From assembly GCF_019649055.1 (NCBI RefSeq), contig NW_026570277.1:62001-126000 (forward strand): a stretch of DNA of 64,000 nucleotides. The letters run 5' to 3'. Both the position numbers and the translations under genes were made by a program. Positions 1-64,000 of the stretch are shown here, one piece after another. Within the stretch, counting starts at the first letter, position 1, and every line of letters begins with the position of its first letter. The stretch comes from Paramacrobiotus metropolitanus (lineage: Eukaryota; Tardigrada; Eutardigrada; Parachela; Macrobiotidae). A model generated the notes under the pieces. It was given only the letters and a program-made list of their open reading frames with translations. It had not been told where the DNA came from and did no database searches.

Positions 1-1698
1 TCGGCCACCATGGAATTCAATTCGGAACTCCAGTCAAAACTAAACGCTACCATGTACACCACGAACGAGCACAACTGCAGCAGGGTGGCCATCCACATAC
101 CCACCCGCGTCATGGTGCTCGCAATGGGCACCACGAGAAAATGCCCCACCACGTACAGCCATTCCGCGACAAACGCCAGCAAATTCTTGCCACATCCTTT
201 CGCACGATCCGCCGGGGTCTCCGCTTTGCGACCGTACTCTTTCTTAAATAGCACCACCATGAATACGGCAATAATCACCATCTGGACAATGGTAACCAGC
301 ACCAGACAAGCATAGTTGTACAGAAAAAGCGACGCCACATGACAGTAGCGACACATAATGTACAGTTGGTTGGCCAGCACGCCGGCGTAGTTGCACACGT
401 TGGGCTTCAAGAGTTCTGTTAGTTCTTTCCATTCGATGTAGTCCTTCTCCGCCAGAAGCCGGTTGTTAGCGGAACACATACCCGGAAGATGGTTAACCGC
501 CGGGAAATACTTGGCGATGGAGAAGAAGGCAAAGAAGATGATGATCCATTTCCAAAACGGCGGCGGGGTTCCCTGTGATGCCCAGGCTAATGCGGCCAAT
601 AAAAGTTGGATGACTAACTGCGGAGCCGATTCGAATTTGATTTCATCCAGCTGGGCTTTCTGTAGGAAGAGCAGCTGGAAAGTCGGGTCGCGCTTGTACA
701 TATACGTATCACGGAATTTTTGAGGATCCTCGCGGTGTAATTTAAAGTCCTTCATAAAGGCGAGTGACCTGCAGAAAGAAATGAAACCATGTTTCTGTGC
801 TTATTGCGGTTGCTGTACCGAAGAGGGTCTATAAGATCACTTAATTTCGCATTTCCTCGTGGCAGCTGAAGAGCTTATCGAATTTCTTTTGGATTTCAAA
901 AACTTTGACTTTCTCAATAACTTAAAACTGTCATTTTTATACAGCTATAAAAAAATTGCCTATTTCGCTTTTTCCTCTATTTTAGGACACTCTTTGTGTA
1001 CACGTTCCACACGGTTACGGGTCACGACCGAGTAACCGTCGACTGGGAACGCTTCTGCGTAAACTGTGGTCTGTGGTACCAAGTGCCTCATTTCGTTTTC
1101 ATTTTGTTAAATAAAGGTTTTGCGTTAATTCGAGGTTTTGCAAAACTATTATCATCAGTGCCTTAATAAACAAATAATAAATGAGTACCTCATACCTGCA
1201 GAGAATACTTAAAGGGTAAATTTCACAAAATCGCTTTACGTAGGCCTTCCTTAACCACTGCGGTAAATAATGCTCCAGACCATATTCCGGATCCAGATGC
1301 TCGCTTTCCGACGGTACCAGCGTGATGTCCGTATTAGTGATGAGGCGGTCCGTCACGCGTGACCAGTTTAGTTTGATATTCGGGGCGCCTGCCAGGGCAC
1401 TGCGGCAGAGGAAGCGGATAAACGACACCACCGACGGCAGGATCACAATCAGCGACATCACTATGCGCCACTCGAAGTGGATGCGGTACGGGTTTTTTAT
1501 CCACATGTGGTATACATCCCATACATCGAAGGCAAAATCCAGCACCATTAAACCCAGAGTGCAGATCAAAAAAGAGGTGACGAAGGTGAACAAGGAAAGG
1601 TTCAGCGGATCCGACTGCAGGCCAAGGCACCAATGTGCCATGGAAAAATTGGGAAGCAGCGGCCGGCAGATGCCCCGGATTACGTCCCCGTGAGCCAT
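1..1698 (-). CDS. XK-related-like multi-pass membrane protein, 3' end outside window
   Basis: Two exons: 1698-1196 and 768 to beyond the window edge. The donor after CTGCAG and the acceptor at 769-770 join in phase (two bases plus one) and the frame stays open to base 1, giving at least 423 residues. Exon 1 has hydrophobic stretches near residues 31-60 and 80-105. Exon 2 carries FESAPQLVIQLLL near residue 213, followed by more membrane segments. A Glu-Ser-x-Pro-Gln stretch at the start of a membrane helix is typical of the XK/XKR family, whose members include caspase-activated phospholipid scramblases at the plasma membrane. That family link rests on this motif and on topology, so it is moderate. 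The ATG at 1698 is the first in the frame that gives a sensible product. It could instead be an unrelated lineage-specific membrane protein. Confidence 0.6.
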
Positions 1699-2691
1699 CA
1701 GAGAAAGAAAGGGAAAGAGACCACTTTAAAAAAAATGTAATAGACAATAAAACGTTATCTGTGTTTTTCATGTGCATTGTGCGCGCGCATGATGATGAGT
1801 ATCACATAAAAGCATTTTTTATGCGCTAACAAGAGAAGTTGACTATAACGTGCGATGCTGATAAAATAGCCCACCTTTTTCGGAAAAAAACTAGAGATTA
1901 CCAGTGGTATTCGTAGTTTAATATTGCGCACTCGGTGTATAAAAGACGTCAGTTGTATGATAAAAGTACTTGTCGGCTGTGTGACTAATATGTATAAACC
2001 ATGATATAGTATTTAACATAGTATCACCAGTTGAGCTCAACGTCCCCTCCGGGATGCCTCCAGGCTGCTCGAGCCAGTGCACATGAAACCGGCATCTTTT
2101 TGACGAGTGACTCCAGTCGTCCAAGTCAACCAGTTCACGTTACTAGTAAAATATCATATTTTTTGTCATTATGTCGTCAACGTGGTTCTCAGTGTAGTCT
2201 CCGAAAAATCAGCAAAACTAGTAACCAAGATACATTTAATTTTCCCTTTACTAAAAAATTATTGTTAATCTGCCCCTCATATCTTTATTTTTAGAATTTT
2301 TTCTTGAAAGTAAAAATACCATAATTTTTGGGTTTTGATATCGTTGGCTCATTCTTAAAATTTGGCAAATTTTAGGCAGGCAACAAAACCGCACATATTC
2401 TGAAAAAATATTATATCTTCACCGTAAAGATCTGAGACACTTAACGTTGATTATTGAAATTGCCCACGGGGCGCAACATTCAGCAGCCGTTTGTATTGTA
2501 CTGTAAATAGCACATATCGCCTCCAGTTGCCGGCTTGCTGTAGCGGTACCTGGCTTTTCCTTTGCCAGACGCACCGACAGTGGGCTCCTACCGTGTTTGT
2601 TGTTATTCCACCCCAAAAAAATCATAATCAATCATTTATCCAAGTTCGACTCGTGTTATACATTTTTAAATAAAATCAACGCCAATACAGT
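1699..2691. other. intergenic spacer between divergent genes
   Basis: About 1 kb between the start of the leftward XK-related-like gene and the start of the rightward transporter, so both promoters should lie here. It is AT-rich with short ORFs on both strands that show no family motif. No convincing core promoter element was recognised. Confidence 0.5.
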
Positions 2692-5204
2692 ATGGGAAAG
2701 GAACGCTGGTTTATCTTGTTCTACTGTTGCGTTGTGAGCTTCGCCGTGGATTTCTTCTACGATGAGCCGTCAGCGTTGGTGCAACGTTTAACCGCGCAAT
2801 CGGTGTACTGCGTTAATGGGACCGACCAAGCGTGCCTGCATCTGGATATGGTGCAGTTTAATTCCTTCTTCTCTGGAGCATCGTGGGCCAGCGCCGTAGC
2901 GGCAATCGTGGCCGGTATCTGTGTCGATCGCTATGGCGCAATTACGCCGTTGTGGCTGTCGATGGGATTCCTTTTTGCCGGCTCGTAAGTGTTATCCGCC
3001 ATCCGGCAAAAAAATATTTAAAACCCAGGAAATTTAGTTCTTCGTCTGGGATGTAAGTATCATGTTACTATTAAATAACAAAACAAAGATTGTACATATG
3101 AACAGAAATTTTACCCTTTTTGAGCAAATGTTTCTTTAAACAAAAAGCTGTAAACCTGTCAAATTTTGGCAAAAAAATCTGTCTAGTGATTTTAAATTCA
3201 TTTCGAAGGATATAGTTATGCTCACTACGAATAGTAATTGACATTTATAAATACGAGTATGTATGTTAATTAAAAAATGGATCCGGATCCCAAAATACTA
3301 AAGCCATTTAAAACATTTTTATTTGTTTTATGCGTCAGTTATCATTAATATATTCTGACAATTAAATCCAAACAATAAGTACAATACAATCTATAATTAA
3401 AAATAATGAGAACCGTGTAAACAAAATGTTTCGCTACAAATTCGCTGCGCCACAAACTAAAGGAAGTTCTTAATTATTTTATCTGTGATTCAAGTTAATT
3501 CCAGTGTGTTATATCTGAATTTGAAAAAACAAAATTTGTAGAAAACACATTTTTGAATTATTTTTTTTTATGAAGCATGAACCGAGAAATGAAAACATGA
3601 AACATTAAGTTTTTTGAAACATGAAATATTTTTTTTTGATTTATTAAGATTTTTTGCAGTGTAATGTTTGCCGCCGGCAGTTACGCTGCCTCAAACTCTG
3701 GCGCCTTCGGCTGGATGCTGTCCGGGCGTATCCTCTACGGTCTCGGCACCGGGGCGGCGGTGACCATTTGCCACCAGCTGAAAGCCATCTGGTTCCAGTA
3801 CGACGAGCTGGCTGTCTCCTTCGGCCTTCACATTGTCGCTGGGCGGATCGGCAGTGCGGCGGCCTACGCCATTATCGGCACGGCGGTGACCAGTATCGGC
3901 CTGTCCAACTGTCTCTGGATCGGGTGCGGTGTGACCGTCCTGGCGTGTGTGGCCATCGTCGGCCTGGTCAACCGGGAAGAGAGGATTATCGAGAGCGGGA
4001 TCCCCGTGACGGTCACTAAGGCCAGCGAATCCTTCCGCACGCTGGATGGGCTTTACTGGTGTTTTGCCGTGGTTGCGTTTCTTATGTACGGGACGGTGTC
4101 GACCTTCACCGCCAATGGGGTGGCGCTCGTTGCAGTACGTAGCGAAAAAGCTGCTTTCGATATAGAAACTGCTACCTTAGAAAATAAATTTGCACGACAA
4201 AAATCGAAAATCTACCATAGGCTGATATGCGTAATAATTTATATATAACCGCTTACAAATTTAGTTACGCGAATGCGAATAAAATAATAAAACACGCAGT
4301 TTTATAATTACTGTACATTAAATATTCTATCGAAAAGATTCACTGTCAGATTAAATTAAAATTAATTGTACAAATAATCAGGATTGATTACAAATGCCCG
4401 AAGAATTCGGTGTGAGCTTCGATTTCTCAGCGCATTTCCATAAATGCATAAGTAAACAGTTAGAAAAACTGCAGAAAGCATAAATTGTTCATAACTGCTC
4501 GAAAGCCTAAGAAATCAAAACCATGATCGTTTTAGGATGTCTACGGCCGCACCGAGACGGTCTCCAGTCTAATCGTCGGCCTGGTGTACGACATCAGCCT
4601 AATCACGCCCTTCCTGGCCATCTTCCTGGATAAATTCGGGAAACGCGACTACTGGGTGACGTCCAGCAGTATCTTCCTTCTGGCCGGGCTCCTCTTCTTC
4701 CTGATCCCCGCTTGTCCTCCCTGGGTTCTTCCCGTTTTCATTGGCATCGCCTACTCCATCTTTCCCACGACTGTCTACAGCTCCCTACCTCTCATCGTTC
4801 CCCAACGCTCCATGGGCGTGGCCAACGGGGTTATCAAGTTTGGGCAGTACGCCGGGATCGGGAGCTTGACACTGGCTGGAGGAGCGATACTGGACCTCCT
4901 ACCGACGAACGATAACCGGCGTTGGCTGAATTTCGCACTGTTTCTAGCCGGGATGGCGGTACTGGCTTTGGTTATTGCCGTTGTGATCAATTTCTTGAAT
5001 GCCAAGACCGGAAAGCGTTTGACGCCGTCACAGCGGGAGCGCCGTCAGGCGGCCGATATTGAAGAAGTCACGCCCATCAGTGTGGATTTCGGGGTGGAGC
5101 GGCACGGGAGCGTGGTCCGAGAGACGGTCGAGGTTACGAGAAAAATCTCACCGGGTTCGTCGCTAGGCTCGCTGCCGCCGCCTCAGCGCGTTTCCATTTC
5201 CTGA
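2692..5204 (+). CDS. MFSD1-like major facilitator transporter, copy 1
   Basis: Three exons, 2692-2984, 3660-4134 and 4536-5204, give 478 residues with all joins in phase and GT-AG borders. Residues 6-24 form the first helix, ending in a YDEPSAL segment like the one that marks MFSD1 at the end of TM1. Residues about 119-165 carry GRILYGLG, a wF segment and SFGLHIVAGRIGS, the MFSD1 signature around TM4-TM5. Exon 3 supplies the C-terminal six helices, with a DKFGKRDYW loop that fits the MFS loop after TM8. Human MFSD1 is a lysosomal dipeptide exporter that works with GLMP; substrate and location here are inference. One N-glycosylation sequon (NGTD) lies in the first lumenal loop. The tail is short, with EEVTPI shared with copy 2. 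The start is supported by identical placement in copy 2. Confidence 0.85.
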
Positions 5205-6107
5205 CTTCCCAAATCAAAACGCAGAAAATAACGCTTTTTTTTCTGGATCGTGCATTTGCAATGGTGATAGATTGGTGGGTGCCGTTGTTGAAAATGTCGG
5301 TAGGATATTTATGATACGTGTGAGTTTAATAATTTCGAAATATGTGTGTAGTTTTGCGAGTATATTGTCGGCCAGTGTAAGGCTTGCCACCAGTCTGTTG
5401 TGATGCGAACTCTATTTTTATTAAGACATGGATTTTGTTCATCCGATAAACTAGCCTAATAAACTTTAGGGTCTTACTCGTACAGAAGCAAATGTTTTTC
5501 TTCGCCAAGGAAAACTAGTATTGCGGGACGCAATATTGGTTTTCCAGCGGCCGGTTTTTACTTTGGTGCCAGCTCAAAGACATCCACACCCAAAAGTGTT
5601 TTTCAGTTGGTGAAAACTTCAAAGCGGCAAAGGTATTCACTATTTTCTTAGGAAGGAAGCCGATTTTAGTTGACTTTATCATGTATAGGTAGATAACAAA
5701 GTGTGAGTATTTTTACCGGGTACGAATAGTTTAGTTTATCCTGCCATTTATTGCTTTTTACTGCTGTTGTAAAGCTATAAGCTGGTGGGCAGAAAGAAGC
5801 TTCGCTTCTCAGTAAAGCCGATACATCCTGTGTCGTTATTGGTTGTCGTTGGCGCCCAGCCCCTGAACCGATGCCCGCGTAGCCATTTTTCTCTTCTCAT
5901 TTCGAACGCGCGCTACAGGTTTCAGAAGCCTTCATTTTCCGAACCGTGTCGATCTGAACTTTCACTGCGCGTTGAAAAATAATTTTCAATAGTTTTTGAC
6001 CTTTGAGCTCAGGTTTTCTGCCTTAGTTTTTACAGTCTTATAGGTTGATTCGTCTTCTGGCTATTTCGAGTCTTTCCTTTCCAGTTTAAGCCGTTTAGTG
6101 ACGTGAA
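5205..6107. other. 3' flank of transporter copy 1 and promoter side of RRM gene
   Basis: Holds a candidate AATAAA polyadenylation signal at 5458-5463. The rest is AT-rich, and the stretch just before 6108 is pyrimidine-rich and probably 5' UTR of the RRM gene. No other gene was seen. Confidence 0.5.
5458..5463 (+). promoter_or_regulatory. candidate polyadenylation signal (AATAAA)
   Basis: First AATAAA on this strand after the transporter stop codon, about 250 bases downstream. Position only; not confirmed by transcripts. Confidence 0.4.
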
Positions 6108-7246
6108 ATGGCGACCCGCAAGTCCTTCCTGCCACGTGACATTTCGGGAAATGCAAGTCAGTGCCATACTGCCGAGATCGACAGATGCCGAGTAATCGTC
6201 AACTATCTCCCCGTCACCGTCAAGGAGCCATTTGTCGAGCAGATCTTCGGCACGAGGAAGATCCTCGGTCAGCACGGCGAACTGCTGGAATGCAGAGTAA
6301 TTCGCCGTCGGGTGCACGGTAAGAGAGCGCGTCTGCACACGGAATTCAACGTATGGCGTTCACTATATACTGCAAAAGTGGATTTGAGGCCGTTTCTTCG
6401 GGAATATCGAGTTCACATGATAACGTTTAATAATAAATAAAATACCTTAATCGTAAACGGATGTGGAATTTCAGGTGATCGGATTAGTCGCGGATACGCA
6501 TTTCTGACGTACAGCCACGAGGACGCGGCCGCTCGGGCGGTAAAGTTGCTGAACGGGTTTATCCTGCTTAACAGTGGCTCGCCGGAGGATGTCGATGCAG
6601 CGGGCGATCGCAAAGTGAAACAGCTGAAGGTAGTCTTGGTGATCGGTTCAGCACATACAGGATTCTATTGACAGAAAATATGACTTTACGTTTTCTTAAT
6701 GCAGGAATATCTGTAATCTTAAAGCTGTTAAATTTCAATTACTTTACGATGGAGTTAGAATTTTATGAGTGATATTGGTTATCTTGCTATTTACCGCAGG
6801 TATCCTTCTGTCGACCCTCGGACGCCGAGCACCAGAACACCAACCTCTTCATCACTGGCGTTCCGTGCGAGTGGGAGCTGGAGGACCTCCGTGAGCATTT
6901 CGGCCGTTCTGGCGGCGCCATCCTCACAAACAAGCTGGCTCCCCGCAACTGTATCTGCAGTAAGCTGACAAAATCTCGTTAACCATTTTCTAATGCTTCC
7001 ATTCAGGAGCCATCAACCGTTGACCTGTTTATACCTTTTGCAGAGGGCGCTGTGGTAAATGGCAATCCCACCGTGCCGTGCGAGACGACCAACTGGGCCT
7101 TTGTCCGCTTCTCCCGCCACGCGGATGCCGTTGCAGCGCAGCGTCGCTGGCACATGCAGCAGCCACAGCCCGGACGGGGCCGCCCCCTCAACGTAAGGAT
7201 CCTGGACGACGACCGTGCCGGCCTGCGCTACTTGCAGCTCCAATAA
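6108..7246 (+). CDS. ELAV/Sxl-like RNA-binding protein with two RRMs
   Basis: Four exons, 6108-6318, 6475-6629, 6800-6959 and 7044-7246, give 242 residues; every junction keeps phase. RRM1 has RNP2 RVIVNYLP at residues 28-35 and RNP1 RGYAFLTY at 76-83. RRM2 has RNP2 NLFITGVP at 137-144 and RNP1 NWAFVRFS at 192-199. The VNYLP wording of RNP2 and the short LKVSFCRPS linker between domains match the ELAV/Hu and Sex-lethal group, which bind U-rich RNA and control splicing and mRNA stability. The protein is diverged: RRM1 has extra residues before the RNP2 to RNP1 region and RRM2 carries a longer loop. There is no third RRM and no long hinge, so it is nearer in layout to Sxl than to vertebrate Hu proteins. 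It lies between two copies of a tandem transporter array and is unrelated to them. Confidence 0.8.
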
Positions 7247-8572
7247 GCGGCCGCGTCCAGGTCATCTGCATTGTAGTTGTGTTTGTTTTTTACTTTACGT
7301 GTTGATATTGCAAGTATGTACCGTATCTGTTGTTGTGTGTGTATCTGTTGTTCCCGTATTTTGTTTTGTCGAGGTGCCTTGTGCGTCGATCCTTCGATCG
7401 TATTTTTTTGCAAATGTATGTATTGCGCTGTTAGCCGAGTTGAAACCGGCTTAATCACTGTATGCGATGGGATGTTGGTACGCACCTGAGTGAATAAATG
7501 AAAAGAGTATATGAAAGTAAGCAGTTTCGTCACTGGAGTAAGTGAAAGCGTATATCGCAAATTGACAGATAAATAATCTGTTTCGTAGCATGAGGGAGAA
7601 AGACTATATCAAGATATACTGACATGTGAAGAGGTGTGTCGAATCTTACTATGCGATTCGGGATCGGAGAGGGAGAATTCCAGCAAAAATGGTCAATACT
7701 GCTGGCTTGATGAGCAACTTCATGCAGACCTGGTTAGTATCTAGGTATTCTGCGGCGTCGAAGCAACGGTTCCGTGCAGCAACCCCAATTTTGCAGAGTA
7801 GTGCATTTTGTAGTACATTCACTAATATGTTCGTGTGTATTCAGTATATGACTGTATATCCATGTGCCCTTTATCAATAATGAAAAACCGGCACTTCCGC
7901 CCTCGAGAAAACAGTGTCTGCTGTTTCGGAAAGCCATGACACTTGTCTGCATGTAGGTAATTTTTACACAGAGTAGTGACCGATACCACCAGTACGCAGA
8001 GATGCGGACGAATTTGTTTCTGAATTCACTGTATCGCATGTGCAACTACACTATCCGGTGTCCCGTACCAAAACACGTATTGCTTCGTCCAAATACTCAC
8101 ATACGTAAAACCCTGCGTACCACCTTGATGAGAATAGGCGGCGATTTGCTTATGAAATCGACTAATAATAATTTTTTCGTTTTGTTAATGAATGTTATTA
8201 CCCTGTTATATCTGTACATTGTTCTGGAGACTATTTAGATTTTCTATAGAGATAAAAACGCGTAACAGAATTTCAGTAAATTACTGTACAAGTACATGTA
8301 CAATATGATTGACAAGTGTATAAGAGCTTTGCAGACTGCGCATTGTCTGAGCGTACATAGTACACTGCTGCCGGGCATTTACGCTGTGAAATTCCGCCTG
8401 TAACCACTTAATCGCACTCAGTAAACCAGAAAAATTATTTTTCACCTTCTACAGCTGATTTATAGAACAGAATTCCCCAGATATGGTCGTACGATAATAA
8501 GGAGTTTCCTAATTAAAATGTGAGTGCATAATTTCCAGCGCAACATTACTTACCGTTCCCGTTGGTGGAAGG
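7247..8572. other. intergenic spacer with candidate poly(A) signal
   Basis: AT-rich spacer. Overlapping short ORFs near 7250-7560 are GT-repeat-like and have no domain. AATAAA at 7493-7498 probably ends the RRM transcript. The last bases before 8573 should hold the promoter and 5' UTR of transporter copy 2. Confidence 0.5.
7493..7498 (+). promoter_or_regulatory. candidate polyadenylation signal (AATAAA)
   Basis: Lies about 250 bases after the stop of the RRM gene, on the same strand. Confidence 0.4.
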
Positions 8573-11179
8573 ATGGCCAAGGAGCGCTGGTTTATCCTCT
8601 TCTACTGCTGCATTATCGCCTTTTCCGTGGATTTCTTCTATGATGAGCCGTCGGCGTTGGTGGCCCGTTTGACGGGCACCTCGGTGTACTGCGTCAATGG
8701 GACGGATACGTCGTGTTTAGAGCTGGATATGGTCCAGTATAATGCCTTTTTTTCCGGCATATCCTGGGCTAGCGGGGTGGCGGCTTTGGTAGCCGGGCTA
8801 TGTATTGATCATTATGGGCCGGTGACACCGTTGTGGTTTTCCATAGCGCTGATTTTTGCCGGCGCGTAAGTGCATTCGCAAATTACCTACAGAAAATCGC
8901 TAATGAGAAAATGCTATTTTAAAATTTGTATGTATGTATTTAGTGACTATTTACAGTCTGTACCCTGCTAAAACTGAATATGTTTAAATTTTCTTAATTC
9001 ATAGAAAATTCCCGTATGTACAGTAGATTTCTTTGTATAGATTTGCGCACTACGTTGAATTTTGTCACTTGAACCGCTTTTACAAAATTCGTAAAAATTG
9101 CTGCGTATAATAAATTTGCCTTTGAAAGTGAATTCAACTGGTGCTGCCTTATTTCGAAATGATAATTAAAGAATTTATGTACACATAATCATTTTTCTTT
9201 AAATATTATTTAACTGTTAGTTTTCTATTTGGCAATTTTTGCACTGAGTTCAGTTTTTGAATTTTCATTTGCAATTTAATAAATCTAAGAAATGATATAC
9301 GAGTAATTCCTGCTCTGCTGCAAAATTGTCGTAATTCTACAGAATTCTGTATTCGTACTTCTGTATAATATCATGTGTGAAATTAAAAGAAAAGTCTTCT
9401 AAAATTTTTAAATATTCTACATTAAAGCATAGTCGATCCTGTGTTTGGAATATGGTAGAAGTAGGGTATAAGTCCGTATAACGTATATTATTTCTCCAAA
9501 AGCGAAAAAAAATTAATTTGCACCACTTTCGCTGTAGATTATTATTCGCCGGCGGCAGCTACGCCAGCTCCACCACGGTGGCCTTCGGCCTCATGTTAGC
9601 CGGAAGGGTGATCCACGGGATCGGTGGCGGGACCGTCGTTACGGTATGCCACCAGATGAAAGCCGCCTGGTTCCATTACGACGAACTAGCCTTATCCTTT
9701 GGCCTGCACATCCTATGCGCCCGCCTGGGGAGTGCGGCCGCCTACGCCATCATCGGGACGGCCGTCACCACGCTGGGACTGTCCGGTTCTCTGTGGATCG
9801 GGTTCGGGGTGACGTTGTTGGCCTGTATCGCCATCGTCGGGCTGATAAACCGCGATCACCGCATCCATGACAGCGGCATTCCCAGTTCCATGTCGGGGGC
9901 GGGGCATTCCTTCCGCCGGCTGAATGGATTGTTCTGGTGTTTGGTCATCGTGGCGTTTTTGTTGTACGGCGTGGTGTCGACGTTCACCGCCAACGGGGTG
10001 GCACTCATTACGGTGAGATTGCTCTCATTGCAGTCCGCAACATTTTAAGTATTTCCGACTATTTAAAATAAAAATAATATGATATGCTAACGGCAAAATA
10101 ATATTACCTCAAAATTAACTTAACGCTACTGTTTTGCTTGATACCAACATAATAAAATCAGTTATTTAACACGTACCATTATAAAAAGAACGTTTTTATT
10201 AGTTTTTTCAATACTACTGTCTATAAATATTAAAATCTATATGCCATACTGAAAAAAAGGCTATAGCACAAATAGTGTGAACAGTGAACACATGAATATA
10301 AATAATTTATAAAAAAATAAATATTAATATTATTGATGAAAAATAAATATTTACGTTATATAAAACTCGTGGCAGCCAAAGTCGAGCAATAATAATTTTT
10401 ATTGAAGCGGTGATAAACGGCACTTCAAATATTTCGGCAATTTGTTCACCGTAAATGCGAAAGGATGAAATCAAAACGTAATGATTTTGCGTCTGTAGGA
10501 CATATACGGCCGTTCCGAATCCGTATCCAGCTTGATCGTCGACCTGATCTACGACATCTGCCTGATCACCCCCTTCCTGGCCATCTTCATGGACAAATTC
10601 GGCCACCGCGACTGGTGGATCACAGCCAGCAGCCTCTTCCTGATAATCGGTCTGGGCCTCTTCCTGGCACCCCGCTGCCCACCCTGGGTGATCCCGGTGT
10701 TCTTCGGCCTGTCCTACGCCATCTTCCCCACCACCCTTTACAGCTCTCTCCCCCTGGTGGTCCCCCAGCGCTCCCTGGGCATCGCCAACGGCGTCCTGAC
10801 CTTCGTCCAGTACGCCAGCACCGGCATCTTGACCCTAGGCGCCGGGGCCATCCTGGACATGCTCCCGAGTGATGACAACCGGCGATGGCTGCGTTTTACT
10901 ATCTTCCTGGCGGGAATCGCCGTCCTGGCGATCCTCCTGGCTTTTATTATTAACTGCCTAAACGCCAAGACCGGACGCCGGCTGACACCGTCCCAGAAGG
11001 TCCGCCGGCAGGCCGTGGACATTGAAGAGGTCACCCCGATTAATATTGATTTTGTCACGGAGCCCCATGGGAGTGTGGTGAGGGAGACAACGGAAATCCG
11101 CAAATCGGAGACTTCGATGCCGGCTTCCTGGAGATCGTTCCCGTCGCGGCAAGAAGTGAGAGTGACATCGGATTTTTAA
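8573..11179 (+). CDS. MFSD1-like major facilitator transporter, copy 2
   Basis: Three exons, 8573-8865, 9538-10012 and 10499-11179, give 482 residues. Exons 1 and 2 are 293 and 475 bases, exactly as in copy 1, with the same phases, so the two genes arose by whole-gene duplication. The protein shares the RWFILFYCC start, YDEPSAL, the NGTD sequon, the GR..hGiG segment and FGLHILCARLGSAAAYAIIGTAV with copy 1. Exon 3 has the DKFGHRDWW loop and the EEVTPI tail motif. A single-residue charge pattern in the C-terminal tail differs from copy 1, ending in a short Ser/Arg-rich stretch. As with copy 1, lysosomal small-peptide transport is the family role and is only inferred here. The ATG sits in a good context (aaggATGGCC). 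Introns are AT-rich and differ fully from those of copy 1. Confidence 0.85.
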
Positions 11180-11558
11180 AACGCGCTTGTCTGCTTAGAT
11201 TTCCGGTCGATTTGATGAATTTTTGTTTACGCGATGTGCATTTACCGTTTACCGGCATTTTAATGGATTTTGCTGCTGTGCGTTTTCGGCATATAAAGAA
11301 AGCGATGCGTTGTAAAAACGCCTTGAGCTATGTTCCGCGCAACAACCATGCTTCCGCCGCGGGCACAACAAGCGTTTTTCTTTAGCAAACCTTTACACAG
11401 ACAACCTAGGTTCTTGTTAACGGTTTTACTATGTACACATCAACACATCTTCCACGCGTTACGTCATGGTAATTCCAGTATTTCACCACCCACGATTTTC
11501 TTAAAAATTCATTTAATCAATTTAAAATATAACAACCGGATAATTGTGTATATATAAA
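11180..11558. other. spacer between transporter copies 2 and 3
   Basis: Short AT-rich spacer of about 380 bases. It must hold the 3' end of copy 2 and the promoter of copy 3; no clear signal was recognised. Confidence 0.5.
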
Positions 11559-14500
11559 ATGGGATTAAAATGGACGGTGATCGTGGCGGTATGCCTGGGC
11601 GCCATGATGGACGAATACCTGTACCAAATCCCGGCAGCCTTATCCGGGCAGTTCCGCAATTCCACCGCCTGTCAGTCGGTGTACAAACTCCTCCAGGAGG
11701 GACGTCTCCGGAAGGGGAAATTCGGCCGTCTGGAGACCGTCCCCAGTGAGCCGGTGACCCTCCTCCCGGTCCACCACACCGCCACCACCTCCACCGGCCG
11801 TACCCGCAAGCGTCACGACTACCGTCACCGCCCCACCACCGCGGAATGGGGACAGTCCCGGGATTTCCGGGCGGGAACGCCGGAGCGGGAAAAATCCCGC
11901 CGGGAGACCCCGAAATGGGAGGAATTCCGAGAGACGACCGAAGACCCGGAAGATAGGCGGGAGGATTTTAAGGCCGCGTTTACTAAGCGGTATCGTACCA
12001 CGAGCACGACGCCGGCAGAGGAACAGGAGGGCGGAGAGTGGGCGGAGATTAAGGAGTCGGATTTGTTGGCTATGGACCGGGAGATTGAAGAGGCGGATAA
12101 TGATCCGTGCCTGCATTTTGGACCGCTGCGGTATAACCTGCTGTACGCGGTGCCCGCCCTAGCGACGGCGGTCACGGCGCCGTTTTATCAGTGGGTGCTG
12201 CGGCGGTTTGGCACGGCGACGGTGTGCGTGGTGACGTATGCGCTATCGTTTATGGCAGTGTAAGTTGCTTAAATAATTTTGTTCTCGAAATAACGCATAG
12301 AAGTAATTTTACTTTAGTAACCTGTTTTATACGTAAACTAATCCTTGTAAGAAGTGGATAATCAGAAATACTATAAAGAATGCAATAAAACTTTATCAAA
12401 CAACATCATTCTTATCAAACCACTGTGTAAACGATTTTAACCGTACTATCTGTACGAGCGTTAAATCACGGCATACAGTAGTTATAGTTTTACTGATAAA
12501 ACCTTCTATGTTTAGCGTTTCAAGAATAGTTATTAGCTGAAATTAATTAACAGAACTATAACAGGAATTTTGAAAAAAATAGCTTAATAATTATTATTAT
12601 AATTTTACTTGTCATAATAAAAATTTTATAACTACAATGTTGGATCGCTTAAAATTATTAATTACGATCCGTATTCATCTTAATACGATACTTTATATAC
12701 GAACCAAAGAAGTCGCGATACCCGGATTATCAGTCAGCGGCTGCAATATTGTTGAGAAGTTGCTGGCAATTTATTGCAGCGTTGATAATGATTCTACAGT
12801 TTTCGATTCGTTCGTTGGATCGTTGAATTAATAATCATTATGTCATGCATCACAGGGTGGCAATGGCTATTGGCAGTCAACTTTCCATTTCAAAAGCGCT
12901 GACCACGATGCTGGTGGCTCGAGCTGTTCAAGGTTAGCGAATCAGACAGAGTTATCGCAAATAAAATCAGTCAAATATAATTAAAACCCGTAAATTAAAT
13001 TCAGTTATTAGTACGAGTGTTACAAAAAAAAACCTCTTATTAATTTTCTATCACGGCATGCAGGTATCACGCGCGGTCTCAACTTCAGCGCCGCCCTGCG
13101 CATTTTATCCAAGACATCGGTCCACTACGAGGATTCCCTGTACATCACCGGTCTGATTCTCTTTTACGACATCGGCGGAGCGTTGACCTTTTGGATCACC
13201 GGCTCCCTGGGCAGTCGCATCGGGCTGACCGCCACCCTGTGGGTGGACGTGGCGGTAGCTTGTATTTCCTTCGTCCCGGCGATTATTCTCTGTGTATCGC
13301 TCCGCCGCAATGAGAAACGCGATCAGATGGCGGCGCTTGTGCAGACGGAGATCTTCCAGGATTCTCTCAACTGGCGCAAGGCACTTAGCCGACAGAATGC
13401 TCCAGCGTCCTATTGGTGGCTGATCGGGTTCTCCGTGTTTTTCGTGGGGTGTATACAGATTTTTATCGCGAACGCGCCTCAAATGATACAGGTACGTTGC
13501 AGTCAGTGCCGGCATTTTATTCGGAAATTCGGGTGTTCACAAAATCGATAAAATCAATAAAAAATCAGTTGGGCAACGATTAAGACAGTTGACACAAATA
13601 CGATTAAAAACGTTTATTTTAAATCAAAATATGAACGCGACTGTTTTAATCAGGGGTTGCATACACCTACTGTACATGTATATGCAAACAAAAAATTAGA
13701 TAAATCATATTTAATTATGTAGGTATGTTCAATCAAGTTAAAAAAGAAAAAAGCAGAAAAGGTTTGAGTTAAAAAAGTATACAAGTACCGATATAAGTTA
13801 GATTATGTATACATTTATGCATGTACAAAATTTTAATTGTTGTTGACTTGTTGTACGAGTATTGCAATGGGCCCTTGTGAAATAATGGGTTAATGGTTTG
13901 ATTTACATAAAAAATTTTGCTTTTGATTGAAAAATATAAGAAAATGCTGTAATTATTATTTTAGTGCGCTGCACGCAGTGCCACTACTTAATATTATTTA
14001 CTTCAAATCAGTTTAATAAGCACTTAAATATTTTTCGGTAGAAAAGCTGCTTCCGGTAACAGATTAAGTAATTCTTTTAAAAATTTCTCCGTTACAGGAC
14101 TTGGGCTATACTGAAAATCAAGCCAGTTACGCCATCGGCTTGATTTATTTCACCGGCTTCTTACTGCCGATCTTTGCCTTCTTGGTGGATTACTGGGACC
14201 GAAAAGATCTGTGGATCGCCGTCACCGCCGGACTCCTGCTGCTCGGCTTCTCCTTTATGTACCTGCTGAAATCCCTGTCGCTGTTATGCTTCTTCATGGG
14301 CACCGCCTTCGCCATGCAGTACATTCTCATCCCAGCCTGCGTGGCCCGCAGCGTCCCCAACGCTAGCTTCAAGTCGGCCATGGACTGCCTGATGGCCGTG
14401 ACGAATGCCGGGATCGCCGTGCTAACCGTGGGTACCGGCTCCGTCTTACAGGTACACAATGGTATAATATAACATCCAGTTACTTAATTCACTAGGGTAA

Positions 14501-15559
14501 AGAAGCAGGTGCAGTATTAGTGACCAGCTATAGGAGCTATCGGTACATGTACATAAAATAGTTCACCATGTACCGAATGTAGGTATTAACAGTTTCCAAA
14601 ATACATATTCTTCGATGTTCCTCACATTAGAACGTATTCGATTTTTTTGCTGCACTGATATGCAAAAAACACTCTAGTGTGCGGCTACTTGAACAATTTA
14701 CCGCTGCCGGATATCGTAAAGTTTTATTCGAGCATAATTTTTTTTATTTTTTTGCTGTACTTTTATCACAGTACATTTGTCTACTGCCATTTTTGTTTTG
14801 CAATCTATTTTCGCAGCACATTATGTTGCTTACCGCAAATATCTTTATTTGAATACAATAACCAAATTTGCGAATAATAAAGTTGGTTTCAAGAAATACA
14901 TGCATAAGAGCTTGGAGTAAATTATTTTTCCTGTAGACTGGCAGATGTTTATTCTGCAAGTTCGTTTAACAAACGCGTTTAGGATCAGAAAAAGAATTGA
15001 AGCGGTAATTCACGCACACCGGTTAAAGTAAAGGAACTGTGGTTAATTTGTCCAGATATTTTCCGGGTATCTCCGCGATGCTTGGGGCAAATTCCTCCTG
15101 GTGGACACCACCATGGCCATTATCGCCGCTATCATGGTCATCATGGTCCTACTATTCGACAGCCGTCTGGGCGGCCGGATGCGACAGCGCAATCCTGAAC
15201 ACCCGCGCGCGCTGACCATGATGAACGACACCGTCGGCAAACTGAACTGTATGGGCCACCGCGAGCCGCACCCCCCGCCGCCACCGCGCTCCGAACCGCC
15301 CATCGCCATCCGTCCACAACCGACCCGCCTGGTCCAACGCCCCGGTATCCAGCCGGAGCACGCCCACATTGTTGACCATCCGCCGCCCCCGCCCAGCTAC
15401 GACGCGGCCATGCTGCCCAAAGAGGAAGAAAAGTTTGGGATCCTGCGCAACCCAGCAGGGGGCCGGTCGTACGCCACCATTGGACGACCGGGACGAGCGC
15501 TGTCGCAGTCGTCCCGGAGCGATTCCACTTCCAGCCGCCGCTCGCAGTATGGTATATAA
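11559..15559 (+). CDS. MFSD1-like transporter, copy 3, with charged loop insertion and proline-rich tail
   Basis: Five exons, 11559-12259, 12856-12932, 13064-13491, 14098-14451 and 15056-15559, give 687 residues with consistent phases. An in-frame ATG five codons upstream (11544) is possible; the chosen start matches the short N-termini of copies 1 and 2. TM1 ends DEYLYQIPAAL, corresponding to YDEPSAL. Residues about 45-180, between TM1 and TM2, form a hydrophilic insertion rich in Arg, Glu, Asp and Thr, absent from the other copies. After TM12 comes a tail of about 125 residues with two polyproline runs and a PPSY motif (a WW-domain ligand form), then Ser/Arg-rich sequence. The core keeps the MFS twelve-helix plan and a DYWDRKDLW loop. 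Intron positions differ from copies 1-2, so it is an older or remodelled paralogue. Function is unknown. Confidence 0.75.
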
Positions 15560-16268
15560 TTTCTGATATTTCACGGACTGTCTATTGTCAACTGTATTCT
15601 TAATTCATAAACGCAGTCATATGCCACTCTGTCCTGTACAACAGAGGTTGATTTTTGACACCTCTGATTGTTTCGTCGACGTTGCGTTGTGTTTTGTGTT
15701 TTCCCGTTTTGCTGCTATTGCACTAGCTCCATCTGTCCATCATTTCATTCGTACCGGAGCGCACCGAAGGTCCTTCTAAACGAAAAATGTGTGTCAGTCT
15801 GTCGGTTACGGAAGTAAAGATTGACGCCATATAAGAAAGTAAAAAACGAAATCCTACAGTAGATTTGCATAACTGTATAACAGTCCTTGTGACGTCGGCG
15901 CAGAGCGGGAAAGTCCCGTATTCGGTTCCAGTGTAGTGTCAATCGCAGTGCAATGCAGTGTCTTTATAAGTTTATATTGCCGACAGAAGCAATTTGTGCT
16001 TAATCACAGTCAGTACTAGCTGCAAAATGTCAAAGTTATCTCGCTTGTCTGCATTTCCACCTGGGGATTGGGTAATATAGCCGAGTTAGCATTATACCCT
16101 TGGGCTTGGGGGTATCCGTAGCTAAGAATTATATTGACCCGTGCCGTGACTTTTTGTTATTTTACGCCCTGCCAAATCCAGGTAAAATATGACATCATGT
16201 TATGGGCTAAACCAGTTTTGTGAAAAGAAGGATCAGTAGTTTAACTCCCATCTTGAATACTTAAATGT
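15560..16268. other. spacer after the transporter array
   Basis: About 700 bases with no gene recognised. Short ORFs lack motifs. It leads into the inverted-repeat element starting at 16269. Confidence 0.5.
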
Positions 16269-16359
16269 GTACGAGGCGAGCGGCAACTCTTTCCCATCGC
16301 TTTAGTAAATTACCTCACTTTCCCTGCTGCATCTTACCCGTGTGCAGGCGCTCACGTGA
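16269..16359 (+). repeat. left 91-bp terminal inverted repeat
   Basis: Pairs with 16936-17026 at about 96% identity. Contains the internal landmarks TTTAGTAAATTAC and CTGCTGCATCTTACCCG, both found reversed in the partner. Confidence 0.85.
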
Positions 16360-16935
16360 TACTTGATTTCAGCCGTTTCACGTCTAAACCGGTTTGCGGC
16401 TATAGTTGATTATGCAAACTGATAAAGAATATAGAGAAGAGCACGGCAGGCGAGATTTTATCGCCGGCTCAGTAAGCGCTGATCAGTGATCACAATGGAT
16501 ACGTAACGGCTTGGACTGCTACTCAGTAACGGCTTGGACTGAAAGGCCTGTGATGTCCGCAGCACCAATCGTGCCAAATGGAAGGAGACAGGGAGATCAG
16601 TCGAAGCAGAGGATTGGCGCCTTCCCTAGAGATGTGCTTGCTGTCTACCTGTTTAGAATTCTCTTAGTCTGGTTCTGTTGAACGTCTTGCTCTGCCCGAG
16701 CCGGTTAGCGCCATTGCGCGTTAAATAAAGCTGGCGCTCGCGTTTGCGAGCTGCTGCATACGATCTGTCTGTTGCAGTGTTATAGCCTCCATTGTAACTC
16801 TGCGTGAATGAATTACCGTACTTTGCACAAAATGTTCTGTCTGTCACCTGATTAATGCATTGCTGAACATGTAAACCGAGCCGTTTTCGAAACAACTAGC
16901 CGCATAAAGCAATCGCAAAGTACCGGCTGTGTTTT

Positions 16936-17026
16936 TCACGTGAGCGCCTGCACACGGGTAAGATGCAGCAGGCAAAGTGATGTAATTTACTAAAGCGATG
17001 GGAAAAAGTTGCCGCTTGCCTCGTAC
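16936..17026 (-). repeat. right 91-bp terminal inverted repeat
   Basis: Reverse complement of 16269-16359 apart from four single-base differences, with no gaps. Confidence 0.85.
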
Positions 17027-17184
17027 TTAAGATTTCTACAATTGTGCCAAAAAAAGCTGAAAAACGGAAAATCGACTGCTTTTTTAAGAAAATTCACATC
17101 AATTTTTTTATTGGTGCAGATTCTATAGCTACCATCATATAAAAACTTCGTAGACGTCAACGTAAGTACATGTACTGGTGTCAT

Positions 17185-17694
17185 TTATTTTACCAGTGCG
17201 CTGTCGTGCATTTTTCGGGTTCCTTGCAGGCAAAAACTCGGATTTACACTCAAAGGAACGGCGTGCATCAGGTTAAAAGGTTTCCTGTTGTATTGACTGA
17301 GCATGTCTAGTGCATACCTGTCGTATGGATGCAATAATATGCCTGGTGTCAGAATTTCAGAGAAACAGGTGCTTAGGCTTTTTTTCCGAACGCTGTACTT
17401 AACTAAGATAATATTGCTTAAAAATTCCTGCCAGATATCCAGGAAAAACAGTTTCTGGTTTAACTCGGTGTCGCCAATGGTAGCTGTATGGCAGACGTGC
17501 ATAAACGCAAGTGACAAACCGTTGACTTGTACTTGTAACCTGTTGAAGTTTGGTCGGGCCCGATGTATTTTGACAGTGTTTCCTTGTGCGGACATTGAAT
17601 AGTCAAAGAGTGTATCGAAAAGAATTCCAACGCTGCCGAGTTTGCAAACAATAATTTTAACTGAGCCTTTTGCTACCGTAAAAACAATATGCAA
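17185..17694 (-). CDS. unrecognised protein, 169 residues, possible single-exon gene or exon
   Basis: An uninterrupted reading frame ending LMHAVPLSVNPS, then QGTRKMHDSALVK. I recognise no domain, signal peptide or membrane helix. Support for coding comes from a diverged second copy at about 18340-18830 that keeps LMQAVPLSV and RKMHDSA in the same reading frame while the DNA has changed, although that copy has frame breaks. The flank at 17050-17110 is also shared with 18330-18390, so the duplicated unit is larger than the ORF. It could be an exon of a longer gene or a transposon-encoded protein. The start at 17694 is only the first ATG. Confidence 0.4.
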   Translation of the reverse strand: MHIVFTVAKGSVKIIVCKLGSVGILFDTLFDYSMSAQGNTVKIHRARPNFNRLQVQVNGLSLAFMHVCHTATIGDTELNQKLFFLDIWQEFLSNIILVKYSVRKKSLSTCFSEILTPGILLHPYDRYALDMLSQYNRKPFNLMHAVPLSVNPSFCLQGTRKMHDSALVK

Positions 17695-17699
17695 CGGTT

Positions 17700-18073
17700 G
17701 TCAGCTGTCACAGCGGAGCAAATGCAACCTGGGCGAACAGAATCATGCCAACCTTCTGGGGCAAGATCGCCATGGAGATCGAAACATTCATGCTGACAAG
17801 ATGTCACTGTATGCCACAAACTGTGCAATATACGCACCACAAAGAATTTTCCAAGCATCATAATGCACAAAGTGTATTATATACACATTGTATATTATGG
17901 TGGTTGAAAAATGCTTTCGGGTTCCCGGGACTCCATACCAGCGAACCACTACCGGCGAAGTAATTCCACCTGAACCACATGAAACTGACATTGTTGCAAT
18001 AAATTTAAGAGGACAACTCACCCTTAAACTTGTTGAAACGAGTTATATTGTCGTTGGGGAGGCCGAAAAGTAA
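17700..18073 (+). pseudogene. unrecognised coding fragment, copy C (one in-frame stop)
   Basis: One frame runs through a hydrophilic segment (GDRNIHADKMSLYATN), a stop at 17861-17863, then MVVEKCFRVPGTPYQ and EPHETDIVAINLR to a stop at about 18073. The second half matches a segment at 20065-20215 at both DNA and protein level (KCF, ExxETDIV, LR, VG). I recognise no family. The internal stop may mean decay, or that the real start is the Met at 17888. It lies head-to-head with the leftward ORF at 17185-17694. Confidence 0.35.
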
Positions 18074-18339
18074 GAATTGTAAGAATTCCTACAAGTACTG
18101 TACGTACCAAGCTGAAATACCGAAAAGCTAGCTGAAATACTTGTAGCAAAAAAATCAAGTTAGGTCAGTGGGCGTTAATTCACGTTAACCACTGCACTCC
18201 GGTATGCAGTTTACCAGATTGTGCATTTATGTAGTTACTAAGTTTCTAGTTACGAGCTTGTTTTGCTGCTTGTGCGAGCTTGGCTGTTAATATAAAATTA
18301 TTTTAACTGTTATAAAACTTGGCTGCCGAGTAAGTATAA
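18074..18339. other. short spacer, nothing recognised
   Basis: AT-rich sequence between two repeat units. It contains two near-identical short repeats (GCTGAAATAC at about 18110 and 18131). Confidence 0.4.
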
Positions 18340-18830
18340 AAAAAATCGACCGCTTTTTAAGAAATTTTATCTTTACATCGGGGCAGGCGCCTTATTATTA
18401 GTAAAACAATCGTTTTTTGTACATTAACGTTAGTCGGTAATTTATTTACACCAAAATGCGCTGTCATGCATTTTTCTGATTCCTTGCCGGTGAATACTTG
18501 GAGGTACAGATACACTCAAAGGAACTGCTTGCATCAGATTTTTTGTTGTAGTGACTGCGCACGTAGGCACTCGTATGAAGTGGCTGCCGGTCTTATTAAT
18601 GCAGTTATGTACCCGATGTCAGTGCTCTCCACGGAAGTTTGTACGGGGAATCCGGGAATGGTACACTTAAAGTGAGATAACAATTATTTAAAATGTCTGC
18701 CGTCAGAAATCCAGGAAAGCAAGCACGTATGTCTATCTCAAGGTCACTCATGTTAACTAAATTGTAGACGTACATAAATGCATTGGCAAACTTTTGCTTT
18801 GAAACCTGTTGAAATTTGATATACCGTAAG
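18340..18830 (-). pseudogene. degenerate copy of the 17185-17694 unit
   Basis: Direct repeat of about 17050-17600. The block starting aaaaatcgac and the block cgctgtc.tgcatttttc..gattccttgc are both present. On the minus strand it encodes LMQAVPLSV then QGIRKMHDSAF, parallel to the first copy, but upstream of LMQ the matching frame shifts (SYECLRAQS lies in another frame), so it cannot make the full protein. Read as a decayed paralogue. Confidence 0.5.
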
Positions 18831-18838
18831 CCTCATTG

Positions 18839-18912
18839 GCCCTTATACATATTTTGACGACGTTTCTCCCCGATATGACCGATATCTGGGAGAATTGGCA
18901 ATATGTATAAGG
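18839..18912. repeat. small inverted repeat, CCCTTATACATATT arms
   Basis: The sequence at about 18839-18852 is repeated in inverted form at about 18899-18912, with roughly 46 bases between, including a GATATGACCGATATC-like inner palindrome. Possibly the tip of a small MITE. Confidence 0.4.
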
Positions 18913-19111
18913 GGATATCGTATCGCTATGCTTGTAGCTGTGATCTTTACCTTTTTATAGGTGTGACTACAGTTACAACCGGTGAAAAGTATGAACCGGT
19001 ATGTGTGGTAAACTTCGCATGAGCACGATTTGTCTACATAGTACATACGCCGTGACAGCGTGACCGCTTGTCTGCGTGAACGACAGCATGTCTGTAGTTC
19101 GTTACACGGAG

Positions 19112-19163
19112 ACACGGGATGTACAGGAACAGGGCACATGCCCTGTTCCTGTACATCCCGTGT
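19112..19163. repeat. perfect hairpin, 24-bp arms and 4-base loop
   Basis: Arm 19112-19135 (starts ACACGGGATGTACAGG) is the exact reverse complement of 19140-19163, with loop ACAT. No T-run or polyadenylation signal makes it a terminator. No gene surrounds it. Function unknown. Confidence 0.8.
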
Positions 19164-19714
19164 TCACCTGAGCCGCTGACCATTCAAGTTCCAGATTTTA
19201 AGAAGGACTTCATGAATTGCATGCAGCACTGTGACTCCCAGTAAGTTGAACATATCCACATAGGCGTTTCACTTCAGAAGCGCAAGCAAGTTCATTGCAG
19301 AACAATTCAGAATCCTAGTGAACGGTGAAATAGATTCATAACATTACATAACTATTGATAACACGACATAATTAATTTTTGCTTTTTAATTCTTGTATGA
19401 CTCTGCAAGGGTGTCTTTTTTTTCTTTTTTATTATTTTTTTAAAATTACGTGCTAAATAGGAATAAAGCGATTTGGGAAACGGTAGCTGAGGTGTAGCAG
19501 CTGCAAGCACTGCAATGCATTTTTATCGAAGATCTGCACTGAATTTTTTCTTAGTTAAGGAACCGGCTTGCTCGGATCAGTAAAAAAGTTCATATTTCCA
19601 GAAAAACCAGCGATAAAAATATCTGGCAACGTTATCCGAATTTTCTATTTGTTTGTACGAGTATAATTCCTATGTTAAATTCCTATGTTATAACCTTATT
19701 CCCAACATGTTGTT
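19164..19714. other. spacer, nothing recognised
   Basis: AT-rich sequence with a T-rich run near 19405-19440. No ORF with motif support. Confidence 0.4.
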
Positions 19715-20220
19715 ATGACAGAATGGCGAAAACCGGTCAATCTTCATGGCTGGAAGCCGGACGGCTGCATGGAGGGGAGAACACCCCTTGACAGCAGAGT
19801 AATCAAGAAGAACAACGGCAGAGAGTACCTGGCGATTGTCGAAGAGTGTATCAATGTTGGTACATTCGTCTACCATGGCTAGGTACTCGCTTCTGTTAAC
19901 AGGAGCGGCAAGACCAGTGGGTTTGCAGTATATTGTCTATTTTGGTGACGCCTTTTGTGATTATACGAGCAGAAGAACGCACGGTTGCGTGTATCTGTGC
20001 ATATAAGCCGGGCAGACCAACCGGAAACGTTCACATTGCAGCGCGATGAGTGTCATATTGTGCATTCTAATGCCTGGAAAGTGTTTTGGGGTTACAGAAT
20101 TGCAGTCCCAGTGGAACATTACGTGGAAAACTGTTTTTAGCGGAGCCAAATGAGACGGACATCGTTCCAGCAGAGTTACGGGATGCTTTCGCTAGAACGT
20201 TTATCTTGGTCGGCTAGGAG
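19715..20220 (+). pseudogene. unrecognised decayed coding fragment, copy D
   Basis: Short good-looking frames in several phases: SRVIKKNNGREYLAIVEEC near 19795-19850, KCFGVTELQSQWN near 20080-20120, and EPNETDIVPAELRDAF near 20140-20190. The last two align with copy C (17888-18073) but lie in different frames here, so at least one frameshift has occurred. No domain recognised. Taken as a pseudogene of the same unknown family. Confidence 0.35.
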
Positions 20221-20805
20221 GCTACGCATTCCTATAAGCCATGCCTCCTGTTTGACAACATGTGGTATGGCGTGTAGGAATGCTTAGAATCCTAGTGCTG
20301 AAATCTCCCTGGTTTCAACTCTGCTTACGTCGGAAAAAAAAACTGAAAAGACACTAACCCTTCTCGAGAATTAATTTTTTTAAACAATCACTACCGCATT
20401 TTAGGTAGGAGTATTCTGCATATTTTACAGTACTTACACTGACTTACAGAATAGTGAACTCCTCGCAAATGTTTCGCTTTAATTCTTTTGAGGGAAGGCC
20501 AAAAAAAGATCCCCTCGCATTGTCATAGTGTTCCCGCACAGCTGTACGAACGTTATGTTTACGTGTTTTAGATTTGGTATTTGTGTGCTCGTATTTTAAT
20601 GACGATAACATACAGTAAGCCGTGTTTAAGCGTGGTTATTTTTCCGAATTCTACAATGGAATTCTCCGGCGACAGTCAGCTTTCCAAAAAACACAGTTTT
20701 AAAGAGTCTTAACTGTTGCGGGAAGCATCATGCTGAACTATGTAAAAATGCGTTTGAAGAAGAACTTAACAGATTGCTTCTTCCTGTGATTTTTGTATAC
20801 TGAAT
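20221..20805. other. spacer, nothing recognised
   Basis: AT-rich region downstream of the leucine-rich-repeat gene (that gene runs leftwards). No supported gene. Confidence 0.5.
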
Positions 20806-22539
20806 CTAGCCGTTCTTTCCCAACATGGTCTCCCCAAATTTGTTATATCCATACGTTCTGCTGTTGTTTGAGTCAGAAAACTTGGTCTGGAAGCCGGATC
20901 GTTCCTGAATTGTATAGTTGCCGCAAGTCCATGTGTCAGAAATCGGCGCATTATCCTGGATTGCAGGGAACAAATTACGGATCCCCGGGATCCGCTGCAG
21001 ATAGTCGCGGATTGGTTTCGAAAAAAAATTCCGGAGGTTATTCAAAGACGAGCAGTGGCATTGTTCGTCATCCAAACAGAGAGGATTCCACTGCAAATTA
21101 AGCCCCGATCTCGAACCGGACGCTGAAAGACTGTCCAGGAAACGCTGCTCCACATCCGTCAGGTTATTTCCATCCAGGGAAACCCGCAGTATGTCGCGCA
21201 TGACAAACGGATGGCTCACGGAAAGTTCAGAGATTTTGTTGCGGGATAGGCTAATTACCTGCGAAAACAGTAAAAATTGTGGAACGACCGGTCTGAAGTT
21301 ATTGCTATATTTTGAAACGTTTTGCCGTGCAGACCATTGCAGAATGCTTTGTACTAATGGTAAGAAAAATAGCACAGTTGGTCACTGATTTCCGAATACT
21401 AATTTATTAATACGTACAACAGTACAAGGGTACAATGCATGCAAAATGATGAGAATTCTGATGAGTACTCGAGCTTGTGTACAAGCTCTATCAGGTATAT
21501 TATCAGTCTTCAATCGCATCTCACGAAGTACGAAGCACCCTTACAAATGTTGAATTCACAAACCGCTTTCATATGTCGGAACGGCGTGTGGTAGGCCACT
21601 GAGTTCAACGCAAAGGAGTATAAAACTAGAGCCGAAAAATTCTGGCAGCCGGAAAAAGCGCTCTTTGCAAAAACTGAGCATTGGGTTAAGCATGGCTCAT
21701 TGCTTGAGTACGTATCAAAGTTCTTCTTCAGTTGTATACATATTACATATATTTTTCGAATGTACGAGTTTTCAATAAAGTATTATATATTGCGATAAAC
21801 TGGTAGAGACAACTAGATTAATGGATCACTGTGCAAACGCGCATAGGCGGCATTGCTGCCTCTGAGGTTATGTAATTTGAGTGCGTTGCGCAGTATGTAA
21901 TACTCTCACTGCAATGTCAGCAGCCAGCGGCTCGAACACTGACCAGTCAAACGTCTTGAAATTATTGTCAGAAATATCCAAGAATCCTAACTGGTAAGAC
22001 GATGCGCTTCCGCTAACTGGTGCAAACGATTCAAACGCATCGAGTGCAATCGTCGACATTCGGTTGCGCTTCAGTTGCAAATATAGTAACGCAAAAAACC
22101 CCTCAAACGTATCCCGCGCAATGGTGGGCAGAAACGTATTCTGGATAAATAAAAGGACAACTCGTTTCTTGACATTGGTAAGAAAAGCGGCAATAGGAAA
22201 AGGCGGGTCATCGGACGTCATTGAAACACTCCCGATATCAAGACGCGTGATTTTGGGAAGCGATGGCAACGGATCAACTACCGGCAGAATATAGCGGGGA
22301 CTGCAGATTTCGAATTCCCATGGAAAAATGCCTATTTGCAGGAAATCAACATTAGTCGGAATGGCACTTAAATTATACACCGGTTGCCGGCATGAACAGC
22401 TCTGTTCACGTATTTCTGCAGTGCAAGTTGGTAAACCGTAAGACATCTGGAACTCTCTGCCCGGCATCTGAAACCCAAATGAACTGACACGAGTCCAAAA
22501 CAGCGTTACAAAAATTATGTTAATTAAAAGAGTGTTCAT
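20806..22539 (-). CDS. secreted leucine-rich-repeat protein
   Basis: Two exons, 22539-21910 and 21258-20806, joined in phase 0, give 360 residues. Residues 1-22 are a signal peptide (basic-free start, hydrophobic core, ending near SSFGF). A cysteine-rich N-cap (residues about 38-50, C..CSC) precedes leucine-rich repeats, visible as RLDIGSVSM, LYLQLKRNRMSTIALDAF, LGFLDISDNNFKTF and, across the splice, VISLSRNKISEL and RVSLDGNNLTDV. A cysteine cap (NPLCLDDEQCHC) follows. The intron falls exactly between two repeats. No transmembrane helix follows the C-cap, so it is probably secreted; ligand and role are unknown. The final 30 residues are Asn/Ser-rich. An extra exon inside the 651-base intron cannot be excluded but is not needed. 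Confidence 0.75.
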
Positions 22540-24340
22540 TCTTTATGTTATGCCAGACTTTGCAAGAAAACTAATGCATGCAGACCGCATTAACACTTTT
22601 CCGATACACGGTCGTTTAAGTAAAAAAACGCTTTACCCGTTTACAAAGCAGCTTTATTTTATAGACCGTGGATCCGCAAAGCCTACAATAAACGCTCTTA
22701 TTGCCTCTGGTCATATATGCACGCTGCTGTTAGCAGAACGTTTATTTTTATCGTTGACGTGGAAAATAAGCGGATTTTACGGAGCGCAGCGACCTTCTGC
22801 GAAAATTATGCGTAATAGTTATTGCTCATCTCCGGATAGCGTCCTGCATGGCAGCGGCGAATATTGCTGAGCCAGTTGAATGATCGATTAACGATTTTCG
22901 GGGTTAGTGGCAAATTTAATCAGAAAACAAAGAACTCGATGTAAGAACTACTAAAAAAAGGCATTTAGTGACAAAATGCGGACCAGGATTTGTTTTTTCT
23001 GAGAATTACTGATGAGAATTAGCTGTACCGCGCGTCAATCATGGGGCCAATCGCATGTTACAAACACGCTACCGGCAGTACTGTACTATTCGACGATCCG
23101 GAATAATGAGGACTGTTGTTCATAATGTGTATGACCTTGATGTTGGATTCGTCGTCTATGTATTCGTCGATTCAGATTCTGTCACCATCAGATTCTATCA
23201 GATTCTGTATTCTATCTACGTTTATATCTGTACATAATATTATGTACACAATGCCATAAAATGCTTGTTTTTGTCACCAGCAGGCAGCAGAAGCTTTCCG
23301 AAATACCTGTGCATAACGCTACTTTAAATTTGGGAGTGGGCGTCGACCTTTTCTACAATATTATATGGGTTGCCGGTTACAGCTGTGCCTTTAACAGGAT
23401 TTTGGAAAGACAAAGGGCGACCGCATAAACACTATAAACTGCATCTGATCGTTTATTGTCCGTTGCACCGCAATTACACCGGAATAGGCGGGAGTGTAGA
23501 TTTTAGTTGATCATTTCGGATGAGCAAACACTGCGCACAGATCCTTTATTACTGTTCATATCTGGGCAAAAACGTACACCGTACAAGTACAGAGTACTGC
23601 TTAATCCATACTTCGGTTTGAGAAAATAAATCTATGCCGGTTGGAAAAAAAACCGGGGTATGTCGAACGAAGAACGACGCTTACCTTTAAAATGTGCAAT
23701 GAATTGCGAAGACCGAAATTCTAAAACGTGGTGCGATGCTCGAAATAATTTTCATTTGACGGCATCCATATTCTGGAAAACCACGTTAATCGCATTGTAA
23801 AACGTTTATAGATACCATAAGAGCTCACATTCTGTCTCACGACTACTCGATTACGCAGACGCTCGTATCTCCGTTCCCAATTTTCGTCCATGAAATATTC
23901 CTCAAACTGGATGTGCTAAATAAAACTGCCGGTTGATTTGACAATGATCGGGGTCGCCGCACGAATGTGATAAAGACGACCGGAAGTGGATGCAAACCCT
24001 TCAACGGAAAGAGTTGGCACGGCACTGCAAAACTAGCGATTCGTGCTCACTACACTGCAGTTGTGTGATTGCTGCATAACGGTCAAGCATGCTTTTATGA
24101 TGGTCCAGCACTTTTTTACCCTACAAAAATTAATAATCACAACGAGAACTCGACGCATTTGGCACTTGTTTGTGTGAAACATTCTCTTGGGTTCCGTTAG
24201 AAAGTTCCGTGGTGTCAATCAGAAGCTGAACGATCGTTTGTTAGAACAATTAATTGTCAAATCGAATTAAAAAAGTACGGGATTGGAAGCATCATCAGCA
24301 GCAAAATGCTCCCATTACTTGTAACGCAGTTGAGCATTGC
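22540..24340. other. gene-poor spacer
   Basis: About 1.8 kb upstream of both the leftward LRR gene and the rightward receptor. Short ORFs near 22517-22870 and 23055-23237 have no motif. Nothing else was recognised. Confidence 0.5.
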
Positions 24341-24740
24341 GTTTGGTAACTTCAGTTAATGCAGCATGCAGATCCACAAAACAAAGTGAAAACATTTCCT
24401 TGTAGGAACACTATAAGCAAGCAATTTGAACAAAAGTTTCGTAGTACTTAATTCAACGGCAGATGCCGGAATATCGCAGGCAGTTGGTGCGCATAGTTTT
24501 TGAAGTGTTTAAGGTCACAGACTTAGTTAGGTACTGACCGTTCCGGAGTGACTACACAGAAGCTCCAGAGCACCGTACCGGTTCATCGGTAGTTTCGAAC
24601 ATGCATGGTGTTCGGTAACTTCGGTTAGCCATTACGCTCGTCTACAAACCAAAGTGAAAACATTTTCCTTGGGGGCCATTCAGCAAGGAATGCGAACAAA
24701 AGTTTCGTAACATTTGATTCAACGGCAGATGCCGGAAAAT
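24341..24740. repeat. two direct copies of about 135 bp upstream of receptor 1
   Basis: 24341-24475 and 24609-24740 share ggtaacttc.gttag, then caaagtgaaaacatt, then gaacaaaagtttcgta and ttcaacggcagatgccgga, spaced 268 bases apart, with scattered differences. They end 250-510 bases before the receptor start codon. They could be duplicated promoter elements or a small local duplication. Confidence 0.6.
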
Positions 24741-24988
24741 CACAATCCACTTTGTGCTGCACGCTTTCCTTTTATTAAACGGTCGTGTTCTTAAAAAAAG
24801 TTATGTAAATCTCTACCGTGTATGCTACAGATAGGATGTCAAGATTTTCAAGCGGTCACACATCACTTGGGACTTTTGAATATAAAATGCCAGTTGACTG
24901 CTATTCCGAAATTAAATGCACCTCTCTTTCTAAATGGACTAAAATTCTTGCCTTTGACTAGAAACGATGGCTTTGCAAACCTCTTGTC

Positions 24989-26587
24989 ATGGCTGAACCA
25001 GGCAGTAATAACACAACGCTGATCGTATTCGACGGCAACTTGACCGGTATACAATGGAACATCCTAGCTGGACTGCGGCTCTTTACCTGTACCACAACAT
25101 TCTCCTTAAATGTGGCTGTATTGACGGTGTTCATCATGACTAAGAAATTGCACACACCGTTCAACGTTTACTTGATCAACCTTCTCGTGGCGGATATTGT
25201 CTATGTGAGCCTGTCCTCATTTCAAGGCGTCATCGAATGGTTGAAACCCAATTGGTGGGGTGGTTTTGCGCTCTGCTGTGTGTACAAATACGGGATTAAT
25301 GCGCCGGCCGCCTGTATGATCTGGTCGCAGGTGCTGGTCACCGTCAACCGCGTGTGGGCGGTCACGTGGCCGCATTTGTACCGGACACACCACACGGCAC
25401 GCTGTGCGGTCCTGACGTGTACAGCCATGTGGATGGTCATTCACGCCATCTGTGTGCCGTATCTCATTCTGGATTCCTGGTGGGATCTGTTGCCGGGATC
25501 ACTTTATGGGTGCTTTTTTAACTCCGAAGCGCATTTGCTGTACACTCAGGCAAGTTTCCAGGCAACAAGCCAGAAACCAATAAATTCAAGTATATTCGAT
25601 AAATTTTTAATTTTTTTAAAGATAAACACTAGAACAAAATAGAACAATCTGCCGCTTTCGTCAGACGTTAAAGCCTAGCGAGTGAATTGCAACCCACTGG
25701 TTCTGTGATTATACAAAGCGTAAGCGTCAGTTTGACGGGAGCACCGATTGACTGCAAAAACTGAAAAAAACCGTTCAGCAGATGATTGTAATATTTCGAT
25801 ACTTGAGTCTGTTCGTCTGGAAGACTGAAGGAAAAGAAGGATTTCCTGAGCTCACATTAAAAGTAGACTCGTGAACGGAAAAATCATATAAAACATAATT
25901 TAGCCTAAACGTTTAGGCTAAATTATCTTTTATATGATTTTTCCGTTTTAACTGTTTTACGCAGTTTCTATACATTTTTATTGCAGATATCTTTACTGAA
26001 AGAGTTTCGATGGCATATGCTCATTTTTAATAAAAAGTGCTCACCGTGAGCTTAATTTGATTATTGGCATTGCCAATGTAAGTATTTTAGCCAGTTTTTT
26101 ATTAACGCCACAGATTATCGAGATCTCCATGGCCGACTTTCCCGCCCTGTTCATCATTGTAACCTATCCTTATTTACTCTGGATGACCCTCAATCGCCGA
26201 CACCGTCCCACTCGCCCATGTCACAGACGCGGCTCTGCCCCCGTGTCCAGTGGGGGCCCCCTCGATAAAGAACACCGTACCGCATTCTTGGTCCTCACTC
26301 TGCTGACCATCAGTGTAATTATCTTCCTGGTTCCATTACCGCTCGTCATGATGATCGGGTTAGCTAACAGTTGGCTAGCCGCCAGTGCATCATTCCGCGC
26401 CTCACTCTGGCTACTAGAGATCCAGGCGGCGGCGGACACCGTCATCATCTTCGTTAGTGTCAAAGATCTACGGGACACCGTAGCACAGACACTGTGCTGC
26501 CGGAGAGGGCGCGGGCCAGATCGACGGTTCTCACGGAATAGCGTCGGGAGTATCGGATTGAACATCATGTTTATCTGCGGAAAATAA
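24989..26587 (+). CDS. rhodopsin-like G-protein-coupled receptor, copy 1
   Basis: Two exons, 24989-25549 and 26114-26587, phase 0, give 344 residues. The donor is GC (CAG then GCAAGT), the same site being GT in copy 2. Sequons NNTT and NLTG lie in the N-terminus. TM1 is about residues 27-50. TM2 contains the LLVAD segment. TM3 starts at the conserved Cys in GGFALCCVYKYGI and ends VNRVWAVTWPHLYR, so the usual Asp-Arg-Tyr is Asn-Arg-Val. TM4 is about 148-170, then the second loop Cys (LYGCFF). Exon 2 begins at TM5, then TM6 (FLVLTLLTISVIIFL) and TM7. TM7 lacks NPxxY; the place holds ADTVIIFVSVKDLRD. Plasma-membrane signalling receptor by fold; the ligand is unknown and no named family fits. The intron contains a 74-bp palindrome. 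Confidence 0.8.
25874..25947. repeat. near-perfect 74-bp palindrome inside receptor 1 intron
   Basis: 25874-25910 and 25911-25947 are reverse complements over 37 bases with one mismatch and no spacer. The centre reads GCCTAAACGTTTAGGC. It is AT-rich and sits wholly in the intron. Confidence 0.85.
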
Positions 26588-27635
26588 ATGCGGAAGTGTC
26601 TTGTTCGTCGCTGCTGTGTATCCGCTCTTTACTCCACTATTGGGCATTTGTTTTTAAGATATCATATTCTTCAACTTGTTACCACAGATCTGGAAGAACG
26701 CGGTGCAAGGAACGTAAGGTCACCTTCAGGTCAGGTTAGATATTGTGAGTCTGTTCCGTTGCCCTCCGGAGTTTAACTATATTAACTATACGCGCGAGAA
26801 CGGCAGTTATGTGATGTCAGTATTGTCATATTGATTAAAGCTCATGCAAACATGCTAATAACAGATACAGGATAAATCTATTCACTCACCTGGAACGCTA
26901 TCCATTACAATCACTGCATACAGAACAGATGCAGCGTACATCCGCTACGGCCTACATTCCAGTGCAACGAACGTTCGTGGACCTTGGTTGTCATTACATG
27001 TCACGGACCCAATCTCAAGACTCAACCAAAAACAGTTTGCCCTGTTACCGTGAACTGTGTGTGTAGCAATCAGTTGTACGGGAGTTTGGAACTCTATCCA
27101 CATTCTACCCGGTATTTTACGTTGATTTGTCACCGTTACACTTAATGGTGGAGCAACGAACGTGACCCGTTATTGTGTTGGTACAGAAGCCAGTTAATGA
27201 TGATCGGGATAGAACAACAAATAATTGATATGCTGTAACAACGCTGACTGGATCGTTGAATTCTCGAATTTTTGTACTGTATAAACTCCGGAAAGATCAC
27301 CGCGCAAAATTAGCATCCAGGCAACAATGCAGTTTCAACGCACTCTTTACAACCAAAAACGCTCTACGACTCACTTTTCCAAATATTCAGTTCCTCGCAA
27401 AATTACTTCTCAATCGCGGCGTCAGTTGAGGGTTCATTGAGAAGCTGGTGTCCTTAAAGCAACGATATACCGCAGTACAAAGCGGCGTTGATAACGGCAA
27501 TTAACCACCGGTAATCGTGTGGTGACAGTTACAAACCTCCGATATAAGCGAACTGCCGAGCGGGCGAAATGAAAGCAATGATCATTTCAATCCAATCTCG
27601 CGCAGTCTTGTCGCTCTTGCAGTAGCGCTTCCACG
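26588..27635. other. spacer between receptor copies 1 and 2
   Basis: About 1 kb. An AATAAA overlaps the stop codon of copy 1 (26583-26588). Nothing else was recognised; the last few hundred bases should hold the promoter of copy 2. Confidence 0.5.
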
Positions 27636-29363
27636 ATGGCTGAACCAGAAAGCAACAGCACAGCACCAACAGTATTCGATGGCAACTTAACCAATGTGCG
27701 TTGGAACGTCCTTGCAGGGTTGCGTATATTCACATGCACGACGACAATCTGGCTGAACGTCGCTCTGCTATCCGTATTTATCGTGACGAAAAAACTGCAC
27801 ACTCCCTTCAACACTTACCTAATCAATCTTCTTATAGCGGATATTGCTTATCTGACACTGTCGTCGTTCCAAGGCGTAATCGAGTGGCTGAAGCCCAACT
27901 GGTGGGGTGGTGTTACGCTGTGCTGTTTATACAAATACGGGATCAATACGCCGGCGGCCTGCATGGTCTGGGCACAGGTCCTCGTCACTGTTAACCGTCT
28001 GTGGGCCGTCACATTCCCCCATTCGTACCGCACCCGACATACCACGCGGTGGGCCGTCGGGGCGTGCGTCGCTATGTGGGCAGTCATGCACCTTTTTTAT
28101 GCGCCCTATCTGATAATGGATGTTTGGCGGTATCCGCTGCCGGGACCGCTGTACGGATGCCGCATCAATGCTGACGCGCAGCCAGTGTATGTCCGGGTAA
28201 GTATTACGACTAGACGTTTGTGACCTGCGGTAAAATTTGCTTCAGGCAGCAGTTGCACCACCGGAACTGGTTGCTTTGGGGAGGCAATATTTTCGGCCAG
28301 AGATGTTACACTTAATGTTCGAGACACATGCAGCATGATAACTGTGACAAAACACTGCATTGCAACACAAAAACAAAATCACAGTGTGCTGATCTTGATA
28401 ATAACTTTAGCCATATAACCATTTTACCTCTTTTAAAATTATTGGAGGTGAACGGAAGTGATGCATTTTCGAATCTGACGACTTCGTAGATCAAAGAAAG
28501 CTTATGCGCGTTTGCGCTGCCATAACACTACATAAAATATAGTTTGGCAGCTAAGTAGTTTCAATGCAGCCACGCTTTCGTGTCTGTGTAAATACTTTTA
28601 CGGATTTGCGCTGCCAATTATAAGGGCGTTCCTTTAATTTTGTCAAAAGTTGGCGATATATTGTCGATGTTACTCAAAATTAGATAAGATGTTGGCCTGA
28701 AAAACAGATGCTTTGTTTCCACACATATCGCCAACACAGGCTCTTTTCTTTTCGTGCCTATGCTGGCAATTTATGCGCGTTTCTGTTGCTTTTTTTTGTT
28801 AATCTTCTGTATTGTATTGTGGAACGGCTGGCTAATTTCAACTTCTTGTACTCTGAACATCTTTTACGCCATCTCTTTTTCAGATTATTTTTGTTTCCAT
28901 GGCCGATTTTCCGGTCTTGTTTATCGTGGCGACCTATCCGTATTTGCTGTGGAAGACCGTCAAACGCAATCGCTGCCTAGCGGTTTCATCACGAAGGATT
29001 AGTGCAGCCTTTATACCGGCACCCTGTGGACGACCGCTAGATAAGGAGCACCGCACCGCCTTTTTGGTGCTGACGTTGCTGACCATCAGCGTGATAATTT
29101 TTTTGTCTCCGTTGCCACTCGTGCTGATGATTGGGCAGGCCACCCATGTACTGGCGCCTGGCGCGTCCTTCCGAGCCACACTCTGGCTGCTGGAGATCCA
29201 GGCGGCTGCTGATACGGTCATCATCTTCGTTAGCGTGAAGGATTTACGAGAGACCATATCACAAGCGTTGTGCGTAAAGAGGCATGCCACGGACAGGCGT
29301 TTCTCGCGAAACAACGTTAATCAAGTCGCACACAGCCCCATGGTCATAATCCATGGAAGATAA
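27636..29363 (+). CDS. rhodopsin-like G-protein-coupled receptor, copy 2
   Basis: Two exons, 27636-28196 and 28884-29363, phase 0, give 346 residues. Exon 1 is 561 bases, exactly as in copy 1, and exon 2 begins at the matching codon (II.VSMADFP). The donor here is a normal GT (CGG then GTAAGT). The protein keeps the N-terminal sequons, the TM3 Cys, VNRLWAVTFPHSYR in place of DRY, the second-loop Cys (LYGCRI) and the SVKDLR end of TM7 without NPxxY. The third intracellular loop is short and Arg-rich, and the tail is about 35 residues. It is in tandem with copy 1, 1.05 kb downstream. Ligand unknown. Confidence 0.8.
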
Positions 29364-29633
29364 GCAACAAATTCACACCCCAGAAAAATCTATCTCGTAA
29401 CAGGAGTGGCTTACAAGTATTAATTTACAATATGTGTTGCACACAGTTGGCGCCTGCTGCCGAAATATGTAGCAGAAAACGGTAGCAGGGCCAACGGTTA
29501 ACGGAGTAGTGCTTTGAAACGAGCTGCTTGCTGAATGAAACGTTACAAGTATTGTGCTTGGCTGTGAAAATTTTGCATTTGGATTGTTGGCTTTTTGTGC
29601 ATTAGAATCAAGAAACCTTGGTGAAATGTATAA
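29364..29633. other. 3' flank of receptor copy 2
   Basis: AT-rich, no gene. Ends at the TTAA target duplication of the LTR. Confidence 0.5.
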
Positions 29634-29637
29634 TTAA

Positions 29638-30101
29638 TGTTACCGCTTCCGGTGACCACTGTGGGCGCTGGAACCCCGGCTGCTGGGCGACTGGTACCCT
29701 CGTGAGCGGCTGTGTGCGGTGACCGTGGGTCAGTGAGAAGCCGGCCGACAGGGGGTCGGCGGAAGAGAACGACCAGTGCCCTGCGCAACCGAAGGCCCCT
29801 TTATTGAGCAACGCGAAATAACAACGAAGAACAGCAGGGTGTGGCGGGTGGTAAAGAACAAAATCACTCGCGCGCACACGAACGGAAATGCAGTGACAGA
29901 GCAAATGCAAATGCCGAACCAAAAGCAGAACCAAGTGCGGGCACAGGAACAGTGCCGAGTGCAAACGGCCGTCGTCGGCGCGTGTAAGGCGGCGGCCGCT
30001 TAGATCTAAGCGGCCGTAGCGGCGCAGCGCCACCACCGATTCAGGTAACTGGCTACAGAAGGCGAAAAGAAAGAGCGGGAGCACACAACCTCCAGCTAAC
30101 A
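29638..30101 (-). mobile_element. solo LTR (464 bp) of an LTR retrotransposon
   Basis: The block begins TGTTACCG and ends AGCTAACA, giving TG...CA ends within a 5-base TGTTA/TAACA inverted repeat, and is flanked on both sides by TTAA (29634-29637 and 30102-30105), a 4-bp target duplication. It is markedly GC-richer than its surroundings. Orientation is minus because AATAAA lies on that strand at 29805-29800, roughly two thirds through, as expected for the R region. There is no internal coding region, primer-binding site plus gag/pol, or second LTR in the window, so it is a recombined solo copy. Family unknown; Ty3-like elements often show such ends (inference). Confidence 0.65.
29993..30016. 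repeat. perfect 24-bp palindrome inside the LTR
   Basis: Twelve bases on each side of an AGATCT centre pair exactly (arms start CGGCCGCTTAGA). GC-rich and unspaced; it lies in the upstream (U3-like) part of the minus-strand LTR. Confidence 0.85.
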
Positions 30102-30105
30102 TTAA

Positions 30106-31135
30106 AACCAATTAACGTCGTTAATTGTAACTTACAGTCGCAGATTCATTATAATTATATTGTCAGATCAGGACTAAGTGTAAGTGGTTTGTCTGTTATT
30201 TTTGTTGATTGTTCGTTGTTTGTTATTGGTGTTGTTGTTGACTGTCGCTACTCCGGCCGGCAATGTGCCGCAAGATCATTCAAACGTTGAAATGCTAAAC
30301 ATTGCGATTAGTTTTACGGTTTATACTTTATACCGATGGCAGCAACTACAAGGTTGTTCGTGGCACCGTTTTGTTGACCCATACCGAGATATGTACGCCG
30401 CTAATACGACGAGGGGTTGCTGCTGACTGTCGCTGACTACATCAGTCGCTCGAGTTCGGTGTAATTGTGGTTTTCCTGTGTATGCTCCTTAAGCGCTTTG
30501 CCCATTGAGACAGAATGACGCTGCAAACTGGAACGGCGGACCGTCAAACGATCCACTGTACATCTTAATTATGATTTCAATGTTTACACGCTCTAGGGAG
30601 CAGATAAAACCCGCAGGATCGTGCAGTCTCTCTTAAGAAAAAGGGACACTCCTTAAAACTTTAACTACTGTGTATCACTCCTCCAGCATCTGCGAGGCGA
30701 AGTCCATTGTGACAAATTTAGATTATTTCAGCCACTTAACAGCCGCTGAAATAATTTGTGCAAGCTATCGATGAAAAATAATAACAGTAATCCTCTTTCA
30801 AACAGATGCGCTATTATAACAACATGTATTGTAATAGCAAACGTGCTTGTGGACGCATTTGTATGTTCCTAGTTCTCCTTGTTCTTTGATATGTTTCTGA
30901 TTTATGCTTTTTATGCTCTTCCAAGCATTATTATGCTCTTAGTTAATATCTTAGCAATATAGTGAACAAAAGCAAAAATAATTGCAGGAGTATAGACGTA
31001 GCGAATTGTAAGCGGCTGTAAACCGTGTCACCATTAAATTCAAAATTTACAGCTCACGTTATAAAAACTGGTACCCTGCAAATCGAAAGTGTTTCTTTCC
31101 ATGCTTTAACAACGCCAGAGCTTTTTGTTTTGTTA
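30106..31135. other. spacer between solo LTR and receptor 3
   Basis: About 1 kb, AT-rich, no supported gene. Contains the 3' side of receptor copy 3. Confidence 0.5.
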
Positions 31136-32666
31136 TTAGTTTTTAACACTAATAGTTTGTAGATTTATCTGCGTCTGTTCGTCTAGACTGCTCGTGGGGC
31201 GGATCGTTGATTCGTCCGTAGTTTTTCTCCACTTTCTACAGAAGAGAATTTGGCTCACGGCATCGCGGAGATCCTTGACGATGACGAAAATAATGACGCC
31301 ATCAGCGGTGGCTTGCAGTTCCTGCAGCCAAATGGCCGCCCGGTAGAAAGCGACCGGAACGTCGTGGTTGACAAAGCGTCCGGCCAGCATCACCAGGGTC
31401 ATTGGCGTCAAGCAGACCACCACACTGATGGTGAGCCATGTTAAGACGATGAAGGATGTCCGGTTCTCGTCGCTAAAGGTGCGCCAGTTTCCACTTGCAG
31501 GCAAGGACGTGGGAAACGTGTATTCCCTGGTTTTCGGTTTGATCGATTTGAGATTGTTTGGACGTTTCCGCATGATGGTTTTCCATAGTAAGTACGGATA
31601 TGTCACCATGATCAGTATAATCGGCAGGTCTGCCATGGATATTTCGATCACCTGCGGTCAAAACAAAGGTCACAAAAACCCATATATGAAAATTAATGGC
31701 AATTTTTTAAGTGGTAGGAACTCGTGACAGGGCGGTAAAATACTGCGAAAAATGAGGCACAAATTCGATAATTTCGTTGTAATAGGCAACGTTTAACAGT
31801 ACAGATAGAAGCAGGACGTAGGAGTAAAAATAAAAATCGGCCAGTCGGTTCGCGGTTCAAAAACTGAATAATGAGAAATGGGCAGTCTGCACCAATAGCG
31901 CATATAAATCACCAGCAAGAATTTCAAACAGGGAAACGTTTGTTTGTGCAATACGCGTAGAAAAGGAGCAACTGCTTGGTTTTAGCTTACCTGTACATTT
32001 GTAATTGTATGCATAGTATTCCATAGTAATATACTGACTCTATTCAAATTCAGGTAGCGTAAAGAACTCTTTAACATAATGCACTTCTACACTTGCCTGT
32101 GAATAAACGGCCTGTGGGTCAACATTGATATGGCAGCCGTTAATCTCACCGGGCAGTGAATACCACCAGGCATCCATCACCAGAAAAGGCACGCACACCA
32201 CATGCACTACCATCCACATGGCCACGCATGTACCGACCGCCAGACGACGCGTATGCAGGAACCGGTAGGAATGCGGAAAGGTCACGGCCCACACCCGGTT
32301 CGCCGTGATGAGGACCTCCGTCCAGATCATACAAGCCGACGGCGTGATAATACCGTATTTGTAGATATTGCACAGCCAGAAGCCGCCCCACCAATTTGCT
32401 TTGATCCACTGGATTACACCGTGGAAGGACGATAGCGCAAGATACAGAAGATTCGCCACGAGCAGATTGATCAAGTAGATGTTGAACGGTGTCTGTAGCA
32501 TGCGTTTCGCCAGGAACACCGCCAACAGCACCAGACTCAGCCAGAAAGTAGCGGTACACGTGAACAGACGGAGACCGGCGACGAAATTCCACTGGACGTT
32601 GGTCATATTGCTGTCGCATGCCGGCGCCACGATATGCGTTGTAGTATTGTTTCCCTGTCCGAGCAT
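31136..32666 (-). CDS. rhodopsin-like G-protein-coupled receptor, copy 3 (inverted)
   Basis: Two exons, 32666-32097 and 31651-31136, phase 0, give 361 residues. The donor is again GC (ACAG then GCAAGT), as in copy 1. Exon 2 starts VIEISMADLP, the same junction as in the other copies. N-terminal sequon NNTT; TM1 near residue 32; TM3 Cys in GGFWLCNIYKYGI; TANRVWAVTFPHSYR replaces DRY; second-loop Cys in INGCHI; TM7 ends FVIVKDLRD with no NPxxY. The third intracellular loop is longer than in copies 1-2 and rich in Lys and Thr, and the tail is longer (Ser/Thr-rich). It is the most diverged of the three and lies on the opposite strand, 1.8 kb from copy 2. Confidence 0.8.
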
Positions 32667-34158
32667 TGGAGGAATGTTGTATATAATAGCACATATGCAC
32701 TACAGGCAGGACCGTTTCCTTTCCGGAAAATAATCAGCAACTAAAACAAAACTGCATCACGAAACAGCGGCTTATATGGCATGGCTGAGTTTTCTGGAAT
32801 CATGTGCCCAGAGCAGAGAGTTGAATGCGTGCACCAGCGCACCTTTAGCAATTACTCACTATTTTTAGGTCAACGACGTTTTATTGTCAGTCGGGGTAGG
32901 GTGGCAAGCTCACTGGATTTTCACAAAAGAATGTGGATCGGACGGACGAATCAGTGGATTTTCACGGCGCAATTGTCATAAAGCAAGGAAATTATTTCCT
33001 ATCACAAGCGTAAGCGTTTCAGGTAAGCCTTTCAGAATGCATCTATCAGTAGTTACCATTTACCAAGATAAACGAAATTGCGATGGTTGCATCGCATGAA
33101 GGAATATTTACTGCACTATCATTTGTTCACGAAAAATCGATGCACAGATGATCGGTTACTAACCGATAGTTAGGCCGATGGAAAAAAAGTTATGCATGCT
33201 CTAAAACTTTGTAGGAACACCGAGGTTATCTGTGACTATAAATTCGTCCTTAGCGATCCTCATAAGGTCAACCATGAGTGGATGTGCGGGAACTGAATTG
33301 CCTCGCACATTATTAGCTTGATTTTGTGCACTTTGTATCAAAACATTTTTGTGCGTCATTTCAAACATATACATAGAATTATCTAAAAAATCTAGAGTAG
33401 GGTTTAAAATTTTGATTGCGTGCGTAGAGGATGTAATAATCCGCCGGCTGTTGCCTGAAAAATGCATTGTTCAAAATATTTTGCCTCCTAGACAACACAA
33501 GGTCTCAAGTACAGACGGCTGACGACGAGTAACGCTTTGATGATAAACTAAAACGATACAGCTGCATGTGAATCATGTTCTTTGGTACGACCTGCCAAAT
33601 CTTGCAAGGGTTCAGCAGGCTACCTAGTAATTAGTGTTCCGTGTGTACACTCCGTCGTTCGCGTTTCCCCATAATTTTCTGGAGTGAAGCAGACAACATT
33701 ACGGACTGCTAACTGGAGCGTGTAGACGGCACAACAGACTTATGTGTCATCGACACTACTTTTGATAATCCCTAGGGTACATCTTTGGTACAACTTAGTG
33801 AACCTATTATTCTTCTTTCCGGACACAGGGAAAGGTCTACAAACAGCTGCGACGGATGCCCCTCAAGTTCACCGTGGGCAAAAAGCGTAAATATCGCCAG
33901 ATAAAACACAGACATTTCACTATCTGGTCTATCTCCTTGTACGCGTAATTAGCCAATGTTGATCGAACGCGTTTTGAACAGCGCTTCAAAGGGCACTTTT
34001 ACCGGCCAGTTGCCTACACAGTAATCATTACTCGCAGTGCGAAAAAACTGGCCTTTTCTGATGACTAGCCGTAACTAATGGTCGAACTACGGCCATTAGT
34101 TCGACCATTTTGCAAAATTATTGGGCAGTTGTTTAAAGAGAGTTGAACAACTTAACTA
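32667..34158. other. gene-poor spacer
   Basis: About 1.5 kb. A short leftward ORF at 33201-33467 (88 residues) has no motif. A small inverted repeat with 13-base arms (34077-34089 and 34097-34109) lies just before the MITE. Confidence 0.5.
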
Positions 34159-34775
34159 CAGTGAAACTTCTCTACTACGTACACCCTCCGTTCCCAGCTT
34201 CCTGAACGTTACAAAGGGGTGTACGTTAGGTAGGGGCACTGCCCCCAGGGGCGAATTAACGCCCCCCCAGGGGTGAGTTATATATTTGCGTGTAGCAACC
34301 GGAGGCGGCGCCGTGTATGTTTTGGAATATAAAATGACTTCTTCAACAATGATTTTCGAGCTTTTTCTCCAAAGAAAAACTCTGACGCTTACGTCCCGCG
34401 TCCATTTCTAAACAGATACAGTACCGTAATTGATAGGTTAAGTTCCCAACTACGTCTGTAAATGTTGTTTTTCATCGTTCCGCTGCTTCGCATAGCAAGA
34501 TCCGGCATTGGGCACACTTAAATCTGGAAGCCGGAGCTTTCTTTGAAATTGTTGTTCCTCGTTCTTAGCCAGGTGTACGTAACGTAGGGGTTGAACGTAT
34601 GTTAAATATGGTCTGCCGTTCCATGATAGGTGTACGTTATACTTGTAGAGGGGTGAACGTTATAAAGAGAACTGCCCCTATGTTATAATATGCCGGACAG
34701 TCCGGTTCCGATCCGTATGCACATAATAAAGGGGTGAACGTTATAAAAAAGTGTACGTTACGAGGGGTTTCACTG
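34159..34775. mobile_element. 617-bp MITE, Tc1/mariner-pogo type, TA target duplication
   Basis: Ends are CAGTGAAAC and its inverse GTTTCACTG, each flanked by TA (34157-34158 and 34776-34777). The terminal repeats stay similar for about 25-28 bases. Near-terminal and internal copies of GGTGTACGTTA-like and GGGGTGAACGTTATA-like sequence recur at least six times. There is no transposase ORF. A TA duplication with CAGTGAAAC-type ends is typical of pogo/Tigger-like non-autonomous elements. Confidence 0.8.
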
Positions 34776-37700
34776 TAGTTTATTAGATAAATTTGCCTCT
34801 ACTTTTGCTATGCGCTTTGCTGATGCTTTTTTCAGCAGTCATACTTCAGCACAACATTGTTCAACCATACGTGAAATTGTATGCCGTAAACAAAAATTGC
34901 ACTAACATGTAAGCTTATGTTGTATCCAAATTAGTATCAATAAAACAATTCTTGTGTAGGGCAACTTCGATTACATTAACTGCATAACTTCGGCTAAAAA
35001 CAATTATCTGATAACGATGCCAATAATTCACCGATAAAACAAAGTAATACATTGATGCGTACCAATAAAAAACTAATTAATAATTGAGCTACTGATACTT
35101 TTATAGTCAATAAACATTGTGCTGGAAATTGGACTGGCACTTTTATGTTAAGCATTGTACTGGTAAGTGGACGTACCTAGTAATAGTCCACAGCTTGCCG
35201 TCAGTTGTGGATACCGTTTCGAAAGTGGAAGAGAAAACTGCAGTACGCTCTCTGCATATCATGCAAGGCCAGATCGTTTCCGCATAGAAACGGACGGTAC
35301 CAGTTGGTTGAGTAAAGTTTAACTTCTGTACGAGTAACGCGAACTAGGGTATCGTTTGGACAACGACGGCTAATTAACAGTGTCACGTTTTGATTTTTTA
35401 ATCTGCTACATGGTGCCGGCTTAGTTGATTAGCATTTAATTATGTGCATCATGTTCAGTAAGACTTAGCGGTTATAACAAGACGCATAAAATGCGGCGCC
35501 TTGTATGCGCGCAATGTCAGAATCCGCAAAGTAGTTGCACAACAACTAAGTACTGTTGTAGACGGACGCGGTTATTTTGACAATCGCATACGGCAAAAAT
35601 GAATCAACTGACACAAGTAGATGAACCCGGACGGTGTGAAAATAATCATAATTATGTTCTGCTGATCGTTGTGCTTGGGGCTACTTTGAGGTTAGTATCG
35701 CTTTACCGCTTAGAATTTTGAAGTACGTATAAGTTTATAACCATAAATTCTAGAACGATTAACAATGCCGACACCTGCTGTTACTGTCTATCTAGTCTTA
35801 TAAAAATTTAACGTGGATTACATCAAGATGGATTTCCCTGCCGTTATTGTTCAGTTTCTTAAAATATAACCACACCTACAGATCTGTAGATGGATGGGCG
35901 ACTTAGCGAAGTGTACGTCGTAGGAAGATACCAACTTCGCGTCCGTACTTCGCGCTGTACTTCACGTCCGTACTGCTAATATTCGCTTGTTATTCGAATA
36001 TTGCAATTCTGGAAAGGGTAGCATGGAAGAAGTGTTTCTGTTATGAATTATAAGTTATGAATATTTAGTTTGTATTGACAACGGTACTTGATAAAGGTCT
36101 TACAGTTGTATTATGTCAGTCTTCGTAAGTATTAGGTACGTATGTGCATTTTCCTGTCATGTTTCTTACTAATATTTGACGGCTTTCGATCCTGAAAGTG
36201 TTTGTTATACTTGATACCCATTTCAAAACCTTTTTAATAATGCCGGAAGAATATGCTCTAGTCACAGGCAATTGCTCAGGTTACCTTCTGCTTTAATACG
36301 TACTCTGTTTACAAGCTGATACAGCTAATGGCGTTATTACAGACTGCGAAAATGTTTACAGTTGCAATGTGCTTGGTTCTATAGCTTTTTCAGGGACACT
36401 CTATCAGTGCCTTTAAAGGTCATATCTACCGTTACTTGCCACATGGGTACATGGGTAATTCACGACGTCTTGCCATTAATTATCTGTAGTTTGTTCAGTT
36501 TTTGAGTGCAGAATTACATATTTCCTGTTATTGTGTCAGTTTCCATCTGATGCAACGAATCAAGACAGACGTACCGTGAGCGTCGCAATCAACTCATCCG
36601 TCTGCGGAAGGTAATATTGCAAATTACTCATACTTGTGCGTACAAAGTGCTTAATGGAACGACCGATTAGCTGCTCTAGTGGACGAGTTGAATCGACTCG
36701 TTCAATCGACTCGTTCTTTGTGAACAAGCAGTGGTTAAAACTGTTTGCCAAAAAAAGCATTTCATAATACAATGCAAATACAGAGGATCTTGTAGATTAA
36801 TTGATCGTCCGTGCTAGTAAGATATCGAAAAGTTGAAAGCGAGCTGCTAATAAACGATTACTAAAAGCTTGCACAACCAAATGTATGTAGTTCACCCTGT
36901 TTCCAAGTTGCATTACAAAGTAAAGGTGTTAATGGTATTAGACCAATCCTATACTTGTCTACGCCATGAACAGCAGTCCAAAAGGAAAAGCGAGGTTTTG
37001 TAGAACCATGGGATAAACAAATTCCAAACTGGAGGTTAATAACATCGCCTCCAACAAAATCGGTAATGTGATATCTTCGAATAATAATCATCTGTTTAGT
37101 CCTGTCTTTTGTAAAAGCTGAAAACTTAAAAGGCTGGAAAAAGAATTTTGCGCATCGGATGCTATTCAACCTCTCCTATTTTTCTAATTACTCTACGAGA
37201 GCCGTCTGTTGGATTACGGTGCTTTGCCGTCCATGCGTAATTCAGGCAAGGTATATTACGACCTTTTGGCTTTCTTATCAAACCGTGCCTTTGAATCGTT
37301 TTCCGAGGGTACTCTACGGCCAAATCGTACAGACTGATTGGTAGATAAGTAATCCGAAATTTATCGATGCTTTTTGGATTCTATTGGCTCCAGCTGGCGA
37401 AGTTTTACCTTACGATTATACCGAATGCAGTATTTTCGCTCGACGAGATACGTATACAGCAAATCGGTTTGCTGTTAAAGCAAAGCTGTTTACTTTGGGT
37501 TGTACAGTTTCTTGTTCTGGATCACATGCGGCACATGCTTCCGCTTTGCTTTAAATGTCGGAATTTTGCACTTTTCGACACCCTGATCGCTTCATTACCC
37601 GTTCAAACTGCAATATTAGGACAGTAACCGCAATTGTTAGCGAAAGATCTTGACCGATATTGCGCCCACAACCGAGCACACACAGTAGAATGCTGATTTA

Positions 37701-39546
37701 TCGTTCAATCGCTTCGCAGTTTTAACACTCGGTCGATTATTCTTGGATACTTCCGATTAACGTATGCCGTGAGCAAAAACAGTTCATCAGTTGGTTATTG
37801 TATTTAAAGACCTTGCAGATTGGTAGCGGCTGCCATTTATTCTTCCATAAAATACGACGGCAAATGCGTGTCCCTATGTTAACTGTATATGGACATAAGC
37901 TTTTCACACGCACAACTGCGCAAAGTTTATGCAGCCCGGTTTCTCCAGAAATGACGGGGTTTACGTAAGTGATACTTTGGCGGGCACTGGCCTTGCCCTG
38001 CATATTAGTGGTCCTCCGGTGTCTGTACCACCGGATGATCGCTGATGTGTTGGTTAAGGACAAGCTAATCATCCCACACAGCGACCAAAACCAGGGAAAG
38101 CTCGTTGTAGTACTTTCCAAACCCCTGTTTTCTTGGTAGTCGTAAACTCGTAACACAGCAAAATACACGTGCGCCACACAAAAGAAAACTGGGATCCCTT
38201 CCTTGCGTCGGTTTTATGTTCAGTCTTTTTTAATTCTTACGGCTACCTCAGTTATAGTTCTTATGAGTTAAAAAAACTGAAGACAAAAATAAGCGCAGCA
38301 GCTGTGCTTTCGTGTTTTTATGTTGCTCGATTATCGGAATCCGGAAGGTCAAGCTGCAACCGGTCAAGCACTGCTCGGCAGCTCGATGAAGAGAGCGAAA
38401 GATTCTTTAATTATCTCGATGTTGCACGCCTGCTTGTTCCGTGTAGCATATCCAACGAACTCAGAGCCGTATTTCCTAGATTTTTTTAAATTAGAAAAAC
38501 AGAATTTCGAATACTGTATGCCTTCGAAGTTCGAATGTCTTTGTTACCTTCATGTCCATTTTTCACGTCCTATTTTTGCAACTCGGTTTTGTGCGCACAG
38601 ACTATTTTCAAGCTATCGTACACGCACCCGCAGAATGCGATAAAACAATGTAAAAAGTTGCTCCAAAGTGCGCGTAAGCGAGCGTTTTAGCGGGTGTATC
38701 GGTATTATGGTATACTAAAATTGCACATTGTATCAGTTAGGATGTTTCCGCGAATTATTAAAGAACCATAAAACAAATTCATTTTTTATCTTTGCATTTT
38801 AATTGAAAACCCAGTTATGTATAAAGCGGGATCCGCAATTTTTATTTCCACCATTCTGCCATGATGGTACATTTGTTACTACATATATCTAAAGGTTATT
38901 TCAGCAATCATGTGCTTCTTCTGTCTTATTGATGGGGAATTAGTGGGCGGTATGAAGATAACAGCTGTTAAACGGATCAAGAACATAACGGTGTGAACAA
39001 ATAAATCGATCTCCCATAGATCCGTTGAGACGAGATCAGTATACCCGCCGAGCGCTATAATCCCGCCACATGCGGTAACAATACGGGCGTTATGAGCAAC
39101 GGAAGATTTTTTGCCGGCAGCCCTTGGCATTGATGTAAACCGGAAATCTTGTATACCGGCGAATGCAGCGCAACATAGAATTGAGCGGGATCGATAGCAG
39201 AGAGAGAGCGAGAGCGCGAGATATTTACTAGAAATCACCGCGGCTAATTCACCGCTAATTCAATGGCAGCGGATCCAGTTTTTGCTGGTTTGCGTGGTTG
39301 GTGTCAATCGGCGGAAGAGCGCGGCGTCAAGGTGCGCAATCCACCGGGAATCCTTGAGATCATTCGTATTATCCGCTGCGATCAATACCGCGCGTTTTGG
39401 ATGCTAAATATCCTGGATTTATTGCAGTTTGGCGACTGCATATAACATTTTGTTTTATGGCTCTTATGGCGAATTTAAATTTGATTCGTGTTTGCGAGGA
39501 CATTCTTATATTTTTCAATATCATCTAGAATATATTGTTGACAGAA
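34776..39546. other. 4.8-kb gene-poor region
   Basis: No gene that I can support. AT-rich, with short ORFs (35201-35386, 36861-37169, 37367-37627, 37737-38177, 38169-38643) lacking motifs and probably random. Two slightly better candidates near the right end, 38879-39130 on minus (83 residues, two hydrophobic stretches) and 39263-39445 on plus (60 residues), have GC-richer, coding-like sequence but no recognisable domain. Confidence 0.4.
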
Positions 39547-41544
39547 ATGCAGGGAGTGCGGGAATGCGTAATTATTGGATCGCTGTTTGTGTTTAATGGA
39601 GCGGCACTGCTGGGCGCCAGTCTGCAAGGTAAGGCCTCATCGACAATCATTAACTTCCTTTACTTTTACACCTGACAACAAATAGCGCACAGAAACAATC
39701 TAATGTGAATTCGAAAGAAAAGCGTAATAGCATCCAGTGTCGAATTTTTACTTTCTTTCATCAGTGTTTCTTGGATGGTTTTTTTGCTCTCGCACTTCAA
39801 TACAATCTGTATATTGGTTCTTTCGGGTTCTTAGTAATTGTGCGATAGCAAAATATATCGTGGAATGTGATCCGTTATTACGATAATTCTGTCCTCTGAT
39901 GTCAACTAGACCCACTGTAATTAACTTCCCACATTGATCAGAGGCAGACGAGGCAGATCGCAAAATTAGGCAGCATGCTAACATTGTCCGGTAAGGACCG
40001 GTGTTCACAATCTGATAGCCCAACATTAAGGGAAGCGCCCCGGTACATGATCCCATGCTCGTGTACATGCACGGTACACTTCGCGTAATTGCGCGCACCC
40101 CAAGAAACGTTTTTGCATTGCTCAATGTCATTGTGTAGCCAAATAATTCCAGCATAAACTGGCCTCAACAACATTTCTGCGCACGATAGCCGGTTACATG
40201 TACAGATACTTATAGGTGAAATAACATTTAAAAAATTTTTACCCTGCATGGTTTTACCAAAAGCCTTATTATGGAATAATTTTCGAAAAATTTTGAACGG
40301 AAACGCATTTCAGAAAGATGCAGATCGCTCTGCAAGGCAAACGTTTCCGTGCATGTACAACGAATTTGCTGCCATATATCGAGTCATTTTTAACACCGTC
40401 ATGATTCTGAAAAACGAGCACGACGATCTGTACCTTGCTCCCAGGAAAACTAATTATTCATAATACAATAAAAGCTAATAAGCAGTAACCCAATAACAGT
40501 ATCTAATCAAAGTTACAGATACCAGATCGGTGCAACATAAATACGGATCGTGACCGGTAAATAGCAAGAACTACCGGTATATACAATACATCGCAGATCA
40601 GAAGGGAAATAAAAAGATAGAAGCTGCGACGAAGAAAAGGATACTCGTATAGGTAACACAACGATGAAAACGAAACAGAAATCACTATAAAGGCATTTAG
40701 AGAAAAAACAATCGAATCAAAAATCAAAAGGGAATCGATGCAAAACTTTGATGGTAAAATCAACAAGCAGTGTGCGACAGAAACACATCCATCGCAAATA
40801 AATAACCTCTAGTCGCCGACACTGGGTCTAAACAGCGAAGCGTACACTGTTTTTACGGTGCATCCGAAAAACCGGTGAGCTAATGTTATTGGTCCTAAGT
40901 TGATCATGTTTTTCGTAGTTGCACGGATATTGCCGTATCCCATGAATGTTCTTCACGAATCCCAGCACTACAACAAGACCATTGCCGGTCTGCAGATGCT
41001 CACCGGTTGCATGCACTGGCTGCGGGCCGTTCTCAAAGCGCTTCACTCTACCAACCGTCCGGTCGTTGCCCGGGAGTTCTACAGCACTTTAGCCAATCTG
41101 TTCCTGACGCACAGCATTCACGGCGCGACCGGTCTCATCGTCGTGACCTTCGTAGCCTACACCTTCTTCGAGCACCCGGTAGAACCGCGCCTCGTGGCGG
41201 AGCTCATTGTCAGTGTCAACAGGACCTGTGGAGCAGAAGCCGCTGGACACGCAGATAATCAAGCGGGCAAGCTGATCATGCTGTACACCCTCATCGATCT
41301 TTTTAAGGTCATTAATTACTGGCTGATGGTGATCAATGCCGTGATACTGGTACGGCTGATTTGTACACACTGGTACGGTGCGCCGAAGGTGAGGAAAGTG
41401 CGGCCGGAAATGGAGGATATTACGGAGACAACGACGCTGATCAGTGTGGAGGAGGTGAAAAGCGATACGGATCCGGAGACTGGGCTGCCCATGAAAATGG
41501 ATCCGTACGGTGGAAATTACGCAACATTCCCGTCTCATGCATAA
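39547..41544 (+). CDS. four-pass membrane protein, copy 1, family not recognised
   Basis: Two exons, 39547-39628 and 40919-41544, give 235 residues; the split codon (G then TT) keeps the frame. TM1 is in exon 1 (CVIIGSLFVFNGAALLGASL). Exon 2 opens with ARILPYP and has three more helices near residues 50-72, 95-115 and 165-190, then a cytoplasmic tail of about 45 residues. An N-glycosylation sequon (NKT) and two Cys lie outside the helices. Near the end, DPETGLP and then YATF are shared with the inverted paralogue at 46632-49641, as is the exon structure. The layout resembles tetraspanin- or claudin-like four-helix proteins, but the CCG of tetraspanins and the W-GLW-C-C of claudins are absent, so no family is assigned. 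Confidence 0.65.
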
Positions 41545-42878
41545 GGTGAAGACGGTGCGATTTTAAATCATGCTTTATGTTAGTGTTTGAACAAGCGTCA
41601 ATCAAATCACTGGCCGTGCTTGCTTATTTTTATCACTACTTTTGTATTTTTCGGTTTTTCAACAAATAAAACCAGTTTTTTAATGCTTTTTTGCTTTTAC
41701 CACATAATAATACTGTCGAAGTGTGAACATACAAGGTAATGCTGCTTCGTTTAGAATTCTTTGTTCTTTGCTTTGTGCAATGCTCTCTACAATGCGAAAT
41801 TGTTTTAAGTATTTTAAGTATTATTGTTTTAAGTTTATATATTTGGGTATTGCGTATTACATCAAAACAACCCGACTAACTCAACGTCTTGCCGGTAAAA
41901 AAAAACAACAGAGCAACTTCATACCGTAATTGCGACAGATCTATTATTCGGAGACCGAATTAATCTCACACGATCAACGCTCAGTGTTTGAATAATAAAT
42001 TTTATGTCTGTCTGTTCTGCATATTAAATAAGGTCCTTCTCTCGCACTCCTGGCGTCCTTTCTCCGATCTTCTTTTTTGCGGTGGCTTTTTCTTCGGCTT
42101 CTGGAGATTATACCGTAACGTAAAGCCTGAAGTCTTCCATCTCATTCAAGTACGACGGCGCGTGGCATGCTTCGTTATTGTAGCTCTTGCACCACCACAC
42201 TGCTTTTAGAATGCATCCGACGGTCGTACGCCGGCAGGATACGCAGTTTCTGGCACAGCTCGGGTGGCGTCCGCTAATTTCAGTTAGAAATCGCTCACAG
42301 TGACCACCCATGTACAGATGCTGTACGCGAAGCTACCTTACTAGGTTAAGTCGCTGTATCGTTAAAAGGTTCGCTTCAAATAGTAGGGCCATTCAAGCCG
42401 CACACTTTGTCATAACTCATACATATGATTAAACCGTTTGTTCGATCTTCGCCAAGAAGACCAGTTTTCGGCACAAATTGTTGCTCTTCTCCTGCATTGT
42501 ACGTACATTTGTTATGGACACATGGTAACCGACACACAATCACTTAGCTGCTATTTTTACAAAAATGCCTTCTGTGCACTTGGCTGAACATCCCTGTATG
42601 CAATAAAAGGAATAATGTACGAAATTATTCGTAATTATGCCCACGCTTTCTTTACAAATCCTCGTACAACGGCATCTACTTTGTTGAATACGGCGATTTA
42701 ATAAATCACGAAATACACATGAAAATTGAAATGATATACGACAAGCCGACATTTTATAACCAGTTATTTTTGCAAAACAGTGGTTTATACTTCAGTATTG
42801 TTACAATATAACAGCAACGTCTCGTCTCAAAAAGTGCATAACTATGGTCAATATCAGTTACTGTAAATATCAAAGAAA
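41545..42878. other. convergent 3' spacer
   Basis: About 1.3 kb between the rightward four-pass gene and the leftward kinase-Kelch gene, so both 3' ends fall here. AATAAA at 41665-41670 lies 121 bases past the first stop. No other gene recognised. Confidence 0.5.
41665..41670 (+). promoter_or_regulatory. candidate polyadenylation signal (AATAAA)
   Basis: About 120 bases after the stop codon of the four-pass membrane protein gene, same strand. Confidence 0.5.
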
Positions 42879-45739
42879 CTAATGAGCAAGTTTTTCCGGC
42901 ACTATGCTAGCACCGCGACTATTAAAGGGAAAACATGTACTTCTTTGGAGTCTTCCACAATCAAATGTTCGTTGATCCAAATTTGTAAAAGGATACTCTG
43001 CCCAAGTCTTCAGCTCGGGATTGTAAATTTCCATGAACGCCGTTAGGGAGTCTTTGTGTGTCCGTTCGAATCTGCCACCAAATACGAAAATGCGATTATC
43101 CATAACAAAGGCCCCATGCCGAGTTCGAGGTAGTCGAAGAGGGCCAGCGGTTATCCAGTTCATGGTGTCTACATCGAATTGTAGACACGAATCAATACAG
43201 TAATCACGGCGATATGGATTATCGCCGCCGATGACGTACAACGCATCGCCTACTTCAGCAAACGCACAGTTTTGCCGTGGTTTCAATGCTCGGTAAATAC
43301 CCGCAACCGTTCGGTATTTAGAAGTCTTGGTGTCGAAGCGCGCTACCGATTGCTCACTGTAGCCGTCCTGAGAAAGGCCGGAATAGATTTGACCGAGCAG
43401 CATGATGTGGCTGCTGTGTTTAGATGTTGCTACTGGCTCTTCTCTGAAAATAAATTTGAAATCACGCAGAAGTCCGATTTCTGCAGAAGTCAAAACCTTG
43501 TTGTGCGCATCTGGCTAAATATTGGCAGCCAGATGTTACAATTATTAAGCCAGACGCGGCAGTTTTATCATTCATTACTATGCTGATGGCTTATGGCAGA
43601 CTTTAAGAAAACTTCGTTGGTTAACTTGATTTATTGGATTACTAATCCATGAAATTTCAAACTGTCCAGAAAAGAGACATGTACGAACTATGCATACGCA
43701 TTACATATACCCAAAGCCAAACGGTTTCCGAGTAGCGTTTCTTCTTTCTTGACGTCAGACTTACGTTTTATGTTCATCCGTTAAAGTACTCCTTTCTGAA
43801 CGCACTTCGGTGATTTGGTCTCCCGAAACCTTTGCGATTTTTGGTTCGCGGTATTTAAAAGCAGTACCGTCATTTTCCCAAAAAAATATCCGGTCGCCGA
43901 TTGCTACCGGGGGCAGACACCATTCCTGAACCTGGATATCGGTTTGCATGGTACGCCATTCCCGGCTTTGCAGGTCCAAGCAGATAATCGCTAGGGTATG
44001 ACTTGAGGTTCTGTCAATCGAGCCGGCGTTTACCTGACTTGGCAAATCAAACGATTCTTGACCATAGTGAACGATGATGGAACAAAATTCTCGCAGAACT
44101 GGTAAGGTGGAAGCACCACGCCATGCAGTGTTTTAGTTTGCGGGTCGTACAGCTGCACGCGAATTTCCACCAGGTTGACGGCAATATAAAATTCGTGCAC
44201 GATCAGTATTTTGTTATCACTAACAGCCTCCAAAATATTTTCAGTGGTTTCTTGTGCACCGTGCAGTTGAGTATTGCAGACACACGGGCAAATAGTCGCC
44301 GCCGCTTGTTGAGCAGTCTCTGCTGCCAGTTCTTCAATGAGCGCTTTTGTTTTATCAGCCGTGGGCCGGTGTTGAGCACTGCGAGAAAAGCATCTTCGAA
44401 GAAGACCCCGAAAAAGTGACGGGATACTATCTAGTGACCATGCGTATCCATCAATAATTTTTGAAGTAAAGTCGTAGTCGGTCACACCTCTGTCATATAA
44501 AAAGCTGTCAGATTTATTTGCATTCCAGAGCACTTTTTCTTGGATACCGGAACAGTATTCATCTAAATCGAGGATAACGCGCCCAAGGCTCCAACTATCG
44601 GTCTTTCTGCCGACGCTTTCATGGCTTTGACGAAAAAACTTCGTAAGCATTTCCGGAGACATGTACAGGTATGTACCATGAAGTCTTGACGTGTCACTAG
44701 ATACGGTGCGCTCTTCACGCATGTGCACAGAATCGTCGAAATCTCCCACGAACAGTGCGCTGTGACGGTCTTCGTATCGTTTCACCAATACATTCTGTGG
44801 TTTCAGGTCTCCGTGGATGATATTCTGCTGATGTAAGAATCCCAATCCATTAGCAATTTGCAATGCGTAGCAAGCTGCGGCACTTAATTCAAGGAGGGCA
44901 TCGCTTTCTTTTTATTTTATTTAGCAAATCGCTCAGAGTTCCGTCTAAAAAAGCTGTATTTTATTAAACTGCCGTATTACAGTTAAAAAACTGCTGAAGA
45001 CTGTACTAATGAATTTTCCGAATACGTAATTATACTCGTAAGTATTTGCATCAATGTCTACTTTCATTCTCATAATCCTGCCGGTTCAGCTCGCCCTTTC
45101 CCATTCTACAGTGGACTTCCAAAGAAAAAAACGGGAAAAAGAAAACAGCCCACGCGTAGGGTGTATATTACTAGTCCGTTTGCACGAGCTGTACACACGC
45201 TGTGCAATAGTTTCATATACATAATGAATTGTACATCATATATAATATCTATATTTGTGGTACAACTGCGAGAAGTGCGAATGGGCCGAATGGCTACACT
45301 ATCCAGTTGTTGTCAATCGCACTGTTTCAGACTCACCGCTGTAATAGTTCATCAACAGTTCTATAGTCACTCCTCCTCCATATTCTTCAATAAAAAGAAC
45401 CTTATGATAATCAGTTAAATTTTCATGCTGCAGCTTGACCAAACGTTGCAGCTTCTCTTTCAAAGCGCCGTAGCCATCGTCCACAGCTGGGCTGGTTTTA
45501 TGCAGATGTATCACCTTGACCGCAACGTACGTCTCTGTCGGAAAGCTGTCACAACATTTTTGTGAAATACTCCCAAGATGTACAGTCCCAAACTTGCCTT
45601 GTCCAATGATCCTGTTGGCGTACTTCTCATAGTCACACTCTTTTCCACATGATACATATGATACAAGTGCATGCGGTTGGGCGGGCCCGACATCCATCCT
45701 TCCGCAGGATGAAAACAAAGTCCCCTCGGTTATGATCAA
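42879..45739 (-). pseudogene. protein kinase-Kelch repeat fusion, frame broken twice
   Basis: Exon 1 45739-45337 has the kinase N-lobe: glycine loop IIGQGKFGTVHLG and the ATP-binding Lys in YVAVKVIHL. Exon 2 starts 44944 (GTLSDLLNK), then the frame shifts at a T5 run (plus-strand 44909-44913) into ALQIANGLGFLH and IIHGDLKPQNVLV (HGD for HRD), GDFDDS (DFD for DFG), YMSPEM and DSWSLG. The C-lobe runs on into Kelch-type repeats. A second break follows LICQ at 44034; reading resumes from 44010 (SSHTLAIICLDL) to 43765, then exon 43443-42879 carries more Kelch (ALYVIGGDN, RIFVFGGRF). Asp residues for catalysis and metal binding remain. Either breaks are real (pseudogene), a sequence error, or in the second case a 23-base intron that would restore frame. 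The domain order kinase then Kelch is clear. Confidence 0.65.
44011..44033 (-). other. 23-base GT...AG segment whose removal restores frame
   Basis: On the minus strand, GTAAAC...GACAG lies between LICQ and the next Kelch strand. Skipping it keeps the reading frame. Far shorter than any intron seen elsewhere in the window, so an indel or pseudogene lesion is as likely. Confidence 0.3.
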
Positions 45740-46631
45740 GCAAAACTAGCAAAGAAAGTGTCCAAACCCAAATTTCTGTTTGTTTCGCAAAGGCGCACAG
45801 TCAGCTTAATCAAGAGAATATAGCTAGATTACCTGGGTAATGCAAAGTCGTTATCGTGTGAAAATTACAGATACCGTGGGCATTTATCAGAAAACTGTTT
45901 ACATGCCCTTTTACTGCTTGTTCGAAAGCGCATCGATCGTAATGTTATCTTTAACTGAATTGATTAGTCGCCACATTATCCAAACTTTCTCGCTTGCCTT
46001 TGTTTTCACACTAATTATGGGTTACAAACCGAAAGTGTGTATAAAATAATATAAACGATACCGATACGCAGATGCTTAGCCAATTACGGTAAGTATCACA
46101 GCGTAAAATAAAACCAACTAACCACCAAAAACTGTAAAATAAAAACAGTTCATTTAAGCAATTCTTGAGCAGTGCAGTTTAAAAGTAGAAACTGATGGTG
46201 TGCACAACGGCCGGAAATAATTATACCTAGAACTCGAAGTACCCAAGTACAATGTACTGTTAACAATTATCAAGTAGTCCTTACCAATAAGACCAATAAG
46301 ACTACGCAAATCCGGCAATCTTGCGCAGGGCAAGAGATCTACAGGATGTATCGAAGTATGACGTTCTCGGCTTGTTATGATTTCTGTTAAATGAAATGGC
46401 GCAGTGCTGCACTAAATTTTAGTTTATTATCATGCTGTTTAAGCAAAGCCGGGAAAGTTTGCGGAACATATAAACAAAGCTGAAGCCGACGGTGATGATA
46501 ACACAACAAAGGGCCAAACATTCCGTTTAAATCTGCAGTTCTTTGTAAAAAAACCGTGCTTCTATTAAAACTTCTCAAAACGTTTTATGGATAAAAGGTT
46601 TAATTAAATACCCGTCAAATACACAGCAAAT
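45740..46631. other. spacer between kinase-Kelch and four-pass copy 2
   Basis: AT-rich. Holds the promoter side of the kinase-Kelch gene and the 3' flank of the next leftward gene, with a candidate minus-strand AATAAA at 46423-46428. Nothing else recognised. Confidence 0.5.
46423..46428 (-). promoter_or_regulatory. candidate polyadenylation signal (AATAAA)
   Basis: About 200 bases past the stop of four-pass copy 2, on the same strand. Confidence 0.35.
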
Positions 46632-49600
46632 TCAAGCAGCAGGTGTAAAAGTCGCGTAACCGTGATATTCAAAACCGATTCGGTTACTGACGGGCAAACC
46701 GGTTTCCGGGTCTTTATCTGGTTTGTCATTATCGTCACCGAGCAAATTTGTTGTCTCTGTAACCACAGTGATTGCCAGCAATTCGTCCTTTTCCTCCTCG
46801 AAACCCATTTCCGGATCTCGCTGTTCCTCCCTCTCTTTACGAGTAAGGCGTACCACGCGGACCGCCCCCACAATAGTGCTAGCCAACAGGACGAAGCTAG
46901 TGACCCATATCGTTATGTGCATCAGCCGCAACAGGGCGGCCACTGTCCCCGCTTTGGCTTGCAGATGGCGGGCCTCGACGAGACCGTACTGCTTCTGCAC
47001 GTCGGCCACCACACGGGCTATGTAGTGCGTGTCGACATCATACGGAATAAGGTGCGATCCGCCGTAGATCACCACAATCATCACGGCCGCTGTCAGGAGC
47101 CACTGGCACAGGAACTTCAAGAAGTGCTTGGTGATCGAAACGGTAGGGTCCTCGTCGCATTTGCTGGCGCGAAGGACCGCTATAATACCCAGCATCGCCG
47201 CCGCCACCAGGATCATGGAGCCCACAAATTTATTCAGGAAGTGGTAGGTCGGTAGACCGTCAACGGAATACGGCAGCATCCGGGCGCCTGGAATGCAAAT
47301 CATGCAGACTTACAGTCATGACCATAAATTAATCCGAGCGTGTAGCGTCGCGTGGACGCCTGGTTAACTTATATTATGTCCAATCGTTTATTTATTTGTC
47401 TACTGTAGCATTCAGCCGAAGACAAGTACTTGCGTAATTGTGTACGAGCGTATCCCCGAGTAACACGTTCAAGGTGCACTCGTACTAAATACTGTAAATG
47501 TTTTGTAATGGCCATTTGTTCGTACTACAAAACGTACATAGTTCGCGAAACGTCTGGGCTTTTCGCTAGTACTTGGTATAAAAAAGCTAACTATTATTTT
47601 TATTTCAACCTTGTACAAGCAAATGCCATTTACAATTAAATCCCAAACACCGTATAGCTAGAACAAATAAAACAGCTCTTCTAGCTCTTTTGAGCAACCA
47701 ACAGTTCCCAGAACAGAAGCGGCATTTCCGCGCTGAATTTCAACACTTATGCGCTGCCACAAAAAATTCGGTAGCGCGCGTTTCTCCGGTTTGATCTTTT
47801 ATGCGTCGACCAACTTCATTGATGAACTGACGGGTACTGGCGCCACAAGTTCCTGTAGTCTCCAAGGCCACAGGTTGGAAAAAATGACGATCAGTCAGTT
47901 CCCTGTAATTGTCCCTCTTTCGTTCTTCCGCGCTCTCTGCTGCCGATCCCGCTACCTCTGATGAGCCAGCAATGTACGATATAGCGAATGTGTCGCACAC
48001 TGTTACATCCCAAATCAAAGGAAGGCCGTTCTTCCAAGGGAAAAGAGATAAACCGTCCGGCCGCTTCCCATCTATCCTGCTTAACCCCGGCGGCTCCAGA
48101 ATAGTAGGGACTTTTGCAGATCCTAAGCTGCGCTGAATTAGGCTATTCAGGCTTGCGTGACGCCTGAACCTTCCTTGACTTTTCAAACATGACAAACCGT
48201 GCAAACCTTGGGCGTCAACTACTTCGCCGCATCGGCATTTGTGCTGCTTGCAGATCGGAGCTCCCGTCCGTAGCGCAACAGCGATTCGTAAAGCAGCATC
48301 GTCTAAAAGTGTACCAAGGCTAGCAACCGGCAAGGCGAACAACCAGGCACTGGCATCCCTAGTAGAGGCGGCCAACAGGCGAGCAGAGGCGATAACGTCG
48401 GCGTCCTCCCTTAAGGCTTCCAGCTTCCTGATAGTCAACATTTCCGACCACAGGCGTTGATTGCTTCGGTCCTCCATAGATGGGGCTGATTTTCCAGTCA
48501 ATTCTTCCCAGCACAACTCGACATCCAGTCGGTCATCAGGACAGTCCTCGGGCACAATACTACTGACCAGCTCGTCGGTGGCATAAAGTGAAGAGAGATA
48601 AGCTGGTGCTGCAATTTCTTCCGCTTTCGGCAGACCCAGCCCACCTGATTTAACCGGCAGGGAAGCTTGCCCGTATGTAACATCGTCCATCTTGACATTT
48701 GTGATCTCTTCGGCCTTGGACTTGATCACAACATCAAATTCTCTGAGCTTCTCTGGGTATTTGTAGCAAGGCGCTGCTCTGAGAATGTACATGAGACGCT
48801 AACGCTAACTACTTGGCACCACCAAACACTGACATCCATTTGTTTAATTAATAAATTTTGTAGCGATGGACTTGTAGTAAAATAGGTAAGTGTGGTACAG
48901 TGTAATGGCCAGCCACTTGCAGTACCGTATGTGCTTGCCGGGTAAACTTTCATCATTGGCACCACCGCCAAATCTGTAATATTTAGGTAGAAAGTGGACA
49001 TAGAGCTGTATCTCCACTAAAACAGTCACTTTCAGTAATTTTACATCAGTTTGTGACCTTTCCACAACTGCCACTAATGTTCCCCAAGCGTTACCGACCT
49101 CCAGAAATTTAAAAAGAAACATGGTTAGAAATGCCGATCAACGTTACTAGTATTGCTGAAAAGTTAAAACCGGTATCGGTCGTGGGGCGCATCATTCTGC
49201 CGGGTGGCCGGTATGAATATTATTTGTGCCCAATTGCATAACCTCGGAATTGCATAACTGCTTCGATCGGTCGTAATATGGTTCAAGGATTAATAACATA
49301 TGTTGGGATATTACTGACCGGTAAAGAAAACTGAATTAACTTTCAAAATGCACCTCAATGGTAAGTCCATACGAGGCAATATTTCAGTGCAATGTTTCTT
49401 GCGGGAAATGAATTGCATGGAATGAGGTTAAGCACGTTATACATAGTACAGTTCTTTATTAAGCACGATAGTTAATACGATAGCTACGAAACTCTACCAG
49501 TTAATCTGATCAACACTTACTTGGAATGGCCGCGCCAAGAATTGTCAGTCCATTAAAGAGCAGTACCATCGCCAGGATCGTATATTCGCGCGTGTTCGCC

Positions 49601-49641
49601 ATCAACATATATAGCGGCACATTTTGGGACGCTTTAGACAT
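46632..49641 (-). CDS. four-pass membrane protein, copy 2
   Basis: Two exons, 49641-49521 and 47287-46632, give 258 residues; the split codon (A then GC) keeps the frame. Exon 1 encodes TM1 (EYTILAMVLLFNGLTILGA), parallel to the first copy (FNG and LGA shared). Exon 2 opens ARMLPYS and has helices near residues 55-78, 95-118 and 155-185, then a tail rich in Glu/Asp. DPETGLP and YATF near the C-terminus match the paralogue. The 2.2-kb intron contains a reverse-transcriptase relic on the same strand. Family and function unknown; membrane location follows from the helices. The two copies point outward from the kinase-Kelch gene in opposite orientation. Confidence 0.65.
47658..48792 (-). mobile_element. 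5'-truncated non-LTR-type retroelement fragment (RT C-terminus plus endonuclease-like domain)
   Basis: Reading left from 48792 the frame opens with a late reverse-transcriptase segment (YILRAAPCY, LPVKSGGLGLPKAEEIA), then a Cys/His cluster (CKQHKCRCG, HGLSC, RRHASLN) and PDGLSLFPW and WDVTVCDT, the PD...D pattern of a restriction-like endonuclease domain. The matching C-terminal end (QRISVEIQRGNAASV) continues after 47760 in another frame, so one frameshift sits at an A6/T6 run near 47761-47766. Palm and fingers are absent, as in 5'-truncated, dead copies. It lies in the intron of four-pass copy 2 on the same strand. I call the clade only loosely (restriction-endonuclease-bearing non-LTR type). 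Confidence 0.7.
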
Positions 49642-51080
49642 TTTTGCTGCCTTATTGTAAATTATTTACTATGTCGAAATGATTCCAAATCGGTCGCTAG
49701 AAATTGGAATAACCGCGCTTGATTACTGAACCTGGTAGACGCTCGTTATATATCGCGCAAATTTTTCTCTGCACATTCGAGCCAACGTTGGATCGATAGC
49801 ATGCAATAATCGAGTTCCCTACGGGATTCCTCTTCTTCACCGGTATGTTCTAACGAGACTGACGCACGCACCGCAACACAATCCCGCACTCCACGTTATT
49901 GGATGGTGGTCGGCCTGAAAGGGCACCGGTAATTAAATGACAGGTAAAGCCGGTAAACATCCCTCTCTCCTGCGGAGATAATGGGATCAAGTGCGCGGCA
50001 TCGGTTTTCTTTCGGCCAATTAACGGCAAAAACCAGGCTTGTCTTTAATTAAAAACATCCCGCTCCTCGTGACCAAGGCGGATAGTTTACCGGCGCTTTT
50101 AGCGTTAGGACTGGATTGAAAATTTACCATGTGATTCCATATGATGATCCTATGACTAGATCATTTCCGGTGGCTATTAATAATTTCATGTTACGAGTCG
50201 GACGAAATTCGATGCTTGACATTTTATCCCCATATTTATTTGTGTTAAAAAATGGCTTGCCGGTAACATAATGGAAATTGTGATCTTTGTGTGATATAGT
50301 AGAGGAGTAGTATAGTAGTGGATATACTGTAGAGGAGGTCGTTATTAATAATCCTAAGTATGCCATAAAGGGAATAAAATGAATAATGAAATATTTGAAA
50401 TTATCTAACCTTTAATAAGTAACGACATCGGATACAAACTAGTACAGTACCAAAATCAAAATACTTATTACCATTACTATTAATTGCATTTTATCGGCCG
50501 AAAAATTCTTGAATTAACGGGAGAAGTGCGTTTTACTGCTTTCTTAGGCAACGGTTAAGTTTGGCTTCGTAAGGGAAACGTTAATTACAAGGGTGCGCTA
50601 ACCATTTACCTTTAATCGATTCTGATTTTTTCTACAGTAGTTTTAAGTTTTAACTGTTGTATGATGAAGTGTGTCCGCGCTTGCACTTGTTGTTACTGTA
50701 CTCGTATTTTGATGGCTGTTGCCTAATACAGTTTGAAAATTTGTGGAATAAACGCATTTGAACTCCTCTTAAATTAGAATCCCTGTGATTTCTATGCGCC
50801 TTTTACAGCATTCTAACGCACATCCAGTAACAAAATATTTTTGGTAAAACACAACGAGTTTGATTTTTGAATCGCACCAAAGACACTCCCGTTTATAAAT
50901 TATTCTGTTTTTGCAAGCGGTTAAGGGCACACCAATTAAAAAATCGTTTAGAAAATCGGAATTACGCTGTTCGTCTCAAGAAAATTAGCAACTTTACCAA
51001 GGCAATGTTTAGGAACCTATGCACCGGACAACACGAGACCCGCTTCTCAGTAAAAACTTGCAGTTAACTCCGCTACCACT
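49642..51080. other. spacer upstream of four-pass copy 2
   Basis: About 1.4 kb, AT-rich, between the start of one leftward gene and the stop of another. No supported gene or clear promoter motif. Confidence 0.5.
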
Positions 51081-53237
51081 TTACTCATTGGGCAAAATCG
51101 CGAGGGACGGGTCTTTCAGCAGCTCCACCATCAGATACTGCAGCCAGCGGGGAAAGGACCGAATCTTCTCCAGCGTTAGTCCCAGGGAATTGATGGGCGC
51201 CAAGGGATACACCTCCTCCTCGCCCAGCAGCTGCACACCCCTGCAAAAACCGATACATTACTATTTTTCAGCGTTGAGTACGAAAGCTTCCCGCCACGAA
51301 GACTTCCTAATGCAATGAAACGCCCAGTTATACAAACAGACAGGGCCAGACTCCGTGCAGAGGTAAAATGCGCGTGCTGGCAGGTACCTCTCTAATTGCC
51401 GGTGGACACGCTGTATCCGCTTCGTATGCACAGTCTTCCGAAGTTCTACGTCAAGCCGTTTTTTCTTGAGAATGTTATGTTATTACAATAATTTACTTAC
51501 TTTTTGAGGAAACGGGACAGAATCCAGCCAATGGCCTCCTCTGACTGCAGTTTGCCTTCCAGGAAGTTCTCCTCGTCGGCGGTCATGGAATCCGGCAGGA
51601 AGCGGCTGAAGTGCTCCAGATTACCACGCCGGATTTCTGTGAGAAGCGCGGTGAAGTCAGGAGCCGGTGCCTCGGTCCATGGCCACACACCGTTCTCGCG
51701 CACCAGCACGGCTTTTTCCACCGGCACACTCAGCGTCACCTAATAGTTAATACCACCGAACATTAATGCTGAAAATCACTGGACTATTTGTCAGCAAACG
51801 GTCCCTTTAACTACCCAGTAGACAGTTCAAAAGCCGCTCACCTAAGTGTCGCGTTACATTATAGTAACATAGTAACAGTACTACATATCTATAGACAACC
51901 AATGCTAATGCTAATTGCAGGTACAATTAAAACGCGCAGGAAAGTTACTATCGCGAGCAATGAAAATGAGATGTGAAATCGTGATTGTACACCAAAACCG
52001 GTTCTGCGGCTACATCCAGTTGCGCAACTAAATAATGAGAGATCGGAGATAAGAGACACACCTGACTCGCTAACTGACTAAACTGAGCGGTCAGTTCTAA
52101 ACACTAATTATACTGAAGTGATCGGCTGTTAGCACCGAGTGTATCGCAAAAGTGACCAGTAGAAGGAAATACCGAATACTGCACCTACACAGAATACCTA
52201 TCATTGTAAAACAATAGAAAACCGAAACTATACCATCGCGGTGATTCGCGACCTGCGCACTGTTTCCTTCGCTTCCTTGAAACTTTAACGAATTTTTATT
52301 GTACAAAAAAGCAATTATTTTCCTTATTGAACAAAAGATTTCTCCGCGGCATTTAAAGCAAATTCTTGTTAAAATTAAACACGTCGTATCATTCGCGATG
52401 CTTAAGCATATTGTGCTGTTTAGAGCGATATCCGTAAGTACATCAAGGATGTAAATAGTAAATACGCACGGCGAACCTGCGGTGGTTTGGCACGTGGATG
52501 GAAAAATCCCGTGTAGAAGTAGCAGCGCATGACGACATTCTCCAGATGCACCGTCTTGACATATCCCGGCAACAGGTCACTGAGATCCCCGGTCTGCATG
52601 TGGACATTCTGCACCGTCACCAGACACTCGCCGCGGGCGTCATGCTCACCGCCCGCGGGCGCGGCGGGCAGCAGCTCCTTGATGGCCAGCAGGGCGTGGT
52701 AGATATTGCCCCACAAATAATGCCAGCCGACGGCCATTTCCTGCCCCCCGTCGCCGCCCTCCTGGATGGCCATTTTGATCCAGCACTCGGAGGGCGCGGG
52801 GGTCCCCGGTGGGCGGCGGAAGATGACGTGGCGGGTCTTGGCCGTCCAAAAACGCTGCAGCAGCTGTCGACGCCATTCCTTCTCTACTTTGGCCGCTTCA
52901 CGGCGCGCGTCTGCCTCGGAGCGGGGTGGCAGCGGCAGCAGCGACAGCGGATGGTAGGTCTCCCATTTCGTCAGATCGAAGATGACGGTGTGCTGCAGAC
53001 GGGGGTCCTCGCTGATGGTGGCCCATCGCTTGCACACCCTGTCAACAGAATCGGTGTGTCAGGCTCACAGGAACGGTTGTTGCTGTGCTGTCGCTAAAAC
53101 GCCAGTACTTACACCGCGCAGTTGGTGCGCTCGATGATATCCAGCAACGTGAAGATGCGCAGCACAGATTCCTCGGGGAGATTATGGAAAAAGCAGGGCG
53201 CATCTGTGCCGCTGTCTTCCACTAAAACATCAGACAT
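51081..53237 (-). CDS. F-box protein
   Basis: Four exons, 53237-53113, 53038-52477, 51739-51501 and 51240-51081, give 361 residues with all phases consistent. Residues about 16-60 are an F-box: FHNLPEESVLRIFTLLDIIERTNCAV, then VCKRW across the first splice. F-box proteins bind SKP1 through this domain and bring substrates to SCF ubiquitin ligases. The rest has no LRR, WD or Kelch repeats that I can see. It contains WETYHPL, a Glu/Arg-rich helix, a histidine/tryptophan segment (VGWHYLWGN) and a C-terminal LGEEEVYPLAPINSLGLTL, so the substrate-binding part is of unknown type. The start gives a 15-residue acidic lead before the F-box. Introns are short to medium, GT-AG. Confidence 0.8.
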
Positions 53238-54057
53238 TTTGCAGAAAAGTAAAGCTCCAGAATGAGGAGAGAAAAACTTATAAGAATCGCACGGGAGGAC
53301 TGATAATTAAGAAATAAACATTCACGCGGAAGGACCGAAACGATCATGATGGGAGGTTGATTGGTTGAAGAACCAGAATTGTGCAGCGTACTGCGTATGC
53401 GATAAGTGAGCGCTTGTACGCATTTGGATTACCGCGATAGACAGACGCACAAAGCCATACACCGTCACAGAGTCAGACAGGCTCCTTCTGCTCTTTTGTT
53501 CAATTGCGCAACCGGCTATATCTGCCCAAATCCGCTTCTCGCGTGCATTTTGGTCGACCATTTGTACGTACAATCTGGTTTGAACTGCCGAACTTTCCGT
53601 CTCTGTGGCATGAGTCGTGAACTACTTACTATAAAAAATTTCGTACTGGATTGCTTTGAGTTGTACGTAAATGGTGTGTTTCGGCGAGTCGAGTCAAAGT
53701 GAACCAATTTAATGTTCACAGCATTTTCCCATAATTTTAAAATGAGTTTTAAAACGTTTGAAATTCATATTAAAATCGGAAAAAAATGCTATGGATCTGA
53801 TATTGGTTCACTTTCGACTTTGTGGCCATATGTCTTTTATAGCAAAGTTTCAAGAGATCGGGTAATTACGACTTTTGGGACACAACAATACATTTAAACT
53901 TTTCACCCATTTTAGCACGCCAAACCTCCTCAACCGGATGTTGCGCGCGTAAACTGTTTTCAGAACAATGTATAAGTAGTGATTCGGAGTGCGCGAAAGC
54001 GAAAATTTAGTGTATGTATCCCATTTTTGATAACATGTACCGGGCCGACTGCTCTTT
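53238..54057. other. spacer upstream of the F-box gene
   Basis: AT-rich, no supported gene. Holds the promoter side of the F-box gene. Confidence 0.5.
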
Positions 54058-55055
54058 CTTAAAGTAACGACTGCTCTTTCTTAATGACCCAAGAAATTCT
54101 GAAAAATCTTTGAAAGCTTTCAAAAGAAATTTTTGGATTCCAGGAAGTATCACGCTGCTGTACAGTCATGTCAAAAAACAGAAATTGTATGAGTCGTACT
54201 GACTCGTACGAACAAGGTGGTACGCCACTACGCCGACCAATAGAAAAAGTCGAAATTCCAGCTCTTGGATCGAGTACTTTCACTCATGGTCAGTGCATCT
54301 AGTTACAGTAACTTGCAGACTGCAGTCGCCGACATGGGCGGTTGAACACTTCTGTTCTGAAAGGTTTCAACAAAATCCTGATTCGGCCCGAGTGTATACA
54401 TCGCATCTCGGATACGCTTCGGAACACGATTTCGATCCTTGTTCGTATTCGAGTTCGCACTCGTAGTCGCCCGTCCGCCCATCCGGCGCCCGGGAACCCG
54501 CACGCGCAGTCATTAGCGGTATTAATTAATGCTTATATTATACTCTTATTGCCGCCGCAGGTATGTACTATGTACGGTAATGTACCGTATCTGTATGGCA
54601 AGTACCCATTAATTATGTGAACTGTGATCAATCAACCGAAAGTGGTCGAAAGACGAAAAATATCTCCAGGTGTTGCCACTTGTCAGCATATTCTGCACCC
54701 GTCTTGTGAAAATAATACACTGCAAAGCGCCACGCACAAGTACAATATACAGACTACAAAGTACTACACACTTTCTATGTAGCTGATACTAGCACAAGCA
54801 CTCGTACTTATTGCTTCTAAGCTTCTCTACAGAGTTAGTGGTAAGCCTGAGAAAAGAACTCAACAACGCATGCAGTCAAGGTGACACGATATTGTAATGT
54901 ATGGGCCGCATAACGTACATTGTACAGCACCTGTTTTAATAACTTGCACAAGGATAGCCCCGGGCATAACGCTCAGCAGTGAATACTTATTCTTATTCCG
55001 CGTTTCTCGTAAATTTTCCGGTATTCACTGTTCTTCGTAATGGTTCTCGGATTAT
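54058..55055. repeat. segmental duplication, copy 1
   Basis: About 1 kb matching 56415-57910 in the same orientation, with scattered substitutions and indels. Shared blocks include catctcggatacgcttcgg (about 54401), tgatcaatcaaccg (54627) and gttcttcgtaa (55030). Non-coding as far as I can see. Confidence 0.65.
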
Positions 55056-55084
55056 ACTGAAGAAGATTGCGGTATCTGCGTGTT

Positions 55085-55437
55085 ACACATTTATCGCGCG
55101 ACATCGGCCAATGGGAATGCCCCAAAGGGGGTTCCTTTCACATCCTGCAAGTTGGAACGGGAGGCAATTTAGCCGCCGAGGTCATCCCAGCACGTACGTA
55201 CAGCTGGAATGACCTTGACGGTTTGAAATTGCACGTTCCCTGCATGGGCCGCTCTGCTGATTTCGTCCTCCCTAATCCCGCTTGGCATGCTCTTTTGCGA
55301 AGATACACCGGGATACCAGGATACCACTGGGAAGCGTTGAAATTTTTTTTGCTTCCCCGTTGGATCCTGATATCACAGTATATATGCAGTTCAACGTATT
55401 GGCATCTTCCAGCAATCTTAAAGATATTAAGTTTCTT
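55085..55437 (+). pseudogene. possible decayed coding exon, unrecognised
   Basis: GC-rich, coding-like stretch. One frame reads IGQWECPKGGSFHILQVG to about WHALLRRY; after a T8 run near 55340 a second frame reads VEIFFASPLDPDITVYMQFN to a good donor (CTT then GTAAGT) at 55437. A single indel at the T-run would join the two frames. No domain recognised and no upstream or downstream exon found. Confidence 0.3.
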
Positions 55438-55532
55438 GTAAGTGCTGGAAGTGGAGGTTGTTCATCCGGTAAAATGGACCGACATAATGAACGGACCGCA
55501 TTTGCTTTATGAGTCAGTGACTGCGGGTCCAG

Positions 55533-55886
55533 CGGTGCGGCGTGATGGGAATGGCGTGCGGCCGTCTCCCGGGGGCGGCGTTGTGCGGTCCGGAGGTGTT
55601 GGGGCTGCAGTACGGCTGGTGTCCGGGGTGTCGGCGTGCGCGTGGATGGCCAATTTGTATGTGCACCCGCGAAAGGCCCCGGGAGGAAGGTGGGGTAGAC
55701 CCGGAAAGAGGAAAACTCGCCTTGTTAGCGTGGTGATTGGTCGGTTGGTTGCTGCATTGTTGTGCGGTATTTTGCGATTAATGGCAGCTTTTGTACTTGC
55801 GGTGATTTTTACGGTTGTTGTGTGTGATTCTTTTGAGGTGCTGCGGAGAGATTTTGATCTATTAAATTTTTCAAGTTTTTTCTTCA
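55533..55886 (+). pseudogene. inverted partial copy of the last AGMO exon and its 3' flank
   Basis: Matches the reverse complement of about 58603-58965. Shared landmarks are gcggtgcggcgtgatggga, gtgtcggcgtgcgcgtggatgg, ccaatttgtatgtg, gattggtcggttg and atggcagcttttgtacttgc. It covers only the C-terminal end of AGMO and its 3' UTR; the AGMO frame is disturbed by substitutions and a small deletion. No start or upstream exon. Confidence 0.7.
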
Positions 55887-56414
55887 GAAATAGTACACAT
55901 ATAAAGGAGACCCACTACAGATTAAAAAATTAATAAAGGAGGGGAACCACGAGCCGGTTCGCAGTCGAGGAATTAATAAATAAATAATAATACTTATAAA
56001 ATCGGCTAGGGTGGTGAAATAGTTGAATTTTTCGCAGCTGTAAGAAGTAAATTAATTTGACTATAACTGTTTAAATTGAATTACTATTAGTAAATTAATT
56101 AATTTAAGCCAGTAAAATTAATTTGATTGTAGTTACAAATTCTATTATTAGTACTCTACTGGTGATACCTCGTATCCACCTCATTACTCAATATCACATA
56201 ATATGAAAAGAATTACTTATTGTACGAGTACGTAATAATTTGTAAGGTTGTATCTGTACCAATGTCAGCCATTGTCTGCCCATAACATTATTTATCGTTA
56301 AATGGCAGCTGAGATGCATATGCATAAGATGCATACCGTACTGTACAAAACGAATCCTGTACGTAGGGTAGGTACCGAAGAAGAGTTCTTTTAAAAGTTG
56401 TAATAGAGAACCAG
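55887..56414. other. AT-rich spacer
   Basis: Very AT-rich stretch between the AGMO fragment and the second duplication copy. Nothing recognised. Confidence 0.5.
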
Positions 56415-57910
56415 TGTTCTTTTTATCAACCCAATGATTTCTGGAAATCCTTTGAAATCTATCAAAACAAATTTTGAATGACAGGAGATCTCGCGCTACA
56501 TGTTTTAAAAATGGAAGTTGTGCAAGTCACTGGCTCGGATGATGGATATGGTACAAGCCAGTGGTACAAAGAAGACCCGCCGACCAATAGAGAAAGTCAA
56601 GAAGCATTCTGTTGGATGGGAGGCCTCGAGTAAACTTGCAGTCGCCGACTTGGGTGGTTGGACACTTCCGGTCTGAAAGGTTTCTAACTTCTAAGATATC
56701 CTGATTCGGTCCCATTGCATACACCGTATCTCGGATACGCTTCGGAAACGATTCGATCCTTAGATGGCGCTTCAATACCATACACATGGGATTCAGGTAA
56801 ACACAGCACAGCGCGCTATGCCACCACGCAACCGTGAAAAAAAGGCTTGCTTGGGCTATTTCACTACGATGTTTATCCCGCAGTTCTTTTCCTTGTAATA
56901 CCCAGCCGCGGGTATTGTATGTACCGTAGCTCTATGCCGTATAGTAATAAGAAAGTATAGTAGTAAGAAAGTAAAGTACACAATATTTATTTAAAGTGAT
57001 CTGTGATCAATCAACCGGAAGTACTATGCGTAAGACGATCGAAAAAATTATCTCCAGGGGTGTCAGCACATTCTACACCGGTCTTGCCAACTAATTAATA
57101 AGTGCACTGCAAAAGCGGAAGCGCCCAAGTAAAAGTACAGGTACATTGTACGTACATGCATACTGTACTTTCTACAAATACAGGACGTACTACGTACTCT
57201 TTAATATTTAGCTGATACGAGTACAGGCACTCTTACTTATTGCTTCTGACCAGTAAGTCTGACTCACTTCTGAGAACAGAATCTGTTCAAAAACATTGCA
57301 TTGAATACGAGCCGTCAGTGTGTCACGATACTGTGATTTATGGTCCTCATTGCTGTATGTGCTTGTGTTAATACTTAATACCTGTTTTAATAACTTGCTC
57401 AAGAATAGCCCCCGGTCGCAGCGCTCAGCAGTGAGCAGGAATAAGCACTACATGGAAAGTATGAAAAATAATATGGTAAGCTCATCAAAACACAGGGTCT
57501 GCTAAGTCACTCTGCTTGCACTTTCGCGCTAGGCGCATCCGCGTTACAGTGCGGGCATGGGCGTACCGAATGTTTTGCTGCAGTATCACTTTCCGGGTTG
57601 GCTCGATCAGGATGATCTCGACCAGTAGATGCGCTAAAGTGGATAGAACATAAATCTCTTTGTTTTTGTTTGGTTTTTGTTAACCTGGTTAATACCCATC
57701 CCACTTTAACCTAGCTCGTTGAGCTTCTAGAAAAAGTTATACTCGGTTAGACCGCAGTAACCTCCCATTCACCATGCCTGCCGCGACGGGAGGCTGTTGC
57801 ATGCGATCCAGCTGACAATGTGACCAGAACCGTATGCCGGCGCTACAGTAAGACTTGAAAATCTCGCACTTCCCATGGATTTTCTCGTATTCACTGTTCT
57901 TCGTAACGCA
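56415..57910. repeat. segmental duplication, copy 2, with a 430-bp insertion
   Basis: Matches 54058-55055 in order and orientation: catctcggatacg-type block at about 56725 and tgatcaatcaaccgg at 57004; then gctcagcagtga near 57425 is followed by extra sequence until ttcactgttcttcgtaa near 57890. The extra 430 bases (about 57440-57870) are missing from copy 1 and could be an insertion. Confidence 0.65.
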
Positions 57911-58785
57911 CATACAGGGCCGTAGCGAGGGGGGAGGGGTGCGCACGAGCGCGCGACGGCCCTGCGCACATATAATATATGTCCACTAAATTACTAATTA
58001 AAATTTGCAACACCATTCAAATTACTGTAATTCGATGGTTTTCATATCCATATCTTACAGCTGCGATAAATGCAACTATTTTACCTTTAAGTCGATTATG
58101 TACAAGTACGCGTACTTGCTGTCTTTTGCTTATTAAGGGAACTTTGCCGGTACATAGCATTAGGTACATGTAGAAATACAAAAAATAAGTGTTGCAGTTT
58201 TTAAAAATTTGAGAATGACGGTACAGAAAGAACCCTGACTCGGTGTAAGAACAATAATCATGCCAATGTGCGTTTTCATGGAAAAAACTGAAGATTGTCG
58301 GTTTGTATACCGGTAATTTATTTCACCCCAACTCCCCAACCAAAATTTGCGGACACGAAAGGGTTTTACTCCCGTCAATTATTCGACAATGGACTGAGAT
58401 AAAGCGATGCAAAACAGTGCTTGGGAGTGCTCAAAAGCGGAAGTTTTTCGTGAATGTGCACGAATGGCACCATACCGGAACACTTCTCTAAAGTTCTTCG
58501 ACCGCGATCCGACTGGTCGTTCTCCTGCTTTTTTGGTATCTTATTTATAATTTTGTACTGTGTCTACATTAATTTACATTAATTTATGCCTACATTACCA
58601 TTGAAGAGAAAACTTAAAAAATTTAATATATCAAAATCTTTCCGCAGCACCGCAAAAGAATCACACACACACTATCGTAAAAATCACCGCAAGTACAAAA
58701 GCTGCCATTAATCGAAAAAACCGCACAACAACACTACGAGCAACCGACCAATCACAACGCTAACAAGGCACTCCTCTTTCCGGGT
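57911..58785. other. 3' flank of AGMO and spacer
   Basis: No gene recognised. The right part (58603 onward) is the source or twin of the inverted fragment at 55533-55886. Confidence 0.5.
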
Positions 58786-61700
58786 CTACTCCACCTTCCT
58801 CCCGGGGACTCTGTTATGGGACTTCCGCGGGCGCACATACAAATTGGCCATCCACGCGCACGCCGACACCCCGTACACCAGCCGCACCAGTCCCACCACC
58901 TCCGCACCCCACAACGCCGCCCCCGGGAGGCGGCTGCACGCCAGTCCCATCACGCCGCACCGCAGGACCTCGGCGATGGCCACCCACCAGGCCCCGTCCA
59001 GCACCGACCCGATGTTGGCCAGACTCCAGGTGACATGCGCCAACGAGACGACCGTCTCGGCGTTGGACCAGGCGTCGTGGGCGCGGATGAAGGACAGGAA
59101 GTAGGGGAGGACCAGCAGGAAGTGGACGACGGCATAGCTGGTCATCCAGGCCGGTATCTGCGGGTCGTAGCGGATCTCGGGGTGGTCTTCCTTCTCGCGG
59201 ATGGGGATGCGGTTGAGGACGCCGAGGAATGGGAGACCGGGACGCCAACGCGGACCTACGGCGATCGTCCAGTTTGAATTTCGTACATCCATAACATCCC
59301 GTTACACCACATAATATTACTTTGCACCAAAATTAAATAACAATTACCAGAGCGAGGTCTGTATCTGCTCACTACGAACAGAAGAAAATGCCCGAATTAA
59401 AATAATAATTATTAAAATAAATACGAGAGGAAATCGCTAGGAACATAAACAATTTTTATTCTTCAGTACAGGAAAGTAAATGAAAAAATAACAATACTAG
59501 GACTGATTTCTTGTAAACCAATACAGGAAAGACGAAATTTAGTAAAATAAGTACATACGAAAACAATCACCAGATAAACAGAAAAGGAATACAACAGAGA
59601 AACGAAGAAATAAATAAAAAAAATAAATAAACAGGAGGTACTATTAAGAACGAATAAGCAAAATATAAATACAAAAATTAGCACCAGAACCGACTGAGCA
59701 CATAACAAAAATATTGAAAAGTTGCTCCATTTTTTAGGAAATAAAATTTGCAGATAAAGAACAACCAATACGGTTCTTTTTGGGCGTTCATACAAACAAA
59801 AAGAATAAGCAAATTCCTGAATTTTATTTACCGGAAACCAAGCATTTCAAGGCACTTGAACAGCCTGAACATAAGCGATAAAAAAATTTACCACACCATT
59901 ATGAAATTCGTCAAACTAGTGATACAAGAACAAACAATTCTGAGCTTTTGAAAAGCTGCCGAGCGAAAGCAACTGAATAATGGGAAACCACGAACCGCCC
60001 CTTGACTGCGTTTATTGCCAACATCACGCTTACCTTTCAATGCTGCCGAGAGTTTATCGGGGATGGTCGGGAAGAGTTTCATCCGGCGCCAAATCTCTGC
60101 TAAGCGAATAATCTGCACCCAGATGGCGTTGTAGGAATCCAGCCGGCCCACCAGCCCGTAAAACGCCGGTTCGCTGGGGGATTCTGGGGCGAATGTGCCG
60201 AATAAGCGGTCCCAGATAATAAACACTCCGCCGTAATTAATGTCCTACACGAGATTAAAATGTTTTATAGCAGAAATTATTTTTAAAAATGATATTTTCT
60301 TGGCGCGTACAATATAGATGGGATTGCGGCCGTGGTGAGCGCGATGGTGACTGGGTGTGTTCAGTACCAATTCCAGCACTCCCAAATTTCTGAAAAAAAT
60401 CGAATAAAATTATTTTGTGAACGAATTTGTCGATGTACTGCCAACTGCTTCGCAGTGAACGCTGCCGGCCGTCCATGCAAGGCATGATTTCAAAAATCAT
60501 TATTCAAACAGTAAATTAATTAAAATTTGATCAGCCACCAACTTGTACAGTTCACAGAATCTTGTTAATTTTTTTCGCTTGTATAATTTTATTTATCATT
60601 CTTTTCATTAAATAAATAAAATAATATCATTTTCATATTCTGCATACTATTTATTTATTCGTCTTTACTACTTCACTTTTAATTATGATTCTTTGTTTTC
60701 GGGTCTGGTGAAAGTAGGGAAACATCCAAAACCATAGTACTTTGTAATAATATAAATTACATTCACTAAAAGTCCATTTGAGCTTTCGCACCGCACCGAT
60801 TTCTTTCCACAAAAGATAAATTTTAAAGTTTTAAGCGATCGTAACCGTAAGAATTATGACCCGAAACAGACGAAAAATGTGGATTAAGTAAAAAATTTTA
60901 CAAATTTTTTCTGATCCATTATTCTATAGAGCTCTTTCGTCCAGGTCGGGGAGTGAATCAGGTACGAAACCCTTATACTACGATCGCCGTCATTATTATG
61001 CCAATGGACTACAGTGCCGCTGCGAATTTATCGGAAAGTTAATTCCCGGGCAATTTTTGGCAAAATGTGTTTCTACAATTTTTCCTATTAGTTACCAGTT
61101 ACTACAGTTTTTATTCAATTGCTATTACGGAAACTGTGAAACACAAATAACAGAAAATCAGCGATTTATCACGTGGTTGCATATAAGTACGTACTTAACC
61201 AGCGAAGTGTGAATCCAGAACTGGTAGAGCAGATTGAAATGCTGGTGAATTAAGAAGGCCGTCGGGGTGAATCCGAGAACAGCCATCGGCAGATAGAACA
61301 CCCACGCTCCGAAATTGGACACGACGCTCTGCCGCAGCGCCACACTCAGGTTGAATTCCTGTGCGAAACAATATTTACTTTAAACAATATTTTTCTGAAT
61401 TAAGTTCAGAAATAAATTATTCAAGTCATATTATACGACAATATTCTTCCGAACAGATTCTTTTGCAAATAAATTATTAAAATCAGAAAACAGCCTACAC
61501 AGGCTACCCTGATAGACACTTAAACTGTAAAACGAATCAAAATTTATTTTTGATTATTGCGATTCAAACTCTTACAGTATTGCAAGCAGCAACATTTCTA
61601 TGAAATTTATTACGAATAAAAAGGGATCCGATATTACTAATTCGCCGAATTTTCTCCAAAGGTTTCTTAAGTAAACTTAAACATAATTATTCACGGTAGA

Positions 61701-63718
61701 GACCGCATCCTATACAGCCACCACACCACGTTGCGGATGAAGTTTATGATGTACGCGATAACCAGTGTGCCCGAGCAAATTTCGAAAAACTATGCGTCGA
61801 AGTCAAACACAGCCGCCGTAAAATACACAATTATAAACCCAGAAAACAAACTACAGAAGCGTAATTGAAATATACCGAGGACTCTGCTCACCTCGGAACT
61901 GTGATGGACCTGATGGGCCGCCCAGAAAATATTGATTTCTACGAAAACAACCGTGGTTTACCGATATGCATCAATTACAAAACAGAAAGCAAATCGTCAC
62001 ACACATACACGCAAACCAACCATGACTGGCCCGGTGAAACCAGTAGTACGCGCAATCCGTGGCCAGGATGGCCAGAATCCAGGCCCACCACGTGTCCAGG
62101 GGCAGGGTGGTCAGGCGGTAGTGACGGAACAGCCACACGTACGCCACCGTGTTCAGACTTTTGACGCACAACCTGTACACGCTCAAAAAATTAAGTACAA
62201 ACTGCATAGCTCCACTCGCTGTGCAGCAAGCGGTAAAAATACCGTACAGATACGTACTGTAATTCAAAATAAATATGTACAATTTGCCATTTCAGCCGAA
62301 CAAAACAGAATTAGCAGATATAACAAAAAACTGCCGGAAAATATTGAAATACTGCTATTATGTGCTAAGAATGGTGGGCCTGTTGTATAAACCGATTCAA
62401 GATTTGTTTGGCGATAAAAACAGACTACGCACCGAAAACTACGTCAAAAATGTAATGCATAACTAATGAGATGCTAATTTTCAAACGTAATTCATTTCAG
62501 GTGAGCAACACGACAGGATATCTTGAAGGCCAGTGCCACTTCACTACGTTGCGCACTATCTGCTCGAATGATTTTATTCATATAACCATATAATCATTAA
62601 CCGGTATAATTAGTTAATGAATGCGGAGAAAATCCGCACTTTTAAGATTAACATTTCTTCATGGATGCTAAAATGGTACAGTATCACACTTTCACTAGCG
62701 GAGTCGTCGACACGAAATCAGTACTCTATCTTTTAGCATTTTTGTGTGGTAAAAAAAATTGACAAAAATAACTGCAGCAAATGATGACTTTGCGCACCTA
62801 CTTGGCCATGTGCGACAGGACGCCGGCACTCCACGATACCAGCGTATCGTTGATCCGGAAGCCCTCCCCCGTCAGAACAAAGTTCGCGAACAACTCCAAC
62901 AAACATACCAGCATAAACACCGGGACGGTCTGCAGAAAAGATAAAAAATAAAGATGAAATAATCGTAATGTTACCACTGTACAAAATCGAAGATAATTAA
63001 TTCGGTGCGTAATTAATGCCTTCCTAAAAAAAAGGAAATAATTTTATTTTGAATGCGGATTGCCGAATAGTAAATCCTGTGAGCGTATATCTGACAAAAA
63101 TGCATGAGTGATATTGTCAAAATACAAGATCATCGTTTTTGATGATGCAAAACAACAGCGGAAATTCCCAAAGGAATTCAAGGAAGAAAAAATTAATAGA
63201 TAATTTAAAAATTCAGCAACTGTTGCTGGAATGAAACCAACACATAACTAGAGAGAAAAAAACGTAAATTCTACTTTCCCGATAATTTTTAACAAGTAAA
63301 TAAACGGGAATTTACGGAGATGCTGTACTACAGGAAACACAGAATATTCACCCAAAATAAACACATATTCCTAATTTAGCTCAGAAAAAAGCTACTGAAT
63401 TGCAGCAATTTTTGGAAAAAGGCGGCTTACGTTGGAAAAATAATCCGGAACGAGATGGTAGTCGGGATACATGTCCGTCTCATTCCCATAACTCCCGTTT
63501 ACCGGAAGTCCGTGCGGGATGACTTCCGACGGCGAGATAAGGTAAAACAGCGCGCGGAGATGGAAAAAATCCATTCGCTCGGATAGATCCTTCGCCACAT
63601 CAAATACACCGGTTGCGTTGGACTGGTTCATCCCGACGAGAGATTCGGGAGCAAATTTCAACGGGTCCATCGTCGGGATGGAAAGATTAACAACAGGAAC
63701 TTCAACACCGGTTGCCAT
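58786..63718 (-). CDS. AGMO: alkylglycerol monooxygenase (fatty acid hydroxylase superfamily)
   Basis: Eight exons: 63718-63431, 62929-62802, 62172-62021, 61938-61892, 61358-61195, 60389-60311, 60244-60034 and 59255-58786. All phases agree and give 512 residues. AGMO is an ER membrane di-iron enzyme that uses tetrahydrobiopterin and O2 to cleave ether lipids. Metal-ligand histidines are all present: H185-x3-H189 (WFHRASHE), H198-xx-H201H202 (AAHQVHHSSE) and H274H275-xx-H278H279 (SHHRAHHGRNP). ALRQSV, FNLLYQFWIHT, INYGGVFIIWDRLFGTF and KGPRWRPG are further family landmarks. Several helices lie at each end. The N-terminus is longer than usual (about 95 residues before TM1), with sequons. The true first ATG is at 63718; a frame extension upstream starts with TTG. 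A partial inverted copy of exon 8 sits at 55533-55886. Confidence 0.92.
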
Positions 63719-64000
63719 TCTCAACAAATACTAATAATCTAAAAAGCGAAATCAAATTAAATATAACCATTAAAGTGATTAAACAGGTCGCTAGAGCATA
63801 TTCCTTGTAGCCAGTTGTACCGCGCACCATAAGCTGTACAGACGTCATTTAAATTGCGCAATTTAATTTTTACATTAAAATTTCATGCGTTTAGATTCTC
63901 TTAATTAATTGTAAGTAAAACTGTTTAACTTACCTCGTACAATAAAAAAAATTCCAAATATAACGCGCTGTACTCTAATAGCGAATCACGTTCAAGGGGC
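63719..64000. other. 5' flank of AGMO
   Basis: AT-rich, no gene. Should include 5' UTR and promoter of AGMO. Confidence 0.5.

Follow-up and report, generated by a model that had tools for sequence, protein, structure and literature searches.

A tardigrade kinase-Kelch fusion gene and the large family that shares its altered active-site motifs

A reading of the DNA sequence alone placed, at positions 42879-45739 of a 64,000-nucleotide stretch of the Paramacrobiotus metropolitanus genome (C57:62001-126000, hereafter the window; the genome holds 169.8 Mb in 533 contigs), one gene that encodes a protein kinase followed by Kelch repeats, with HGD and DFD in place of the HRD and DFG motifs of the active site. 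Is this one gene or two, and are its altered motifs the marks of a decaying kinase or the property of something larger?

Structure of the gene and state of the window copy

The gene lies on the reverse strand, its exons within 45697-42879, with a likely ATG at 45697 and a stop codon at 42879-42881, so that the span given above proves correct. Its features, all on the reverse strand, are as follows.

45337..45697, reverse strand: exon 1, start ATG and kinase N-lobe
44945..45336, reverse strand: intron 1; its likely acceptor, TTTTTTAG, has its last base at 44945
43765..44944, reverse strand: exon 2 (extent as in the paralogues), kinase alphaD, C-lobe and Kelch-like blades 1-3, with two frame changes in the window
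44909..44913, reverse strand: frame break 1, separating DGTLSDLLNKIK from KESDALLEL at or near a five-A run of the coding strand; its place was deduced from the frames
44792-44815, reverse strand: catalytic loop HGDLKPQN, HGD replacing HRD; read in the sequence, with a pattern match at C57:106799-106815
44732-44743, reverse strand: DFDD replacing DFG; the metal Asp is kept, Gly is changed to Asp and a further Asp follows
44011..44035, reverse strand: frame break 2, inside a Kelch-like loop; first taken for a 32-base intron, 44002-44033
43444..43764, reverse strand: last intron, donor GTAAGT, acceptor TTTTCAG
42879..43443, reverse strand: last exon, Kelch blades 4-6 and stop

The N-lobe in exon 1 carries a glycine loop (GQGKFG), the beta3 Lys (in VAVK) and the alphaC helix, where Lys occupies the Glu position in the register taken from PDB alignments. 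Exon 1 ends in a phase-1 donor (G/GTGAGT), and a similar donor is found at the same place in 43 of the 50 Kelch-linked loci that have an N-lobe match. Beyond the intron 1 acceptor the frame reads DGTLSDLLNKIK, which resembles the GGDL..LL start of exon 2 in the paralogues. An acceptor at 44907 was rejected as weak, lacking a pyrimidine run and losing this common start, and the 32-base intron at 44002-44033 was rejected because the paralogue profile runs through that place without a gap; the splice model built on these two discarded features is open, with 678 residues plus a stop. The HGD and DFD motifs are present as claimed, and so are the catalytic and metal Asp residues: all four catalytic residues (beta3 Lys, catalytic-loop Asp and Asn, metal Asp) are intact in the window gene.

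Searches against Pfam, which the sequence-only reading had proposed as a check, matched both domains above cut-off, with Kelch in the C-terminal exon. The C-lobe exon matched PF00069 (E=4.2e-22) and the N-lobe exon PF07714 (E=2.5e-5, just over cut-off). In the last exon several Kelch models exceeded their curated cut-offs, among them PF24681 (E=5.7e-15) and PF01344 (E=8.7e-14), and two Kelch_1 stretches were found. On the open splice model, later rejected, PF00069 extended over both N- and C-lobe (E=8.2e-28). A PDB sequence search with the last exon led to Kelch propellers, namely KEAP1 and SAKe chains, the latter of which we take to be designed propellers. Pfam does not recognise blades 1-3, which lie between the kinase and the last exon; they are Kelch-like by profile comparison with blades 4-6 across 42 loci (E=9.5e-6, probability 83%); on our reading, counted by eye, the propeller would have six blades. 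Up to E=10, Pfam found no BTB or BACK in the splice model or in any of the four exon pieces of the window gene.

The two frame changes in exon 2 leave the window copy with no single clean reading frame in the present assembly, and in this respect the claim of one gene has to be qualified: the fusion stands, the single clean frame does not, since exon 2 as assembled shifts frame twice. Both apparent changes are read relative to the paralogues, most of which lack such breaks, and seven of the 51 Kelch-linked loci besides the window have an exon-2 frame shorter than 330 aa. We sought a near-identical copy of 43950-45000 across the assembly and found none; three other loci match this segment weakly (69-77% over 70-209 bases). 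The window copy would thus be either an assembly error or a young pseudogene. We give a little less than an even chance to the latter, in which the two frameshifts would cut the protein short close to where the C-lobe begins, leaving the relatives as the only functional copies. Such a pseudogene would account for the frame changes, for the short exon-2 frame, as against 330 aa or more in 43 of the 51 Kelch-linked loci (the window being counted among the 51), and for the long end branch of the window in the tree (1.05). However, the exons contain no in-frame stops except those that the two breaks cause, the splice sites and catalytic residues are intact despite long divergence (the nearest compared row has 44% identity), and break 1 falls in the five-A run and may be an assembly error. 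Runs of one base, such as five A, are a common site of these errors.

The join between the two domains can be followed through the breaks with an exon-2 profile made from seven intact paralogues. This profile matched the window at positions 14-319 (E=1.4e-82) in a single frame, running from the C-lobe into the Kelch-like part, and at positions 314-388 (E=2.3e-14) in a second, abutting frame. The C-lobe and the first Kelch-like blades share one exon frame, and the kinase-Kelch join therefore lies within an exon. Together with the occurrence of kinase and Kelch exons side by side in about 78 loci (see below), this bears out the proposed fusion in one gene, which, on the evidence of the assembly, is real. 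That two adjacent genes, a kinase and a Kelch gene, had been taken for one is hardly credible: the two frame breaks of the window copy would favour it, but the C-lobe and the first Kelch-like blades share a frame in the window itself, and one long exon frame spans the join in those 43 of 51 loci.

Several features around the gene were observed in passing. Two related proteins, at 40879-41544 (forward strand) and 46632-47309 (reverse strand), flank it in opposite orientation; they are 27% identical (E=4e-13), look membrane-type by eye, share a terminal TETT..L..DPETGLP...YATF tail and gave no Pfam match at E=0.1 or better. A long frame at 47740-48798 (reverse strand) resembles by eye the C-terminal part of LINE-type retroelement proteins, with no Pfam match up to E=0.1, and fragments that look similar to it adjoin kinase exons at two other loci (L008 and L012). 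Elsewhere in the genome, Cu/Zn superoxide dismutase (SOD; PF00080) gave 24 exon matches on ten contigs; passages of an earlier study report SOD duplication for two tardigrades (PMC5531438).

Size and variation of the family

Searching the genome with the C-lobe exon returned at least 135 matches, and with the Kelch exon at least 151. In the pairing analysis, which left out one weak kinase match and one Kelch match, 66 of the 134 kinase matches were followed within 4 kb by a Kelch match on the same strand, using 64 distinct Kelch matches, and 3 had an upstream or opposite-strand one only. At 14 further loci an N-lobe match lies within 5 kb of a Kelch match (15 Kelch matches, two of them on one N-lobe), so that kinase-family and Kelch exons are paired in about 78 loci (64 + 14). 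Both an N-lobe and a Kelch partner accompany 54 kinase matches, of which 43 were sampled as loci, 9 belong to the window or to previously sampled loci, and C57:682253 and C223:21112 were left out. The alignment used below holds 57 kinase domains, mostly chosen for resemblance to the window in all three parts; two of the 59 loci (L009 and L012) were omitted from it for want of an N-lobe match.

The size of the family is also reflected in counts of motif-encoding DNA. Sequence able to encode HGD[LF]KP occurs 177 times in the genome (8 in a backward control), as compared with 44 for H[RS]D[LF]KP (control 13), five of which read Ser by our own count and at least two of which (L010 and L013) belong to the family. 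Within the HxD[LF]KP form, to which the counts are confined (HRDLAA, HRDIKP and the like fall outside), HGD is therefore the prevailing type of kinase here, the 177 being occurrences of motif DNA for part of which family membership or Kelch is established. The sequence-only reading took kinase-Kelch fusion to be unusual in animals; in the one genome covered here the motif is common. Sequence able to encode IGD[LF]D[DE] occurs 124 times (control 9). Gaps between neighbouring kinase matches on the same contig were shorter than 20 kb in 23 of 66 cases, so that part of the growth of the family looks local. As one element of the explanation that we regard as probable (see below), the window gene would be an old and diverged member of a kinase-Kelch family that is very large and in part duplicated locally.

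Members vary in their make-up. Seven of the 57 tree rows had no Kelch match in the stretch examined, and these are scattered over the tree (seven label changes, no better than shuffles). Two tandem kinase domains precede Kelch in L013 (C19:477237-480842), the first of them reading HSD and SDCDD, and L006 has a second, partial kinase match. L005 (C51:805691-809353), a family kinase with no Kelch match, has at 153-503 a strongly hydrophobic, transmembrane-like segment in a frame directly upstream of the kinase, and is a possible receptor form. In L015 (C150:143084-146683) a frame at 2127-3308, downstream of a Kelch-less family kinase, has a coiled-coil look and a P-loop-like GTKGMGKST; its Pfam matches were weak, all below cut-off.

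The active-site signature

The sequence-only reading had left it undecided whether a kinase with these altered motifs is active, and the 57 aligned domains, all from the same genome and including the window, bear on this question. The residues of catalysis are retained almost throughout: the beta3 Lys in 54 of 57 domains, the HxD Asp in 55/56, the catalytic-loop Asn in 56/56 and the metal Asp in 56 of the 57, with all four kept together in 52 (the exceptions are L002, L007, L028, L050 and L058). The departures are equally regular. Gly stands in the HGD position in 53 of 56 domains; the position of the DFG Gly holds Asp in 55/57 and Gly in none, and is followed by Asp or Glu in 56 domains; and the alphaC Glu position holds Arg or Lys in 54/57, in place of the Glu that usually pairs with the beta3 Lys. 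The window reads DFDD, and its relatives mostly DLDD or DLDE. The register of alphaC comes from profile alignments to ULK1 and other PDB chains, which place the family Arg on the Glu of GKEIKIL, presumably the alphaC Glu of ULK1. HGD and DFD are thus common to nearly all 57 domains and no peculiarity of the window gene. Judged by this conservation they are a family signature and not decay. The earlier idea of a kinase that is altered and may be inactive is borne out by half: the motifs are altered, but HGD with D-[LF]-D-[DE] is the family norm, and the catalytic residues are kept.

The Asp in place of the DFG Gly does not simply follow from HGD. In a control set of 79 HGD-type kinases, which came from viral contigs and bacterial genomes and were located in part through the HGD motif itself, the DFG position held Gly in 61, Ser in 8, Ala in 2, and Asp, Leu and Val in 1 each, with 5 unresolved, so that these kinases mostly keep the Gly. 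The scan behind this control gave 3 loci in viral contigs and 108 relatives in prokaryote genomes (80 kept), generic kinases by their identity (24-51%), and the family Kelch profile found no match beside them in flanks of up to 3 kb a side. HGD is also carried by the human kinase BUB1. What is new is the linked rewiring of the active site (HGD, DFG Gly to Asp, alphaC Glu to Arg or Lys) in a Kelch-fused family.

Could such proteins be pseudokinase scaffolds, whose Kelch and kinase folds only assemble complexes, with no phosphotransfer? We consider this unlikely. It would suit the replacement of the alphaC Glu and of the DFG Gly, each in well over nine tenths of the domains, but the joint retention of Lys, catalytic Asp, Asn and metal Asp in 52 of 57 would be unlikely without catalysis or nucleotide binding. 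Moreover, MNK1/2 carry DFD and are described, in passages of PMC3326643, as kinases with a DFD-out form.

Rates of change, possible function and known systems

The two halves of the protein differ in how fast they change. Median identity among 50 members is 42% for the N-lobe, 47% for the C-lobe and 35% for the Kelch end, and in 1194 of 1225 pairs the C-lobes are more alike than the Kelch parts. In the 123 near pairs (C-lobe identity above 60%; the pairs overlap, and several dS values are near saturation, with dS above 2), every defined dN/dS was below 1, the highest being 0.47 for the N-lobe, 0.39 for the C-lobe and 0.88 for Kelch; positive selection is therefore unsupported. Kelch dN/dS exceeded that of the C-lobe in 72 of the 81 near pairs having both values, the order being reversed in the other 9. 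The tree contains 12 two-row forks, of which L026/L027 and L066/L067 yield no value. Kelch was higher in 9 of the remaining 10 (L034/L055, L046/L051, L042/L049, L036/L038, L028/L045, L057/L064, L041/L043, L040/L048 and L035/L039) and lower in L054/L061, as it was in L047/L063, which is no two-row fork. Between recent duplicates, protein change thus appears mostly slower in the kinase than in Kelch, which fits a conserved enzyme joined to a changing recognition module; relaxed constraint on Kelch would produce the same dN/dS and identity figures.

Fusion, family size, shared signature, retention of catalytic residues and slower kinase change are established from the genome sequence, and on them we infer enzyme activity, a ligand and a function for the family. 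Its unit would be a Ser/Thr-type kinase fused to a Kelch-like propeller that binds a protein or peptide; binding or clustering would switch on the putative kinase, which would then phosphorylate either the partner so bound or a downstream protein that members have in common. Gene duplication, with faster change in Kelch, could in this way give many binding specificities and one conserved enzymatic output, and the alphaC Arg/Lys together with the extra Asp of DLD[DE] may form a family-specific electrostatic switch that replaces the Lys-Glu pair. Taken jointly, with fusion, family, signature and mechanism as its parts, this is the explanation that we regard as probable.

More speculative, and improbable in our estimate, is that the family is an animal counterpart of the receptor-like kinase repertoires of plants, with a very large set of non-RD kinases, Kelch for changing ligands (for example microbial ones, or proteins damaged on drying) and activity gated by alphaC Arg/Lys and DLD[DE] through an inverted salt bridge. 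Further members, on this view, have a second kinase domain, or would sit behind a transmembrane segment instead of having Kelch. We know of no described kinase controlled by such an inverted bridge. Kinases without the HRD Arg are associated with innate immune signalling across kingdoms, according to PMC8463890, and an immune-like or damage-sensing role of the family is for this reason worth testing. A family of cytoskeletal kinases whose Kelch repeats bind actin deserves little credence: passages of PMC5648430 report that Entamoeba EhSrc, which couples kinase and KELCH domains, interacts with actin, but a constant target predicts a conserved Kelch part, at odds with the lower Kelch identity in nearly all the pairs compared above.

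Under the explanation that we favour, one kinase family, much of it Kelch-fused, appears to account for a large part of the kinases in this genome, and linked departures from textbook active-site anatomy are kept across dozens of its members. Here one could test, on material provided by nature, whether working kinases tolerate the joint replacement of the alphaC Glu and the DFG Gly. The family also hints at a repertoire of signalling proteins that is as yet unstudied and that may recognise foreign or damaged proteins.

Known systems share single elements of this design. BTB-Kelch proteins of the KLHL type, such as KEAP1, have Kelch repeats similar in sequence to those of the window gene, but BTB and BACK precede them where the window gene has a kinase. 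MNK1 and MNK2 are CaMK-related kinases, unlike the family, and to our knowledge they contain no Kelch. They resemble it in that Asp replaces the DFG glycine while the metal Asp stays, a DFD that passages of PMC3326643 link to the DFD-out form. The best 60 of 1496 PDB matches to the family profile were mainly ULK, NEK, MAP3K, JAK and CDK, with no MNK among them, and the profile places the kinase in the protein kinase superfamily but in no clear group. Plant non-RD receptor kinases have been duplicated into large families whose recognition part varies; they differ from the tardigrade family in being membrane receptors with other ectodomains, and no Kelch or DLDD is known to us in them. Like it, they lack the Arg before the catalytic Asp, as in EFR (PMC8463890). 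Among open-licence papers, judged by their titles and the opening of their abstracts, we found no literature on a kinase-Kelch family in tardigrades or other animals; passages of PMC5531438 note that, of 365 protein clusters confined to tardigrades whose domains agree between the two species, 27 are kinase clusters. The nearest published architecture found, on the available passages of PMC5648430, is Entamoeba Src with KELCH: EhSrc and EiSrc join a kinase domain and Kelch motifs in one protein, as the family does, but they belong to a distant protist and are described there as Src homologues, with no large family described in those passages and, in the main text, no use of the terms DFG and HRD.
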